From: Methylophaga sp.
GTDB lineage: Bacteria; Pseudomonadota; Gammaproteobacteria; Nitrosococcales; Methylophagaceae
Reading direction: 5' to 3'
NCBI GenBank assembly: GCA_002706095.1
Contig: PAJP01000023.1
Location: 62,001-126,000 of the forward strand
Length of the DNA stretch: 64,000 bases
In this document: positions 1-64,000 of the stretch, piece after piece
Position numbering within the stretch: the first letter of the stretch is position 1
Layout: the number at the start of each line of letters is the position of its first letter
The notes under the pieces: generated by a model
The model's input: only the letters and a program-made list of their open reading frames with translations
Databases searched by the model: none
Told to the model about the DNA's origin: nothing
Position numbers and translations under genes: made by a program

Positions 1-191
1 TAGGCATGCAAGGATGGGGGCGTATCGACTTTATGCGTGACAAGCAAGGCAATCTGTTTTTACTTGAAGCAAACAGTGTTCCCGGTATGACCGATCACAG
101 TCTAGTCCCCATGGCTGCGAAGCAAGCTGGAATGTCATTCGATGATTTAGTCTGCCGCATTTTAGAAACAAGCTTCAGAGGTGAGGGCTGA
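1..191 (+). CDS. ddl: D-alanine--D-alanine ligase, C-terminal end (partial)
   Basis: Only the last 62 codons are in the window; the frame is open from base 3. The product ligates two D-Ala residues with ATP in the cytoplasm to make the dipeptide for peptidoglycan precursors. The visible part is the end of the ATP-grasp fold: GWGRIDF followed by [16 protein letters not shown], the family's metal-binding Asn and substrate loop. The stop overlaps the ftsQ start (TGATG), so the two are translationally coupled, as expected for ddlB in the division/cell-wall cluster. The gene continues off the left edge and no break is seen. Confidence 0.93.
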
Positions 192-976
192 TGGCTAAAC
201 AGCGGAGAGGCGCCATATTACAAGAGCCAGCTAAGGTAAAACAGCCCAGGTCGCCACTGGCATGGAAAAAATTGTTCAAACATGCCGCCACGTTGGCTTT
301 GGTCGTCGTCTTAGTGGCGGGAGGAATGTATCTGCGTGAAGCCGATACCTTGCCTGTGAAGCACGTGACGGTAGATGGCACTTTACGCCATACCGACAGA
401 AATGAGTTAGTCAAAGCGGTGATGCCTTTTGTCAGAGGCAGTTTTTTAGATGTAGATGTAGCCAGTATTCAAAAAGCAGGTGAGACCTTGCCTTGGGTCG
501 AGCAAATACAGGTGAGACGAATCTGGCCAGATACCTTGCATTTGATGGTTGCTGAGCATGAAGCGGTTGCTCGCTGGAATGATGATGGCTTGGTCAACCG
601 TCACGGAAAAGTGTTTAAGCCCAGCAAAGACACAATGCCTGATGGTTTGATTCAGTTGCATGGCCCAGATGGCACCAGTGAAATGCTGTCGCGACGATTG
701 GTCGATGTTCAGCAAAAAGTGAATGTGCTGGGCTTACGAGTCATCAGTATGAGCATGGATAAACGCCGTGCCTGGCAAGTAGATTTTAAAGAAGGATTAC
801 ATCTTAAATTGGGCCGTACAGATGATGAAGACAGGTTGACCCGCTTTGTTAACGTCTATTTGGGTGGGCTAGGTACATTTAAAGACCTGATTAAAGAAAT
901 TGATATGCGTTACACCAATGGGCTGGCAGTGGTATGGAAATCCGGCCAGCAACCTGACTTTAATGGAACAGTATGA
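191..976 (+). CDS. ftsQ: Cell division protein FtsQ
   Basis: FtsQ is a bitopic inner-membrane protein that links early (FtsA/FtsZ) and late (FtsB/FtsL) divisome proteins. The 261-residue product has a basic cytoplasmic tail, one membrane segment at about residues 31-48, then a POTRA domain starting near LPVKHVTVDG (about 54-63) and the FtsQ beta domain. The length fits the family. It lies between ddl and ftsA with overlapping start and stop codons on both sides, so the operon is tightly coupled. The ATG at 191 is chosen because it overlaps the ddl stop. Confidence 0.93.
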   Translation: MAKQRRGAILQEPAKVKQPRSPLAWKKLFKHAATLALVVVLVAGGMYLREADTLPVKHVTVDGTLRHTDRNELVKAVMPFVRGSFLDVDVASIQKAGETLPWVEQIQVRRIWPDTLHLMVAEHEAVARWNDDGLVNRHGKVFKPSKDTMPDGLIQLHGPDGTSEMLSRRLVDVQQKVNVLGLRVISMSMDKRRAWQVDFKEGLHLKLGRTDDEDRLTRFVNVYLGGLGTFKDLIKEIDMRYTNGLAVVWKSGQQPDFNGTV

Positions 977-2226
977 TGTCGAAACGAACTGAAAGAGAAC
1001 TTATCGTTGGATTGGATATCGGTACATCAAAGGTTGTCGCAATTGTTGCGGCACCTGTTGTTGATGCCGGCCCCAATGATAATGCGCTCGAAATTATTGG
1101 CATTGGTTCTCACCCTGCCAGAGGCATGAAAAAAGGGGTTGTCGTCAATATCGAATCGACAGTGCAGTCGATTCAGCGTGCGATTGAAGAAGCTGAATTG
1201 ATGGCCGGTTGCCAGATTTATTCAGTCTATGCAGGTATTGCCGGAAGCCACATTCGAAGCCTGAATTCTCATGGAACGGTGGCTATTCGCGATAAGGAAG
1301 TGACTCAGGGCGATATTGATCGGGTGATGGATGCAGCACGAGCTGTGCATTTCCCCGGAGACCAACAATTACTGCATGTATTGCCACAGGAATACATTAT
1401 CGATAACCAGGAAGGCATACGTGAACCAATTGGGATGTCAGGTGTACGTTTGGAAGCAAAAGTTCACCTGATTACGGGTGCTGTCAGTGCGGCTCAGAAC
1501 ATCACAAAATGTATTGAACGTTGTGGTTTAACAGTTGATGGCATTGTGCTTGAGCAAATGGCATCCAGTTATTCTGTCTTAGATCAGGACGAAAAAGAAC
1601 TGGGTGTTTGTATCGTTGATATCGGCGGTGGAACCACGGACATAGCTGTGTTCGTTGATGGCGCGATTCGCCACACAGCAGTGATTCCGATTGCCGGCGA
1701 TCAGGTCACCAATGATATCGCCGTGGCATTACGCACACCCACGCAATATGCCGAAGAAATCAAAATTAAATACGCCTGTGCATTGACACAACTGGCTCGT
1801 GAAGATGAAACCATTGAGGTACCGAGTGTGGGGGACAGGCCACCACGTCAGCTTGCTAGACAAACTCTAGCTGAAGTGGTTGAGCCGAGATATGAAGAAT
1901 TATTGATGTTAGTTCAGGCTGAACTACGTCGTAGTGGGTTTGAAGAATTACTGGCTGCGGGCATTGTGCTGACAGGCGGTAGTTCGAAAATGGAAGGCGC
2001 TATTGAGCTTGCTGAAGAGGTCTTCCACCTTCCTGTGCGTTTGGGAGTGCCACAGCATGTCGGGGGACTTGTTGATGTGGTGCGTAACCCAATTCATGCA
2101 ACAGGTGTTGGGTTGCTGTTATTTGGCAATCAGGAGCATGCCCCAGGGCATGGTGAAATTAAAGTAAGTGAAGGCTTAAAAGGCATGCTGGCAAGAATGA
2201 AAAGCTGGTTCCAAGGGAATTTTTAA
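973..2226 (+). CDS. ftsA: Cell division protein FtsA
   Basis: Actin-fold ATPase that anchors FtsZ filaments to the inner membrane. The 417-residue product has the phosphate-1 motif GLDIGTSK near the N terminus, the phosphate-2 motif DIGGGTTD near residue 216, the adenosine motif TGGSSKMEG near 335, and a C-terminal amphipathic end (LKGMLARMKSWFQGNF) that is the membrane-targeting helix. The start overlaps the ftsQ stop by four bases. An in-frame second ATG follows directly, so the exact first residue is uncertain by one codon. Confidence 0.96.
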   Translation: MMSKRTERELIVGLDIGTSKVVAIVAAPVVDAGPNDNALEIIGIGSHPARGMKKGVVVNIESTVQSIQRAIEEAELMAGCQIYSVYAGIAGSHIRSLNSHGTVAIRDKEVTQGDIDRVMDAARAVHFPGDQQLLHVLPQEYIIDNQEGIREPIGMSGVRLEAKVHLITGAVSAAQNITKCIERCGLTVDGIVLEQMASSYSVLDQDEKELGVCIVDIGGGTTDIAVFVDGAIRHTAVIPIAGDQVTNDIAVALRTPTQYAEEIKIKYACALTQLAREDETIEVPSVGDRPPRQLARQTLAEVVEPRYEELLMLVQAELRRSGFEELLAAGIVLTGGSSKMEGAIELAEEVFHLPVRLGVPQHVGGLVDVVRNPIHATGVGLLLFGNQEHAPGHGEIKVSEGLKGMLARMKSWFQGNF

Positions 2227-2276
2227 GCTGAGTAATTGAGCATGTTTGTTTTACACAATTTTTTGGGGGAGAAGTT

Positions 2277-3431
2277 ATGACTTTTGAATTAATTGATACA
2301 TACAGTGAAAATGCTGTCATTAAAGTGATTGGTGTTGGTGGTGGTGGCGGTAATGCGCTTGAGCATATGGTTGTCAACCAAATTGAAGGGGTGGATTTCA
2401 TCAGTGCAAACACGGATGCTCAAGCATTACGTAAAAGCTCAGCAACCACACAACTGCAACTGGGTGGTGACATTACTAAAGGCTTGGGTGCAGGTGCCAA
2501 TCCTGATGTGGGTCGTCAAGCAGCGTTAGAAGACAGAGAACGCATCATGGAAGTGATCGATGGTGCAGATATGGTCTTTATCACAGCCGGTATGGGTGGT
2601 GGTACTGGCACAGGTGCTGCACCGGTCGTTGCTCAAGTGGCCAAAGAAATGGGTATTCTGACGGTAGCTGTCGTTACCAAACCTTTCCCATTCGAAGGTG
2701 GCAAGCGTATGAAAATTGCGCAAGCGGGTATTGAAGAATTAGGTCAACATGTTGATTCGTTGATTACCATTCCGAACGAGAAGTTATTGAAGGTACTGGG
2801 TAAAGATATGACTTTGCTGAATGCCTTTAAATCAGCCAATGATGTCTTGTTAGGTGCTGTTCAGGGTATTGCTGAATTAATCACACGTGAAGGTATGATT
2901 AACGTTGACTTTGCTGACGTTCGTACTGTGATGTCAGAAATGGGCATGGCAATGATGGGCACGGGGCATGCTAAAGGTGAGCATCGTGCACGTGAAGCCG
3001 CGAAATTAGCGGTCTCAAGCCCATTATTAGAAGATGTCGATTTGGCTGGTGCCCGTGGCGTATTGGTCAATATTACTGCTGGTCTGGACATGAGTATCGG
3101 TGAGTTCGAAGAAGTGGGTAACACCATTAAAGAATTTGCTTCAGATGACGCTACAGTAGTTGTTGGAACCGTGATTGACCCAGACATGACTGACGAGTTG
3201 AGAGTGACCGTTGTGGCGACAGGTTTAGGCGCACCGAGAGTCGCTGTAGCGAAAGCGCCGGAAGAAGCTGCACCACAAATTGAAATTGTGAAAAAGCCAG
3301 TTGAAATCGATTACGATGAACCAACAGTCATTCGCAATGGTAAAGATAGCCAGCAGAAACAAGTCGCCAACGGAGATGTCAATATGGATTATTTGGATAT
3401 TCCAGCCTTTCTGCGTCGTCAGGCGGATTGA
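2277..3431 (+). CDS. ftsZ: Cell division GTPase FtsZ
   Basis: Tubulin-like GTPase that polymerises into the Z ring at midcell. The 384-residue product has GGGGGNA at 21-27, the tubulin signature GGGTGTG at 107-113, a variable acidic linker (about 320-365) and a conserved C-terminal tail around [12 protein letters not shown], which binds FtsA and ZipA. A strong ribosome site (GGGGGAGAAG) sits seven bases ahead of the ATG. The 50-base gap from ftsA is typical for the cluster. Nothing unusual is seen. Confidence 0.98.
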
Positions 3432-3504
3432 TTTAGTATAGCTGCTTATATTCTGCTTATGATATTATGCTTTGATCTGTAACTGTTTAAGGGGGTAAAA
3501 CACC

Positions 3505-4422
3505 GTGATAAAGCAACGAACATTGAAGAATGTGATTCGTGCGACCGGTGTCGGTTTGCATAGTGGTGAGATGGTATATCTGACCCTGCGACCTGCCGCC
3601 CCTAATACAGGCATTATTTTTCGTAGAGTGGATCTGGACCCGGTTGTCGAGATTCAGGCAAAAGCTGAGAATGTGGGTGAAACCGCTCTATCGACCACGC
3701 TGATTGAACATGGTCAACGTGTTTCAACAGTGGAGCATTTATTATCTGCATTTGCCGGCTTAGGTATTGATAATGCTTATATTGACCTGAATGCAGCTGA
3801 AGTACCCATTATGGACGGCAGTGCCGGTCCATTTGTGTTCTTGGTGCAGTCGGCAGGTATTGAAGAGCAGAATGTGGCTAAACAGTTCATCCGCATCAAA
3901 AAACCAGTTGTGATGGAAGACGGTGATAAATGGGCGAAATTTGAACCATTTGATGGTTTTAAAGTGTCATTTACTATCGATTTCGAGCATCCTGCATTTA
4001 CTGGACGACCTCAACAAGTCGATGTTGATTTCTCCTCCACATCGTTTGTTCGTGAAGTCAGTCGTGCACGCACATTTGGTTTTATGAAAGATATCGAAAA
4101 GTTACGCGAAAACAATCTGGCATTAGGTGGCAGTATGGATAATGCCATCGTGGTTGATGATTACCGTGTGTTGAATGAAGATGGCTTACGTTATGAAGAT
4201 GAATTTGTTCGTCATAAAGTGCTGGATGCCATCGGTGATTTGTATTTGCTGGGACACAGTCTGATTGGTGCTTTCAAAGGCCATAAGTCAGGACATGAGG
4301 TGAATAACAAATTATTACGGAAATTATTAGCTCAGGAAGATGCCTGGGAGTTGGTCAGCTTCGAAGACGATAAAGATGCCCCCATTCTTTTTAGTCGACC
4401 TGCTGCCTCAATTTCAAGCTAA
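3505..4422 (+). CDS. lpxC: UDP-3-O-acyl-N-acetylglucosamine deacetylase LpxC
   Basis: Zinc amidase for the committed step of lipid A synthesis. The 305-residue product carries the zinc ligands: the first His in STVEHLLSA (His78) and the pair in [10 protein letters not shown], plus the active-site stretch [13 protein letters not shown] near the C terminus. The length matches the family (about 305). It ends the fts run as in many gammaproteobacteria. The stop codon overlaps that of the convergent dciA gene by four bases, leaving no room for a separate terminator. Confidence 0.97.
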
Positions 4423-4871
4423 TTTTTCTGATTGGATTGACGTTTAGCGAGTTTATTCAAGGCGGCCTTTAATGGGCCGTCTTGCATTTCAGCGGCAGTA
4501 CTTGTTAGAAGTTCTGCCGTTTCAGTTGATACACGGAGCGTATTCGGATTCATTTTCGATTTAAGCGGTTCGCTTTGTGGTCTGACTTTGACCTCCAGTT
4601 TTTTTACTGGATTCGGTAAATGCGCTGATAAGGTTTTACAAATAAAGGCAGCCTGAAAGCGCAATAAACTCGCATAATTGGCTTTATCAGTGAGAATGAT
4701 GATTTTATCTTCCGTGATGTTTGCCAATGTGCAATGATTACTAAATTTTAAAGGCAGGCTTTTTTGTAAAATGGTGTTAAGCTTGTTCAGTTTTTGGGCG
4801 CGAATTGATAACCATTTCATCTGGTTATCGTTTTGATAGAGTTGACCAATGCGCTCAGGTTTTTTTGACAT
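4419..4871 (-). CDS. dciA: DUF721 / DciA-type protein
   Basis: A 150-residue protein with the DUF721 pattern: basic N-terminal helices, then a small KH-like fold ([37 protein letters not shown]) and a variable tail. DciA is the DnaB replicative-helicase loading protein of bacteria that lack the phage-derived DnaC. The location between lpxC and an M23 peptidase/secA matches the place of this family in Pseudomonas-type genomes. Family membership is judged from the sequence pattern and context; the helicase role is inferred from family knowledge. It is transcribed against lpxC and secA and diverges from the M23 peptidase gene. Confidence 0.75.
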
Positions 4872-4901
4872 ATTATTTTAAGTGACTGAAAAAGGATAAC
4901 A

Positions 4902-5816
4902 ATGCAGGTTATCATTATATCCTCAAACAGCAAGACCCATAAGCATTGGCATTTAACGCGATCCAGTTTGTTCGTGCTGATGCTGATGCTGACATGCCTT
5001 ATTAGTGTTAGTAGCTATAGCCTGGCGAAATGGCTCTATACAGACCGCATAACAGAAAATCTCCAGCCTGTCCCCGTTCCTACTCTCTCTTCTAGTTCAA
5101 ATCCCATCGATACCACTCAGAACCTGGACGAAAATCAAGAAGAAAATTTACAAGATTTTTATGCCAAACAGCTCGGTGGTTTACAGGCAGAAACTATACG
5201 TTTGAAAATGTTCAGTGAGCGTCTGGCGCAAATTGCAGGCTTTGAGACAGAAGACTTTTCTTTAGATGAGCATCCTGGTCAAGGTGGTATTGAACATGAT
5301 GGCTCGCCTCTTAATAGTGAGGCACTGGAAAGAGGTATCCAACAGCTATCAAGTCAATTACGTGGTCAGAGTGATACATTAAATGCCCTTGAAGAGTATC
5401 TCATCACAAAAGAAAATATTGCGGCAGGTATTCCTGAAGGTAAACCGGTTAAAAATGGCTGGGTGTCATCATTTTATGGCAATCGTATCGACCCGTTTAA
5501 TGGTAAAAAAACCTTCCATGAAGGTATCGACATTGCCGGCAAAGAAGGCAGTCCAGTCATGGCTGTAGCCGATGGTATTGTCAGCTGGGTGGGTGATCGT
5601 GGCGGTTATGGTGGCTTAGTCGAAGTCGACCATGGTAACGGCTATGTCACACGATATGCCCACAATAAAACAATAAAGGTGAGTAAGGGCGAGCGCGTCA
5701 GTAAGGGTGAAGTGGTGGCGCTGATGGGATCGACAGGGCGGTCAACCGGCCCACACGTTCACTACGAAGTCTTACGTGACGGCCAACATATCAATCCTTA
5801 TAGTTTTATCAAGTAA
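4902..5816 (+). CDS. M23 family metallopeptidase (LytM-type)
   Basis: A 304-residue envelope protein. A short cytoplasmic N terminus is followed by one membrane segment at about residues 22-44, a linker with a likely coiled coil (130-175), and a C-terminal LytM/M23 domain. The zinc residues are visible: HEGIDIAG (HxxxD) and GPHVHYEV (HxH), so the domain looks catalytically competent against peptidoglycan cross-links. It sits directly before secA, as the M23 gene does in Pseudomonas. In E. coli this slot holds secM, and no SecM-like arrest peptide is evident here. The exact substrate cannot be told from sequence. Confidence 0.88.
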   Translation: MQVIIISSNSKTHKHWHLTRSSLFVLMLMLTCLISVSSYSLAKWLYTDRITENLQPVPVPTLSSSSNPIDTTQNLDENQEENLQDFYAKQLGGLQAETIRLKMFSERLAQIAGFETEDFSLDEHPGQGGIEHDGSPLNSEALERGIQQLSSQLRGQSDTLNALEEYLITKENIAAGIPEGKPVKNGWVSSFYGNRIDPFNGKKTFHEGIDIAGKEGSPVMAVADGIVSWVGDRGGYGGLVEVDHGNGYVTRYAHNKTIKVSKGERVSKGEVVALMGSTGRSTGPHVHYEVLRDGQHINPYSFIK

Positions 5817-5962
5817 ATTCTTTTGAGCTCTTGTTTTATTTGTGGGAAGTCTCCACATGAAACAATGTGATCTACAAACACTGACTTTGTCCGCGTTATA
5901 ATCACAAGTTTATTACTTTTATCGGTGTTCACGCCGTAATCAACACAGTTTAAGGCGAAAAA

Positions 5963-8680
5963 ATGGTTAGCAAGTTTTTCAGTAAAATTTTTGGTAGTCG
6001 TAACGAGCGCGTATTGAAAAAAATGCGTAAGACGATAGATGAGATTGCCAAGTTTGAAACAGAAATAGAACAACTTGATGACCCGGCGTTACAAGCCAAA
6101 ACTGAGGCATTTAAACAGCGTCTTGCTGATGGCCAAACTATCGATGACATATTGACTGAAGCTTTTGCCGTTGTGCGTGAAGCCAGTAAACGTGTTCTCG
6201 GCATGCGTCACTTCGATGTCCAATTAATCGGTGGCATGGTGTTGAATGATGGCAAAGTCGCTGAGATGAAAACCGGTGAAGGTAAAACACTTGTTGCGAC
6301 ATTGGCTGTCTATTTGAATGCACTTGAAGGTAAAGGTGTTCACGTCATCACGGTTAATGATTACCTTGCAAAACGTGACGCCACGCAAATGGGTAAACTA
6401 TATGAGTTCCTTGGACTGACAACAGGCGTTATTGTTGGCGGCCTGGGTAATGATGAACGTCGTGAAGCCTATAACTGTGATATCACCTATGGCACCAATA
6501 ATGAATTTGGTTTCGATTACCTCCGTGACAATATGGCGTTTCGTTTGGAAGAGAGAGTCCAGCGTGAATTAAATTTTGCTGTCATCGATGAGGTTGACTC
6601 TATTCTGATTGACGAAGCCAGAACACCGCTGATCATTTCTGGGCCAGCAGAAGACAGTTCAGAGTTATATCAAAAAATTAATACGCTTATCCCTAGCTTG
6701 AGCAAACAAGAAGGTGAGGGCGATGACGTTACCGTAGAAGGTGACTACACACTGGACGAAAAAAATAAGCAGGTTCACTTTACCGAGTCCGGTCATGAAA
6801 AAATTGAGTCGATGCTCACTGATATCGGTTTGTTATCAGCCGATGCCAGCTTATATGATGCGGCCAATATTGGTTTAATGCACCACGTCACCGCTGCGTT
6901 ACGTGCGCATGTCTTGTTCCAACGCGACGTGGACTACATTGTTCAGGATAACCAAATTGTCATTGTCGATGAATTCACCGGAAGAAGCATGCCCGGTCGT
7001 CGTTGGTCTGAAGGCTTACACCAAGCGGTTGAAGCCAAAGAAAATGTGAAGATTCAAAACGAGAATCAAACCTTAGCCTCTATCACTTTCCAGAACTATT
7101 TCCGTCTGTATTCTAAATTATCGGGCATGACAGGTACTGCGGATACTGAAGCTTACGAGCTGCAATCCATTTATGGCCTGGAAGTTGTGGTCATTCCGAC
7201 CCACAAAGAAATGCAACGTAAAGATGAAGCAGACCGTATTTATCTCACCGCAAAAGAAAAATACGATGCCATTCTGGAAGATGTAAAAGATTGTGTGAAG
7301 CGTGGACAACCTGTCCTGGTAGGGACAGCGTCTATTGAAAGCTCAGAATATCTTCATAGCCTGCTTAAAAAGGCCAAAATCCCACACGAAGTACTCAACG
7401 CTAAATTCCACGAAAAAGAAGCACACATTATTGCGAATGCAGGTATGCCTTCAGCGGTAACGATTGCCACCAATATGGCTGGTCGCGGTACCGATATTGT
7501 GCTCGGCGGTAGTTTAGATGCTGAGTTAGATGGTTTGCCAGAAGATACAAGTGACGAGCAAAAACAAACCATCCGCCAAGCGTGGATGAACCGTCATGAA
7601 GCGGTATTAGCAGCAGGTGGTTTGCATATCATTGGTACTGAGCGTCATGAGTCTCGTCGTATTGATAATCAACTTCGTGGCCGTTCCGGTCGTCAGGGTG
7701 ACCCCGGCTCAACACGCTTTTATCTGTCTCTTGAAGATAATCTAATGCGTATTTTTGCTTCAGACCGGATGGCTGGACTCATGCAGAAATTAGGCATGGA
7801 AGAGGGTGAAGCTATTGAACACCCTTGGGTATCACGTGCCATTGAAAATGCCCAACGCAAAGTGGAAGGGCATAACTTCGATATTCGTAAACAATTGCTC
7901 GAATTTGATGATGTCGCCAACGATCAACGTAAGGTTGTTTACGAGCAGCGTAATGAGCTGATGGCTGCAGACGATGTTTCAGAGACCATCTCATCAATGC
8001 GCAGCACGGTGATTAATGATGTTATCAGTATGTATATTCCACCTAATAGCATTGATGAACAGTGGGATATTTCAGGCTTAGAGGAAGCACTCAGAGAAGA
8101 GTTTGCTCTTGAAGCACCTGTAGCCGAATGGTTAGAAAATGATGACTCTTTACATGAAGAGTCATTAAGAGAACGCATCGTAGGAGAAGCAGAGAAGGCA
8201 TACAAACAAAAAGAAGAAGCGGTTGGCTCAGAATTAATGCGTCACTTTGAAAAAGCCATCATGTTACAAACGCTGGACTCCCAATGGAAAGACCATCTGG
8301 CCCAGATGGATTATTTACGTACAGGGATTAATCTACGTGGCTACGCACAGAAAGATCCTAAGCAGGAATATAAACGTGAATCGTTTAGCCTGTTTAAAGC
8401 TATGCTCGACAATATTAAGCATGAAGTCATTAAACTCATCTCTCGCGTACAGATTAGAGCTGAAGAAGATGTGGAAGCGGTTGAAGAACAGCGCCGTCAG
8501 ACAGCTGAAATGGAATATCAACACGAGCAGGCTCAACAACTAGCCAGTGAAGAGAATCAAGAAGAAGATCTTGCTGCTCATCAACCTTATACTCGTGACG
8601 GCAGTAAAATCGGTCGTAACGATCCTTGCCCATGTGGCAGTGGTAAAAAATTCAAACAATGTCATGGAGCTATTCGTTAA
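5963..8680 (+). CDS. secA: Preprotein translocase ATPase SecA
   Basis: Motor ATPase that drives unfolded preproteins through SecYEG. The 905-residue product has Walker A MKTGEGKT at 102-109, the [13 protein letters not shown] Walker B region, GTASIESSE and [12 protein letters not shown] in the second motor domain, and the C-terminal zinc/SecB-binding tail with [14 protein letters not shown]. All are intact and the length is normal. A TATAAT -10 element lies at 5897-5902 with only a weak -35. The stop overlaps the argJ start (TAATG). Confidence 0.98.
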
Positions 8681-9906
8681 TGGCAGTCAATTTGTCAGCA
8701 CCTAAGGCGGAAGATTTACTGGCCATTGATGGTATTCGCCTTGCCACGGCTAGTGCAGGAATAAAAAAGCCAGGCAGACAAGATGTTGTATTGATAGAAC
8801 TCGCTGAAGGCACACAGACAGCCGCGGTTTATACAACGAATGCTTTTTGTGCTGCCCCTGTCATTGTGGCGAAACAGCATCAAGCAGCTGAAGCGACACG
8901 ATATTTATTAATTAATTCTGGCAATGCTAACGCCGGTACTGGTGAAGCTGGCCTGGTTGCAGCTAAAGCGTGTTGTCAGGCTGTAGCAGAAGTCGCTGGG
9001 GTCAATGAAGCGAATGTTTTACCATTCTCTACAGGTGTAATAGGTCAACCATTACCTGTCGATAAGATCCGTGCCGTTTTGGCTGATACCTATGATGGTC
9101 TAACAGCTGATAACTGGTTAGCCGCTGCTCAAGGCATTATGACAACAGATACGCTCGCTAAGGCGAAGTCTGTGCAAGTTGAATTAGCTGGCAAAACCGT
9201 TACGATAACCGGTATATCTAAAGGATCCGGCATGATTCGACCTGATATGGCCACGATGCTGGCTTATATCGCGACTGATGCCAACGTGGATTATGCTGTT
9301 TTAACCACCATGCTAAACAATGCCATGAATCATTCTTTCAACCGCATCACGGTGGATGGTGATACCTCTACAAATGATGCGTGCGTGCTAATGGCCACTG
9401 GCCAGGCAGGCAATGCAAAGATTACTCAGATTACCTCAGAAGAAGGCGAAGCCTTGCAAAAGGCAATGAATGATATTTGTTGTTATCTGGCGCAAGCTAT
9501 CGTACGTGACGGTGAAGGTGCGACCAAGTTCATTACCATTAATGTAGAGCAAGGACAGAGCCAGGAAGAATGCCGCCAGGTTGCCTATACCATTGCCCAT
9601 TCACCATTAGTCAAAACAGCACTGTTTGCTTCTGATCCAAATTGGGGAAGAATCCTTGCGGCAGTGGGACGAAGCGGTTTAGCTGATTTTGATTTATCAG
9701 GTGTGTCTATTTTTATTAATGATGTCTGTATCGTTAAATCCGGCCAGCCTGATCCAGATTATACTGAAGAGAAGGGGCAGGCTGTCATGGCCGAGTCTGA
9801 AATTGTCATCACGGTGAAATTGAACCGTGGTGCTGCACATGATCAAGTTTGGACATGTGACTTTTCGTATGACTATGTGAAAATAAACGCAGAGTATCGC
9901 ACTTAA
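8680..9906 (+). CDS. argJ: Bifunctional glutamate N-acetyltransferase / amino-acid acetyltransferase ArgJ
   Basis: Transfers acetyl from N-acetylornithine to glutamate, and in the bifunctional form also uses acetyl-CoA, recycling acetyl groups in arginine synthesis. The motif KGSGMIRPDMATMLAYI contains the self-cleavage Thr of ArgJ that separates the alpha and beta chains. The frame is open from 8659, but the ATG at 8680 overlaps the secA stop and gives the usual N terminus MAVNLSAPK, so that start is chosen (408 residues). The secA-argJ adjacency is also seen in Pseudomonas. Confidence 0.96.
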   Translation: MAVNLSAPKAEDLLAIDGIRLATASAGIKKPGRQDVVLIELAEGTQTAAVYTTNAFCAAPVIVAKQHQAAEATRYLLINSGNANAGTGEAGLVAAKACCQAVAEVAGVNEANVLPFSTGVIGQPLPVDKIRAVLADTYDGLTADNWLAAAQGIMTTDTLAKAKSVQVELAGKTVTITGISKGSGMIRPDMATMLAYIATDANVDYAVLTTMLNNAMNHSFNRITVDGDTSTNDACVLMATGQAGNAKITQITSEEGEALQKAMNDICCYLAQAIVRDGEGATKFITINVEQGQSQEECRQVAYTIAHSPLVKTALFASDPNWGRILAAVGRSGLADFDLSGVSIFINDVCIVKSGQPDPDYTEEKGQAVMAESEIVITVKLNRGAAHDQVWTCDFSYDYVKINAEYRT

Positions 9907-9919
9907 GCTAGAGCTATCC

Positions 9920-10969
9920 ATGAGCGACAATACCATTACCACCCTAAGTGATTTCTTAGAGCAGAGTGGCGCCCATTATCGTGTTTTTGATATGGGACGC
10001 AGAGTGACCAAGCTGAGTGCAAAGAAATTTACCCGCTTTGAAGCGGCTGAAGTGCCATATCCTTATCCGTTTCAACGTACAGCCTTATTTGGCATTATTT
10101 TTTGGCATCCTCAGTTCACAGATAGACATTACGTCTGGTTTTTGAAGTTTCCGCTTGATGAGCAGGGCTTGCTGATACAAGCGGCGCGAGATGAGTTTCT
10201 GGTGATGGTTCTGGATAGAGTTGGTGAGTGTTTACTCGCAGCTGCAGATGGAAATTACATAGAAGGTGCCCTAAAAGATAGTCCATACAGTTTTAATCCT
10301 CGTGAAGATCGGATGGCCGCCTTTAATGCTCAGGCCACAAAGAGTCTGAGTTTAAAAGCCTCGTCATTCTATGAAGCGGCCTTTGCGTATTTTACTGGGC
10401 AAAAATCGTTCGACAGTTGGCAAGTGCTCGGCATGCAGGGTGTGGCTGATGTGGCAGTGAGAACTGATGATAGAGCGTTGACGAAAGCCATAATACAAAC
10501 CCTGCCTCAATTACCGCCTCAACCTTTTCATATGTTGACGTCTTTTATGGAAAATGCAGAGCCCGCTAATAATCTGGTCGAAGCACTACAGTGGCGATTG
10601 AAGAATGAGTTGGAACAGAATCAGCCTGATATGGCAGAAATTTGTGCCTGCCTAAGGGCTGTGTCAAATAGTTCTGCTCAGGGCATAGTTGAAAGTATGG
10701 TCAAGCAAGTGCTTTGTTCAGACATCAGCCGTCATATCGAAGTCCTAGCTGTTATCGCTGGTAGATGTTGGAAAGTGCTTGAAGAGCCTGAACTCTGTCA
10801 GCTATATGTTGAGAGGCTCGCTATTAATGAAGCTGATTATGAAGGCTTTAGCCATATATTGGCGGACTTAATGTATATGCCTGCCATGCGAGACAAGGTT
10901 ATGTCTGCTTTACGTAACCCAAATCGCTCAGCTGAGTTGACGCAGCAAGTCGGAAAGATGTTCGGTTAA
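9920..10969 (+). CDS. DUF3549 family protein
   Basis: A 349-residue soluble protein with no signal peptide or membrane segment. The opening region (TLSDFLEQSGAHYRVFDMGRRV, then YPYPFQRTALFGIIFWHP) matches my memory of the gammaproteobacterial DUF3549 family. The second half is helical and repetitive. It follows argJ by 13 bases and could share its transcript. No catalytic motif is visible and the function is unknown. Confidence 0.72.
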   Translation: MSDNTITTLSDFLEQSGAHYRVFDMGRRVTKLSAKKFTRFEAAEVPYPYPFQRTALFGIIFWHPQFTDRHYVWFLKFPLDEQGLLIQAARDEFLVMVLDRVGECLLAAADGNYIEGALKDSPYSFNPREDRMAAFNAQATKSLSLKASSFYEAAFAYFTGQKSFDSWQVLGMQGVADVAVRTDDRALTKAIIQTLPQLPPQPFHMLTSFMENAEPANNLVEALQWRLKNELEQNQPDMAEICACLRAVSNSSAQGIVESMVKQVLCSDISRHIEVLAVIAGRCWKVLEEPELCQLYVERLAINEADYEGFSHILADLMYMPAMRDKVMSALRNPNRSAELTQQVGKMFG

Positions 10970-10974
10970 GAAGC

Positions 10975-11604
10975 TTAAGCGGACAAAGCAGGAAATAAGC
11001 CTTTCAGACCATTGGCAATAAATTCAACGGCGATGGCTGTGAGAATCAGTCCCATAATACGTGTCGCAATGTTAATACCATTGCTTGACATACGTCTTGC
11101 TATCCACGGCACAAGCAGCAATAAAATCCATAGCAGTAAGCCCAGCAGAATGATGTCCAGAGCAATCAGGCTGTAATGAGCGACACCATGTCCTTTGTAT
11201 GCATTGATGATGACGGTACTGATGGCGCCAGGACCTGCCAGTAGGGGCATGGCGAGAGGCACGACGGCAATTGACTCACCAGACTGTTGTGCCAGTTCAT
11301 GATTTTGTTTCAAGCCCTTACTGGTGTTATGTAGCATTCCTATCCCCATTAATAAGAGCAGGATACCGCCGCCAACACGAAATGAATTGATGCTGATACC
11401 AAAAAACTCTAATACCCATTGCCCGAAAAAGGCTGTCACCAGCAGAATAGTAGTCGCTGCAATAATGACGGTTCGCGCGATCTTCGCTCGTTCAGCACTA
11501 CTATAGTCAGCAGTCAGGCTAATATAGATTGGAATAATGCCTAGGGGATTAACAATGGCGATTAATGACACCAGAAATTTTGTGTATTCCGTATATTCGA
11601 GCAT
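10975..11604 (-). CDS. MarC/YhgN family integral membrane protein
   Basis: A 209-residue inner-membrane protein with about six membrane segments. It has the MarC-family features: an N-terminal segment with VNPLGIIPIYISLT, GGGILLLLMGIGML in the middle and PLLAGPGAISTVI in the fourth segment. The family's transport substrate is not established; the old antibiotic-resistance name comes from genetic linkage in E. coli. It ends six bases from the convergent DUF3549 gene and lies just downstream of a PNPOx-fold gene on the same strand (three-base gap), so the two are probably co-transcribed. Confidence 0.87.
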   Translation of the reverse strand: MLEYTEYTKFLVSLIAIVNPLGIIPIYISLTADYSSAERAKIARTVIIAATTILLVTAFFGQWVLEFFGISINSFRVGGGILLLLMGIGMLHNTSKGLKQNHELAQQSGESIAVVPLAMPLLAGPGAISTVIINAYKGHGVAHYSLIALDIILLGLLLWILLLLVPWIARRMSSNGINIATRIMGLILTAIAVEFIANGLKGLFPALSA

Positions 11605-11607
11605 GCT

Positions 11608-12162
11608 TTAGCTTAAATTCTTATCTTCAATGTCAGTCACAATGCCATCAATGGTCTTGGCATTTTTTTCTCGCCAATAGTCTTCAATCCCTTCAACGCC
11701 TTTTTTTTCAGCCCAATTATTGAGTTGTTCGCGTTCGCCCTGATAAGCATAGTAAGGGACGGCCATACCACAGGATGTTTGCACGAGCTCAATGCTGAGA
11801 TCGAAGATCTGCCGTGCACCGGGAAGGGCATCAAATAAGTGATATAAGTCGCTCCATTCGGCATCATTATGATGAATGACTTTGGCAGTACCATACAGAC
11901 GCAGGATCATTGGCTTACCATGAAATGCAGTGAACATGACTGTCATTCTTGGCAATTGCTGAATATGACCAGCGGTTTCATTACCACTACCCGTGACATT
12001 TAGCCAAATCACTCTATTTGGTGTCAGTACACGCAAAGAATCCATTCCCTTAGGCGAAATATTAACCCGACTGTCTTCTGTTGCCGTGCCCACAAAAAAA
12101 ATGTGCTGCTGTTGGATGAATTCGATTAAGCGATCAGATAAGGCATCAAACTTTTGTCCCAT
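11608..12162 (-). CDS. Pyridoxamine 5'-phosphate oxidase-fold flavoprotein
   Basis: A 184-residue protein with the split-barrel PNPOx pattern: FVGTATEDSRVNISPKGMDSLRVL at the start (loop for FMN phosphate), then WLNVTGSGNETAGHI and MTVMFTAFHGKPMILRLYGTAKV. It lacks the C-terminal substrate motif of true PdxH, so it is better called a PNPOx-like FMN or F420/heme-binding protein of unknown substrate. It lies between def and marC on the minus strand. Confidence 0.8.
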   Translation of the reverse strand: MGQKFDALSDRLIEFIQQQHIFFVGTATEDSRVNISPKGMDSLRVLTPNRVIWLNVTGSGNETAGHIQQLPRMTVMFTAFHGKPMILRLYGTAKVIHHNDAEWSDLYHLFDALPGARQIFDLSIELVQTSCGMAVPYYAYQGEREQLNNWAEKKGVEGIEDYWREKNAKTIDGIVTDIEDKNLS

Positions 12163-12169
12163 ATGGTTT

Positions 12170-12709
12170 TTAACTCTCTGTTCTTGTCATCATTAGTTTC
12201 TGCCACTCTTGTTCCATCATGATGTCAAAATTTGTCTCAACACGGTCAAGAAAAACATGTCCTTGCAGATGATCAAATTCATGCTGAAAAACACGTGCTA
12301 GAAAATCATCATAATGCGTTTCGACCCATTCTGCATGACGCATTTGGTAACGAACCTGTATATGTGTGTGACGCGGAACTAAACCACGAATACCGGGTAA
12401 ACTCAGACAACCTTCCCAATCTTTTTCTTGTGTATTTGAGGTAGTAATAATCTCTGGATTAATGACAAAAAACGCAGGTATATCAGGCGCATGCGGATAA
12501 CGGGCATTAGGATGGGAAGACATGATAAAAAAACGTTGTGAGATGCCCACTTGTGGCGCTGCTATGCCCATGCCACCTTTTTCAAGAACAAATTCCATGA
12601 GCGCATCGAGTTGAGCCTGGAACTCAGGATTTAGAATATCTTCAACTTTTTCAGTTGCTTGGCGAAGCACTGGGTGCCCTAACTGAAAAATAGTGAAGTC
12701 TTTTGTCAT
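12170..12709 (-). CDS. def: Peptide deformylase
   Basis: Removes the formyl group from the N-terminal Met of nascent proteins. All three family motifs are present in the 179-residue product: GMGIAAPQVG (46-55), EGCLS with the metal-ligand Cys101, and HEFDH with His143, Glu144 and His147. This is a second-type deformylase context, not the usual def-fmt pair. Instead the gene overlaps by four bases an upstream prolyl-hydroxylase-like gene. Whether it is the only deformylase of the cell cannot be seen here. Confidence 0.94.
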   Translation of the reverse strand: MTKDFTIFQLGHPVLRQATEKVEDILNPEFQAQLDALMEFVLEKGGMGIAAPQVGISQRFFIMSSHPNARYPHAPDIPAFFVINPEIITTSNTQEKDWEGCLSLPGIRGLVPRHTHIQVRYQMRHAEWVETHYDDFLARVFQHEFDHLQGHVFLDRVETNFDIMMEQEWQKLMMTRTES

Positions 12710-13359
12710 ATCAACGGGGCTTGTAAAGGATCATGTAATCGGAACCAACCAGCAATACTGTAACGATCTCGACAGCTTTTGACTACTTCATGAGGAAACT
12801 CCTCACTCAAGAAAATAACAAAACTGCCAAAATTTGGGTTGACCGTCTCAATGACAGTGTTAGTCTCAGGCGCATAAATTAACAACTGACCGCCATCTTC
12901 TTCCTGCCATTCTGGGTTGAGATAGAGCACGGTAGTTAAAACCCGGTTAGATTCACCTTTAAAAGCATCCATATGTTTTTTATAAAAAGCGCCGGGTGCG
13001 TAATGTGCGTAGTGAGCTTCATAGTCAAACAAGCCCATAAACAGTCGGCGGTTTATAGCGAGCCTAAACTCTGACATTTGATCGAGATAAGCCTTATCAG
13101 TGCTATTGTCTGGGGTTAACCAACGAGTTTGATCACGTCGAACAGCGTTATTCAACTGAAAATCCTGTTCTCGTCCAATACCTGCGCGTTTGAAATCATC
13201 ATCATCTAAATTCATGACACGCTGATGAAGGGCATGATTAAGATTAGCGTGAAGAAGTTGTGGAAGAACACAGTAGCCGCGATCGGCGATGGTATCGGCG
13301 ATAAGATCGTACGCTGACTCAGTAGGTTGTAGTAGTGGCTTCAAGCATGGAATCTCCAA
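12706..13359 (-). CDS. 2-oxoglutarate/Fe(II) dioxygenase, prolyl 4-hydroxylase type
   Basis: A 217-residue soluble oxygenase. The iron triad is visible: His129 and Asp131 in KKHMDAF, and His190 in EEFPHEV. Arg199 in DRYSIAGWFR is placed to bind 2-oxoglutarate. The core VLYLNPEWQEEDGGQLLIY is like that of PHD-type prolyl hydroxylases, which in Pseudomonas act on EF-Tu. The stop overlaps the def start (ATGA), so the oxygenase and deformylase are co-translated. A target in translation is an inference from that coupling. Confidence 0.83.
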   Translation of the reverse strand: MEIPCLKPLLQPTESAYDLIADTIADRGYCVLPQLLHANLNHALHQRVMNLDDDDFKRAGIGREQDFQLNNAVRRDQTRWLTPDNSTDKAYLDQMSEFRLAINRRLFMGLFDYEAHYAHYAPGAFYKKHMDAFKGESNRVLTTVLYLNPEWQEEDGGQLLIYAPETNTVIETVNPNFGSFVIFLSEEFPHEVVKSCRDRYSIAGWFRLHDPLQAPLI

Positions 13360-13497
13360 ACGGACAAATAAAACCAGACCAATTACTTAGATGGAGTGCT
13401 GTTAGTCGGGTGACCTGCTGGTTCCATTGAGGTAAGGGGTTGAACAGGTTGCAAAATTTAGCAAATTTTTCTTGGGTAGGTATGTTTTTTTTACTTA

Positions 13498-14727
13498 CTA
13501 GCCGAAAAACCAATAGGCGACAGTGATAGCCGCCAAAATGCCAGCTATATCTGCGGCGAGTCCACAGCCGATAGCATGACGGATGTGCTTGATACCAACA
13601 GAGCCAAAATAGACTGCTAAAACATAAAAGGTGGTTTCAGTACTTCCCTGAACAATAGCCGAAAGTCGTCCGGAAAATGAGTCTGCACCATAGGCTTGCA
13701 TCGTATCGACCATCATTGCTCGTGCGCCGCTGCCACTAAAAGGCTTCATCAATGCGGTGGGTAAGGCTTCTATAAAGCGGTCATCTAAACCCAGGCTCAA
13801 AATAATATAGCGTAAGCCTTCAGCAAGCATATCCATAGCACCGCTGGCGCGAAATACACCAATAGCTACGAGCATAGCTACCAGATAGGGAATAATGGTG
13901 ATGGCTGTTTCAAACCCTTCTTTTGCCCCATCAACAAAGGCATCGTAAGCATTGATCCTTTTTTTCCAGGCGGCTGTGATAAATATAATGATCAGGGTAA
14001 ATAAAATCAGGTTACTGATTAACGACGATTGGCTGACCATTTCTTGCTGCGGTAGATGAGAAAAATAGATGAGTAAGGCCAGCACAAACGCTGTGAAACT
14101 ACCCAGATAAGCCAAAATAACACGATCCAGAAGATTAATTTTCTGTACCCATGCCACACTGAGTAAACCAACCAAAGTAGAGATATATGTGGCAATTAGA
14201 ATGGGAATAAAGACATCGGTTGGGTTGGCTGCGCCCATTTGTGCACGATAAGTAAAGATGGTGACGGGAAACAAGGTGACAGCAGAGGTATTAATCACCA
14301 GAAACAGTATTTGGGCATTACTGGCAGTATCTTTGAACGGATTTAATTTCTGTAGTTCCTTCATGGCTTTGATGCCCAGCGGCGTCGCGGCATTATCCAG
14401 ACCAAGTGCATTAGCAGAGATATTCATCACCATGGCCCCAATAGCTGGATGGTTTCTGGGAATATCGGGCATGAGGCGTTGAAATAATGGTGTTAAAGCC
14501 GCCGTCAGTAATTGAATAAAGCCGCTTCGCTCCCCGATTTTCATGATACCCAACCATAGTGCCAGCACACCTGTCAGCCCGAGAGAAATCTCAAAGGCGG
14601 TTTTGGCCAGTTCAAACATGGCTTGCATGAGTTGGGTGAATATTAACTGATCGCCCAGTACCAGTAATTTAAACAAGGCAACGAGAAACGCGATGAGAAA
14701 AAAAGCCATCCAGATAATATTCAGCAT
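13498..14727 (-). CDS. SpmA/SpmB-type nucleoside-recognition (Gate) domain membrane protein
   Basis: A 409-residue polytopic membrane protein. Two Gate/nucleoside-recognition modules can be seen: the first around GVLALWLGIMKIGERSGFI with NISANALGLDNAATPLG, the second around TAITIIPYLVAMLVAIGVFRASGA with PFSGSGARAMMVD and VQGSTETTFYVLAVYFG. This is the SpmA and SpmB halves in one chain, as in many non-sporulating proteobacteria. The transported substrate is not known. The 138 bases after its stop hold no convincing gene. Confidence 0.82.
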   Translation of the reverse strand: MLNIIWMAFFLIAFLVALFKLLVLGDQLIFTQLMQAMFELAKTAFEISLGLTGVLALWLGIMKIGERSGFIQLLTAALTPLFQRLMPDIPRNHPAIGAMVMNISANALGLDNAATPLGIKAMKELQKLNPFKDTASNAQILFLVINTSAVTLFPVTIFTYRAQMGAANPTDVFIPILIATYISTLVGLLSVAWVQKINLLDRVILAYLGSFTAFVLALLIYFSHLPQQEMVSQSSLISNLILFTLIIIFITAAWKKRINAYDAFVDGAKEGFETAITIIPYLVAMLVAIGVFRASGAMDMLAEGLRYIILSLGLDDRFIEALPTALMKPFSGSGARAMMVDTMQAYGADSFSGRLSAIVQGSTETTFYVLAVYFGSVGIKHIRHAIGCGLAADIAGILAAITVAYWFFG

Positions 14728-14782
14728 GCGCGTATTGTGGCATGAGTGTCTGCATTGCGGAAGTTAGTGGGAATAAAGACAT

Positions 14783-14822
14783 AAAAAAGCCCGCTCAGTA
14801 CGATTCACTTGCGGGCTCTTTT
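14783..14822 (-). terminator. Intrinsic terminator after the DEAD-box gene
   Basis: Seven-base stem AGCCCGC / GCGGGCT (14788-14794 and 14811-14817) followed on the minus strand by a run of six T. It lies 18 bases past the end of the helicase gene. Confidence 0.9.
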
Positions 14823-14839
14823 GAGTGCTTATATGGCCT

Positions 14840-16672
14840 TTAGTCGCGGTTAGCTTTTCTTTGCTTTTTTGCGGCTATGGCTGGACGTTTCTTGGTTTTT
14901 CCTGGCGGTCCATTTCGGCGAGGTTTTCTTTCTGATCTCGCAGATGACATATCTGCCTCAGCGCCGGGCAGACTAATCTCGAGCTGCTTATTATTAACCC
15001 AGACTTTTCTTAAATGCTGGAAAATATCTTTTGGCATACCATCAGGCAAATCAACCAGGCTGTGATCCTGATTAATCGTAATACGGCCAATCATACGACT
15101 ATCCATACCAGCTTCATTGGCGATAGCACCCACGATATGCTTTGGCTCGACATTCTGTTCTACACCGACCTCGATCCGGTATGTCTTCATACCTTCTTCA
15201 GCCTGATGAGCTGCCTGACGGCGAGGACTACGTTCTGCTCTTGGTGGTCTTTCTGAACGCATACCACGTTCACCACGATTCGCTCGTTCAGGACGATCAC
15301 CACGCTCAGCTCGCTCTCTAGGTTGTTTGCGTTCTGAATGGACAACAGGAGGATTTAAAGGACGACTTTTCTGTACCTGGAAGGCAAGGGCGGCAGCCAT
15401 TTCAATCGGATCCGCATTATGTTCTTCTTGATACTGACGAATCAGATTTTCAAAAAAAGCGAGATCTTGAGATTCAATGGTTTCTGTCAGGTCTTGTTTA
15501 AAGGCCATAACACGACGGTCAGCAATATCTTCGCTACTAGGCAGTTGCATCCGAGTAATCGTCTGTTTAGTGGCTTTTTCAATCGCACCCAACATACGTT
15601 TTTCACGAGGAGAGACGAATAAAATCGCTTCACCTTTACGGCCTGCACGACCCGTTCTACCAATACGGTGAACGTAAGATTCGGTGTCATAAGGAATATC
15701 GTAATTGACGACGTGGCTCATACGTTCGATATCCAGACCGCGAGCAGCCACATCGGTGGCAACCAAGATATCAATCTTGCCTGCTTTCATTCTTTCGATG
15801 GTTTTTTCACGTAGCGCCTGATTCATATCACCGTTTAGTGGTGAACTGGCGTAACCACGTGCTTCTAGCTTTTCAGATAAATCCACTGTCGAATTTTTAG
15901 TACGCACGAAGATAATCATGCCATCAAAGTCTTCAACTTCAAGAATGCGCGTCAATGCATCCAGTTTATGTAACCCGGTTACCTGCCAGTAGCGTTGTGT
16001 GATCGTATCTACCGTCGATGTTTTTGATTTGATATGCACATCAACAGGATTATTGAGATAACGCTGTGCAACACGGTGTATTGGTTTAGGCATGGTGGCT
16101 GAGAATAAAGCCACCTGACGTGTTTCTGGTGTTTCTTTCAGAATGGTTTCAACATCATCAATAAAGCCCATGCGCAGCATTTCATCAGCTTCATCCAGAA
16201 CCAGTGCTTTCAAATCTTCGAGGGGTAATTTACCGCGACGAATCAAATCAAGAATACGACCAGGCGTACCGACGATAACTTGTGGGCTACGTTGTAACTG
16301 GCGTAATTGAATGCCCATGCTTTGACCACCATAAACAGGTAACACATGGAAGTTTTTCATATGACGACCATAACCTTGCATGGCTTCAGCGACTTGAATA
16401 GCTAACTCACGCGTGGGGGTGAGTACCAAAATTTGTGGTGTCTTTTGACGATCATTCAAACGACTTAATAGAGGTAGAGAAAAGGCGGCCGTTTTACCTG
16501 TACCGGTTTGGGCCTGACCCAGCAAATCACGACCTTCTAATAATGGCGTAATACTTTGGGCTTGAATCGGTGACGGTGTTTCGTAACCGGCTTCTTTGAT
16601 TGCTTTGACAATAGCGGGAGCGATACCCAGCTCACTGAATGAGGGGATCGAGTCAAGTTGTTCTGTGGACAT
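14840..16672 (-). CDS. deaD: ATP-dependent DEAD-box RNA helicase (DeaD/CsdA type)
   Basis: RNA helicase that remodels ribosome assembly intermediates and structured mRNA, often needed in the cold. It has AQTGTGKTAAF (Walker A), LDEADEML (DEAD box), SATMPKPI, VATDVAARGLDIE and YVHRIGRTGRAG, then an RG-rich basic linker (RERAERGDRPERANRGERG) and a DbpA-like RNA-binding fold with a basic tail. The frame opens at 16756, but the ATG at 16672 starting MSTEQLDS is preferred because it begins the homologous region; it gives 610 residues. A perfect eight-base hairpin is in the 5' leader at 16691-16710. Confidence 0.93.
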   Translation of the reverse strand: MSTEQLDSIPSFSELGIAPAIVKAIKEAGYETPSPIQAQSITPLLEGRDLLGQAQTGTGKTAAFSLPLLSRLNDRQKTPQILVLTPTRELAIQVAEAMQGYGRHMKNFHVLPVYGGQSMGIQLRQLQRSPQVIVGTPGRILDLIRRGKLPLEDLKALVLDEADEMLRMGFIDDVETILKETPETRQVALFSATMPKPIHRVAQRYLNNPVDVHIKSKTSTVDTITQRYWQVTGLHKLDALTRILEVEDFDGMIIFVRTKNSTVDLSEKLEARGYASSPLNGDMNQALREKTIERMKAGKIDILVATDVAARGLDIERMSHVVNYDIPYDTESYVHRIGRTGRAGRKGEAILFVSPREKRMLGAIEKATKQTITRMQLPSSEDIADRRVMAFKQDLTETIESQDLAFFENLIRQYQEEHNADPIEMAAALAFQVQKSRPLNPPVVHSERKQPRERAERGDRPERANRGERGMRSERPPRAERSPRRQAAHQAEEGMKTYRIEVGVEQNVEPKHIVGAIANEAGMDSRMIGRITINQDHSLVDLPDGMPKDIFQHLRKVWVNNKQLEISLPGAEADMSSARSERKPRRNGPPGKTKKRPAIAAKKQRKANRD

Positions 16673-16690
16673 GCAAAAACCTGTGAATGT

Positions 16691-16710
16691 CAGTTTTGAA
16701 CGCAAAACTG
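16691..16710 (-). promoter_or_regulatory. Hairpin in the helicase mRNA leader
   Basis: Perfect inverted repeat CAGTTTTG / CAAAACTG with a four-base loop, ending 19 bases upstream of the chosen ATG on the minus strand. It is too AT-rich and lacks a directly following T run for a clear terminator. A leader structure affecting translation is possible, since deaD leaders in other bacteria are regulatory, but this is inference. Confidence 0.35.
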
Positions 16711-16865
16711 AGGAGCGGGATGATAAACGGCATATTATACGATCCTGAAATGGCAAAAGATAGAAAAATCATTTGTTTAATGTGATATTGCGCATTTCTG
16801 GTAATGTCGGGTTTTAGGTTTTATGATGGAAATTCAAATGACTTTCTGACAGTGAGGAGACAGAG

Positions 16866-17075
16866 ATGAGTGAACATACCTATAAACTGATTGAATTAAC
16901 CGGTAGTTCAAGTGAAAGTTCCGATCAGGCGATTCAAAATGCCATCAAAAAAGCCGGTGAAACGGTCAAACATATGCACTGGTTCGAAGTGATTGAAACC
17001 CGTGGTTATATTGAAAATGATGGTGTGAAATACTGGCAGGTCACCATCAAAGTTGGGTTTAGAATCGAAGATTAA
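16866..17075 (+). CDS. Dodecin family protein
   Basis: A 69-residue protein matching dodecin end to end: a beta strand, one helix (SDQAIQNAIKKAGETVKHMHWFEV), then two strands with ETRGYIENDGVKYWQVTIKVGFRIE. Dodecins form hollow dodecamers that bind flavins (or CoA) as storage or buffering proteins. The Trp after KHMH is in the position of the flavin-stacking Trp of archaeal and some bacterial dodecins. It stands 24 bases before a flavoprotein gene, which fits a flavin-handling role. The ribosome site AGTGAGGAGA is strong. Confidence 0.93.
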   Translation: MSEHTYKLIELTGSSSESSDQAIQNAIKKAGETVKHMHWFEVIETRGYIENDGVKYWQVTIKVGFRIED

Positions 17076-17098
17076 ATATCGCTCCTAAAAGGACTATC

Positions 17099-18523
17099 AT
17101 GTCAAATACAACCCAGACCGATGTCATTATTATCGGGGCAGGTACCGCAGGTTTAGCCTCGCTCAAGCAAGTGCAGAAGAAAACGGATGCGTTTTTGTTA
17201 ATTAACGAAGGTGAATATGGCACCACCTGTGCCCGAGTTGGCTGTATGCCATCCAAGCTGCTTATTGAAGCGGCAAATGCTTATCACCGTCGTCATACTT
17301 TTGCTGAGTTTGGTATCCAGAATGCGGAACAACTCAGTATTGATATACCGGCGGTATTACGCCGGCTGCGTCATATACGAGATTATTTTGTTTCCAGTAC
17401 ATTAAAGTCGATCAGTCAGATTGAGGATAAGGTGATCACCGGTCGGGCCACGCTCACAGGGCCCAACACTGTCAGAGTGAACGATGATGTGTATACCGCC
17501 AAAAAGATCATTATCGCCACTGGCTCCAGACCTGTACTACCGCCTGAGTGGGAGCAAATAGGCAACAATAAAATTCTCACCACCAATATCTTGTTTGAAC
17601 AAACTGATTTAAAGCCCAGGATCGCTGTTATCGGTCTGGGGGCTATTGGTATTGAAATGGCTCAGGCTCTGTCACGATTGGGTATCGAAGTCACGGCATT
17701 TGGCGCAGAGTCTATGTTGGCGGGACTGACAGATAAAAAGGTCAGTGAGGCATTGCACGAAACACTGGCTAAAGAATTTACGCTCTACACAGAAACTGAA
17801 GCGGATTTAGAGGAGACTGAAAACGGGGTCAAAGTCATCACTCAGAAAAGTGAATTGGAAGTGGATCAAGTGCTGGTAGCAGTGGGTAGACGCCCCAATC
17901 TGGATGGCATGGGACTGAATAAACTGGATGTTAGCCTCAATGACAAGGGGATGCCAGACATTAATCCGAATACGACTCAAATAGAAGGCTCAGCGGTATT
18001 TATCGCTGGTGATGCGGCGGCCGATAAAATGTTATTACACGAAGTGGCTGATGAAGGGCGTATCGCAGGGCATAATGTAATGAGTGACCATGTAGAAGCC
18101 TATTGTCGTCGTATACCTCTCAGTATTGTATTCAGTGAACCAGGCTGTGCTGTGGTGGGGGCTGCTTTGCAACAACTTGATCAGCAGACAATCGTCATAG
18201 GGGAAGCGAGCTTTACAGATCAGGGAAGGGCGCGGGCTGCACAACGAAATCAGGGAGTGATGCGGGTTTACTTGGATAAATCATCTGGAAAGATTCTGGG
18301 GGCAGAAATGGCTTGTCCTGCGGCTGAGCACATGGCTCATACGCTAGCTTTGGCTATCAGTCAGGAATTGACGGGAACCGAAGTGCTGTCGATGCCAATT
18401 TATCATCCGGTACTGGAAGAGGGGATGCGAACAGCTTTGCGTGATGCGAATAAGAAAATACAAACATCACACAGTTTTGACTTATCCCGTTGTGATGCCT
18501 TCCAGGCCGAAGCCTTAGATTAA
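17099..18523 (+). CDS. Dihydrolipoamide dehydrogenase-like flavoprotein disulfide reductase
   Basis: A 474-residue class I disulfide oxidoreductase. It has an FAD-binding GAGTAG at 13-18, redox-active Cys44 and Cys49 in TTCARVGCMPSK, an NAD-binding GLGAIG, the second FAD motif FIAGDAAAD, and the C-terminal active-site His in YHPVLEE. The Cys pair spacing fits the lipoamide dehydrogenase group. It is not next to pyruvate or oxoglutarate dehydrogenase subunits, so it may be a paralogue with another partner. Whether it reduces lipoamide is not shown by sequence. A dodecin gene precedes it. Confidence 0.87.
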   Translation: MSNTTQTDVIIIGAGTAGLASLKQVQKKTDAFLLINEGEYGTTCARVGCMPSKLLIEAANAYHRRHTFAEFGIQNAEQLSIDIPAVLRRLRHIRDYFVSSTLKSISQIEDKVITGRATLTGPNTVRVNDDVYTAKKIIIATGSRPVLPPEWEQIGNNKILTTNILFEQTDLKPRIAVIGLGAIGIEMAQALSRLGIEVTAFGAESMLAGLTDKKVSEALHETLAKEFTLYTETEADLEETENGVKVITQKSELEVDQVLVAVGRRPNLDGMGLNKLDVSLNDKGMPDINPNTTQIEGSAVFIAGDAAADKMLLHEVADEGRIAGHNVMSDHVEAYCRRIPLSIVFSEPGCAVVGAALQQLDQQTIVIGEASFTDQGRARAAQRNQGVMRVYLDKSSGKILGAEMACPAAEHMAHTLALAISQELTGTEVLSMPIYHPVLEEGMRTALRDANKKIQTSHSFDLSRCDAFQAEALD

Positions 18524-18527
18524 TTCA

Positions 18528-18551
18528 GGCTGGGGGCTTACGCTCCCAGCC
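18528..18551. terminator. Hairpin between convergent genes
   Basis: Stem GGCTGGG / CCCAGCC with a ten-base loop, just past the stop of the flavoprotein gene and 20 bases before the end of the convergent ybiT gene. The T run is poor on both strands, so termination is only likely. Confidence 0.5.
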
Positions 18552-18570
18552 TTATGGCTATTTTGCTGAA

Positions 18571-20172
18571 TTAATTTGTTACACCCAGACTTTTTAAATA
18601 CTCATCATAGCTACCACGGAAGTCCGTAATACCATCGGCTTCCATATCAAAGACGCGTGTCGCGAGTGAAGAGACAAATTCACGATCATGACTGACAAAG
18701 ATCAGCGTGCCTTCAAATTGTTCTAAAGCCATATTCAACGATTCAATTGATTCCATATCCATATGGTTCGTGGGTTCGTCCATGACCAGAATATTCGGAC
18801 GTTGCAGAATCAATTTACCGAATAACATCCGACCTTTTTCACCACCAGATAACACATTGGCTTTTTTGTCGATGGTGTGGCCCGAGAATAATAAGCGACC
18901 CAGAGTGCCCCTGATGACTTGTTCATCGTCTTCAGGTCCGGCCCATTGAGACATCCATTCAAACAGGGTCAAATCATCTTTAAATAGATGATCATGATCC
19001 TGCGCGTAATAACCAATATTGGCATTCTCTGACCATTTCACTTCACCTGATTTAGGTGGAAGCTCGCCTACCAGGGTTTTGACTAAACTGGTTTTACCAA
19101 TACCATTGGGGCCGATAATGGCAATTTTCTCACCAACTTCAGTCATAAAGCTAAAGTCTTTAAATAATGAGGTTTCATCTGTTTCATAAAACTGGGTGAT
19201 TTTGCTGACTTCTAAGGCATTACGGAATAATTTCTTTTCCTGATCAAAACGGATAAAGGGATTGACCCGGCTGGAAGGTTTGATATCTTCCAACTGAATT
19301 TTCTCCATTTGTTTCTGGCGAGAAGTGGCTTGTTTCGCTTTGGATGCATTCGCAGAGAAGCGAGCAACGAAGCCCTGAAGTTCTTTAATCTGCGCTTTTT
19401 TCTTTGCATTATCCGCCATCAAACGTTCACGGGCCTGTGTCGATGCCAGCATATATTCGTCATAGTTACCTGGATAGATTCGCAGTTCACCATAGTCCAT
19501 GTCGGCCATATGTGTACAAATACTGTTCAGGAAATGGCGGTCATGCGAAATGATAATCATGGTACTGTTACGCTGATTAAGTGTGTCTTCCAACCAGCGG
19601 ATTGTGTTGATATCCAGATGGTTAGTCGGCTCGTCAAGCAGCATGATATCCGGGTCAGCAAACAGCACTTGTGCCAGTAAAATACGGAGTTTCCAACCTG
19701 GTGCGATTTCACTCATCGGGCCGTAGTGCTGTTCAACAGGAATGCCGACACCCAGTAGTAGTTCACCGGCACGTGATTCAGCGGTGTAACCATCCATTTC
19801 TGCATACTGACCTTCCAGTTCAGCGACTTTGAGACCGTCTTCTTCACTCATTTCTGGCAGGTTATAAATGCGGTCACGCTCAATGTGGACTTCGTATAAC
19901 TCAGGTTGCCCCATGATTACCACATCAATAACGCGTTGATCTTCATACGCGAACTGATCCTGCTTTAACACGGCAAATGATTCATTCACGTCACGCATAA
20001 CCGTGCCTGAGGTAGGTTCAAGTTGTTTAGCGAGAATTTTCATAAAGGTGGACTTACCACAACCATTAGCGCCAATGAGACCATAACGGTTGCCGTCACC
20101 AAATTTGACGGACACATTTTCAAATAGGGGTTTAGCACCAAATTGCATGGTGATATTTGCAGTACTGAGCAA
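18571..20172 (-). CDS. ybiT: ABC-F family ATPase YbiT
   Basis: A 533-residue soluble protein with two ABC ATPase domains and no membrane part, the ABC-F layout. Walker A motifs are GANGCGKST and GPNGIGKTS. Both Walker B regions read [10 protein letters not shown] or MDEPTNHMD, and signature loops are at EIAPGWKLR and LSGGEKGRM. The inter-domain linker is helical and basic. ABC-F proteins act on the ribosome to rescue or tune translation. The length and the divergent first signature (APGWK) fit the YbiT subgroup. Confidence 0.9.
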
Positions 20173-20237
20173 GGCAATATCCTGTTATCTGATTGCGACA
20201 AGAATGACGCTGAAAAAAAGCGCCATTATACAGATTG

Positions 20238-20498
20238 TTAGCGTGTAGCGATAAGGGCTAATTTCGCCTGTCGGCTGAGTTTTTTTATAGCTGCCTCACG
20301 TTTGGAAGCTTGACTGCGATCAGGCTGTGTTTCCTGGTAGACAATCTTTTTTGCCTGACTGGTGTGAAAAAAACGCGCACCAGCTTTGCCGGCTTGATGC
20401 TCTTGAAATCGGCGCGATAAATCAGTGGTGATACCGGTATAGAGATGACCGTTATCTGCCTCGATGATATAAACCGTCCATTCAGTTTTGGTCGTCAA
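20238..20498 (-). CDS. GIY-YIG domain protein (YhbQ/UPF0213 type)
   Basis: An 86-residue single-domain GIY-YIG protein: [27 protein letters not shown] holds the two signature tyrosine blocks and the catalytic-type Arg, and the domain ends with the [14 protein letters not shown] helix. YhbQ-type proteins have been linked to DNA nicking, but their cell role is poorly known. The start lies inside the end of msrB (17-base overlap), so the two are likely one transcript. Confidence 0.88.
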
Positions 20499-20880
20499 AA
20501 TCGAGTGCTACCGAATTAATACAATAACGAAGCCCTGTGGGTGCCGGACCATCGTCGAAGATATGACCTAAGTGTGCATCACAGTGTTGACAGCGTACTT
20601 CTGTCCGGTCCATGCCATGACTGTGATCGGCCAGATGGTTGACCACGCCATGAGATATCTGAGCAGAAAAACTTGGCCAGCCGCAACCAGAATCGAATTT
20701 ATTTTCAGACGAAAACAAGGCTTGTTTACAGCAGGTACATCTATAGACGCCTTGATCATCATGATCGACGTAGATGCCAGAGAATGCGGGTTCTGTGCCA
20801 GACTGACGCGTTACATAAAATTGATCTTCGCTCAGTTCTTCACGCCATTCAGCGTCAGATTTTATCAGTTTGTCAGGCAT
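20482..20880 (-). CDS. msrB: Peptide-methionine (R)-S-oxide reductase MsrB
   Basis: Repairs methionine-R-sulfoxide in proteins. The 132-residue product has the zinc pairs Cys48/Cys51 and Cys97/Cys100, the core CGWPSF, and the catalytic Cys120 in RYCINS. It has Cys and not Sec at the active site, and no signal peptide, so it should be cytoplasmic. The length is standard for a stand-alone MsrB. Confidence 0.96.
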
Positions 20881-20982
20881 TTTTTGTCAAAGTTGTACCT
20901 AGAAAAAATAACATTGTAGGCAAAACACGTAGAAAAATCAGCTCAAAGGGATTTTTTGAAAGCCATCGACGGGGAGTGACTG

Positions 20983-21014
20983 AAAAAAAAGTTGCCAGCC
21001 AAAAGACTGGCAAC
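20983..21014 (-). terminator. Strong intrinsic terminator of the candidate sRNA
   Basis: Perfect eight-base stem GTTGCCAG / CTGGCAAC (20991-20998 and 21007-21014), eight-base loop, then eight T on the minus strand. No protein gene on the minus strand ends just upstream of it, so it needs an RNA-only transcript to explain it. Confidence 0.85.
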
Positions 21015-21089
21015 AAACTCGGATTTCAGATTTAAGAGAGAGGGAGTAGGTCGGCCTTTGTTGTCACAAATTCCTATCAACTCCATCGG
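20983..21089 (-). ncRNA. Candidate Fur-regulated small RNA
   Basis: On the minus strand a promoter (TTGCTA, 17-base spacer, TATCAT) overlapped by a perfect Fur operator at 21097-21111 leads, about 105 nt later, to an intrinsic terminator: stem GTTGCCAG / CTGGCAAC with eight T. Between them is a pyrimidine-rich run (ACTCCCTCTCTCTT) suited to pairing with ribosome sites. The only frame (ATG at 21086) has no ribosome site and runs through the terminator. The size and layout match RyhB/PrrF-type iron-stress sRNAs, but no sequence homology is claimed. The 5' end is estimated from the -10. Confidence 0.55.
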
Positions 21090-21095
21090 TTAATA

Positions 21096-21124
21096 ATGAT
21101 AATGATTATCATTTAAATTAGCAA
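21096..21124 (-). promoter_or_regulatory. Promoter with perfect Fur box
   Basis: Minus-strand -35 TTGCTA (21124-21119) and -10 TATCAT (21101-21096) with 17 bases between. The 7-1-7 Fur inverted repeat TGATAATGATTATCA fills 21097-21111 with no mismatch, covering the downstream spacer and most of the -10, the classic position for iron-dependent repression. Confidence 0.75.
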
Positions 21125-21271
21125 GTAGTTTTTTGAAATTAATTGGAGGTTTAGTATTTTTCTATTTAAGTCAGTTGCTTAACTCATAGAAAAAGATCAT
21201 GTTTTTTGTTTAGGCAGCGTTGTTAGACTAAACATCAGCGTCATTTCTCTGCTCCGTGTGTTCATGAGTCC

Positions 21272-21296
21272 TTTACATGCTTTTACATAGGTTTAC
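21272..21296. promoter_or_regulatory. Triple CpxR-type box (TTTAC repeats)
   Basis: Three TTTAC units at 21272-21276, 21282-21286 and 21292-21296, each separated by five bases. On the other strand this reads GTAAA-N5-GTAAA-N5-GTAAA, the direct repeat bound by CpxR in enterobacteria. It lies about 105 bases ahead of the 157-residue gene, whose neighbour is a CpxA/CpxR-like pair that has the same motif in its own divergent promoter. Confidence 0.6.
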
Positions 21297-21350
21297 TTTT
21301 TCCTGTCTATTATCAATAAGTTAATAGAAATATAGTGTGAGATAACTAAG

Positions 21351-21375
21351 TGACATAGCTTTAAAGCTATCGTCA
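21351..21375 (+). promoter_or_regulatory. Palindrome/hairpin upstream of the 157-residue gene
   Basis: A perfect 16-base palindrome ATAGCTTTAAAGCTAT (21355-21370), extended by TGAC / GTCA with a one-base bulge. It ends just before the ribosome site (AAGGATAAGGG) of the gene starting at 21402. It could be an mRNA hairpin that limits translation or a dyad operator. Confidence 0.45.
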
Positions 21376-21401
21376 TCCTTAAAAAGGATAAGGGTAAAGT
21401 T

Positions 21402-21875
21402 ATGGCTATAAACGGTCTATCTAATAATCTGCATTATCAATATTCAAGGTCATCGAATATAACTGAGAAGGCCAATGCTATTTATGCAAAGTTGAATGAA
21501 GAAGAGCAGAGCTTTCTTGATAAAGACACGATAGAAAAAGCGCTTCAGCAGATAGCGGAAAGTCGAGCCAATACCAATAAATCTTCTTTTTCATTGCAAA
21601 ATGATGCTAACGAAATAATAGATGGCCAAGGCGTAATTCCTAATAAGCAATATGAACTCGCTAATGAGCTAGCTATACGAATACAGGCGAATGATGGCAA
21701 GCCAGAAAAACGGCCTCAAGCATACAATCTTCGTGTTGATGATGTCGGTGTGTTGGTGAGTGATGTCGATACAATTAATCAGAAACCCAAAGCGACGAGT
21801 TCAGCTCAAATAAACGATAAAGAAGCGTTAAGCCTTGAAACTAATGTTAAACGCCATGTTTCTTTAACCGCCTAA
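21402..21875 (+). CDS. Hypothetical protein, possible CpxR-like regulon member
   Basis: A 157-residue hydrophilic protein I do not recognise. There is no signal peptide, membrane segment or Cys. The first half is predicted helical (ITEKANAIYAKLNEEEQSF and TIEKALQQIAESRANTN), and the second half is polar with several short strands. It has a good ribosome site and a long leader that holds three TTTAC repeats and a strong hairpin. It converges on the sensor kinase gene with a five-base gap. The regulatory link to the neighbouring two-component system is inferred from the repeats. Confidence 0.7.
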   Translation: MAINGLSNNLHYQYSRSSNITEKANAIYAKLNEEEQSFLDKDTIEKALQQIAESRANTNKSSFSLQNDANEIIDGQGVIPNKQYELANELAIRIQANDGKPEKRPQAYNLRVDDVGVLVSDVDTINQKPKATSSAQINDKEALSLETNVKRHVSLTA

Positions 21876-21880
21876 ACGGA

Positions 21881-23332
21881 TTATTTTTTATAGGGTAATT
21901 CGACCTCAACTCGAAGACCACCTTCCTGCCTGTTAGCTGCTTTAATTTCACCATGATGTGCACTCACCGCTCGATACGCGATAGCCAAACCTAAACCTAT
22001 ACTGTCATTTCTATGTGTGAGCTGTCCCCGGAAGAAGGGTTTGAATATGGATTCAATATCGGCTTCTGCAACACCAGGACCGTTGTCTTCGATCACAATA
22101 CATAAACGTTGCTTTATGCTGTCCGTTGTTACCCGCAGAGTGATCTCTGCATTTTCAGGAGAGAACTTAATAGCATTTCTCAGAATATTTTCGATAGCTC
22201 TGTGTATCAATTCACTTCTTACAGTAATAAAAATATCTTCAGCAATCGTGTAATGGATTGTTATCTGTTTACTACTGGCTTCAAAACGGGCATCACTGAT
22301 AATTTCATCCAGCAGATCATTCAAGCTAATCTCCACATGAACATTATCCGTCACGCCAGTCTCCAGACGGGATAAGACGAGTAATTCACCGACCAGATCG
22401 CTCATGCGTTGTGATTCCCGCTCTATACGATTCAATATTTCTGGCGTTTTCTCTGGTTGTTGTTCAGCAATACCAATGGCCGCTTGCATTCTCGCCAGTG
22501 GTGAACGAAGTTCATGTGAGACATCGTGTAAAAGGCGTTGTTGTGCTGACATTAGATGACTAATCTTTCCGGCCATATCATCAAAATTCTGGCCCAGTTC
22601 CACCAACTCATCTCGTCGATGCCCCATTTTGTTCCCTATACGGGTGTTAAGTTGGCCCTCTGCTAACTTTGAGAAAGACTGTCTCAGTAATCCGATGGGC
22701 TTGGTAAAGTACCAGGCCAGCAACGCGCTAAAAAAAATCGCTGCAATCAAACCAGAGCCAATCAATAAAACGAGTGGATAGGGCACGGTTTCAGAGGGGG
22801 GAGGGGGAATGCGCCTGGTTTCAAAGGGTGGTGTTGGAAAAGGTTCATTGAGCATGGGAGCTGGCCCAAACTCACGTCGCTCATGCGGTGGCCCGATAAA
22901 GAGTGTTTCTGATACCCCGCGTTTTATTGGCGAGAAAAAGAGTAATGCATTATTTTCTTTATCAGAAACGTAGCGGATGGCGAGGGGGAACTCCCCCTGC
23001 AGAAATAATGCTCGCGCGTAGCCCACAACTTTGGGATCAATAGAGCGACCCAGTACGTCATTCCCCTTATCATCGATGGCATAGACGTCTGGAAATGGTG
23101 CATGATGCGCTTTTTCCAAGAAAGTAATTAATGCAGTCTTACCACCATAGCTGAAAATTTCGGCGGCGACTGAGACAAAAGCATGCGCATCAACATCGAT
23201 TTCCGGATCGGTTTTATTGGCTTGTTCTTGTATGGATTTATGATGTAACCAAACGACCGTTCCCACGCTGAGTCCGGCTAATAATAATGCCAGCCAGAAC
23301 ACAGTAAAGAATTTCCAGAATAACTTACTCAT
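21881..23332 (-). CDS. CpxA-like sensor histidine kinase
   Basis: A 483-residue inner-membrane kinase: membrane segment about 8-30, a periplasmic sensor of roughly 170 residues with a Pro-rich stretch before the second membrane segment (PYPLVLLIGSGLIAAIFFSALLAWYF), HAMP (TKPIGLLRQSFSKLAEGQL), HisKA with the phospho-acceptor in DVSHELRSPLARM, and HATPase_c motifs (NILRNAIKFS, EDNGPGV, GLGLAI). The layout and partner match CpxA/envelope-stress kinases. It lies eight bases after the response regulator gene on the same strand. Confidence 0.87.
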   Translation of the reverse strand: MSKLFWKFFTVFWLALLLAGLSVGTVVWLHHKSIQEQANKTDPEIDVDAHAFVSVAAEIFSYGGKTALITFLEKAHHAPFPDVYAIDDKGNDVLGRSIDPKVVGYARALFLQGEFPLAIRYVSDKENNALLFFSPIKRGVSETLFIGPPHERREFGPAPMLNEPFPTPPFETRRIPPPPSETVPYPLVLLIGSGLIAAIFFSALLAWYFTKPIGLLRQSFSKLAEGQLNTRIGNKMGHRRDELVELGQNFDDMAGKISHLMSAQQRLLHDVSHELRSPLARMQAAIGIAEQQPEKTPEILNRIERESQRMSDLVGELLVLSRLETGVTDNVHVEISLNDLLDEIISDARFEASSKQITIHYTIAEDIFITVRSELIHRAIENILRNAIKFSPENAEITLRVTTDSIKQRLCIVIEDNGPGVAEADIESIFKPFFRGQLTHRNDSIGLGLAIAYRAVSAHHGEIKAANRQEGGLRVEVELPYKK

Positions 23333-23340
23333 CCTAATGA

Positions 23341-24033
23341 TTATTCCCGAATGAATTGATAACCTTTGCCTCTTATTGTCTGAATATAGGACTGTCCGTC
23401 TTGCTGATTGCCCAGTTTCTGACGAATGCTGCTCATATGCACATCAATACTGCGGTCAAACCGCACCAATGGCCGACCCAGTGCGCGTTGAGATAGTTCA
23501 TCTTTGCTGACAACTTGACCGGCTTTACGCACCAATGCTTCGAGTAGGTTAAATTCAGTACTGGTCAACTCCAGTGGCTTTTCAAACCACAAGGCCTGTC
23601 GTTTTTGAGCACTCAGTTGAAGAGGACCTATTTGAATATCCTGTGACTGCATATCCACCATAACAGCATCCATTCGCCGAAGAATCGCACGAATACGAGC
23701 AACGAGCTCTCTTGGTGTGCAGGGTTTGGGCACATAATCATCAGCACCAGACTCCAGGCCTATAATACGATCAATATCATCACCCTTCGCGGTGAACATC
23801 AGTACCGGAATCAGACTTTTCTGGCGAATTTGTAGCAGGATTTCTGTGCCTGAAATATCTGGCAACATCATATCCAGAATAATCAAGTCAAACGAGCCAC
23901 TGAGCGCCATTTCCAAACCAACTTTACCGGTTAAGCTACTTTTCACCTGAAACTGTTCTTGCTCCAGATACTCCTCAAATAATTCAACCAATTCAGCATC
24001 ATCGTCAATGATGAGTACATTCGCCACAGTCAA
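23341..24033 (-). CDS. CpxR-like OmpR-family response regulator
   Basis: A 230-residue regulator: receiver domain with the acidic pocket (IIDDDAELVE), phospho-acceptor Asp in LIILDMMLPD and Lys in MFTAKGDD, then a winged-helix DNA-binding domain (LTSTEFNLLEALVRKAGQVVS, RSIDVHMSSIRQKLG). It is the partner of the adjacent kinase and diverges from a Spy/CpxP-like gene. TTTAC-N5-TTTAC at 24102-24116, the reverse of a CpxR box, lies in the shared promoter region, so autoregulation is likely. Confidence 0.88.
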   Translation of the reverse strand: MTVANVLIIDDDAELVELFEEYLEQEQFQVKSSLTGKVGLEMALSGSFDLIILDMMLPDISGTEILLQIRQKSLIPVLMFTAKGDDIDRIIGLESGADDYVPKPCTPRELVARIRAILRRMDAVMVDMQSQDIQIGPLQLSAQKRQALWFEKPLELTSTEFNLLEALVRKAGQVVSKDELSQRALGRPLVRFDRSIDVHMSSIRQKLGNQQDGQSYIQTIRGKGYQFIRE

Positions 24034-24101
24034 CTCCTTATTCTGTTGATGCTGCCATCATAGAGTGTACTGAATGATGGCTCCAGCTTTAGCAAGCAAT
24101 C

Positions 24102-24116
24102 TTTACTTGTTTTTAC
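24102..24116. promoter_or_regulatory. CpxR-type box in divergent promoter
   Basis: TTTAC (24102-24106), five bases, TTTAC (24112-24116); complement GTAAA-N5-GTAAA. It lies between the response regulator (68 bases from its start) and the Spy/CpxP-like gene (85 bases from its start), so it could control both. Confidence 0.6.
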
Positions 24117-24200
24117 CTTTCTCTAACCCTCGTTAACATGCTGATGCGTGATACTGGCTCTCAAGTTCAAAGTGATTGGCCTGAAAGTAGGTTAAAGACA

Positions 24201-24668
24201 ATGATAAAGAAAATAATTTTACTGATGATTATTCTGCCTGTTGTTGCCATCGCTAATCCTATGAATGGTGAGGCCAATCACATAAAACATCATGAAGTGC
24301 CGTTGATGCACCCAAACATGCAACACAAACCAAAGCCTGATGATGTGGGGTTTTTCTTACACGATCTCAATTTAACTCCGGCTCAAAATTCAAAAATTTT
24401 AATGTTGCTGGAAAAAGAGCGCGACTTAATGGAGGAGGATCGAGAGAAGGCACGACAAGTCAGACGCCGCATTCAAGAAATGGCATTGTCTGATGATTTT
24501 GATAAGCACAGGCTGGAAAAATTAATTGATCAATCCTTGGTCATTCACAAACGTTATAAGTTAACAAAGGCTCAGTTTTCTCATGAGCTATTTGAAGTGC
24601 TTACCGAGCAACAACGCCAAGCATTAAAACTTAAGATGCTGAGTTTTAATGCACCATTTCCCGGCTAG
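24201..24668 (+). CDS. Spy/CpxP-like periplasmic protein
   Basis: A 155-residue exported helical protein. The frame opens at 24138, but the ATG at 24201 gives a clean signal peptide (MIKKIILLMIILPVVAIA, cleavage near residue 18) and is preferred. Two LTxxQ-type motifs of the CpxP/Spy family are seen: LNLTPAQNSKI and VLTEQQRQAL, separated by a charged helix rich in Glu and Arg. Family members are ATP-independent chaperones or negative regulators of the Cpx kinase. The position divergent to the two-component genes with a shared CpxR-type box supports that role. Confidence 0.8.
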   Translation: MIKKIILLMIILPVVAIANPMNGEANHIKHHEVPLMHPNMQHKPKPDDVGFFLHDLNLTPAQNSKILMLLEKERDLMEEDREKARQVRRRIQEMALSDDFDKHRLEKLIDQSLVIHKRYKLTKAQFSHELFEVLTEQQRQALKLKMLSFNAPFPG

Positions 24669-24680
24669 AGAATATGCACG

Positions 24681-24727
24681 GCTCTCCCTGACCAATCCTC
24701 TCTCCCGTCCCAAGTGATAGGGAGAGC
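24681..24727. terminator. Long inverted repeat between convergent genes
   Basis: GCTCTCCCT (24681-24689) and AGGGAGAGC (24719-24727) are perfectly complementary with a 29-base loop. It falls between the Spy-like gene and the convergent lipoprotein gene. No good T run follows, so the terminator role is tentative. Confidence 0.4.
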
Positions 24728-24735
24728 TGCTGCAT

Positions 24736-25254
24736 TTATTTCAGTTTTGATAATTGGGTGAGGGCGTACCCTTGATGATAGCCTTTTGACCGCATATTAA
24801 AATAGTACTGACAATACGCTGAGAAATTATGAGGCGTGCCTTCGGTTGGCAAGTGGGTAAACATATCTATCAGGCTAACAGCGCTCTCTTCAATACCTAT
24901 TTCTAACAACATGTCTTCCAACTGTACCGCTCTGTTGGCAATCATGCGTGGACTTTCACGGAAGTGTTGTGAGGCGTGCTTCAAAATTTCAACCCGATGG
25001 TCACGATCTGTCACTTCACCTCTCAATGCGGCGGCACTGCGTAAAATCAGCCAGTCTTGAGGTGTCAGATCATCGTAGGCTTCCAGCCATTGGGGTATAT
25101 CCTCTTTTTCTAGTGGTGATGGCACTGTCGTATCAGAAGCACTCAGGTCATAGTCTTCTTCATTGTTGTCACAGGCGCTTAGGAGCCCAATCATAAAAAG
25201 ACTGATGAGGATGTGTAAATGTGTTCTCACGAAGGTGACACCTGTAATAAACAA
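24736..25254 (-). CDS. Hypothetical lipoprotein
   Basis: A 172-residue protein with a lipoprotein signal: hydrophobic stretch LHILISLFMIGLLSAC, where LSAC is the lipobox and Cys28 the lipidated residue, followed by an acidic linker (DNNEEDYDLSASD). The mature part is about 145 residues, mostly helical, with no recognised domain. Asp at +2 after the Cys would favour inner-membrane retention under the E. coli sorting rule. Its ribosome site is weak and a later start is possible. No function can be given. Confidence 0.72.
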   Translation of the reverse strand: MFITGVTFVRTHLHILISLFMIGLLSACDNNEEDYDLSASDTTVPSPLEKEDIPQWLEAYDDLTPQDWLILRSAAALRGEVTDRDHRVEILKHASQHFRESPRMIANRAVQLEDMLLEIGIEESAVSLIDMFTHLPTEGTPHNFSAYCQYYFNMRSKGYHQGYALTQLSKLK

Positions 25255-25409
25255 TACACATAGGCTAGCATCAGGGAGATGATGACCCTATCGGATATTC
25301 TCCTGTTTTATTTAAGGAAAAACTTCTTGTATCGCATTTATCCTGTGAAAGCTGTTTTACAGTCAATAACATTCGGTATCATACCTTGAGTTTTTTGTAA
25401 GGAATAAAC

Positions 25410-26096
25410 ATGGTTCTGGAACATGCGCCCAGCTGGCAGACCGTTTTGGCGTCAGAATTTGAAGCACCTTATATGCAAAATCTGAAGACGTTTTTACGTC
25501 AGCAAAAAGATCAGCATAAAAAAATCTATCCTCATTCCGCTGATTGGTTTCATGCTTTAGAAACCACCCCACTTGATGAGGTAAAGGTCGTCATTCTCGG
25601 ACAGGATCCTTACCATCAGCCAGGTCAGGCTCATGGCTTATGCTTTTCGGTCAAACCCGGTGTCAAAGTGCCGCCATCACTGGTGAATATTTATAAAGAG
25701 CTAGAGGCCGATCTCGGTGTGATGCCTGTCAAACATGGCTATCTGGAGTCGTGGGCGAAGCAGGGCGTCTTGTTACTCAATGCGGTATTAACCGTCGAAG
25801 ATTCAAATGCCAATGCCCATCAAGGTAAAGGCTGGGAACAGTTCACTGATAAAGTCATCGAAACCATAAATGCACGACGTGAAAATGTCGTGTTTATGTT
25901 GTGGGGTAGCTACGCCCAGAAAAAAGGTAGCGTGATTGACCCGCAGAAACATCTGGTTTTAAAAGCACCTCACCCGTCGCCATTATCTGCGCATCGCGGC
26001 TTTCTTGGCTGTCGTCATTTCAGTCAGGCGAATGACTATCTGACACAACATGGGCTATCACCCATAAACTGGCAGTTACCCGAGACCGCATCGTAA
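25410..26096 (+). CDS. ung: Uracil-DNA glycosylase
   Basis: Removes uracil from DNA in base-excision repair. The 228-residue product has the family-1 active site [18 protein letters not shown], with the water-activating Asp66, and the second motif [11 protein letters not shown] with the catalytic His. The length matches E. coli Ung (229). Its ribosome site is TAAGGAA. It stands alone, with an ABC-F gene beginning 43 bases further on. Confidence 0.97.
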
Positions 26097-26139
26097 GAAA
26101 TTCTGCTAGACAGGCCCGGGCCTTGATACAATTCGTGCC

Positions 26140-28035
26140 ATGATAAAGTTCAATCAAGTCTCTCTTCGTCGCGGCACGCAATTACTGTTTGAATCAGCCA
26201 ATCTTATTGTTCACCCCGGACAGCGGGTTGGTCTGACTGGTGCAAACGGTACCGGTAAATCCAGTTTGTTTGCGATGTTACGTCAACAACTTCATGCCGA
26301 TACCGGTGAGGTGTCGATTCCTGATGTCTGGACCATCGCTCATGTGGCCCAGGAAACACCGGCGGTGGACACTTCTGCACTGGATTATGTACTGGAAGGT
26401 GATGCGGAGTTAACTGAATTGAACCAACAACTGGCTGGAGCAGAAGCCAATCATGATGGTCACCTAGTCAGCGTGTTACACGATAAATTGGCCGCGATTG
26501 ATGCCTACACAGCAAATAGCCGTGCAGGCAAACTGTTACATGGCTTGGGTTTTACGGCTGAGCAAGAGAGCTGGCCTGTTACCGCTTTCTCAGGTGGCTG
26601 GCGAATGCGACTCAATCTGGCACAAGCATTAATGTGCCGTTCTGATTTATTACTCCTGGACGAGCCAACTAACCATCTGGATTTAGAGGCCGTTTATTGG
26701 CTGGAAGAATGGTTGCGAGCATACCCTGGTACGTTAATCGTGATTTCGCATGACCGCGATTTTTTGGATCGGGTCGTCACACATATCGCGCACATTGAAC
26801 AACAGCGTGTAAAACTATACACCGGTAGCTACTCAGACTTTGAACTGGCTCGAGCTGAACATCTAGCAAATCAACAAGCAGCCCATCAAAAGCAACAGCG
26901 TGAAATTGCCCATATGCGCAGTTTTGTGACGCGCTTTAAGGCCAAAGCAACAAAAGCTCGACAAGCCCAGAGCCGTATTAAAGCGCTGGAGCGAATGGAA
27001 TTAATCGCACCAGCCCATGTGGATTCACCGTTTCATTTTGAATTTTTCCCGCCAAGTCGTCTGGCCACACCTTTGTTGGATTTAGATAAAGCGTCGGTGG
27101 GGTATGATGAAAATAAGCCTCTGATCAGCAATATCAAAATGCGGTTGGCACCGGGAGAACGAATCGGGCTGTTAGGGCCGAATGGGGCGGGTAAGTCGAC
27201 ATTGATTAAGCTCATTGCCGGCGTGTTAGAGCCTCTGAGCGGTAAACGTAAAGAAGGCAAAGAGATTCGCATTGGTTATTTTGCTCAGCATCAGCTGGAA
27301 CAGCTAAGACCAGATGACAGTCCTTTAAAGCACATCCAACGTTTGAATAAATTGGCTTCAGAACAAGAGTGCCGAAATTTTCTCGGTGGTTTTGGTTTCC
27401 ACGGTGACAAAGCATTAGAGCCGGTTGCGCCATTTTCTGGTGGTGAAAAAGCCAGATTGGTGCTCGCTATTCTGGTCTATCAGAAACCGGCCGTATTGTT
27501 ACTGGATGAACCAACCAATCACCTTGATCTGGAAATGCGTTTAGCTTTGACTGTAGCCTTGCAGGATTTTGAAGGCGCACTCGTCGTTGTCTCGCATGAC
27601 AGACATTTACTGCGCACGGTCACCGATGATTTATGGCTGGTGTCGAATGGGCAGGCGACCGTATTTGATGGCGATTTGGATGATTATCGTCAGTGGTTAT
27701 TAAATAAAGATAAACCGGAAAAAACAGCCGAGTCGTCTACTGCGATTAATAATAAAAAACAGGACAGACAACTCGCCGCTCAGCAACGGCAGAAGCTGCA
27801 ACCGCTTCGTAACACGGTGAAAAAAGCCGAGCAGAAGATGGAGAAGCTCAATGAAGCGTTATCCACACTAGAAATGCAACTTGCCGACACAGCACTTTAT
27901 ACCGATGCTAACAAGGATAAGTTAAAAGGCTTATTACAACAGCAGGCGGATCTTAAAACACAGCTGGAAGAAACTGAAATGCAATGGTTTGATGCCAGCG
28001 AACAATTAGAAGCAGCACAAGCTGCTGAGGAATAA
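26140..28035 (+). CDS. yheS: ABC-F family ATPase YheS
   Basis: A 631-residue tandem ABC ATPase without membrane domains. Walker A motifs are GANGTGKSS and GPNGAGKST. Walker B regions read [11 protein letters not shown] twice, and signature loops are FSGGWRMR and FSGGEKAR. After the second domain comes a Lys/Glu/Gln-rich C-terminal coiled coil of about 90 residues. ABC-F proteins act at the ribosomal E site. The length and the GGW signature fit YheS. It is followed two bases later by a second ABC-F gene, uup. Confidence 0.9.
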   Translation: MIKFNQVSLRRGTQLLFESANLIVHPGQRVGLTGANGTGKSSLFAMLRQQLHADTGEVSIPDVWTIAHVAQETPAVDTSALDYVLEGDAELTELNQQLAGAEANHDGHLVSVLHDKLAAIDAYTANSRAGKLLHGLGFTAEQESWPVTAFSGGWRMRLNLAQALMCRSDLLLLDEPTNHLDLEAVYWLEEWLRAYPGTLIVISHDRDFLDRVVTHIAHIEQQRVKLYTGSYSDFELARAEHLANQQAAHQKQQREIAHMRSFVTRFKAKATKARQAQSRIKALERMELIAPAHVDSPFHFEFFPPSRLATPLLDLDKASVGYDENKPLISNIKMRLAPGERIGLLGPNGAGKSTLIKLIAGVLEPLSGKRKEGKEIRIGYFAQHQLEQLRPDDSPLKHIQRLNKLASEQECRNFLGGFGFHGDKALEPVAPFSGGEKARLVLAILVYQKPAVLLLDEPTNHLDLEMRLALTVALQDFEGALVVVSHDRHLLRTVTDDLWLVSNGQATVFDGDLDDYRQWLLNKDKPEKTAESSTAINNKKQDRQLAAQQRQKLQPLRNTVKKAEQKMEKLNEALSTLEMQLADTALYTDANKDKLKGLLQQQADLKTQLEETEMQWFDASEQLEAAQAAEE

Positions 28036-28037
28036 CT

Positions 28038-29933
28038 GTGGCATTACTGTCATTAAAGCAAATCACCGTCAGTTTTGGCGGTCCAAATTTATTAAATAAC
28101 GTCGATTTTCAACTCGATCGTGGTGAGCGAGTGTGTTTAGTTGGTCGCAACGGTGCCGGTAAATCGACACTGATGAAATTGATTGCAGGTGAAGTCACTG
28201 CTGATTCAGGTGAAATGATCGGTATTCAAGACCTCGTCATTTCGCGTCTGGAACAAGAAGTCCCCAGTGGTACACACGGCAAAGTATTTGATGTGGTGGC
28301 GGCAGGCTTAGGACAAGTGGCGCCGCTGCTGGTGGAATATCACGATATTATTCATCAACTACAAACAGATAGCTCACAAGCTCTGTTGGATAAACTCGAA
28401 AAAGCACAGCATAAAATTGAAGCGGCCGATGGCTGGTCACTAGAGCAACGCGTCGAAACGGTTATTTCCAAACTGTCTTTAGACCCTGATGCAGAATTTG
28501 ATAGTTTATCTGGTGGTAAAAAACGTCGGGTGTTACTGGCACAGGCATTGGTCAAACAGCCAGATATTCTTTTGCTCGATGAGCCGACTAACCATTTGGA
28601 TATCGAATCGATCACCTGGCTTGAGGGCTTTTTGAAAAGTTATGGTGGCACAGTCTTGTTTATCACCCATGATCGGACATTCCTGCAGGCATTAGCCACA
28701 CGTATTGTTCAACTGGATCGTGGCAATCTAGTCAGCTTCCCTGGTGACTATGAAAACTACCTGAAAAAGCGTGAAGAGTTGCTGGCGGCAGAGGCTGAAC
28801 AAAATGCGCAGTTTGATAAAAAACTGGCTCAGGAAGAAGTCTGGATTCGCCAGGGCATCAAGGCTCGTCGCACGCGTAATGAAGGCCGCGTCAGAGCTTT
28901 GGAAGCTTTGCGTAAAGAGCGTAGTCAACGACGTGAGCGTCAGGGAACAGCAAATATTCAACTGCAGGAAGCTGACAGAAGCGGCAAGCTGGTATTAGAG
29001 GCTGAACATATTGGCCAAAGTTATGATGGCAAAATGTTGTTTGACGATTTTTCTATTGTCATTCAGCGTGGTGATCGTATCGGTATCATTGGTCCGAATG
29101 GCTGCGGTAAAAGTACGCTGTTATCCATCTTGTTGAAAAGAATCGAACCTGAACACGGTTCAGTGAAACTCGGTACCAACCTGGAAATTGCTTTCTTTGA
29201 TCAATTACGCAGCCAACTCGATGAAGAAGAATCGGTGGTTGAAAACGTGGGACAGGGTAGTGATCACGTAGAAATTAACGGTAGCCGTAAACATATTATT
29301 GGTTATCTGCAGGACTTTCTGTTTACGCCTGACCGAGCGAGAACACCGGTCAAAGCCTTATCTGGCGGCGAACGAAATCGGCTGTTACTAGCGAAACTGT
29401 TTACCCAACCTGCTAACTTACTGGTGATGGACGAACCGACTAATGATCTCGATGCTGAGACATTGGAATTGCTGGAAGATTTGTTGCTGAACTACTCTGG
29501 TACCTTACTGTTGGTCAGCCATGATCGTTCTTTTATTAATAATGTGGTCACCAGCAGTATTGTGTTTGATACCGACGGCGAACTACGTGAATATGTCGGT
29601 GGTTATGATGACTGGTTAAGACAACGCACGGAAACACAAAACAACAAACCAAAAGTTGAAACTAAACCTGCAGTTGAAAAGCCAGCGAGTAAACCCGCAA
29701 AGAAATCCACACTGACTTATCAGGAAAAACTGGATCTTGAAGCGTTGCCAGCCATTATTGAAAAGCTGGAAATGGAGCAGGAAGCCTTAACAGCAAAGAT
29801 GTCGGAGCCAGATTTCTATCAGCAAGAGGCAGACAAAGTCAGCCAGGTTCAACAAGCACTGTCTGAATTAGAAGCAAAAATGTCAGAAGCTTTCGAACGC
29901 TGGGAGCTGTTGGAGGAAAAGGCCAACAGCTAA
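28038..29933 (+). CDS. uup: ABC-F family ATPase Uup
   Basis: A 631-residue tandem ABC ATPase with Walker A GRNGAGKST and GPNGCGKST, Walker [11 protein letters not shown] and MDEPTNDLD, signatures LSGGKKRR and LSGGERNR, and a C-terminal coiled-coil DNA/RNA-binding extension (KSTLTYQEKLDLEALPAII), the mark of Uup. Uup affects ribosome function and replication-linked recombination in E. coli. The start is GTG two bases after the yheS stop. The TN(H to D)LD change in the second Walker B is normal for Uup. Confidence 0.9.
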   Translation: MALLSLKQITVSFGGPNLLNNVDFQLDRGERVCLVGRNGAGKSTLMKLIAGEVTADSGEMIGIQDLVISRLEQEVPSGTHGKVFDVVAAGLGQVAPLLVEYHDIIHQLQTDSSQALLDKLEKAQHKIEAADGWSLEQRVETVISKLSLDPDAEFDSLSGGKKRRVLLAQALVKQPDILLLDEPTNHLDIESITWLEGFLKSYGGTVLFITHDRTFLQALATRIVQLDRGNLVSFPGDYENYLKKREELLAAEAEQNAQFDKKLAQEEVWIRQGIKARRTRNEGRVRALEALRKERSQRRERQGTANIQLQEADRSGKLVLEAEHIGQSYDGKMLFDDFSIVIQRGDRIGIIGPNGCGKSTLLSILLKRIEPEHGSVKLGTNLEIAFFDQLRSQLDEEESVVENVGQGSDHVEINGSRKHIIGYLQDFLFTPDRARTPVKALSGGERNRLLLAKLFTQPANLLVMDEPTNDLDAETLELLEDLLLNYSGTLLLVSHDRSFINNVVTSSIVFDTDGELREYVGGYDDWLRQRTETQNNKPKVETKPAVEKPASKPAKKSTLTYQEKLDLEALPAIIEKLEMEQEALTAKMSEPDFYQQEADKVSQVQQALSELEAKMSEAFERWELLEEKANS

Positions 29934-29939
29934 GCAGGT

Positions 29940-32900
29940 TTAAGTCACAGAAAGGTTTTGCTCTAATAACGTCATGACGTGTTTTGCTGCTATCGGCCGG
30001 CTGAAATAATATCCCTGATAAACATCGCAGTGGTGTTGTTTCAGGAACTGTAATTGTTCCTGATTTTCAACGCCTTCTGCGATGACTTCCAGGCCAAGAC
30101 TTTTGGCTAATGTAATAATCGCTTTGCAAATCGCGGCATCTTCAATATTGATACTGCACTCTCTAATGAAGGCCTGATCAATTTTCAGCACATCCACAGG
30201 AAATTTTTTCAGGTAACTGAGTGAGGAATAGCCGGTGCCAAAATCGTCGATCGATAAGCGGATATCCGTTTTTTTCAACGCTGACAAAGCCGCAATACTT
30301 TCTTCTGTGTTGCCGGTTAATACACCTTCAGTAATCTCAAATTCCATCATGTCGCCGCGGATGCCATACTGCGTCATCAGTTTTTCAACATAAGCGCTTA
30401 ATGTATTGGAGTGCAGGTGATGACCTGAGATATTGATGGCGATGGGTAATAGGGTCGCACCGGCATCACGCCATGCTGACAACTGCTTGATGACATTTTC
30501 AATGACCCATTCCCCCACATCTATGATCATATTGGATTCATCAATAACCGGAATAAAGTCACCAGGCATGATTAAGCCATGATCCGGGTGTTTCCAGCGT
30601 AATAAGGCTTCAAAACCGACTACTTCACTGGTTTCACAAGACACTTTTGGTTGATATTCCAAAAATAACTGATTTTTCTTGATAGCATCAGGTAATGCAT
30701 GTTCAAGTTGAAAATGTTGCAGCGATTTTTCGCTCATTTCTTCAAGGAAAACGCGATAGGTGTTGCGTCCTGCCTGCTTGGCTTTGTACATAGCAATGTC
30801 AGCGTGCTGTAACAGCTGTTCAGCTTGAACCTGACCGTTTACGGATATAGCAATACCAATGCTGGTAGGCACGACCAGATTTTGTTGAGCCAAGGTCACT
30901 GGAGCCCGCATCACACTCAAAATATCCATGGCTTTGCTTTCGGCATTCTCGAGCGTGATATCACCAGACAGGACAATGACAAACTCATCACCACCCCAGC
31001 GTCCAACCAGATCAAGTTCTCGTGTTACTTTACCGAGACGATGAGCGACTTCGCATAACAGTTCATCACCGGCTTTATGACCTAGATTGTCATTAATCTT
31101 TTTGAACTGATCTAAATCCAGAAACATCAACACGACCGAACCGGGGGTTTGTTGATGATATTGCAGTAGCTGTTTTAAATGGCTCATAAAATAAGTACGG
31201 TTATAGAGCCCGGTGAGCGGATCGTTATAAGCCAGTTGTTTAAGGCGATTCTGTAGCTTTATTTGCTGGGTAATATCACGGATATGCAAGGTATATTCGA
31301 CACGCGGCTGTGTTGTGTCTGTAGTTTGTGTGATGACTACTTCAGCAGGAAACTCTTCGCCATCACTTCGTGTTAACTCAGCAATATTGTGTCGTTTCAG
31401 CACCAATCCATCACCACTGACAAAGCCTTGTGATAAATTATTCATCGCTGCAGTACGAGACTGTTCAGTAATAAATAAAGCAAAAAAGTTTTGTCCCATC
31501 ACTGAGCGCTTCGACATACCAAAACACTGCTCAGCAGCTGGATTAAACTCAATAATTTCTCCGCGTTCGTTGACAGTCACAATACAATCCATGGCTGCCT
31601 GCAAAATGGCACCTTTTCGAAACTCACTCTCTTTATAAGCAGAGAATGCTTGATCGCGTTGTTTTATCTCTTGATTAACCTTATCTATAACGCGATTGTA
31701 TTGTTGAGCAATTTGACCCACTTCAGTGAAAGGCTCAACAGGGACAGTAGATGAAAAATCAGACTTTTGTTGCTGGTGATGCATGGCAGCAAGAAGGTCA
31801 AAAACTTCGGTACTGACACGGTGCTCCGCCACATTGAGCCCGATTAATTCTGCATTCGCATCAACACGCAGTGGATAAAAGTGATTGATTATTTTGAACA
31901 CTACATAGGCAATGACAAAACTGTAAAGACCGATGCTGGCAATCCCTAAAAGTTGCACTTCTAACTGATCTAATCGACTCAACCCTGTACCAATTTTGGC
32001 AGGATCGCCCAGTAATGCGAGTGCAACCGTACCCCAGATACCTGCAAATAAATGCACAGGAATAACACTGATAGCATCATCGATCTTTTTCCACTCGAGC
32101 AGCTTGTCACCATAAAAGACGATAATCCCACCAATGATGCCAATTAAAAACGCCTGGTCACTGCTCACTGCATGACAGTTTGCTGTAATAGAGACTAAAC
32201 CGCCTAATACGCCGTTAATAATCATTAATACATCAACATAGCCGTCGGAGATGTATTTCAGAAGGGTGGTTGAGATACCACCCCAAAGTGCGGCAACTAA
32301 AGTATTGAGTAATATACTGGGCACATTATCTGACCAGGCCAGTGTGCTGCCACCATTAAAGCCAAACCACCCAAACCAGATAAGCATCGCACCTAACACG
32401 GCCATGGGCAGATTGCTGCCAGGGATACGCCGGTTATCGACATCATAGCGTCCAATACGTGGCCCAATGATCAAAATAGCCGCTAAGGCTACCCAGCCAC
32501 CGACAGAGTGCACAACTGTTGAGCCAGCAAAATCAACAAATCCCAGCATTTCAAGCCAGCCTGTGGGAGTGCCTGTGAAAATACCTGCCCAGGCCCAATG
32601 ACCGATAATAGGGTAGATACATAAGGTGATAGTCACTGTAATAATCACATAACCAATATAACTGGTGCGTTCGGCTACGGCACCAGAAACCAGGGTGGCG
32701 GCAGTGCCGCAGAACATCATCTGAAAAATAAAGAAAGTGGTGGCATTAGCTGTGGGGGTATCCCCAAACATAAAATGGCTTAAACCAAAAAAGCCAGAAA
32801 CACTATCCCCAAACATAATGCCAAAGCCAATTAACCAAAAGATGGCGCTGGATATAGTAAAGTCAGTGATATTTTTTGCGGCGACGTTAATGCTGTTTTT

Positions 32901-32990
32901 ACTGCGGACCAAGCCACTTTCCAAACAGAGAAATCCGGCCTGCATAGTAAACACAAGGCAAGCTGAGCAAAGTAACCATAATGTATCCAC
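29940..32990 (-). CDS. Ammonium transporter (Amt) fused to PAS-GGDEF-EAL
   Basis: A 1016-residue membrane sensor. Residues 1-375 are an Amt domain of about eleven segments with the conserved Asp153 (FVDFAGS) and both pore histidines, His161 and His313. Then follow a linker helix (about 390-450), a PAS domain (455-580), a GGDEF cyclase domain with intact GGDEF at 666-670 and an inhibitory-site RELD at 657-660, and an EAL phosphodiesterase domain with EAL at 794-796, DDFGTG at 915-920, KID, EGVE and QGYYFSRP. All key catalytic residues are present. It probably couples ammonium to cyclic-di-GMP. No glnK is adjacent. It converges on uup with a six-base gap. Confidence 0.93.
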   Translation of the reverse strand: MDTLWLLCSACLVFTMQAGFLCLESGLVRSKNSINVAAKNITDFTISSAIFWLIGFGIMFGDSVSGFFGLSHFMFGDTPTANATTFFIFQMMFCGTAATLVSGAVAERTSYIGYVIITVTITLCIYPIIGHWAWAGIFTGTPTGWLEMLGFVDFAGSTVVHSVGGWVALAAILIIGPRIGRYDVDNRRIPGSNLPMAVLGAMLIWFGWFGFNGGSTLAWSDNVPSILLNTLVAALWGGISTTLLKYISDGYVDVLMIINGVLGGLVSITANCHAVSSDQAFLIGIIGGIIVFYGDKLLEWKKIDDAISVIPVHLFAGIWGTVALALLGDPAKIGTGLSRLDQLEVQLLGIASIGLYSFVIAYVVFKIINHFYPLRVDANAELIGLNVAEHRVSTEVFDLLAAMHHQQQKSDFSSTVPVEPFTEVGQIAQQYNRVIDKVNQEIKQRDQAFSAYKESEFRKGAILQAAMDCIVTVNERGEIIEFNPAAEQCFGMSKRSVMGQNFFALFITEQSRTAAMNNLSQGFVSGDGLVLKRHNIAELTRSDGEEFPAEVVITQTTDTTQPRVEYTLHIRDITQQIKLQNRLKQLAYNDPLTGLYNRTYFMSHLKQLLQYHQQTPGSVVLMFLDLDQFKKINDNLGHKAGDELLCEVAHRLGKVTRELDLVGRWGGDEFVIVLSGDITLENAESKAMDILSVMRAPVTLAQQNLVVPTSIGIAISVNGQVQAEQLLQHADIAMYKAKQAGRNTYRVFLEEMSEKSLQHFQLEHALPDAIKKNQLFLEYQPKVSCETSEVVGFEALLRWKHPDHGLIMPGDFIPVIDESNMIIDVGEWVIENVIKQLSAWRDAGATLLPIAINISGHHLHSNTLSAYVEKLMTQYGIRGDMMEFEITEGVLTGNTEESIAALSALKKTDIRLSIDDFGTGYSSLSYLKKFPVDVLKIDQAFIRECSINIEDAAICKAIITLAKSLGLEVIAEGVENQEQLQFLKQHHCDVYQGYYFSRPIAAKHVMTLLEQNLSVT

Positions 32991-33120
32991 GACTGGGGGT
33001 ACCCTTTCTAGATCTGATTTATTCTGTTTTTACGATATTTCAGAAAATAAATCTATACGTTATATAACGAAATGGAAGACTTTCCCGATAGACCAACCAT
33101 TATTCTGAAGAGAAACAAAT

Positions 33121-33153
33121 AAAAAAGCCATTTACCCGAAAGGGGTAAATGGC
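33121..33153 (-). terminator. Intrinsic terminator after the membrane cytochrome gene
   Basis: Eleven-base perfect stem GCCATTTACCC / GGGTAAATGGC with a five-base loop, followed on the minus strand by TTTTTT. It lies 30 bases past the stop of the gene ending at 33183. Confidence 0.93.
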
Positions 33154-33182
33154 TTGAGTTTTAAGTAGTGTTTTGTGATGAC

Positions 33183-33947
33183 TTATTCGTCTAATAATGC
33201 ATCACGGTCGTCACTGTGGCGTTTTGGCATAATCCACATTTCATACATCGATACACACCACATAAAGGCAAATGACATCGCCATGGCGCCACCGGCTATG
33301 ATGACCATCCATGCAAAGTTTGGATTAAGTTTTGTCAGCCACCATGAGCTAATGTCAACAATTAGGAAGACATAAGGTGTCACTATTGCGGTGACTTTCA
33401 GTGCTTTAGGTACGCCTGAAGCCAAGCTGAAGATTAAACCTACAAACATAAAGATAAAGGCAATACCAAATAAGTGAATATGTGAGACACGAGCGAGTGA
33501 CTGGAATGAGGCGCCGGTGTCTACAACCGCACGTTCTTTGATATTTTTAAAATCAGTGTAGTCAGGGATAGGCATACCTGAGTCAGCGTTGTGACATGGG
33601 ATACAATTGGCTTCAAAGATTTGTTTAATACCAGTGCCTTCATAAGCGGCTTCAGTGGCGCCCTGATGCACCCATGTGACTATGGCAGCACGATCTTCAT
33701 CACTCGCCATCGGTTTCATTGAGCCACTTAGTTTGTTTTCCAATAAAGAGTTATTTCGGTTGCCATAATAGCTGATAACAATATCATCAACAGATAGACC
33801 GTATTTACCATCCGCCAAGCCATGCGTGAGTTGAATCTGAACGATAGCCATCAGATAGCCAACAGCGACCACCATCAGGTATCCACTAAACAAAGCTTTT
33901 AATGAAGTGCCTTGACTGGCGAGGTTCAGCTTGTGCGATTGAGCCAT
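33183..33947 (-). CDS. Membrane-bound c-type cytochrome-like protein
   Basis: A 254-residue protein with one membrane segment at about 20-40, a periplasmic part holding a single heme c site CIPCH at 115-119, then three more segments (about 155-175, 183-203 and 212-232). Homologues in databases often carry a meaningless elongation-factor name; nothing in this sequence resembles one. The His/Met-rich loop between (SLARVSHIHLFG) may give the distal heme ligand. It sits alone with its own terminator. A respiratory or sensing role is possible but its partner is unknown. Confidence 0.72.
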   Translation of the reverse strand: MAQSHKLNLASQGTSLKALFSGYLMVVAVGYLMAIVQIQLTHGLADGKYGLSVDDIVISYYGNRNNSLLENKLSGSMKPMASDEDRAAIVTWVHQGATEAAYEGTGIKQIFEANCIPCHNADSGMPIPDYTDFKNIKERAVVDTGASFQSLARVSHIHLFGIAFIFMFVGLIFSLASGVPKALKVTAIVTPYVFLIVDISSWWLTKLNPNFAWMVIIAGGAMAMSFAFMWCVSMYEMWIMPKRHSDDRDALLDE

Positions 33948-34025
33948 GAATTTTTCCTTTATTTTCTATGTAAGCGCTATGTTATTACATTCAATCGTTC
34001 AATAGTAGCTATTGAGAAAGATTCA

Positions 34026-34793
34026 TTATTGAAATACAGTTTTAAGCAATTCTGTTGTGCGAGCCGTTGGGTTTTCCCGGATCTTTTTCTCTTCAGCTGC
34101 CAACATGGTAAACAAGCCATCAAGAGCCTGTTCAGTCACATAATCAGGTAAATCCATATTAATCTCTTTTCCTACCACAGGTACGTCTGCAACTTTATCG
34201 GTGAGCTGATTGTAGTACTTAGTCGAGCCCACTTGGTCCAGACTTTCCTCTATGGTTGGTTTGAATAATGTTCGTAGTTCTTCCCCTGTGTGCTGTTTGA
34301 AATATTGTGTTGCAGCGTTGTCACCACCATTCAATATTTTTTTCGCGTCATTAATGCTCATGGCTTTTATAGCATTGACTAGAATAGTCGTTGCTTGTGG
34401 TGCCGCTTTTTCAGCCGCTCTATTCATACTGGTCTCAAATTCATTTGCCAGACCTTCCATTCCAAACTGGCGCATTACCATACCCACTTTTTCAATTTGA
34501 GGAGGGAGTGGGATACGGATATCGGCATTTTTTAGATAACCGTTCGGTTGGCTGACACTCGCAACGGCACGCTCACTGCCTACCTTCAATGCTTCTTTAA
34601 GACCAGAAATAATAGTAGATATATCCAGATTGTTAGACTGTTTGGATGATGTAGCGTCTGAGATAGAGGAATTGAGTAATGTTTTACTATTTTCTTGCAT
34701 ATCTTTAACTAAACCGCCCCAGTCTGCCATGGCATGAGAAGTAGTGAAGCTGAAAGCAATGCCTAAAATGATGCTGGTTGGTGTTAATTTCAT
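34026..34793 (-). CDS. DUF4197 family exported protein
   Basis: A 255-residue protein starting MKLTPTSIILGIAFSFTTSHAMA, a signal peptide cleaved near residue 23; an upstream in-frame ATG at 34826 is less likely. The mature part is helical and has the DUF4197 pattern: GLKEALKVGSERAVASVSQPNGYLKN, IRIPLPPQIEKVG, then DAKKILNGGDNAATQYFKQHT. Function is unknown. It lies between the cytochrome and the cold-shock gene, each in its own transcript judging by the terminators. Confidence 0.82.
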   Translation of the reverse strand: MKLTPTSIILGIAFSFTTSHAMADWGGLVKDMQENSKTLLNSSISDATSSKQSNNLDISTIISGLKEALKVGSERAVASVSQPNGYLKNADIRIPLPPQIEKVGMVMRQFGMEGLANEFETSMNRAAEKAAPQATTILVNAIKAMSINDAKKILNGGDNAATQYFKQHTGEELRTLFKPTIEESLDQVGSTKYYNQLTDKVADVPVVGKEINMDLPDYVTEQALDGLFTMLAAEEKKIRENPTARTTELLKTVFQ

Positions 34794-34863
34794 GTGAGTC
34801 CTTTGCTGCAATAGTCGTTCTATCAATTATTTCTATGGCTTTATTTAAAGCATTTTGAAATGA

Positions 34864-34900
34864 AAAAGGCCGTGCAGTGATGGCTGAACGGCCTTTCTAT
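34864..34900 (-). terminator. Intrinsic terminator after cspA
   Basis: Stem AAAGGCCGT / ACGGCCTTT (34865-34873 and 34888-34896) with a 14-base loop and T runs on both strands, 19 bases past the cold-shock gene on the minus strand. Confidence 0.88.
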
Positions 34901-34918
34901 TTTTGGTTTACTTCTTAC

Positions 34919-35128
34919 TCAACCGGGGATGACGTTTTCTGCTTGCGGACCTTTTTGCCCCTGAGTTACCTCCATGGTAACTGTTTGACCCTCTTTCAAT
35001 GTTCTAAAGCCTTCTGACTTAATCGCTGAGTGATGGACAAATACGTCTGGACCATCAACTTGCTCTATAAAACCGAATCCTTTTGCATCATTGAACCACT
35101 TAACTTTACCTGTAACTTGCTCTGCCAT
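34919..35128 (-). CDS. CspA-family cold-shock protein
   Basis: A 69-residue OB-fold RNA chaperone with both RNA-binding motifs, KGFGFIEQ and VFVHHSAI, and the conserved GPQAENV end. It binds single-stranded RNA and relieves secondary structure. The ribosome site TTGAGG is eight bases from the ATG. About 235 bases of AT-rich DNA lie upstream before the next terminator, room for the long leader typical of cold-shock mRNAs, but no cold-box motif was identified with confidence. Confidence 0.95.
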
Positions 35129-35367
35129 ATCAACCTCAATTTAATAACACTATCGGCACAACTCCTTGTTGACCGATTGACACTTCTAAGAAGCTTAATG
35201 GCATTGTAACCATATAAAATAAAAAAAAGACACTTTATTTATGATAAAAAGCAATATTTTTTTTGTTACATATCCTGGGTTAAGTCTGAATGCAAAGATG
35301 ATTTATGTTTTATTAAATTGTTTTATATATATTTATTGGCAATGTAATAGCTTTTGGTGATAAATAA

Positions 35368-35405
35368 AAAAAGGGCCGTTAAATCTAACAGCCCTCATTT
35401 TTTTG
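35368..35405 (-). terminator. Intrinsic terminator after yggX
   Basis: Stem AGGGC / GCCCT extended by GTT / AAC across one mismatch (35372-35395) with T runs on both sides. It lies 16 bases past the end of yggX on the minus strand and closes the mutY-yggX unit. Confidence 0.82.
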
Positions 35406-35420
35406 ATTGGTTTGCGGATT

Positions 35421-35690
35421 TTATCCTTTTGGAACAAAGTCTGCTGGAGGTGCCGAACCCTCACCAAAAAAGAATTTTTCCATTTCAGTTTTCAGAAATG
35501 CTTGCGACTTAGGATCGGCAAGTGACAGCCTATATTCGTTAATCAGCATGGTTTGTTGGCTTAACCACATTTGCCATGCTTCTTTTGAAACAGATTCATA
35601 AAGCGTTTTTCCCATTTCACCAGGGTAAGGGGGGAAGTCTAAACCTTCGGCTTCTTTGTTAAGTTTTACACAGTGTATTGTGCGTGCCAT
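35421..35690 (-). CDS. yggX: Fe(2+)-trafficking / oxidative damage protection protein YggX
   Basis: An 89-residue protein matching YggX along its full length: the single N-terminal Cys in [14 protein letters not shown], the [10 protein letters not shown] loop, and [17 protein letters not shown]. It protects Fe-S clusters against superoxide and is thought to handle labile iron in the cytosol. It lies eight bases after mutY, the conserved mutY-yggX order of gammaproteobacteria. Confidence 0.96.
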
Positions 35691-35698
35691 ATTTGCCT

Positions 35699-36739
35699 CT
35701 ATTGTAAAGTGTGTAAAAAAGAACGCACTGGTGCCGGAAGACCCAGTTGCATAATGTCGTTTATTTTATACCAGTTGCCGATGCTGTTGTCGGTCACAGC
35801 ATTAATACGTGATTTTATTAAGAGTGGTCGAATCATTAATCTGAAATGGCTAAACACATGCGTCATTTCAGGTAACTCTTCAATGCCATCGATAGAAAAA
35901 TGCAAAGTCTGCTCACAATAAGCCATCAGATCCTGCTTATCCGGACGCTCTGGAAAACTCCATAAACCGCCCCAGATACCCGTTGAAGGTCTTTGCTCCA
36001 TAAACAACTCATCGTTATTCTGACAGACAAGCCAATAACATGTTCTGGTAGGGATGGCTTTTTTAGGTTTTTTTTCTGGATAAGCTGTGGGGTTACCATT
36101 GTTATAGGCTAAACAGTGGGATTGTAATGGGCAACGTGGGCAGTCCGGTTTACTTCGTGTGCAAAGTGTTGCCCCTAAATCCATTTGTGCCTGAATATAA
36201 TTAGCAATACGTTTATCGGGCAGTAGTGATTCCGCTTTTTCCCATAAACTATCTTCTACTTTTTTATTGCCAGGCCAGCCATCTATCGCAAAAAAACGTG
36301 TCAGGACGCGTTTCACGTTCCCATCTAGAATAGGATATTTCTGGTGATAGGCGAGTGTCAGAATCGCACCCGCGGTAGAGCGTCCAATACCTGGTAGATT
36401 GATCAGTTCTTCTAACGTTTCTGGAAAAGCGCCGGTGTAGTCTGCGCTGACTATTTGAGCTGTTTTGTGCAAATTACGAGCACGGGCGTAGTAACCTAAA
36501 CCTGACCAATACGCTAAAACATCATCTTGTTTTGCTTCGGCTAATGAGTAGACGCTGGGAAAGCGCTGAATAAATCGTGTGTAGTAATCAATGACAGTGG
36601 AAACTTGCGTTTGCTGCAACATGATTTCAGACAACCAGACGTGGTAGGGCGTTGGATTTTGTTGCCAGGGCAGATTCTTACGACCGTAGTGATCGAACCA
36701 GTCGAGTAATGCATCAGCGAAATGGAAAGGTTTTGTCAT
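35699..36739 (-). CDS. mutY: A/G-specific adenine glycosylase MutY
   Basis: Removes adenine mispaired with 8-oxoguanine. It has the helix-hairpin-helix with catalytic Asp ([20 protein letters not shown], then [13 protein letters not shown]), the [4Fe-4S] cluster loop [17 protein letters not shown], and a C-terminal NUDIX-like domain that reads the oxidised guanine. The frame can begin at a TTG at 36748, but the ATG at 36739 is the more likely start (346 residues). The terminator of the upstream AsmA gene lies immediately before it. Confidence 0.95.
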
Positions 36740-36751
36740 GTTTTTCAAATT

Positions 36752-36785
36752 AAAAGCCCGCCTGATGGTGTATCAAGGCGGGCAG
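36752..36785 (-). terminator. Intrinsic terminator after the AsmA gene
   Basis: Seven-base stem GCCCGCC / GGCGGGC (36756-36762 and 36777-36783), 14-base loop, then TTTTAATTT on the minus strand. It separates AsmA from mutY. Confidence 0.85.
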
Positions 36786-36807
36786 ATACGAAAAGAGTAT
36801 TTAGCGT

Positions 36808-39276
36808 TTAGAAGAAGTTTTTCAATTTATCTTTGACGGCATCTTCTAATTTTTTATCAGAGGACTTTTCTTCTTCAGACTCAGCATCAGTTGCATTCTC
36901 CGCCTCTGTTGATTGAGTTTCAGACTTGGCTTTTGAACCTCCTAATTTGCCACCAAGAAGACCGCCTAAATCATCTCCCAGTTTTTCTTTAAGCTTTTCT
37001 TCTGCTTTAGATTTGAGTTCTTCTTTTGCTTTATCTTTGACAAGATTAGCGAGGTCCACGGTGGGTTTAGGTTCTGAGAATGTGCCAGTGATTTTGATGG
37101 GAATGGTCACACCTTTAAGTTCTTCAAGCTCTTTACCGCCTTGACCTTTACTTGTTCCGACGACAGCGACTTTTAAGCCATAGTCTAGTGTTTCATTTGC
37201 CAGGTTTGCTTTGCCGGCGCCATCGATACGCAGCAAAGGGGATTTAACGGCGAGATCCTGATTGTTGATAACACCATTGTTTGCCGTAAACGTGCCAGAC
37301 ATACTGGAAAAGTCAGTTTGAACGGGCGCGTCAGATGCAGGCAGTGACTCACCTTTTAAAGCCGCTTTGGCTTTACGAATAATTTCGGCAATATTGATAC
37401 CTTGCAATGCACCGTCTGTAAAAGCAAAGCCACCATTACCTGTCAGGGTCTGCTTGATTTGTGAAACAGTGGCTCCAGAGCCTGTTAACTTGGCATTTGC
37501 ATTGGCGGTTCCACTGATTTTGGCATCCCCGGTCATGTCTTTGAGTAAGGGGCCAGCCTGAACATTTTTTACTTGTTCATTCAGTGACAGTTTTAATGCG
37601 TCACTGCGTGCATCAAGAATGATATTACCGTTGTATTGTCCTTGATATAAGTTTGCTTTAAGTGGGGTCAGCTTAACCACGCCATCGTTGGCATCAATGG
37701 AGATATGAATATTTTCACTGTTCAGGCCTGTGGCTTTTAATTTGCCAATATCAATGCTGCCTTTCGCATTGATTTGGCGTAATGCATCCAGTGGTAGAGC
37801 TTCTTCAGCTGTCGCTGCTTTGTTTGCGTTGTCAGTTGTGGTTGGAGTTTTATCTGTCTCTTTTTCTTCTTTTGCAGGCGGCATATAGCGATCTGCATCA
37901 ATTTGATCCAGTTTCAGATTGAAATTGAACGCAGGTTTGCTGAAATTGCTTACAGCAAATTGTCCTGTCAGATTACTTTGATCCAAAGTCAGAGCCAGCT
38001 GTTTTAGATTAATTTGATTGATAGAACCACTCAGTTCTGAACGAAGTTCGACTTTCTCCAGTGTGGATTCATCGCTCATTTCAGGCAATTCGATTTTCAT
38101 ATCAGATGCCAGTTTTCTTAAGCTGAAAGGTTGGATATGAATGCTGCCTGCAAAGGTCGGTTTCTCTTTGAGGATATCTCTCGCCTGAATATCCCCTTCA
38201 AGGAGTAAATCCTGCAGTTTTAATACAAGAGCAGACACGGTGAGGGTTTCTTGTTTTAAATCAGCTTTGATGCCACTGGTCAGGTGAAATTCAGCTTGTT
38301 CATCAGGTAAGCTTGGATCCTGAATGGTGGCAGTGATATCTAAATTATCGATATTGGATTGCTGGGTAGCCAGATTGGAAGTGACTTGTCCCGTTAATTT
38401 GGCATCCACTTTTTGCTGGTTATTTGATGCTTTGGCTGCTAGCGCGAGGTCGCTTACTTCCACCCATTGTTTTGCTAGATCCGCTTTAAGATCACCTTTC
38501 AGAGATAAATCAGCCTGATTGAAAGCCAGCTCTTTACCTTCTGCAATGGCTGAGAATGAGAAGCCCTCTAAGGCATATTGCTGTTTCTCCATGTCCACAG
38601 CAGCATTGGTTGTCAGTGTGACATGCGCTTTGGCTTCTGGTTTTGTGCTGATGACATCAAAGTCCATATCAACAGCCGTAGGAACGCCTGGTTCGAGAGG
38701 GTCCGTTGTCAGATTAAGATTACGTAACTGATAACTTTCTCCTTTAGACGCATCTGACCAGAGAATATTAGCATTGCTGAGTTTGATGCCAGCAACGGTG
38801 ATGGTTTGTAATGCGGGACTGGATTGTTCATCAGAATCAGCTGTAGATTCCGTCTCGGTAGCTGTTGCTTCTTCTGTGGCATCAGGCTTAACCAGATCAT
38901 CCCAGTTGGTTTTTCCGCTTTTATCTGTTTCAAGATTAAGTACAAGACCATCGAGGATGATGGTATCCATTTCTAACTGCTTTTTTAGTAGCGGAATAAG
39001 CTTGATACGAATTTCTGCGGCCTGAACTTTAGCAAATGTATCTGCTTTAAAACCCTCTGCATTGCTTAGTGACAGCGGACCTAGATCGAGGGCAATCCAG
39101 GGAAACACCGATAAACCAATATCACCCTGTAGAGTCAAATTTCGTCCAGTGACTTTTTCTACTTCACGTGAAATTTCATCTTTATAGTCGTTAGGATCGA
39201 TGAAAAATGGCAGAGCGATAAGGCCTGCTATAACAATAACGATTAAAAAGACGACAATTTTTATAAAGGTACGCAT
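36808..39276 (-). CDS. AsmA family protein
   Basis: An 822-residue protein from the ATG at 39276 (MRTFIKIVVFLIV). An in-frame ATG 45 bases upstream is less likely because it puts 15 charged residues before the membrane anchor. It has one N-terminal membrane segment, the AsmA/chorein-like N-terminal region (FFIDPNDYKDEISREVEKVTGRNLTLQG), a long beta-rich body, and the C-terminal AsmA block with a DUF-like end (KATGSGATVSQIKQTLTGNGG-type sequence). The tail is Lys/Glu-rich and low-complexity. AsmA-like proteins span the periplasm and are linked to phospholipid transport to the outer membrane. Confidence 0.87.
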   Translation of the reverse strand: MRTFIKIVVFLIVIVIAGLIALPFFIDPNDYKDEISREVEKVTGRNLTLQGDIGLSVFPWIALDLGPLSLSNAEGFKADTFAKVQAAEIRIKLIPLLKKQLEMDTIILDGLVLNLETDKSGKTNWDDLVKPDATEEATATETESTADSDEQSSPALQTITVAGIKLSNANILWSDASKGESYQLRNLNLTTDPLEPGVPTAVDMDFDVISTKPEAKAHVTLTTNAAVDMEKQQYALEGFSFSAIAEGKELAFNQADLSLKGDLKADLAKQWVEVSDLALAAKASNNQQKVDAKLTGQVTSNLATQQSNIDNLDITATIQDPSLPDEQAEFHLTSGIKADLKQETLTVSALVLKLQDLLLEGDIQARDILKEKPTFAGSIHIQPFSLRKLASDMKIELPEMSDESTLEKVELRSELSGSINQINLKQLALTLDQSNLTGQFAVSNFSKPAFNFNLKLDQIDADRYMPPAKEEKETDKTPTTTDNANKAATAEEALPLDALRQINAKGSIDIGKLKATGLNSENIHISIDANDGVVKLTPLKANLYQGQYNGNIILDARSDALKLSLNEQVKNVQAGPLLKDMTGDAKISGTANANAKLTGSGATVSQIKQTLTGNGGFAFTDGALQGINIAEIIRKAKAALKGESLPASDAPVQTDFSSMSGTFTANNGVINNQDLAVKSPLLRIDGAGKANLANETLDYGLKVAVVGTSKGQGGKELEELKGVTIPIKITGTFSEPKPTVDLANLVKDKAKEELKSKAEEKLKEKLGDDLGGLLGGKLGGSKAKSETQSTEAENATDAESEEEKSSDKKLEDAVKDKLKNFF

Positions 39277-39341
39277 ATTGGTATTCCGTTTTTGAGTTTT
39301 TATCTCGACAAGTCCATCCATGATATGCGATCGACACGCAT

Positions 39342-41279
39342 TTATGAACCAAGATTGAGGCTGTAATTGAAAATTTCATAATCCAAACTGCTGTCGATAA
39401 GCCCATTAGCAATAATTGAATTAGATAGATTTTGCCCTTCGAGCCGTATTTTTCTTTTGGGTGAGAATAAGCCTTTGTCTGTCAAAATGATGTGTGAGCG
39501 AGAATCAAATTCTGTCTCCAGTAACAAACCAGGATGTGCTTCCTCATCATTCTCGGGGTGGCATTTTACAGGAACTGGTCGTCCCTCTATTTGTTCAAGC
39601 CCAATCTGGACGTCATTATGGATATCAATTTGTAACCATTTGATGACAGCCAGCATAAGAAGGCTGTTTTTTTCGAAAATACCCACAAAATCACCGATAT
39701 TTAGGTGATAACAGCCTTTATTCGCGCGCTTTGCCATCAACCCTGTCTGGCTCTTATTAATTAATTGCCACTCCAGCGCATTGACGACATTACCTTGAAG
39801 GCTTTGATGAACTGACTCTAGACCTAAACTAATATGTATGGGCTTGGATGACTGTACTCTGATACGTTCAAAACGTCGCTCATAAGTTGTGTTGAGTTGA
39901 GGAATAATATGTTTGACCAGTCTCAATTCCGACGACATAACCGTCTGTGTACGATGACTTTTTGCATCGCGTAACGTTGATTCAATGGCTCTTAATACGG
40001 CTTGTGTGTCCAGACGCCGACTTGTTGGGTCATGTCTTATTGGTATGTCTGTTTTATGAAGTGGTTGTGGACAGATATCCTGCTTAGCATCAATGCAGAA
40101 GTGCCCCAGTAGTAAGAAGCGACTATTTACCTTACTTTGCTGTTCAGACATGCTGTCGATCACAACCTTATCGGTGAATTGCGCCATAAGTCTGTACAAG
40201 CGCAGCACATCAAACCTCATCTGACTATAAGGATCGGTCAATGCAGTCAGAACAATCTGGCCATATATTTCGAAAAAACTACGACTTTGATAATAAGGTT
40301 TAACGGAGACGTCCTGATGTAAAGTTTGTGCTTGTTCTTGATAGATAAGCATTTCGTGCAGCTGTTTCCAGGCGCCAGTTGGGGCTAGCCGGTAGTACTG
40401 AAAGTTATGAAGTAACTGCAAGCTAAGCATCTCAGCCGTTCTGTTCAGTGCCAACAACATGATTGGATTAGCAAGTGGCGTTTTCCCACGTTGGTAATGA
40501 ACCTGAATGATTTGTTGATAGGCTATGGACAGCAAACTGATGAGCTCGTTTATCAGGCTTATCGTACGAAGACTTTCCGTGTTGATATATAAATCACGCT
40601 TTACTGCGGCGATATCTCGGGTGAACAATAGTTCGTTGACCTGAGCCCGATACATTTCTAATAGCTGCAATAAGAGGCCTGGTTTGATTTTCTGATGAAG
40701 AAGCGCTTTCAGGTTGCTTAATAAAGAAGGGACTCGTTGATAAAAATCATGGGGTAGTTGGTTGATCCATATCAGTAGTAATGCTGGATCTTTTATTGCT
40801 GAAGCCGTACTTGTTTCATGCGTAATGACTTGCAAGTTCAATGCAGGAAGGTGGGGCGCGGGTCTTTTTTGAATACGTATAAAGTCTGTAATTTTGCTGA
40901 GCCAGCTTTTTTTATCGGTTTGAATTGGTTGTAAATTAGTCTCATCTGCTAACTGCAAATAGTGCTTTGACAATTGTTCTGCTGCCAGGTTTAGTGTTTC
41001 AGCAAACTGGGTTTTATGTAGCGGTTTTTTGAAAATGATATCAATGGCATCGTTATGCTCAGACTGGTGAGTCAACAGTGCGGCCAGGGTGGAGGAATGA
41101 CTTTTCCACGCTTTGAGCCCTGCAGCTGAGTCAAAACTATAAATTTCTAAATCAGCATCATCTTTTTCTGTAATACTCCACTGACAAGTGAGTAAGGGCG
41201 ATGCGATACGTAACATCGATTTTAAGGCACGACTTTCACTTTCGCTCAGACCAGATAATTTTATATATCTGAGCGACAA
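39342..41279 (-). CDS. Uncharacterised protein with C-terminal PilZ-like region
   Basis: A 645-residue soluble protein, mostly helical up to about residue 460. The C-terminal part (about 465-570) resembles a PilZ domain: RRFER (RxxxR) at 468-472, NKSQTG (NxSxxG) at 508-513, then LNIGDFVGIFE, VIKWLQ and VQIGLEQI, which follow the PilZ strand pattern. The gap between the two motifs (about 35 residues) is longer than usual. If real, it would be a cyclic-di-GMP receptor. The N-terminal 460 residues are not recognised. It starts two bases after corB on the same strand. Confidence 0.72.
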   Translation of the reverse strand: MSLRYIKLSGLSESESRALKSMLRIASPLLTCQWSITEKDDADLEIYSFDSAAGLKAWKSHSSTLAALLTHQSEHNDAIDIIFKKPLHKTQFAETLNLAAEQLSKHYLQLADETNLQPIQTDKKSWLSKITDFIRIQKRPAPHLPALNLQVITHETSTASAIKDPALLLIWINQLPHDFYQRVPSLLSNLKALLHQKIKPGLLLQLLEMYRAQVNELLFTRDIAAVKRDLYINTESLRTISLINELISLLSIAYQQIIQVHYQRGKTPLANPIMLLALNRTAEMLSLQLLHNFQYYRLAPTGAWKQLHEMLIYQEQAQTLHQDVSVKPYYQSRSFFEIYGQIVLTALTDPYSQMRFDVLRLYRLMAQFTDKVVIDSMSEQQSKVNSRFLLLGHFCIDAKQDICPQPLHKTDIPIRHDPTSRRLDTQAVLRAIESTLRDAKSHRTQTVMSSELRLVKHIIPQLNTTYERRFERIRVQSSKPIHISLGLESVHQSLQGNVVNALEWQLINKSQTGLMAKRANKGCYHLNIGDFVGIFEKNSLLMLAVIKWLQIDIHNDVQIGLEQIEGRPVPVKCHPENDEEAHPGLLLETEFDSRSHIILTDKGLFSPKRKIRLEGQNLSNSIIANGLIDSSLDYEIFNYSLNLGS

Positions 41280-41281
41280 GT

Positions 41282-42562
41282 TTATTCTTCCTGTTCCAGT
41301 TCAGACTGTAAATGTCTGATACGTACAGTTTTAATGGCGTTATCTGATGTCTGAATGACCTCAATAACGTATTCTCCCATTCGAACGCTGACGCCAGGAT
41401 CAGGGATACTTTCCAGATACTCAAGCACGAGACCGTTGATGGTTTTAGGGCCATCTGTTGGTAAGTCCCAGGTATTATTTCGATTTATTTCGCGAATGTT
41501 GGCCGTACCGTTGATAAGATAACTGCCATCATTTTGTGGATGAATATCTTTGTCTTCGTCAATGGTATCAGCAGTGAACTCACCTACGATTTCCCGGAAA
41601 ATATCTTCCAGTGTTATCAGGCCTAATAGATCGCCATATTCATCCACAACCAGCCCTGTTCTACGGCGATTTCTTTGGAAGTTGATGAGTTGTGTATTTA
41701 AAGGCGTGCCTTCTGGAACAAAGTAAGCGCCTTTAATGATACTGCGGAGACTGTCCAGAGTGAGATTATTCTGGGAGATGAGATGTAAGGCTTTGCGTAG
41801 GTGAAGAATACCCACAATATTATCCATACTGTCTTCATAAACAGGTAAACGGGTATGACCACAATGAGAGAGTTGTTGCACAATCTCAGGAAAGGGGGCA
41901 TTGATATCCAAACCTTCGATTTCATTTCTTGGCACCATGACGTCATTCACTGTCACTTTTTCCAGATCAAGGATACTCATCAGCATGTCTTTGTGACGTG
42001 TCGGAATCATGCTACCCGCTTCCATTAGTGCGACCCGCAGTTCTTCAGTATTAATCGCAGAAGTAGCCGCTTGTTCAGGTGAGACACCAAACAGTCTGAC
42101 CATATTATTGGTAATACCATTTGTGAACCAGACAAGTGGGTATAACAAGAATAGTAGAGGTTTCAATACAAAGCTGGCTGGAAAAGCGACTTTTTCAGGG
42201 TGTAAGGCTGCCAGTGTTTTTGGTGTGACCTCCGCGAAAAGCAACACAATAAGGGTGAGTGCAAACGTGGCGGCAACGATACCGTTTTCACCAAGCAGTT
42301 TTATGCCAATGACTGTGGCGATAGCTGAAGCGAGGATATTGACGAAATTATTGCCAAGTAGAATGAGGCCGATCAGTCTGTCGGGGCGATTTAATAGCTG
42401 ACTGGCAATCACCGCGCCACGGTGACCTTCTTGTTCTAAATGTCTCAGACGATAACGGTTGAGTGACATTAACGCCGTTTCTGAGCTTGAGAAAAATGCC
42501 GACAGAAACAATAAAAAAAACAGGATAAGGAATAGAACCAATATAGAGGTTTCTTCTAGCAT
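41282..42562 (-). CDS. corB: CorB/CNNM-type membrane protein (DUF21, CBS pair, CorC domain)
   Basis: A 426-residue inner-membrane protein: three to four N-terminal segments forming the DUF21 domain (SSSETALMSLNRYRLRHLEQEGHRGA), then a CBS pair (VNDVMVPRNEIEGLD, HTRLPVYEDSMDNIVGILHL, RRTGLVVDEYGDLLGLITLED) and a C-terminal CorC/HlyC domain. Homologues are linked to magnesium efflux. The order ypjD-corB next to and divergent from ffh is conserved in E. coli and relatives. Confidence 0.93.
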   Translation of the reverse strand: MLEETSILVLFLILFFLLFLSAFFSSSETALMSLNRYRLRHLEQEGHRGAVIASQLLNRPDRLIGLILLGNNFVNILASAIATVIGIKLLGENGIVAATFALTLIVLLFAEVTPKTLAALHPEKVAFPASFVLKPLLFLLYPLVWFTNGITNNMVRLFGVSPEQAATSAINTEELRVALMEAGSMIPTRHKDMLMSILDLEKVTVNDVMVPRNEIEGLDINAPFPEIVQQLSHCGHTRLPVYEDSMDNIVGILHLRKALHLISQNNLTLDSLRSIIKGAYFVPEGTPLNTQLINFQRNRRRTGLVVDEYGDLLGLITLEDIFREIVGEFTADTIDEDKDIHPQNDGSYLINGTANIREINRNNTWDLPTDGPKTINGLVLEYLESIPDPGVSVRMGEYVIEVIQTSDNAIKTVRIRHLQSELEQEE

Positions 42563-42568
42563 AAACCG

Positions 42569-43366
42569 TTAGCTCATTAAGTATTCAAGAACGAATTTAC
42601 TGCCCATATAAGCAAGTAACAAAAAAATAAATCCAGCAAGTGTCCATTTCACTGCTGTTTGTCCGCGCCAGCCATATCGCCATCTTCCCCAAAGCAGACT
42701 GGCAAATACACACCAGGCAATGATAGATAGGACGGTCTTGTGCACAAGATGTTGAGCAAAGAGATCATCAACAAACATCAGGCCGGTAATCAAGCCCAGC
42801 GTCAATAGTACAAAGCCACTGCTCAAGAGTTGAAAGAGGGCCCGTTCCATCGTTTGTAGGGGCGGTAGTTTCCGGATTAACCCATTCAGGTGACGTTGAT
42901 GAAGTTGTTTTTCCTGGACCGCTAGGATGATGGCTTGTATGGCAGCGAGCATAAAAAAACTATAAGCGGCAAGCGATAATAGTATATGCCATTCCAATGC
43001 GGGTTGAGAGATAGATGGAGGCTCAGGAGAGGGGAGCTCCACCTTTAGCATCAAGCTCAAGGCCACCAGAGGATAGACAATAATGCCTGGATGCGCGTTA
43101 GGTAAACGAAAACCGATAATCAACGCGATAAATGCCATCAGCCAAGTGGTCAGTGAAAACGTTGTAAACAGACCCAGTTCCCAACCTCCAGCATTTTTCA
43201 TAGTAAAAAAGATATCTGTGCCATGAAAAAGTAATGCCATGATGATCAAAATCCCAACGGGGATACTGGCATTGACTGACGTTGGATCCTTTTGTACAAA
43301 ACGTCTGATAAGAATAACGCTACTGCTTAAATAAAGTAGAAATGCTAATGCATTCGCTATTGCCAT
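42569..43366 (-). CDS. ypjD: CcsA-like inner-membrane protein YpjD
   Basis: A 265-residue protein with about eight membrane segments and the WHILLSLAAYSFFMLAAIQAI region of the cytochrome c assembly (CcsA/CcmC) fold. It lacks an obvious WWD heme-handling loop, so a role in cytochrome maturation is uncertain. It precedes corB by six bases and diverges from ffh, the same arrangement as in E. coli. Confidence 0.88.
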   Translation of the reverse strand: MAIANALAFLLYLSSSVILIRRFVQKDPTSVNASIPVGILIIMALLFHGTDIFFTMKNAGGWELGLFTTFSLTTWLMAFIALIIGFRLPNAHPGIIVYPLVALSLMLKVELPSPEPPSISQPALEWHILLSLAAYSFFMLAAIQAIILAVQEKQLHQRHLNGLIRKLPPLQTMERALFQLLSSGFVLLTLGLITGLMFVDDLFAQHLVHKTVLSIIAWCVFASLLWGRWRYGWRGQTAVKWTLAGFIFLLLAYMGSKFVLEYLMS

Positions 43367-43522
43367 AATTATGTGTGATCCTTGAACCTAATTTTTTTAC
43401 CCTATTACTTCAATAATATAACGATGTAACAATGACCGAAACAATATATCAGTTATAATGGTGTATTGAATTAACTAATCCTAAAATTCTTATTAGGACA
43501 TCATCAGCTAACAAGGTGATCT

Positions 43523-44890
43523 ATGTTTGATAGCTTAAGCGATAGACTCGGCAGTACACTCAAAAAAATTCGTGGTCAGGGACGTATCACTGAAGAAAAT
43601 GTCAAAGAAACACTTCGTGAAGTACGTATGGCATTACTTGAGGCTGATGTCGCTCTACCCGTGGTGCGCGAGTTCATTGAAAATGTCAAAGAACGCGCGA
43701 TGGGGCAAGATGTTCTCCGTAGTTTAACGCCAGGTCAGGCTTTAGTAAAAATCGTTAATGATGAACTCGTCGCTGTCATGGGCGATGGCTCTTCATCACT
43801 GAATCTTAATACCCAGCCACCCGCTGTAATCTTAATGGCTGGCCTACAAGGTGCAGGTAAAACAACCAGTGTGGCGAAGTTAGCCAGATGGCTAAAAGAA
43901 CGTGAGCGTAAATCTGTCATGGTCGCTAGTGCGGACGTTTATCGACCTGCCGCGATTGATCAATTAGAAACACTTGCAAAAGAAGTTGATGCTCGATTTT
44001 TCCCCAGCCAGTCTTCACAAAATCCGGTTGATATCGCTCGTGATGCCATAGAGCAAGCAAAGCGAGATTATGTCGATGTGGTCATCATTGATACGGCTGG
44101 TCGATTGCATATCGATGATGACATGATGGATGAGATTAAGCAGATTCATACTGCTATTAATCCGATTGAAACGTTATTTACCGTCGATAGTATGACCGGC
44201 CAAGATGCCGCGAATACCGCAAAAGCATTTAATGAAGCCTTACCCCTGACAGGGGTCATTCTCACTAAGACAGATGGTGATGCTCGTGGTGGTGCTGCCT
44301 TATCAATAAGACATATTACTGGTAAACCCATTAAGTTTATGGGGGTGGGTGAAAAAACAGCGGCACTTGAACCTTTCCATCCTGATCGTGTTGTCTCACG
44401 AATCCTCGGAATGGGCGATGTGCTGTCATTGGTCGAAGAAGCTCAGCGTAAAATGGATGTTGGCTCGGCAGAAAAGCTGGCTAATAAACTGAAAAAAGGT
44501 AAAGGCTTTGACCTGGAAGATTTTCAGGAACAATTGCGCCAAATGGGCAAGATGGGCGGAATAGGTTCTTTAATGGAAAAAATGCCTGGCATGGGGAATA
44601 TTCCGGCTGCGGCTAAACAGCAGGTGAATGATAAAGAGTTAGCCAAGCTCGAAGCTATTATCAATTCCATGACGAAGAAAGAACGACAAAAGCCTGAAAT
44701 TATTAAAGGCTCGCGCAAAAAAAGAATTGCCGCGGGGAGTGGCACACAAATTCAAGATGTGAATCGTCTTCTAAAACAGTTTAGCCAGATGCAAAAAATG
44801 ATGAAGAAGATGGGTTCTAAAGGCGGGATGGCCAAAATGATGAGAGGTTTAGGTGGTAAATTTCCGATGGGTGGAGGCCTTCCTTTCTAA
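43523..44890 (+). CDS. ffh: Signal recognition particle protein Ffh
   Basis: GTPase that binds signal sequences of membrane proteins with 4.5S RNA. The 455-residue product has the NG domain motifs GLQGAGKTTS, DTAGR and TKTDGDARGGAAL, and a Met-rich M domain with KMGGIGSLMEKMPGM, SRKKRIAAGSG (RNA-binding) and MQKMMKKMGSKGG. A TATAAT -10 sequence is at 43454-43459; the -35 is poor. The rpsP operon follows on the same strand after an 83-base gap with its own promoter-like element. Confidence 0.97.
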   Translation: MFDSLSDRLGSTLKKIRGQGRITEENVKETLREVRMALLEADVALPVVREFIENVKERAMGQDVLRSLTPGQALVKIVNDELVAVMGDGSSSLNLNTQPPAVILMAGLQGAGKTTSVAKLARWLKERERKSVMVASADVYRPAAIDQLETLAKEVDARFFPSQSSQNPVDIARDAIEQAKRDYVDVVIIDTAGRLHIDDDMMDEIKQIHTAINPIETLFTVDSMTGQDAANTAKAFNEALPLTGVILTKTDGDARGGAALSIRHITGKPIKFMGVGEKTAALEPFHPDRVVSRILGMGDVLSLVEEAQRKMDVGSAEKLANKLKKGKGFDLEDFQEQLRQMGKMGGIGSLMEKMPGMGNIPAAAKQQVNDKELAKLEAIINSMTKKERQKPEIIKGSRKKRIAAGSGTQIQDVNRLLKQFSQMQKMMKKMGSKGGMAKMMRGLGGKFPMGGGLPF

Positions 44891-44906
44891 TAAGTGTTAA
44901 AAGGAC

Positions 44907-44935
44907 TTTTCAAATATCGGAGAGTTGCGTAGAAT
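44907..44935 (+). promoter_or_regulatory. Probable promoter of the rpsP operon
   Basis: TTTTCA (44907-44912), 17-base spacer, TAGAAT (44930-44935), 39 bases ahead of the rpsP start. Spacing is ideal and matches are 4 of 6 or better, as expected for a ribosomal-protein promoter. Confidence 0.45.
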
Positions 44936-44973
44936 ACGACGGTTTTCCGATCCAGTTTTCAACGGGCTAAATT

Positions 44974-45222
44974 ATGGTAACAATTAGATTGACACGCAGT
45001 GGCGCAAAAAAACGCCCTTTTTACGGTATCGTCGTAACAGACTCACGCAGCAAGCGTGATGGTCGTTACATCGAACGCGTTGGTTTCTTCAACCCGGTTG
45101 CTCGTGGTCAAGAAGAAAAGCTTCGCGTTGACTTAGACCGTGTTGCTCATTGGATCAGCCAAGGCGCGCAAACATCAGAACGCGTTGCTAAGCTGATTGA
45201 AGAAGCACAAAAAGCAGCATAA
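44974..45222 (+). CDS. rpsP: 30S ribosomal protein S16
   Basis: An 82-residue ribosomal protein with the invariant start [17 protein letters not shown] and the [16 protein letters not shown] core. It begins the conserved rpsP-rimM-trmD-rplS operon. Codon use is strongly biased, as expected for high expression. Confidence 0.98.
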
Positions 45223-45241
45223 ATCGCAAGGGCGCTAGGAT

Positions 45242-45760
45242 ATGTCAACATCCGAGGAGTTTATCCCGGTAGGTAAAATATCCGGTGCCTTTGGCGTCAA
45301 AGGTTGGGTCAAAGTGTATTCTTTTACTGAACCTAGGGCGAATATCCTGCAATATTCACCACTGTTTTTATCAAGACGTGGTGAATGGCTTGAGATAAAA
45401 GTATCTGGAGGCCGTTTGCAAGGAAAAGGGGTTGTGATGGGAATTGAGAACGTCACAGACCGCGATCAGGTTCAGCCACTACTTGGTGCTGAGTTGGCGA
45501 TTAAAAAATCTCAACTGGAACCTGTTGATGAAGATGAGTTTTATTGGAATGACTTAGAAGGTCTGACCGTAATCAATCTTCAGCAAGAAATATTAGGAAA
45601 AGTTGACCATCTGCTTGAAACCGGTGCAAATGACGTGTTGGTTGTTAAAGCTGAAGGCAATAAAACTGAGATATTGATTCCCTTTGTTGTGGATGAGATT
45701 GTAAAACTGGTCGATTTGGATGAAGAACTAATCCAAGTTGATTGGAGTAAAGACTATTGA
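45242..45760 (+). CDS. rimM: 16S rRNA processing protein RimM
   Basis: A 172-residue ribosome maturation factor that acts on the 30S head near S19. The N-terminal barrel has [16 protein letters not shown], and the PRC-like C-terminal barrel has [12 protein letters not shown] and [16 protein letters not shown], all typical. It follows rpsP by 19 bases and precedes trmD by 13. Confidence 0.96.
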
Positions 45761-45773
45761 TGGGAGACGGATA

Positions 45774-46517
45774 ATGCACTTAGGTGTGATATCCCTTTTT
45801 CCTGAAATGTTTGATGCGGTTACTCATTACGGTGTAACAGGCAGAGCGGTAACAAATGGTTTATTGAAAGTAGACTACTGGAATCCGCGAGATTTTGCTT
45901 ATGACCGACATCGAACTGTAGACGACAGGCCATATGGCGGTGGTCCTGGTATGGTAATGAAAGTTGCGCCTCTGCAAGAGGCAATATCATCAGCAAAAGA
46001 AAAGCTGGGTGAAGATGCAACGGTTATCTATCTCTCACCGCAGGGCAGAAAACTGGACCAGGAAAGTCTGCAACAACTGGTTGGTAAAGAGAAGTTGATT
46101 CTGCTGGCCGGGCGTTATGAAGGCGTTGATGAACGCTTGATAGAAAAAGAAATTGATGAGGAGTGGTCGATAGGTGACTACGTCCTTAGTGGTGGAGAAT
46201 TGGCAGCCATGGTGATGATCGATGGCATGGCCAGGTTGATACCCGGTGTATTAGGTGATGAGCAGTCTGCAGAGCAAGATTCTTTTGTAGCTGGCTTGCT
46301 GGACTACCCACATTACACCAGACCAGAAGTTTTAGATGACCAGTCAGTACCCGAGGTATTGCTGGGAGGCGACCATGAAGCAATTCGTAAATGGCGTCTC
46401 AAACAGTCCTTGGGACGAACATGGTTGCGACGACCTGATTTATTAGACAAAGACACGTTGACTAATGAACAGGCTGCGTTATTAAAAGAGTTTATTGCCG
46501 AGAGCGGGCAGGATTAG
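45774..46517 (+). CDS. trmD: tRNA (guanine-N1-)-methyltransferase TrmD
   Basis: Methylates G37 of tRNAs reading CNN codons, preventing frameshifts. The 247-residue product has the SPOUT trefoil-knot sequences [14 protein letters not shown] and [19 protein letters not shown]. The frame extends to 45738, but the ATG at 45774 has the clear ribosome site GGGAGACGG and gives the family N terminus [13 protein letters not shown]. Confidence 0.97.
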
Positions 46518-46530
46518 TTGGGAGTTAACA

Positions 46531-46875
46531 ATGAGTAACATTATCGAACAGCTTAACGCTGAACAAGTGAGACAGGATATCCCTGAATTTTCAGCGGGTG
46601 ATACTGTTGTTGTTAAAGTTAAAATCAAAGAAGGCGACCGTGAACGTGAACAGGCGTTCGAAGGTGTCGTTATTGCTAAACGCAACCGTGGTCTGCACTC
46701 AGCATTCACTGTTCGTAAAATTTCTAGTGGTGTCGGTGTTGAGCGTGTTTTCCAAACACACAGCCCTTCAATCGCCAGTGTTGAAGTAAAACGTCGCGGT
46801 GATGTCCGTCGTTCTAAACTTTACTACTTACGTGATTTGACTGGTAAAGCAGCACGTATTAAAGAAAAGCTATAA
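46531..46875 (+). CDS. rplS: 50S ribosomal protein L19
   Basis: A 114-residue protein with the L19 core [31 protein letters not shown] and [15 protein letters not shown]. The start at 46531 (MSNIIEQLN) is preceded by GGGAG; an open frame further upstream inside trmD is ignored. It ends the rpsP operon, with a strong terminator 30 bases later. Confidence 0.98.
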
Positions 46876-46905
46876 TCCGAATTGTCATAACAGACGATTG
46901 GAAAG

Positions 46906-46937
46906 AAAGGGTAGTGTGTACACACTGCCCTTTTTTA
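46906..46937 (+). terminator. Intrinsic terminator of the rpsP operon
   Basis: Fourteen-base near-perfect stem AAAGGGTAGTGTGT / ACACACTGCCCTTT with almost no loop, then TTTTTT. Both strands are T-rich after the stem, so it may act either way. Confidence 0.93.
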
Positions 46938-46983
46938 TTGCTTAGTTGTTACTATTAAATATCGGATATTTAACAGTAGTTAT

Positions 46984-47883
46984 ATGAGCGAGCCACAACC
47001 TTCTTATTATCTTGAACCTTTCCTAGACAGCTTATGGTTAGAATCTGGGCTAAGTCAACATACAGTGGACGCTTACCGTAGAGATTTATTAGCCTTCTCT
47101 GCCTGGTTGAATCAGTTTGATATTGATTTAGTCTCAGCCACGCAATTAGATATCCAACGCTATCAAAGCCAGCGCTTACGCGAAGGAAGAAAAGTCCGAA
47201 GTGAAGCCAGACTTTTATCTTCTCTGAGACGATTCTACCGCTATTTATTGCGTGAAGATATTCGTGATTCCGATCCGACGGCCCAGCTAGACTCACCAAG
47301 ACTAGGTCGATCTTTACCTGACAGTCTGACGGAAACAGAAGTCGAAGCGTTATTAGCTCAACCAGATATTACTGATGCTCTTGGCTTACGAGATAGAACA
47401 ATGCTAGAACTGCTTTACGCAGCAGGACTTCGGGTTTCTGAACTGGTGTCATTGCAGTTAGAGCAAGTTAATCTTCGGCAAGGTCTGATTCGTTGTATTG
47501 GCAAAGGAAACAAGGAACGTTTGGTGCCCATTGGTGAAATTGCATTGGATTGGTTACAGGACTATCTCTACGAAAGTCGGCCTGCGATATTGAATGGGCA
47601 AATCACGGATGACTTATTCCCTACTCGCCGAGGCAAGGCAATGACTCGGCAGGCCTTTTGGTACATCATTAAACGTTATGCCAGCCAAGCAAGTATTGAT
47701 AAGCATTTGTCACCCCATACATTAAGACATGCCTTTGCAACACATTTACTCAATCATGGCGCAGATTTACGGGTCGTGCAGTTATTACTCGGTCATTCTG
47801 ATTTATCCACAACACAAATTTATACTCACGTAGCCAAAGAGCGATTAAAACAATTACACGGCCAGCACCACCCGCGTGGCTAA
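46984..47883 (+). CDS. xerD: Tyrosine recombinase XerD
   Basis: Site-specific recombinase that resolves chromosome dimers at dif together with XerC. The 299-residue product has a SAM-like core-binding domain (1-105) and a catalytic domain with Arg150 (GLRVSEL), Lys174 (GKGNKER), His245 and Arg248 (HTLRHAFATH), His271 (LGHSDLSTT) and Tyr280 as nucleophile. XerD and not XerC is called from the length and the order xerD-dsbC found in gammaproteobacteria. Confidence 0.93.
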   Translation: MSEPQPSYYLEPFLDSLWLESGLSQHTVDAYRRDLLAFSAWLNQFDIDLVSATQLDIQRYQSQRLREGRKVRSEARLLSSLRRFYRYLLREDIRDSDPTAQLDSPRLGRSLPDSLTETEVEALLAQPDITDALGLRDRTMLELLYAAGLRVSELVSLQLEQVNLRQGLIRCIGKGNKERLVPIGEIALDWLQDYLYESRPAILNGQITDDLFPTRRGKAMTRQAFWYIIKRYASQASIDKHLSPHTLRHAFATHLLNHGADLRVVQLLLGHSDLSTTQIYTHVAKERLKQLHGQHHPRG

Positions 47884-47956
47884 GAGTTGATAAGCCTGAC
47901 GCTATCAAACATTAATGCTAAACTGGCTCGATTTTATAGCGCAATCAGGTGAACAG

Positions 47957-48442
47957 ATGCCTTCTTTTGATATCGTTTCTGAAGTCGATAAACATGAACT
48001 TGCCAATGCAGTGGACCAAACAAACCGAGAGTTAAAGAACAGGTTTGATTTCCGTGGAACTGATGCCAAAGTAGAGCAGTCTGACAAAGTGCTCACAATG
48101 CATGCAGATAGTGATTTCCAGTTAGATCAACTTCTCGATATTTTACGACTCAAGCTCGTCAAGCGAGGCGTTGATGTCAGCTGTTTAGAAGTCAAAGATT
48201 CTGTAGGTAACGGTAAAATGCGTAAACAGGATGTCTTAGTAAGAGAAGGTATCGACAAAGACTTATCCCGAACGATTGTTAAACTCATCAAAGAAAGTAA
48301 AGTGAAAGTGCAAGCAGCGGTTCAAGGCGAGAGCGTCAGAGTAACGGGAAAAAAGCGTGATGAACTGCAATCTATTATTGCCATGCTAAAAGGTCACGAT
48401 AAAATCGATATGCCATTACAGTTTAATAACTTTAGAGATTAA
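47957..48442 (+). CDS. yajQ: YajQ family cyclic-di-GMP/nucleotide-binding protein
   Basis: A 161-residue two-domain protein of the DUF520 family: [21 protein letters not shown], then [16 protein letters not shown], and a second ferredoxin-like domain with [17 protein letters not shown] and the usual PLQFNNFRD end. YajQ proteins bind tRNA in E. coli and cyclic-di-GMP in Xanthomonas. The frame opens at 47915, but the ATG at 47957 gives the conserved start and has a nearby AGGTGA ribosome site. It lies between xerD and dsbC. Confidence 0.94.
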
Positions 48443-48449
48443 TAACTCC

Positions 48450-49163
48450 ATGTTGAAATATGCCATATTAGTACTGTCTTTGTTCGGTGTCAGTGTCGTC
48501 CACGCCGATAATGATGAGCTCCGTAAAAAGATAGAAAAGTCATTACCCGATGTAAAAGTTACTAGCCTAAAAGCGGTAGACGATACTGGATTTTATGAAG
48601 CCGTTATTAATGGTCAAATTCTCTATTTTTCTAAAGATGGCCGTTATGTGATTCAGGGTGACATGGTGTCATTGGATTCAAGAATCAATCTTACTGAACA
48701 ACGTCGGGTGAGTTTACGTAAAGATGCTTTAGCCAAGCTTGATGAAAAAGATATGATTATCTTCGGTCCCCAAAAAGCGAAATACACCATTACTGTGTTT
48801 ACTGATATTGATTGCGGCTATTGCCGTAAGATGCACGCTGAAATGGAGAAATACAACGATTTGGGCATTCGAGTCCGATATCTGTCTTTCCCGCGAGGTG
48901 GGATAGGGTCTAAATCTTATGATGATGCTGTCAATGTATGGTGTGCGGCCGATAGACAGAAAGCTATGACCAAGGCAAAACAGGGTCAGGAAATTCCTAC
49001 AAAGACATGCGCTAATCCGGTAAAAGCTGAGTTCGAATTAGGTCAGCAACTGGGTGTACAAGGCACTCCCTCTATTTTTCTCGAGTCTGGCCAGAATTTG
49101 CCTGGCTATTTGCCACCTGAAAAGTTGATTCAGGTACTGGACGAAAATTCATCGCAATCGTAA
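48450..49163 (+). CDS. dsbC: Thiol:disulfide isomerase DsbC
   Basis: Periplasmic disulfide isomerase. The 237-residue product has a signal peptide (1-19, cleavage after VHA), an N-terminal dimerisation domain, and a thioredoxin fold with CGYC at 122-125. The second Cys pair is in VWCAADRQ and TKTCANP. The cis-Pro loop is GTPSIFLESG. The C terminus overlaps lpxH by 15 bases on the opposite strand. Confidence 0.95.
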   Translation: MLKYAILVLSLFGVSVVHADNDELRKKIEKSLPDVKVTSLKAVDDTGFYEAVINGQILYFSKDGRYVIQGDMVSLDSRINLTEQRRVSLRKDALAKLDEKDMIIFGPQKAKYTITVFTDIDCGYCRKMHAEMEKYNDLGIRVRYLSFPRGGIGSKSYDDAVNVWCAADRQKAMTKAKQGQEIPTKTCANPVKAEFELGQQLGVQGTPSIFLESGQNLPGYLPPEKLIQVLDENSSQS

Positions 49164-49904
49164 AGTTTGCTGCTGATTATCTAGTCGGTGATCATGTAAT
49201 GTGAGTTGCTGATCATCGACCAAAAGATAACTGACTTTATTTTCCCAATCACCTAATACAACGCGATAGGCATCTTGATTGTCTCTCAATCTAACTTGAT
49301 GAATGGCGGGACGATGGGTATGACCATGAATCAGTAGTCTGACATTACTCTCAAACATCACTTTCTCAACTTCGGCCTGATTCACATCCATGATTTGGCT
49401 GGATTTATATTGTTTCTTTTGCTGACTTTGTTGTTTTATTTTGTCGGATATTTTTTGGCGAAAACGGGCGGGGAGCTTTAAAAAGCACCATTGCAGAAAA
49501 CGATTGTTCACCACTTTTCGATAACGTTGATAGCTGACATCATCAATACATAAACTATCACCATGTAATAACAGGGTTGGTGTCTCTGCCAAATCGAGCT
49601 CGAAGCCGTCTTTAATCAATGTGGCATTCACAGCGTCTGCGAATGCTTTACCGAGCATAAAATCACGGTTACCCACCATCAGATAAAGGTTTATTCCGGC
49701 TTTGGTCAATGAACGCAGAGTGTCGGTGAAATCAGAAAACTCAGCAGGGACTAAGTCATCTCCTAACCAAGTATTAAAAATATCACCCAGAATATAAATC
49801 TCAGAAACAGCATCAGCCTGTTGTTGAAGAAACTGACAGGCTAGCGTGGTTAATTCAGGCTTGGCAGGATTTAAGTGAAGGTCAGAGATAAATAGTTTGG
49901 TCAT
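49149..49904 (-). CDS. lpxH: UDP-2,3-diacylglucosamine diphosphatase LpxH
   Basis: Calcineurin-like phosphoesterase that cleaves UDP-diacylglucosamine in lipid A synthesis, on the inner face of the inner membrane. The 251-residue product shows DLHL, GDIFNTWLGDD, GNRDFMLG, LHGDSLC and HGHTHRP, the five metal and phosphate motifs. It lies downstream of a cyclophilin gene (lpxH-ppiB is a common pairing), although a terminator separates the two here. Confidence 0.95.
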   Translation of the reverse strand: MTKLFISDLHLNPAKPELTTLACQFLQQQADAVSEIYILGDIFNTWLGDDLVPAEFSDFTDTLRSLTKAGINLYLMVGNRDFMLGKAFADAVNATLIKDGFELDLAETPTLLLHGDSLCIDDVSYQRYRKVVNNRFLQWCFLKLPARFRQKISDKIKQQSQQKKQYKSSQIMDVNQAEVEKVMFESNVRLLIHGHTHRPAIHQVRLRDNQDAYRVVLGDWENKVSYLLVDDQQLTLHDHRLDNQQQTLRLR

Positions 49905-49910
49905 AAGAAA

Positions 49911-49942
49911 GAAACCTGCTTGTGTAACAACAAGCAGGTTTT
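49911..49942 (-). terminator. Intrinsic terminator after the cyclophilin gene
   Basis: Eleven-base stem AACCTGCTTGT / ACAAGCAGGTT (49913-49923 and 49930-49940) with a six-base loop and T-rich flank on the minus strand. It lies just in front of lpxH, overlapping its promoter region. Confidence 0.85.
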
Positions 49943-49948
49943 ATCTGA

Positions 49949-50530
49949 TTAATTGATGACGCTGGCTTTAATGATAATGATGTCTTCAGCAGGCACATCC
50001 TGATGTGGTCCACGCATAGTTGTATCGACTTCTCTTATCGAGTCGACGACATCCATACCTTCAATGACTTCACCAAATACGGCATAGCCCCAACCGCTGG
50101 GTACTTTACCCTGAAAATCAAGAAAGCCATTGTCGACAGTGTTAATAAAAAATTGAGCAGTGGCTGAATGAGGATCATTGGTTCTCGCCATAGAAACAGC
50201 GCCTCGCTTGTTACTCAAACCATTGTCAGCTTCATTCTCAATGGCTGATTTGGTGGGTTTTTGTTGGAATTCTTGAGTAAAACCACCGCCTTGAATCATA
50301 AAATTTTTGATAACACGGTGAAAAATCGTACCGTCATAGAAACCCTCGTTAACATAGTTAAGAAAGTTGGCAACAGTGACAGGCGCTTTATCTTCATTGA
50401 GTTCGATAACGATGTCACCATGACTGGTTTCAAGTTTGACTTGTGGCATTTTGGATATCCCATCTGCTTGTATTGAAAAAGAAAAAGTGGCAAATAGCCA
50501 TAGCAATATTTGCGTAAAATGTCTGATCAT
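49949..50530 (-). CDS. Peptidyl-prolyl cis-trans isomerase (cyclophilin) with signal peptide
   Basis: A cyclophilin-type isomerase; [33 protein letters not shown] and the Trp of SGWGYAVFG are the conserved active-site parts. The ATG at 50530 gives a signal peptide ([19 protein letters not shown]) for export, so it is probably PpiA-like and periplasmic; 50566 is an alternative upstream start. If translation began at [11 protein letters not shown] it would be a cytosolic PpiB-type enzyme, but the exported form fits the open hydrophobic leader. Confidence 0.88.
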
Positions 50531-50645
50531 AACGGAAAGGGCCCGGATCAATTTCAAACACAACATGATAGAGCAATATGGGGGCTGATGGGAATAAACA
50601 GGTCGCTATCTTGTAATAACTGAACTATGTCTATCACAAACAGGG

Positions 50646-50660
50646 GATTCAATGTGAATC
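50646..50660. repeat. Short palindrome upstream of glnS
   Basis: GATTCA-ATG-TGAATC, a perfect 6-3-6 dyad in the divergent region between the cyclophilin gene and glnS, about 150 bases ahead of the glnS start. It may be a regulator site; no known consensus is matched. Confidence 0.25.
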
Positions 50661-50793
50661 GACAATGGGGCTATATGAAAGAACAATCGTTCAGGATTTA
50701 GCGGTTTTCTATATCAGGATGAAAAACAGCGCTGTTACCCAGCCTAACGGAGAGCGTATAATGCGCGTTTTCATAAAAAATTTGTCATTCAAT

Positions 50794-52467
50794 ATGTCCG
50801 AGTCTGCTGTTAATCATAATTTTATTCGTCCTATCATTCAGGAAGATATTGATACGGGAAGGGTGACTGGCAAAATCGTCACACGTTTTCCACCTGAGCC
50901 AAACGGTTACCTCCATATTGGTCACGCGAAATCTATCTGTCTGAATTTCGGTTTAGCTGAAGAGTTCGGCGGTGACTGTCACTTACGCTTTGATGATACC
51001 AATCCAGCTAAGGAAGAACAGGAGTACATTGAAGCTATCAAGGATGATGTGCAATGGCTGGGCTTTCAATGGGCAGGGGATGTACATTATGCATCTAATT
51101 ATTTCGAACAGTTTTACGCTTGGGCTATTCACCTCATCAAACAGGGTAAAGCGTATGTCTGCGATCTGACCGCTGAACAAGCCAGCGAATATCGCGGCTG
51201 GGCAACCAAGCCAGGTAAAGAGTCACCTTTCCGTAACCGTAGTGTTGAAGAAAACCTGACTTTGTTTGAGAAAATGAAGCAGGGTGAGTTTGACGAAGGT
51301 TTTTGTGTGCTGCGGGCGAAGATTGATATGGCTTCTCCGAATATGAATATGCGTGATCCGATTCTTTATCGCATACGTAAAAAAGCACATCACCAAACCG
51401 GTGACAAATGGTGTATTTATCCTAGCTATGACTTTGCTCATGGTCAGGGCGATGCGATTGAAGGGGTGACGCACAGTATCTGTACACTGGAGTTTCAGGA
51501 CCATCGTCCTTTATATGAATGGTTTATTGAAAACCTGCCAGTACCTTCCAAGCCAAAGCAATATGAGTTTGGACGGTTGAATCTGAACTACACAGTGACC
51601 AGTAAGCGTAATTTGAAACAACTAGTTGATGATCAAATTGTCGCTGGTTGGAATGATCCGAGAATGCCAACCATCTCAGGTATGAGAAGACGTGGCTATA
51701 CCGCAGCAGCTCTTCGCGCTTTTTGTAATGGACTTGCCGTAGCCAAAACAGACGGTGTGGTGGATATTGCACAGTTGGAATTTGAAATTCGTAATGACTT
51801 GAATGAAAACGCAGCACGGGCCATGTGCGTGCTCAACCCATTAAAAGTCTCGATCACTAATGCCGCTGACAACACTGAATGGCTTGAAGTCGCGAATCAT
51901 CCGCAGCAAGAGTCTATGGGTCACCGCTCAATACCATTTACCCAAACGATTTATATCGATGCGTCCGATTTTACTGAAGACACCAGTCTGAGCCGAAAAA
52001 AATTCAAACGCTTAGTGATAGGGGACTATGTGCGTTTGCGTGGTGCCTATGTAATCAAAGCGGATGACGTTATTAAAAATGATAGCGGTGACGTGATAGA
52101 AGTGATTGCCTCATTAGTGCATGATACCGTGGGGCAGAATCCACCACCTGAAATGAAGCCTCGAGGCGTCATTCATTGGGTGTCAGCAACAGAAGGCAAA
52201 GAAGTCGAACTACGTTTGTATGATAGATTGTTTTTGGCCGAAGCACCTGGCAAAGAAACGGGTAATTATCTGGATGATGTGAACCCTGAGTCATTGAAAG
52301 TGATTAAAGCACTTGCAGAGCCTGCTATAGTGGATTGTAAACCAGAAACGGTTTTTCAGTTTGAGCGAGAAGGCTATTTTGTTAGCGACCGTTATGATCA
52401 CACCGCTGACTCTCCGGTATTTAATCTCACTATCAGTTTAAAAGAAGATACGTCGAAGAATAACTAA
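50794..52467 (+). CDS. glnS: Glutaminyl-tRNA synthetase
   Basis: Class I synthetase that charges tRNA-Gln. The active-site motif is [15 protein letters not shown] and the KMSKS-type motif is TVTSKRN, changed from the usual MSK. The length from 50794 is 557 residues, near the E. coli 554. The frame is open back to 50665. ATG 50761 has a GGAG site, but TATAAT at 50757-50762 looks like a -10 that would put the transcript start after it, so the ATG at 50794, which begins the homologous region ([12 protein letters not shown]), is chosen. Confidence 0.95.
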
Positions 52468-52468
52468 T

Positions 52469-53860
52469 ATGCTAAAAATCTATAACACCCTTACCAGACA
52501 GAAAGATGTTTTCACTCCCATACATGAAGGCAAAGTCAACATGTATGTCTGCGGTATGACGGTCTACGATTTATGTCACGTTGGTCATGCAAGGGTAATG
52601 GTTGTTTTTGATGTTGTGACCCGATACTTACGTGCACTAGGTTATAACGTGACCTACGTGAGAAATATTACGGATATTGACGACAAAATCATTAAACGTG
52701 CAGCAGAGAATGGCGAATCTATTCAATCTTTGACTGAGCGTTATATTGAAGAAATGCATAAGGATGCAGATGCTTTGGGTGTTCTCAGACCTGATCTTGA
52801 GCCTAAGGCAACTGAATCAATGGCAGAAATTCTGGCGATGATTGAGACCTTGATGGACAAAGGGCTGGCCTACAAAGCCGATAATGGCGATGTGTATTAT
52901 GACGTCAGCGAATTCGACAGTTATGGCAAATTATCTGGTCGTAATATTGAAGACTTACGCGCTGGTGAACGAATTGCAGTCAATGAAGCGAAAACAGATC
53001 CTCTTGATTTTGTTTTGTGGAAAGCGGCCAAAGCTGATGAACCTGCTTGGGAATCACCTTGGGGACCAGGACGACCTGGCTGGCATATTGAATGCTCAGC
53101 GATGTCAGCACACTGCTTGGGTGAGCGCTTTGATATTCATGGTGGTGGACAGGATTTACAATTCCCTCATCATGAAAATGAAATAGCACAATCCGAAGGC
53201 GCTCACGATTGTCAGTCAGTCAATTACTGGATGCATAATGGCTTTGTTCGTATAGACGATGAAAAAATGTCTAAGTCTCTGGGCAATTTCTTCACGGTGC
53301 GTGAAGTGTTAGCGCTGTATCCGGCCGAGGCGATTCGTTATTTTATTCTCTCGAGTCATTATCGTAGTCCTTTGAATTATGCTGAAGATCAACTGGATCA
53401 AGCCAAATCTGCATTAACCCGCTTTTACACGACTTTGCGTGATGTGGATACGGCAGAAAGTGTTCGTTGGCAGGATGATGAGGAATACGGTCAACGATTC
53501 AAATCGGCTATGGATGATGATTTCAATACCGCATTAGCGCTGTCAGTGATGGCTGATGTCAGACAAGCGATAAACAAGGCGAGAGAGCAAGGTCAATCAG
53601 ATAATGTGGCTTATCTTGCTGGCCTGTTATCATCATTTGGTGAGGTACTTGGTTTGTTTCAGCAAGATGCAGACAAATTCCTGACCGGAGATGGCGACTC
53701 TGATCAACAAGCTGATTATATCGATAGCTTAGTGGTTGAACGTAATCAGGCCAGAGCGGATAAAAACTGGGCTCGTGCTGACGAGATTCGCGATGAGTTG
53801 ACGGAAATGGGTATCGTGCTTGAAGATGCGGCTGGTAAAACCAGCTGGCGTCGTGTGTAG
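52469..53860 (+). CDS. cysS: Cysteinyl-tRNA synthetase
   Basis: Monomeric class I synthetase, 463 residues. It has [15 protein letters not shown] (HIGH-type motif and first zinc Cys), the zinc site WHIECSAMS and [14 protein letters not shown], and KMSKSLGNF. It starts one base after the glnS stop, so the two are cotranscribed, and is followed by a hairpin before the convergent folD. Confidence 0.97.
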
Positions 53861-53866
53861 TGAATA

Positions 53867-53894
53867 TAAGCGCCTGCTTTCTAGCAGGCGCTTA
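53867..53894. terminator. Bidirectional hairpin between cysS and folD
   Basis: Twelve-base perfect stem TAAGCGCCTGCT / AGCAGGCGCTTA with a four-base loop, lying between the two convergent stop codons. T runs are short, but the stem is strong and well placed. Confidence 0.75.
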
Positions 53895-53899
53895 CAGAG

Positions 53900-54757
53900 C
53901 TAGTCTTTGTGCAAAGTTTCTGCAGCAAATAAGGTATTTTCCAGAAGTGTCGCCACGGTCATAGGACCGACACCACCTGGTACGGGGGTTATCCAACTGG
54001 CTTTTTCTTTGGCTTTTTCAAACTCTACGTCACCAGTGAGTTTGCCATTTTCCAAGCGATTAATACCGACATCAATGACGATGGCACCTTGTTTTATCCA
54101 TTCACCAGGAATAAAACCCGCTTTACCTACGGCGACCACTAATAAGTCAGCACGACGAACCTGCTCTTCGAGATTATTTGTCCAGCGATGACAAACGGTG
54201 GTAGTGCAGCCAGCCAATAATAATTCCAGTGCCATAGGCCTACCAACTATATTAGAGGCACCTACTACCACAGCTTCGAGACCTTTGAGATCGACTCCGG
54301 TAGTGCGTAGTAGGGTAATCACTCCCTTTGGTGTACATGGTCTGAGTTGTGGATTACGTTGAGCGAGACGGCCGATATTATATGGATGGAAGCCATCGAC
54401 GTCTTTATGTGGGGCGATTCGTTCAATCACTGTTTCCGCAGAAATGTGCTGAGGCAAAGGTAATTGCACCAGAATGCCATCAATATCGTCATCTTGATTT
54501 AATTTATCAATCAGAGAGAGTAACTCTTCTTCGGTCGCTGTTTCTGGAAGATCATAGGCTTCAGATTTGAATCCAATTTCTTCACAGCTTTTTCGTTTGC
54601 TACCTACATAGACCTGCGATGCCGGATTAGCGCCTATCAATATGACCGCAAGACCTGGACGACGTTTTCCTTCTGCTAATCGTTCTGCCGTCGCTAATTT
54701 CAATTGTTGTTTCAGGTCAGCTGCAACTGCCTTGCCATCGATAATCTTTGCGCTCAT
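53900..54757 (-). CDS. folD: Methylenetetrahydrofolate dehydrogenase / cyclohydrolase FolD
   Basis: Bifunctional one-carbon enzyme (NADP-dependent), 285 residues. It has the catalytic Lys region [27 protein letters not shown], the cofactor loop [18 protein letters not shown], and the C-terminal signature [16 protein letters not shown]. In a methylotroph this activity would link formaldehyde- or formate-level folate to biosynthesis, but nothing here shows special use. Confidence 0.96.
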
Positions 54758-54833
54758 TCATCATTCCCGCTTATGCAAAAGCGGCTATGATCGCATGATG
54801 TGAGCTGAACAGCAAAAAATATCAAAACAGTGA

Positions 54834-54862
54834 TTGACTCTTAAATTCTAACCACGTATTAT
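54834..54862 (+). promoter_or_regulatory. Promoter of the tRNA pair
   Basis: TTGACT (54834-54839), exactly 17 bases, TATTAT (54857-54862), followed by a GC-rich discriminator and tRNA-Pro 36 bases downstream. Five of six matches in both hexamers. Confidence 0.75.
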
Positions 54863-54897
54863 TTCGCCTTCTTCGGGGATGACTTCTCGAATTAAGT

Positions 54898-54974
<77 letters not shown>

Positions 54975-55011
54975 CTTCTTAACTTATGTCCTCGCTTAGC
55001 AAAAATCATAT

Positions 55012-55088
55012 GCGCCCGTAGCTCATCTGGATAGAGCATCGGCCTTCTAAGCCGAGGGTAGCAGGTTCGAGTCCTGCCGGGCGTACCA
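55012..55088 (+). tRNA. tRNA-Arg (anticodon TCT)
   Basis: A 77-nt tRNA including the encoded CCA. Acceptor GCGCCCG / CGGGCGT (last pair G-U), D stem GCTC / GAGC, anticodon stem TCGGC / GCCGA with loop CTTCTAA (anticodon TCT, reading AGA/AGG), and T stem GCAGG / CCTGC with TTCGAGT. It lies 37 bases after tRNA-Pro and is probably on the same transcript. Confidence 0.97.
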
Positions 55089-55252
55089 TATCTCAAGTCA
55101 TTTCCAGCGATTTTATAATCTCATCACTTTCGCCATCGCCGATAGCCTAAGCTCTCATTCTTATTCAATTAATCATTGCTATTTACACATCTCTCTATCG
55201 TTTATGGTTTTAAACATTTCTCACTTAGATGTTTGAGTGAATCTCTTTACTT

Positions 55253-55366
55253 CTATTCCTTTGAGGACTCTGCTCTAGCCCTCATTCTCTCTACTGCATA
55301 ATGAAAATCTGCAAAGCAAATAATATCATCTGCTGATATTTTGTACTGAATAGTCCTTATTAACAC
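55253..55366 (-). CDS. Possible small protein (37 residues)
   Basis: A short frame with GTG start and a ribosome site AAGGA six bases upstream. The product begins VLIRTIQYKISADD and continues with ICFADFHYAVERMRARA, a well-mixed sequence with a plausible amphipathic helix, more protein-like than random. I do not recognise it. It lies about 80 bases downstream, on the minus strand, of the Fur-like box at 55444-55458. Equally it may be the tail of a decayed gene. Confidence 0.3.
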   Translation of the reverse strand: MLIRTIQYKISADDIICFADFHYAVERMRARAESSKE

Positions 55367-55430
55367 GATATTCCTTAGCCAAGATCTGGTTGTCTAAAAA
55401 AGTAAGTTATGAAATTAGCAGTATCTTTGC

Positions 55431-55459
55431 TTGTAACTCTAAAGGATAATCATTATTAT
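55431..55459 (+). promoter_or_regulatory. Fur-like box over a promoter
   Basis: TTGTAA (55431-55436), 17-base spacer, TATTAT (55454-55459). GGATAATCATTATTA at 55444-55458 matches the 7-1-7 Fur repeat at 12 of 14 specified bases. The geometry is the same as at the candidate sRNA promoter. It points toward the TonB receptor gene, whose start is about 470 bases downstream. Confidence 0.6.
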
Positions 55460-55679
55460 TACCGCCTTCGATTTGTCGCGTGCGTCATTAAAGTGTACAA
55501 GTTTGCTAGTGGGAACACTGAAATTTAATTTAAATAGATTGATATGTCAGTGTTATGAAGGTAATGAGCCAGGCTGATTAATGGAGAAAAGTCAGTCATA
55601 GTGGTGCAGCTGAGCTCAATTCTGCTTATGTACCTTGTCAATGCAGTAAAAGTAGGCATTAATTTTCTGGCGTTACTGA

Positions 55680-55835
55680 TTAGGTTGATAAAGTCCTAAG
55701 TATGAGTTTGAGCATCTCATCAATAGCGTTTTCTAGTTGGTCAGAAGCCACTTTTGATCTAAAACTAAGGCTTTGGTCTTCTGCCTTAAGCTTAAGTAAC
55801 CTGTGCGCTAAGTTATAGTCCGACTCAATCTGCAA
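55680..55835 (-). pseudogene. Possible gene remnant (51 codons)
   Basis: A frame with no good start (first codon TTG after a stop) reading LQIESDYNLAHRLLKLKAED and then SFRSKVASDQLENAIDEMLK, with helical, coding-like composition. There is no ribosome site. It is followed by another 44-codon frame at 55525-55659 in a different phase. The two may be pieces of a broken minus-strand gene. The origin is not recognised. Confidence 0.25.
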
Positions 55836-55848
55836 TTACTAGACTTGA

Positions 55849-55863
55849 TTCCCTGTCAGGGAA
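55849..55863. promoter_or_regulatory. 15-base perfect palindrome near the TonB receptor
   Basis: TTCCCTG-T-CAGGGAA, a 7-1-7 dyad, 75 bases ahead of the receptor start codon. It has the form of an operator for a dimeric regulator. It does not resemble the Fur box. Confidence 0.4.
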
Positions 55864-55937
55864 AGCGATGAATCATTTTCAATATTATATTGAATACTAA
55901 TTGTTCGTATTTTAATTTATAGGGTGAAGGAATCTTA

Positions 55938-58199
55938 ATGGCAAAAAAAGATACTAAAATTGGGCCTCGCAGCTACACTTCTCGAGCGAGTAGTCAAAAG
56001 TGGGTGATGACGACATTGGCTCTGGCATTATCATCGGCGATGACAACACCAGCCTTTGCTGAAGAGGTCGATCTCGATACTGTTGTTATCGAGGGAGACA
56101 AGTCTAGTGCAGAAAGTAATCCTTACGCAGAGCCTGATGCACCGTATAAAGCCAACCGTTTATCAGACAGCAAACGTACACGTGATATTGCTGAAACGCC
56201 ACAAACCATGACTGTTTTGACGAAAGAGTCGATTATTGACTCAGGTAAGACAGAGTTAAAAGATATTCTGAGCGCACAGCCTGGCATTACATTGGGTACA
56301 GGTGAAGGCGGTAACTCTTTCGGTGATCGCTATATTATTCGTGGTTATGAAGCGCGTAATGATGTGTTCACCGACGGTTTGCGTGACCCAGGCCTCATCA
56401 CCCGTGAAACTTTTGCGCTTGAGCAAGTTGAAATTACAAAAGGTCCTAGTTCGACATTTGCAGGGCGTGGGTCTACCGGTGGTGCCGTAAATAGTGTGAC
56501 TAAAAAGGCGAGTCTGGATGATGACTTTACAACGCTATCGGGTGGCCTAGGTACAGATGAATATCAGCGCTATACCTTAGATACGAATAAAGTACTGAGT
56601 GATGATTTCGCAATTCGCTTTAATGCTTTATACAGTGAGGCAGATGTGCCTGATCGTGACCCAGCAGAAAAACGACGCCAAGGTGCTTTGTTGTCTGCAG
56701 TTTATCAGCCGACCGATGAACTTAGCCTGACAGCAGATTATTATCACTTTCGTGCCGATGATCGAACGGATCCGGGTGTTGCTCTGGATCGAGATACCAA
56801 CAAAATACTTAAGTATGATTATGTTGGCCAGGACGGACTAGACTTCCAACATTCCAAGGCAGATATTTTTACATTTGGTTTTGATGTTGAGTTAACAGAG
56901 GGCCTGCGATTAGAAAATAAATCGCGTGTTGGTAAAACTGAAAACGAGTATATCGTGACTGCCTATAGTGCTCGCTCAGCAGGTACGCGATCATTCACCG
57001 GTTGGCAGGAAAATGATTACCTTGGCAACCAGACAAACTTAATTATCGATCAGAATCTTTGGGGCAAACGCCATACCATCGTTACAGGTATTGAATTTGC
57101 TAAAGAAGAAATGGATGCCGGGAATTATGATGTTAACCCATCCAGCGTAGCGGTTGACCCATATAACCCTAACAATAATGCTTGGTCGGGTATGGCTAGT
57201 AAAAGTGATGCCACTACTGAGTTAGAGTTGAAAACAGTATCTGCGTACTTAATGGACACCATTACACTCAATGATGATTGGGAAGTATTTGCGGGTGTGC
57301 GTTATGACTACTTTGACTATGATCTTTGGACAGCGGCTGGTCGCTCTCCGGAAATGGATCGTAGCTACAGTGATGGTTTCTGGAATGGACATGTTGGCGT
57401 CGTATTCTCACCATGGGAAAACGGTAACATTTACCTTAGCTGGAGTACTTCTTCCAATATCAATGGTGGTGAAGCTGATGCTGGCGGTAGCTGTGGTTAT
57501 GGTGGTTTGTGTTCAGACTCTGATGGCAACTATAAGAGTGCCGATCCTGAGCAGTCTACTAATTGGGAGCTAGGCACTAAGTGGAATCTGTTTGATAATA
57601 ATCTGCTATTAACGGCCGCTATTTTCCAAACCACGAAGGAAGATGTTATTGAAGGTGGTGTGGACTCCTACAATAGTGGTGGCACATTAAATACTGGTGA
57701 AAACCGTGTCCGAGGTATTGAGCTAGGGTTGTCCGGTAATATTACTGAAAGATTGAGTGGTCAGATGGGCTTTGCAATGATGCATTCTGATACATTGGAT
57801 TCATACTTTGACGGTACGAAAGAGGTTACTGGCCGAGGTGGTTCAATCTCCTACCCTGATAATATCGGTAAACCAAAAGCTAACTTCGCGAAACGTAGCT
57901 TTAATGGTCAATTAAAATATCAGGCCACGCAAAAATTCGCCTTTGGTGGTGTGGTTACCTATTCCAGTGGCATGTTTGGCGGACAGCCAGATGCGGCAGC
58001 TAACACGGATATAAGTATTCCCGGATATATTGTTTATGATGCCTTTGCTTCTTATGAAATCAACGACAACATGACAGTCCGTGCCAATATTCTTAACTTG
58101 TTTGATAAGGATTACTACACCGCGTTATATCGAGGTGGCAGCATCGTCTATAAAGGTGATGCAAGAAGCGCCAATGTCAATCTGACCTATAAGTTCTGA
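55938..58199 (+). CDS. TonB-dependent siderophore receptor (catecholate, Fiu/PiuA type)
   Basis: A 753-residue outer-membrane receptor. It has an extended signal peptide (hydrophobic core about 22-38, cleavage after AFA near 41), a TonB-box region (DLDTVVIEG, about 45-53), a plug domain (IAETPQTMTVLTKE, YIIRGYEARNDVFTDGLRD, EQVEITKGPSSTFAGRGSTGGAVN), and a 22-strand barrel ending in the aromatic NVNLTYKF. The neighbour PiuC/YbiX-type hydroxylase and the Fur-like box upstream suggest catecholate siderophore uptake. The ribosome site is GTGAAGGAA. The ligand itself cannot be told. Confidence 0.9.
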   Translation: MAKKDTKIGPRSYTSRASSQKWVMTTLALALSSAMTTPAFAEEVDLDTVVIEGDKSSAESNPYAEPDAPYKANRLSDSKRTRDIAETPQTMTVLTKESIIDSGKTELKDILSAQPGITLGTGEGGNSFGDRYIIRGYEARNDVFTDGLRDPGLITRETFALEQVEITKGPSSTFAGRGSTGGAVNSVTKKASLDDDFTTLSGGLGTDEYQRYTLDTNKVLSDDFAIRFNALYSEADVPDRDPAEKRRQGALLSAVYQPTDELSLTADYYHFRADDRTDPGVALDRDTNKILKYDYVGQDGLDFQHSKADIFTFGFDVELTEGLRLENKSRVGKTENEYIVTAYSARSAGTRSFTGWQENDYLGNQTNLIIDQNLWGKRHTIVTGIEFAKEEMDAGNYDVNPSSVAVDPYNPNNNAWSGMASKSDATTELELKTVSAYLMDTITLNDDWEVFAGVRYDYFDYDLWTAAGRSPEMDRSYSDGFWNGHVGVVFSPWENGNIYLSWSTSSNINGGEADAGGSCGYGGLCSDSDGNYKSADPEQSTNWELGTKWNLFDNNLLLTAAIFQTTKEDVIEGGVDSYNSGGTLNTGENRVRGIELGLSGNITERLSGQMGFAMMHSDTLDSYFDGTKEVTGRGGSISYPDNIGKPKANFAKRSFNGQLKYQATQKFAFGGVVTYSSGMFGGQPDAAANTDISIPGYIVYDAFASYEINDNMTVRANILNLFDKDYYTALYRGGSIVYKGDARSANVNLTYKF

Positions 58200-58212
58200 T
58201 CAGGTTATTATA

Positions 58213-58236
58213 ACGGGCCATCGGGCCCGTTTTTTT
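58213..58236 (+). terminator. Intrinsic terminator inside the iron-uptake group
   Basis: Seven-base stem ACGGGCC / GGCCCGT with a four-base loop, then seven T. It lies between the receptor stop (58199) and the hydroxylase start (58249), so downstream genes would be expressed by read-through or from their own promoter. Confidence 0.9.
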
Positions 58237-58248
58237 GGAGCTAATGAC

Positions 58249-58932
58249 ATGCTAATGGTTATACCTGAGGTGTTCTCAAAAACTGATCTCAGCAAACTCA
58301 ATGAACACTTAGCAAAAGGAGAATGGCTTGATGGTAAGATAACTGCTGGAGCGCAAGCCAGCGCTGTTAAACAGAATCAGCAGTTGGATGAAAGCTCAAC
58401 ACTCGCACATCACCTCGGCGATATTGTGTTGGATGCACTAGCTCAACAACCTCTATTTATGTCGGCTGCCTTGCCACTTAAAATCTTTCCTCCGATGTTT
58501 AATCGATACCAAGGTAAACAAACCTATGGTAACCATGTCGATAATGCCATCCGTTTTGTACCAGGCACACCAACGCGTGTGCGTAGCGATCTTTCTGCTA
58601 CTTTATTTCTGAGTGAACCTGACGATTATAAAGGGGGGGAACTGGTTATTCAGGAGCAATTTGGTGAGCAGAACATAAAACTTAATGCAGGGGATCTTAT
58701 TCTGTATCCTTCAAGTAGTCTGCATCAAGTTAAGCCTGTCATTGATGGCGAACGCCTTGCTTGCGTTATGTGGATGCAAAGTATGGTTCGTGACAATGAA
58801 CAACGTCAGATCTTGTTTGATCTGGATCAGAGTATCCAATCATTAACGACACAACATGAGCACCAACATCAGGATATTATGCGTTTAACTAACATCTATC
58901 AAAACCTGTTAAGACAATGGGCTGAGACGTAA
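58249..58932 (+). CDS. PKHD-type Fe(II)/2-oxoglutarate hydroxylase (PiuC/YbiX)
   Basis: A 227-residue oxygenase. The iron triad is His96 and Asp98 (YGNHVDNA) and His159 (SSLHQVKPV), with Arg169 (ERLACVMW) for 2-oxoglutarate. MFNRYQGKQTYG and DLSATLFLSEPDDYKGGEL are the family core. PiuC/YbiX genes are regularly found next to catecholate receptors (piuA, fiu), as here; their substrate is not firmly known but is thought to be linked to siderophore or iron use. The second ATG, three codons in, is an alternative start. Confidence 0.92.
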   Translation: MLMVIPEVFSKTDLSKLNEHLAKGEWLDGKITAGAQASAVKQNQQLDESSTLAHHLGDIVLDALAQQPLFMSAALPLKIFPPMFNRYQGKQTYGNHVDNAIRFVPGTPTRVRSDLSATLFLSEPDDYKGGELVIQEQFGEQNIKLNAGDLILYPSSSLHQVKPVIDGERLACVMWMQSMVRDNEQRQILFDLDQSIQSLTTQHEHQHQDIMRLTNIYQNLLRQWAET

Positions 58933-58934
58933 GT

Positions 58935-60041
58935 ATGGAAAAATCGTTAAAGACGCCCCTAAACTCGATACCACAGGACTTAGTTTGTGCTGCTGACTAT
59001 GCTCGCTATGCGAAACAACATTTAAGTCATGCTGTGTATGAATACGTTGTCGGTGGCGGAGCTGATGAAATCACTTTGAGACGTAATCGCCAGAAATTAG
59101 ATGAGTATTTCATTCTACCTTCCGTGTTGAAGGATTGTACAAAAGGAGGAACGCATACCACCGTGCTTGGACAGGCTTTTCGTCACCCTTTGATGTTAGC
59201 CCCTGTCGCTTTTCAGCAGCTTGCTCATCCACAAGCTGAGTTAGCGACAGCAGAAGCTGCCAATCACTTAGAGACAGGCATGATGGTCAGTACACTAGCG
59301 ACATGTTCTCTCGAAGATATTGCTGCAAGTACATCCCAAACGAAATGGTTTCAGCTCTATTTTCAGCAAGATAAAGAGTTTACGCTGAGTTTGGTCAGAC
59401 GTGCAGAGCAGGCTGGCTATAGTGCCTTAGTTGTCACTGTTGATGCTCCTCTGCATGGTATCCGTAATCGTGCTCAGCGAGCCGGTTTTGTTTTACCTGA
59501 AGGCGTGGAGGCTGTGAATCTTAGAGATCGGCCTCCTTTGCCACGACAAAGCTTTGATCCCAGTCAGAGTGTTGTTTTTCAGGGCATGATGAGTGAAGCA
59601 CCAGCTTGGGAGGATATTCGTTGGCTGCAAAAACAGACGACGCTTCCCATTATCTTGAAAGGCATTCTGTCCCCCATTGATGCCGTGCAAGCCCGAGAGT
59701 TGGGACTAGCTGGAGTAGTGGTGTCAAACCATGGTGGTCGCACGCTGGATTGCGTGCCATCATCCATTGAGATGTTGCCTGTCATAAGAGAAGCGGTGGG
59801 TACTGATTTTGTGGTTCTTTATGATGGTGCTGTAGAACGTGGTACGGATACTTTTAAAGCGCTGGCTTTGGGAGCTGATTTAGTTTGTCTCGGGCGGCCG
59901 CAATTTTACGCTTTGGCAGTAGCGGGGGCACTAGGCGTTGCCCATTTATTGAGGATTCTACGCGAAGAGCTAGAAGTGACGATGAGCTTGGCTGGTACCC
60001 CAACAATCGATAGTATTACTTCTCACTCACTTCAATATTAA
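58935..60041 (+). CDS. FMN-dependent alpha-hydroxy-acid dehydrogenase
   Basis: A 368-residue protein of the glycolate oxidase / L-lactate dehydrogenase (LldD) family. The TIM-barrel active-site residues are Tyr36 (YEYVVGGGADE), Tyr142 (QLYFQQD), Lys242 (LKGIL), His266 and Arg269 (SNHGGRTLD). Two usually invariant positions differ: SNHGGR(Q)LD reads T, and DGG(V/I)RRG reads DGAVERG, losing one Arg in the FMN-phosphate loop. This suggests a divergent subfamily. It begins two bases after the hydroxylase gene, so it is in the iron-uptake group and not a lactate operon. Confidence 0.88.
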   Translation: MEKSLKTPLNSIPQDLVCAADYARYAKQHLSHAVYEYVVGGGADEITLRRNRQKLDEYFILPSVLKDCTKGGTHTTVLGQAFRHPLMLAPVAFQQLAHPQAELATAEAANHLETGMMVSTLATCSLEDIAASTSQTKWFQLYFQQDKEFTLSLVRRAEQAGYSALVVTVDAPLHGIRNRAQRAGFVLPEGVEAVNLRDRPPLPRQSFDPSQSVVFQGMMSEAPAWEDIRWLQKQTTLPIILKGILSPIDAVQARELGLAGVVVSNHGGRTLDCVPSSIEMLPVIREAVGTDFVVLYDGAVERGTDTFKALALGADLVCLGRPQFYALAVAGALGVAHLLRILREELEVTMSLAGTPTIDSITSHSLQY

Positions 60042-60245
60042 ACTGGCCTAAGCAAGTTCATACTGTAATAAGTAGTGACTAATAAACTATCGTTCTTAAT
60101 GTAGATAGCTTTTACGTAGCTTTGCGTTAATTGAAATGATGTGTCGACATTCGTAAAAAAACATAGCTTCTGCGTTGCTTCCAGTTCTCACTAATGCTAC
60201 TTTTAGCTGGCAAATATTCAATTCACTCAAATAGAAGAGCTATCT

Positions 60246-61319
60246 GTGTCAAGGAAAACACTTTTTGTTACCGGGGGGGCTGGATTTATTGGTTCAGCGT
60301 TGATTCGTCGTCTTATCGAAGTTAGTAATTACCACATTATCAATATTGATAAACTGACCTACGCAGGTAATCTGGAGTCACTTCTGCCTATTGCTGACAA
60401 TCCGCGTTATCATTTTGAACAAGCCGATATCTGTGATGCGGAAAAAATGAATGCTTTGTTCAAGGAGTATGAGCCTACAGCCATCATGCATCTAGCGGCA
60501 GAATCACATGTTGATCGCTCGATAGACGGACCCGCTGATTTTGTGCAAACTAATTTAGTGGGTACCTACGTTTTATTAGAAGCGGCCAGACAGTACTGGA
60601 AAACGCTTGATAAAGACGCTGCGGCACAATTTCGCTTTCATCATATCTCCACCGATGAGGTATATGGTACTTTAGGGGAAACAGGCTTGTTCGAAGAGAC
60701 AACGCCTTATCAACCAAATTCACCCTATTCAGCGACCAAAGCAGGAAGTGATCACCTAGTTCGTGCCTGGCATCACACCTATGGTCTACCCGTTGTCATG
60801 ACTAATTGCTCTAATAATTACGGTCCCTATCAGTTTCCTGAAAAATTGATTCCACTGATTATCAATAATGCATTGGTGGGCAAACCCTTACCAGTCTATG
60901 GCAAAGGCGATAATATCCGTGATTGGTTGTATGTGGATGATCACGCTGATGCCTTACAGCTTGTTCTGGAACAAGGAAAGCTGGGCGAAAGCTATAATAT
61001 TGGCGGCTTTAACGAACATACCAATCTTGATGTTGTGCATCGTGTTTGTGACATTCTGGATGAGTTATTACCCGAATCTGAACATTGTCCTCATCGAGAT
61101 TTGATTACTTTTGTCACGGATCGCCCTGGTCATGATCAACGTTATGCGATTGACGCTACTAAAATCAATCGTGAATTAGGCTGGACGCCAAAAGAAACGT
61201 TTACTACTGGCCTACGTAAAACAGTGGAATGGTATATCGACAACCGTGAGTGGAATGAGCGTGTCATGGATGGTAGTTATCAACAAGAGCGCTTAGGGTT
61301 GGGAGAACAGGCATCATGA
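60246..61319 (+). CDS. rmlB: dTDP-glucose 4,6-dehydratase
   Basis: A 357-residue SDR enzyme, second step of dTDP-L-rhamnose synthesis. It has NAD-binding [22 protein letters not shown] (catalytic Asp/Glu), [10 protein letters not shown] (YxxxK) and [14 protein letters not shown]. The start is GTG, with a weak ribosome site (GAAGAG). The 204 bases ahead of it hold no gene or clear promoter. It begins the rmlBACD set in 4-base to zero spacing, so this is one operon. Confidence 0.96.
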
Positions 61320-62200
61320 GTCAACGAAAAGGGATTATTCTTGCCGGTGGCAGTGGTACACGACTTCATCCCGTCACACAGTCTATTAGTAAACAGTTAC
61401 TGCCTGTGTATGATAAACCGATGATTTATTATCCATTATCGACACTGATGCTGGCCGGCATGAGGGAAATCTGCATTATTTCAACCCCCCAAGATACACC
61501 ACGACTCCAGCAACTATTAGGGGATGGAAGTCAATGGGGACTCGAGCTTAGCTATGTTGTTCAGGAAAAACCAGAGGGAATTGCTCAAGCATTTACCTTA
61601 ACAAAATCGTTTATTGGTGACAGTAGCACGGCTTTAGTGCTGGGCGATAACGTTTATTATGGCCATGATTTAGCGGATTTAATGTCGGAAGCGGATGACA
61701 GACAAGAAGGGGCAACGGTGTTTGCCTATCCGGTGTTTGATCCAGAACGTTATGGTGTGGTCGAGTTTGATGATGCAGGAAAGGCATTAAGTATCGAAGA
61801 AAAACCGACAAAACCCAAATCCCGCTATGCTATCACTGGGCTGTATTTTTACGATAACCAGGTTGTCGATATTGCAGAAAGTCTAAAACCCTCAGCGCGT
61901 GGGGAGTATGAGATAACGGATGTGAACCAACACTATTTAGATAAGGGCGAGTTGCACGTGGAAGTCATGGGCCGAGGCATGGCTTGGCTGGACACAGGTA
62001 CACATGATTCGTTACTTGAAGCATCACAATTTATTCAAACCATAGAAAAACGTCAGGGGTTGAAAGTGATGTGTCCTGAAGAAATTGCTTATCGACAAGG
62101 TTACATTGATGCTGATCAGCTTCTAGCATTAGCTAAACCATTAGTAAAAAGTGGCTATGGCGATTATCTGATGAACTTAATTCACGAAAAGATTTATTAA
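61316..62200 (+). CDS. rmlA: Glucose-1-phosphate thymidylyltransferase
   Basis: First enzyme of dTDP-rhamnose synthesis, 294 residues. It has the nucleotidyltransferase loop [47 protein letters not shown] and [12 protein letters not shown]-type sequence (here [12 protein letters not shown]). It overlaps rmlB by four bases (ATGA). All substrate residues look intact. Confidence 0.97.
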
Positions 62201-62749
62201 ATGCAAGTTATTGAAACGACACTGCCGGATGTGAAAATTCTTAAACCCAGAGTCTTTGGTGATGAACGTGGGTTTTTTATGGAAAGCTTCAATAAAAAAC
62301 AATTTGAAGCACTCACTGGCGTGGACACCGAATTTGTCCAAGACAATCACTCAAGATCTTCACAAAATGTTTTACGTGGTCTGCATTATCAAATCCAACA
62401 TGCGCAAGGTAAATTAGTACGAGTGATTTCAGGCGAAGTGTATGATGTGGCTGTGGATATGAGAAAATCATCATCGACATTTGGTCAATGGGTAGGGGTT
62501 CATCTCAAAGCAGAAAATCATGATATGTTGTGGGTGCCGCCAGGCTTTGCCCATGGCTTTTTTGTATTAAGTGAATCTGCCGATTTTTTATATAAAACCA
62601 CAGATTATTATGCGCCGGAACATGAACGCTGTTTGTTATGGAATGATCCCGCCTTGGATATCGATTGGCCTTTGTTAGATAAATCGCCATCTCTATCTGC
62701 GAAAGATCAGCAGGGAGCACATTTTAACGAAGCGGAATTCTACGATTAA
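62201..62749 (+). CDS. rmlC: dTDP-4-dehydrorhamnose 3,5-epimerase
   Basis: A 182-residue cupin enzyme. It has FMESFNKKQFE, QDNHSRSSQNVLRGLHYQ (catalytic His), the VYDVAVDMRKSS core and WVPPGFAHGFFVLSE. It begins at the base after the rmlA stop, and its own stop overlaps the rmlD start. Confidence 0.97.
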   Translation: MQVIETTLPDVKILKPRVFGDERGFFMESFNKKQFEALTGVDTEFVQDNHSRSSQNVLRGLHYQIQHAQGKLVRVISGEVYDVAVDMRKSSSTFGQWVGVHLKAENHDMLWVPPGFAHGFFVLSESADFLYKTTDYYAPEHERCLLWNDPALDIDWPLLDKSPSLSAKDQQGAHFNEAEFYD

Positions 62750-63627
62750 TGCGTATTTTAGTAACGGGAAAGTATGGTCAGGTAGGGCATGAGTTAATAA
62801 GAAGCCTGTCTTGTCTTGGTGATATTATTGCTACTGACAGTAAAACACTCGATCTAAGCAAGACAGAAGAGTTAGCTGAAAAAGTAGAAAAGTTGGCACC
62901 CGATTTAATTGTCAATGCGGCAGCCTATACAGCTGTTGATAAAGCTGAGACTGAACAAGAACTGGCATATAAGGTCAATGCTCTTGCCCCACAGATATTA
63001 GCTGAAGTCGCCAAAAATCGTGATATCCCGCTTATTCATTACTCAACCGATTATGTATTTAATGGCAGTGGTGATAAAGCCTGGACCGAAGATGCGGAAA
63101 CTCAGCCACTCAATGTGTATGGCAGAACAAAGTTGGCAGGTGAATTGGCTATTAGTAATGCCTCAGATAAATATCTGATCTTCAGAACCAGTTGGGTCTA
63201 TGGTGCAAGAGGGGCTAACTTCCTCAATACGATGAAAAGGTTAGCGATTGATAAAGTGCAGTTATCTATTGTTCACGACCAGGTCGGTACACCAACATGG
63301 GCTCGTCACATCGCTGATGTAACGGCGCAAGTCATCTCGCAAAGTCACCAACAAACAGACTTCTGGCAGAGCCATAGCGGTGTATACCATCTATCTGGTG
63401 CCGGTCGTGCCAGTTGGTTTGATTTTGCCCAGCAAATATTTAATTTAATGGCTGCACAAGGACACTCAGTGCCGAAGCTTCATCCTATCACTACGCGTGA
63501 TTATCCAACGCCGGCAAATCGTCCAGCTAATTCTTTACTCGATAATACAAAGTTAAAACAACATTTTGACCTTGCTTTGCCAGACTGGCAAACCACACTG
63601 GAGTGGGTAATGAGCGGAGAAGAGTGA
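62749..63627 (+). CDS. rmlD: dTDP-4-dehydrorhamnose reductase
   Basis: A 292-residue SDR enzyme that makes dTDP-L-rhamnose. It has NAD(P) loop TGKYGQVG (the usual second Gly of GxxGxxG is kept as GQVG; the first is GKYG), NAAAYTAVDKAE, STDYVFNG and YGRTKLAGE (YxxxK). It starts by sharing one base with rmlC (TAATG). It closes the rml run before a membrane epimerase gene. Confidence 0.96.
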   Translation: MRILVTGKYGQVGHELIRSLSCLGDIIATDSKTLDLSKTEELAEKVEKLAPDLIVNAAAYTAVDKAETEQELAYKVNALAPQILAEVAKNRDIPLIHYSTDYVFNGSGDKAWTEDAETQPLNVYGRTKLAGELAISNASDKYLIFRTSWVYGARGANFLNTMKRLAIDKVQLSIVHDQVGTPTWARHIADVTAQVISQSHQQTDFWQSHSGVYHLSGAGRASWFDFAQQIFNLMAAQGHSVPKLHPITTRDYPTPANRPANSLLDNTKLKQHFDLALPDWQTTLEWVMSGEE

Positions 63628-63707
63628 TAATCTTCTGTCTTCTTGAAGTGTATTAGCCAAAACTTGCTGAGTGTATTACGTTGACATACCCATCAATTGT
63701 AAAAAAA

Positions 63708-64000
63708 ATGGGCCTATGGTTTTTGAACAGACCTCGGCCAATAAAAAGAACGATCAGTGTCATACTGGATTTTTTAGCCATCCCATTCTCATTATGGTTA
63801 GCTTTTTCTTTACGCTTAGGTGAGTTTTATATTCCGCCGAACCAGCAGTTGTGGATCTTTGTTCTTGCCCCCGTTATTGCCATCCCTATTTTTATAAAGT
63901 CAGGTTTATATCGGGCGATTATTCGTTACATCGGCATGGATGCCATCTGGACCATTGCCAGGGCTGTATTGCTGTTTACCTTGATTTTTTCTGTCATCGT
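63708..64000 (+). CDS. Membrane NDP-sugar epimerase/dehydratase, N-terminal part (partial)
   Basis: The frame runs off the right edge after 97 codons. The N terminus is a short basic stretch (NRPRPIKRTISV) followed by membrane segments in LDFLAIPFSLWLAFSLRLGEF, then LWIFVLAPVIAIPIFIKSGLY and AIWTIARAVLLFTLIFSVI. This is the start of the CapD/WbpM/FlaA1-type polysaccharide enzymes, which have four membrane helices before an SDR domain. No ribosome site is seen at this ATG; a TTG at 63681 in frame is an alternative. It follows rmlD by 81 bases. Confidence 0.7.
   Translation, partial: MGLWFLNRPRPIKRTISVILDFLAIPFSLWLAFSLRLGEFYIPPNQQLWIFVLAPVIAIPIFIKSGLYRAIIRYIGMDAIWTIARAVLLFTLIFSVI

Follow-up and report, generated by a model that had tools for sequence, protein, structure and literature searches.

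The window analysed here is a stretch of 64,000 nucleotides from one genome (G000). Its minus strand shows, between 21124 and 20983, the anatomy of a small RNA (sRNA) gene, which is directly visible in the sequence: a promoter, a Fur box over the -10 element, a region read as about 106 transcribed nucleotides and a terminator. The -35 hexamer TTGCTA (21119-21124, minus strand) is separated by a 17-base spacer from the -10 hexamer TATCAT (21096-21101, minus strand), which was found by a promoter scan. A perfect 15-base repeat of 7-1-7 form, TGATAATCATTATCA (elsewhere written TGATAATNATTATCA), occupies positions 21111-21097 without being assigned to a strand and spans most of the -10, with the T at 21096 outside the box. 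This promoter and the Fur repeat over its -10 had been proposed in an earlier note, and both were found again on re-reading the minus strand. The predicted sRNA (20985-21090, minus strand; about 106 nt) is delimited by the promoter and the terminator; its start near A21090 is placed from the -10 and not mapped, and its end is set at 20985. A 5' arm, GAUGGAG (21081-21087, minus strand), has a predicted partner, CUCCCUC, at 21040-21046 in both the minimum free energy (MFE) fold and the alignment consensus. It is followed by a conserved core, ACUCCCUCUCUCUUAAAUCUGAAA(A/U)CCGAG (21018-21047, minus strand; U in G000), which is the proposed antisense seed. The intrinsic terminator (20983-21014, minus strand) combines a stem at 21014-20991, GTTGCCAGTC TTTT GGCTGGCAAC, with eight T at 20990-20983. 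The hairpin and its T tract are thus as the earlier note described them, but the stem has 10 pairs, including one G-U, and not eight.

The same-strand upstream neighbours are a histidine kinase and response regulator pair (21881-24033), while msrB (20482-20880, minus strand; Pfam SelR, TIGR00357), a GIY-YIG protein gene and an ABC-F ATPase gene follow downstream. Between the kinase gene and the sRNA, and divergent from the latter, lies a plus-strand frame of 157 aa (21402-21875) with no Pfam or NCBIfam match.

The promoter and the terminator, each taken alone, are unremarkable and as common in shuffled DNA: over 1301 bases and both strands, 3 promoter-like sites were found where 3.5 are expected by chance, and 1 terminator-like site where the expectation is 1.0. 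The Fur 15-mer with zero mismatches is the sole one in 1,179,039 bases of G000 (a third of the genome) and none occurs in 5 dinucleotide-Markov draws; at no more than one mismatch, this 1.18 Mb holds 4 sites against 0.4 expected. The same genome carries a fur gene (PF01475), a direct observation. The 107-nt interval folds better than all of 200 shuffles (z -3.9), a value to which the terminator contributes. Elsewhere in the window, another Fur-like box (55445-55457), with one mismatch to the 13-mer searched, lies about 480 bases before a long frame starting at 55938 that looks by eye like a TonB-dependent receptor. A Fur-type box and a similar promoter are also found in G021, G017, G016 and G008 before a bfd-like frame (MIVCVCNNVNV..., named by eye), and these promoters make a useful positive control for the Fur box. 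The main support for the locus comes from its conservation in near relatives.

A 29-letter core pattern matched 7 stretches in a collection of 84,980 species genomes, from which records close to the window's own were possibly left out. All seven are from Methylophaga, and the genus is therefore Methylophaga. The sRNA unit is present in 10 of 24 Methylophaga genomes, that of the window included, and a diverged copy occurs in an eleventh (G009). DNA searches, which provide conservation evidence independent of any model, gave full-length matches down to E 3.8e-10; the match covers the core and terminator only in G006 and G015, and the Fur box alone in G007 and G009. Model R1 recovers the ten unit-bearing genomes with E values from 5e-23 to 6e-15, although it was built from those ten. 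The 30-nt core, ACUCCCUCUCUCUUAAAUCUGAAAACCGAG, is 90-97% identical to that of G000 in the nine other genomes. The DNA upstream of the -35 is identical (100%) in G038, but only 44-56% identical in the other eight. For these eight genomes, without the near-identical G038, identity to G000 is 68-93% in the promoter, 41-90% in the 5' arm, 64-94% in the terminator and 17-48% in the downstream DNA. At the -35, CTTG is read in all of the 11 aligned loci but G015, which has CTTT, the second-place A of the -10 and the ATT that follows are invariant in all 10 alignment rows, and the terminator stem cells are 95% paired across the 10 genomes. Promoter, interval and hairpin are conserved in near relatives at the sequence level, where the earlier note had held that a lack of such conservation would speak against an sRNA. 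The terminator and a 5' stem (GAUGGAG:CUCCCUC) are predicted alike by RNAalifold and MFE folding, which leave most of the core single-stranded beyond its first seven to eight letters. Covariation is uninformative, the 5' stem pairs being nearly invariant, and speaks neither for nor against that stem.

The G009 copy scores E 0.0011 with R1, an independent value; its E of 2.4e-12 with the promoter-plus-RNA model R2 arises by construction, as its sequence is included in R2. A Fur-type promoter and a terminator are both present, as is CUCUCUCU, and the stem, AGATGG/CCATCT, is in a shifted register. The copy lies directly upstream of the ABC-F gene, which is the third gene downstream in the window. 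It follows two frames that are phage-like by eye and is away from msrB. No convincing copy was found in the other 13 of the 24 genus genomes, some of them incomplete, even with R2, whose weak matches in core-less genomes (11 loci inspected by eye) correspond to Fur-type promoters of coding frames or are unclear. Upstream of msrB in 12 other genomes of the genus, no copy was seen by eye in 11, and in G002 the contig starts 30 bases before the gene. R1 was also run on 369 genomes sampled from the class, with filters under which weak matches are lost, and matched only G000, G013 and one doubtful locus (G128, E 0.0012) where no Fur box is seen by eye.

Target prediction used translation starts called mechanically, for 777 genes on 790 kb and later for 343 genes on 389 kb more, i.e. 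1120 starts in 1.18 Mb or about a third of the genome. Perfect complements of 13 nt to the sRNA occur at 2 of the 777 starts: that of an encapsulated ferritin (EncFtn, PF22277; TTTTAAGAGAGAGGAG) and that of the DmmA-like gene (PF22290; TTCAGATTTAAGA) of a dimethylamine monooxygenase operon. Two such matches were reached by 1 of 300 shuffled seeds, and none of 656 mid-gene windows has one. Ranking of the 777 starts by co-folding places an FdsG-type formate dehydrogenase subunit first, and the top 12 also include DmmA, an FdxA-like protein, an RlmD-like protein, CcoN, a sulfite-reductase-like protein and EncFtn. The names FdxA and RlmD are presumptive, and we take RlmD to carry an Fe-S cluster and Dmm to contain iron. 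The accessible part of the Dmm paper (PMC5520151) makes no mention of heme, haem or ferredoxin. The other five of the top 12 are the neighbouring histidine kinase, a doubtful frame upstream of fdsG, RecR, a LuxR-type regulator and a family-less protein. A crude count of iron proteins by Cys motifs retains 19 of the 777 genes, with 1 in the top 12 and 2 in the top 30, too few to judge. A full 13-nt wobble complement of the C/U run was rejected as a target finder; it has 16 matches in 6 genomes, of which 5 are the locus itself.

Several of these leaders can be described by a bipartite rule in which a block A, complementary to UUAAAUCUGAAAACCGAG, is followed by a block B complementary to the C/U run. 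Among the 1120 starts, 11 match in total; when block A was shuffled 300 times, 109 of the shuffles gave at least as many. The excess sharpens with the score: 7 starts at 13 or more (reached by 36/300 shuffles), 5 at 14 or more (10/300) and 4 at 15 or more (1/300, shuffle mean 0.69). The five best sites, those of DmmA, FdsG, RlmD, a cytochrome b561 (PF01292) and a catalase (PF00199), are all at iron-related genes or operons. Six of the seven sites scoring at least 13 are iron-related, a CcoG-like gene being added, while the seventh belongs to a sulfate permease; none of the four lowest of the 11 is iron-related by eye. By comparison, about 3 of 30 and 2-3 of 20 random genes were judged iron-related by eye, i.e. 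about 5-6 of 50. The rule was drawn up with knowledge of the FdsG, RlmD and DmmA sites, and the CcoG-like gene had also come up before, so that cytochrome b561 and catalase are the new members. The C/T run that the earlier note regarded as able to pair with Shine-Dalgarno regions does open the most conserved part of the RNA, and matches leaders of iron-related genes.

The predicted sites were followed in orthologous leaders. A complement of 12-13 nt is found in the EncFtn leader of all 5 core-bearing genomes with the gene (13 nt in G000, G038 and G012; 12 nt in G014 and G022). The encapsulated-ferritin frame of G038 is broken into two pieces, and its leader is intact. Of nine genomes without a detected sRNA, two also have a GAGAGAGGG tract at the ferritin gene; these are G019 and G011, with AGAGAGAGGG at the start, which might point to an unrecognised substitute sRNA. 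Of seven core-bearing genomes, six have GGAGAGAG and five have TTTCAGAT in the fdsG leader, and a GAGAGAG-type tract is present in 2 of 3 genomes with fdsG but no detected sRNA. The CcoN leader carries GGTTTTCAG and GAGAGAGAG in G012 and G014 (energies -19.8 and -21.2) and lacks the first block in G000, where that part of the core shows one change. TTTCAGA and AAGAG occur before RlmD in all 4 genomes read, with altered spacing in G005. The Dmm site is found in 2 of 8 core-bearing genomes with a readable leader (the G038 start is unresolved), and 9-nt matches occur in the Dmm leader of two genomes without a detected sRNA. The FdxA energy falls to -8.1 in G012 and G014 (-13.1 in G005), and in three genomes the leader of the sulfite-reductase-like gene likewise drops, to values from -7 to -10.

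Over 423 orthologue pairs from G000 and G005, the joint energy ranks CcoN, FdsG, FdxA and RlmD as the top four, followed by PyrH- and RecR-like genes. The control with shuffled cores used the RNA without its terminator hairpin, and these cores keep the C/U tracts. With 36 such cores, CcoN ranks 1-55, FdsG 1-33 and FdxA 1-22, against 2, 1 and 6 with the real core, whereas RlmD ranks 3 of 423 with the real core and 24-396 with all 36 shuffled ones. Except for RlmD, the energy ranks are thus not specific to the core. The energies in G000 and G005 correlate at 0.24, no more strongly than with shuffled cores (0.15-0.33). Among the 423 orthologues of G005 there are 5 bipartite sites, of which only that of RlmD is common to G000. 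The best bipartite complement of the 423 (AGATTTAA, AAGAGAGA) belongs to a G005 gene that is PqqC-like by eye, and its G000 orthologue has none. In the held-out 389 kb, 3 of the 10 top genes by energy are iron-related, against 2-3 of 20 random ones, a difference that is not significant; four of these ten were scanned with Pfam, and the other six, like both sets of random genes (20 and 30), were judged by eye. The three are a pirin (PF02678), a CcoG-like protein (Fer4_18) and a protein that is NirB-like by eye, of which Pfam detects the pyridine-nucleotide part only. Taking these results together, we infer that rlmD, the encapsulated-ferritin gene, fdsG, catalase and cytochrome b561 are the best target candidates, with ccoN and the dimethylamine monooxygenase operon as weaker ones.

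We are highly confident, as a matter of judgement, that the locus is a real and conserved sRNA gene, very probably controlled by Fur. That its product is a trans-acting, Fur-repressed, iron-sparing antisense sRNA, for which we infer transcription, Fur binding and all targets, seems probable (roughly 80%). In this model, when iron is plentiful, iron-loaded Fur would sit on the box over the -10 and block transcription. When iron falls, the transcript of about 106 nt would be made and would end at its own terminator, its 5' arm folding back on part of the C/U run. The core, CUCUCUCUUAAAUCUGAAAACCGAG, would then pair in one or two blocks with mRNA sequences of the type 5'-UUUUCAGA(U)-n-AAGAGAGAGG-3'. 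These sites are predicted to lie at or just upstream of the ribosome-binding site in mRNAs for iron-storing, heme and Fe-S proteins, whose translation would be blocked and iron thereby spared. An RNA chaperone, if any, is presumed; Hfq was not found when the sequence read, a third of the genome, was searched by motif, which decides nothing. As far as sequence can test it, the interpretation given in the earlier note is supported.

Could the transcript instead be a Fur-controlled 5' leader, or encode a small protein? An ATG frame does run through the core, with 47 codons in G000 and 48 in G038. However, it is absent from the other 8 of the 10 genomes, with a stop after 11 codons in G022, G014, G012, G013 and G006, while G004, G005 and G015 lack the ATG in this position. 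Frames that begin with TTG run through the core in three genomes (G005, G006 and G013) and have the core-encoded residues PSLLNLKTEF in common, but their upstream residues differ, and G022, G014, G012 and G004 have no start-bearing frame with these residues. The observation is plain: no start-bearing frame is common to all ten unit-bearing genomes. A peptide gene was rejected on this basis, with reservations about the partial core-crossing frames, and the ten genomes do not preserve the interval as a single protein frame; it is conservation as such a frame that the earlier note had named as contrary to an sRNA. A leader is further disfavoured by the terminator placed before msrB and by the position of the diverged G009 copy, which precedes ABC-F instead. 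Both forms of this explanation appear very improbable. Descent from the PrrF family seems just as hard to sustain. PrrF (RF00444) is the best Rfam match of the stretch, over its full length and with E 0.025, but it scores 25.3 bits where the gathering score is 90. Most of the agreement comes from the Fur box, the terminator and the AT-rich promoter, and the core does not resemble PrrF. In addition, the matches of R1 among the class genomes were limited to the three loci given above, in a sample that may not include Pseudomonas. Over the locus, every Rfam family stays below its threshold, and RyhB is not among the 10 Rfam matches at E up to 10. The earlier note recognised no homologue; this is correct for Rfam at its thresholds, but not within the genus, part of which carries homologues.

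A further explanation accepts a Fur-repressed sRNA and supposes that its C/U-rich core acts mainly on non-iron mRNAs (uptake, motility, envelope) or sponges another RNA. It draws on the energy ranking, which is not core-specific for three of the candidates, on the kinase, RecR, LuxR-type and family-less genes in the top 12 of 777, on the PyrH- and RecR-like genes that come after the first four in the two-species ranking, and on a screen that covered a third of the genome. However, iron-related genes or operons hold both the five best bipartite sites and the two longest contiguous complements, and we consider this explanation unlikely, though less so than the two above. An iron-sparing antisense sRNA remains our preferred reading, which would make it a new family of a known kind, with a RyhB-like job and a sequence of its own.

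RyhB has a Fur-controlled promoter, a length of about 100 nt and a terminator with a U tract, and one of its classical targets is in the sdhC-type family PF01127 (succinate dehydrogenase cytochrome). The sRNA described here resembles the RyhB of Escherichia coli in its organisation and in its probable job, predicted here as antisense action on the translation starts of iron proteins. Unlike for RyhB, sdhC was rejected as a target because PF01127 was not found in any of the 24 genus genomes, against 7 of 14 control genomes. PrrF1 and PrrF2 of Pseudomonas aeruginosa share the overall organisation and the weak full-length model match; they differ in that R1 finds a single copy in the genome here, with about 25 of 90 bits and a different core. 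The likeness to RyhB and PrrF drawn in the earlier note therefore extends to organisation and probable job but not to descent. NrrF, HrrF and RusT are other analogues, i.e. lineage-limited iron-starvation sRNAs. In the accessible part of its description, IsrR of Staphylococcus aureus pairs through C-rich motifs with Shine-Dalgarno sequences and acts on the formate dehydrogenase mRNA fdhA (PMC9410917). IsrR and FsrA are thus similar in the pairing of a C-rich motif with Shine-Dalgarno regions of iron-enzyme mRNAs and in a formate dehydrogenase target (fdhA for IsrR; fdsG predicted here). However, they belong to another phylum, IsrR has C-rich loops where a single 30-nt C/U-plus-A-rich core is found here, and the comparison was made via Rfam only. 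BrrF of Burkholderia cenocepacia is likewise an iron-starvation sRNA limited to one lineage; according to the accessible text (PMC7377471), it differs in that its immediate upstream region lacks a Fur box, and it is probably expressed together with hemP.

The genus Methylophaga consists mainly of marine methylotrophs, whose one-carbon and respiratory enzymes include several Fe-S or heme proteins. It is possible, and an attractive idea that we hold only tentatively, that the sRNA arose within the lineage as a Fur sRNA without common descent with RyhB or PrrF, and that its regulon has been rewired to methylotrophy. If so, in the absence of an sdhC-type target, iron would be spared by silencing formate dehydrogenase, dimethylamine monooxygenase, the cbb3 oxidase, catalase and encapsulated ferritin, and a two-block seed of 30 nt would couple C1 and methylamine oxidation and encapsulin iron storage to the iron supply. 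Searches of open-licence papers, including the accessible part of PMC11526790, turned up no account of a Methylophaga sRNA or a methylotroph Fur sRNA, and in this literature we found no regulatory RNA linking iron to methylotrophy and no link between iron-starvation sRNAs and encapsulins. With a conserved sRNA and a named set of candidate targets, the link between iron and methylotrophy becomes testable, and the RNA would add an analogue of RyhB without detectable kinship to the known ones.

The genes adjoining the sRNA were also considered as targets. The E. coli homologue of msrB is a target of RyhB, according to the accessible part of PMC3650055; here, the neighbouring msrB is not predicted to pair and was rejected as an adjacent target (pairing rank 708 of 777). 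The histidine kinase gene on the other side (21881-23332) ranks third of 777 in predicted pairing and may be a local target.
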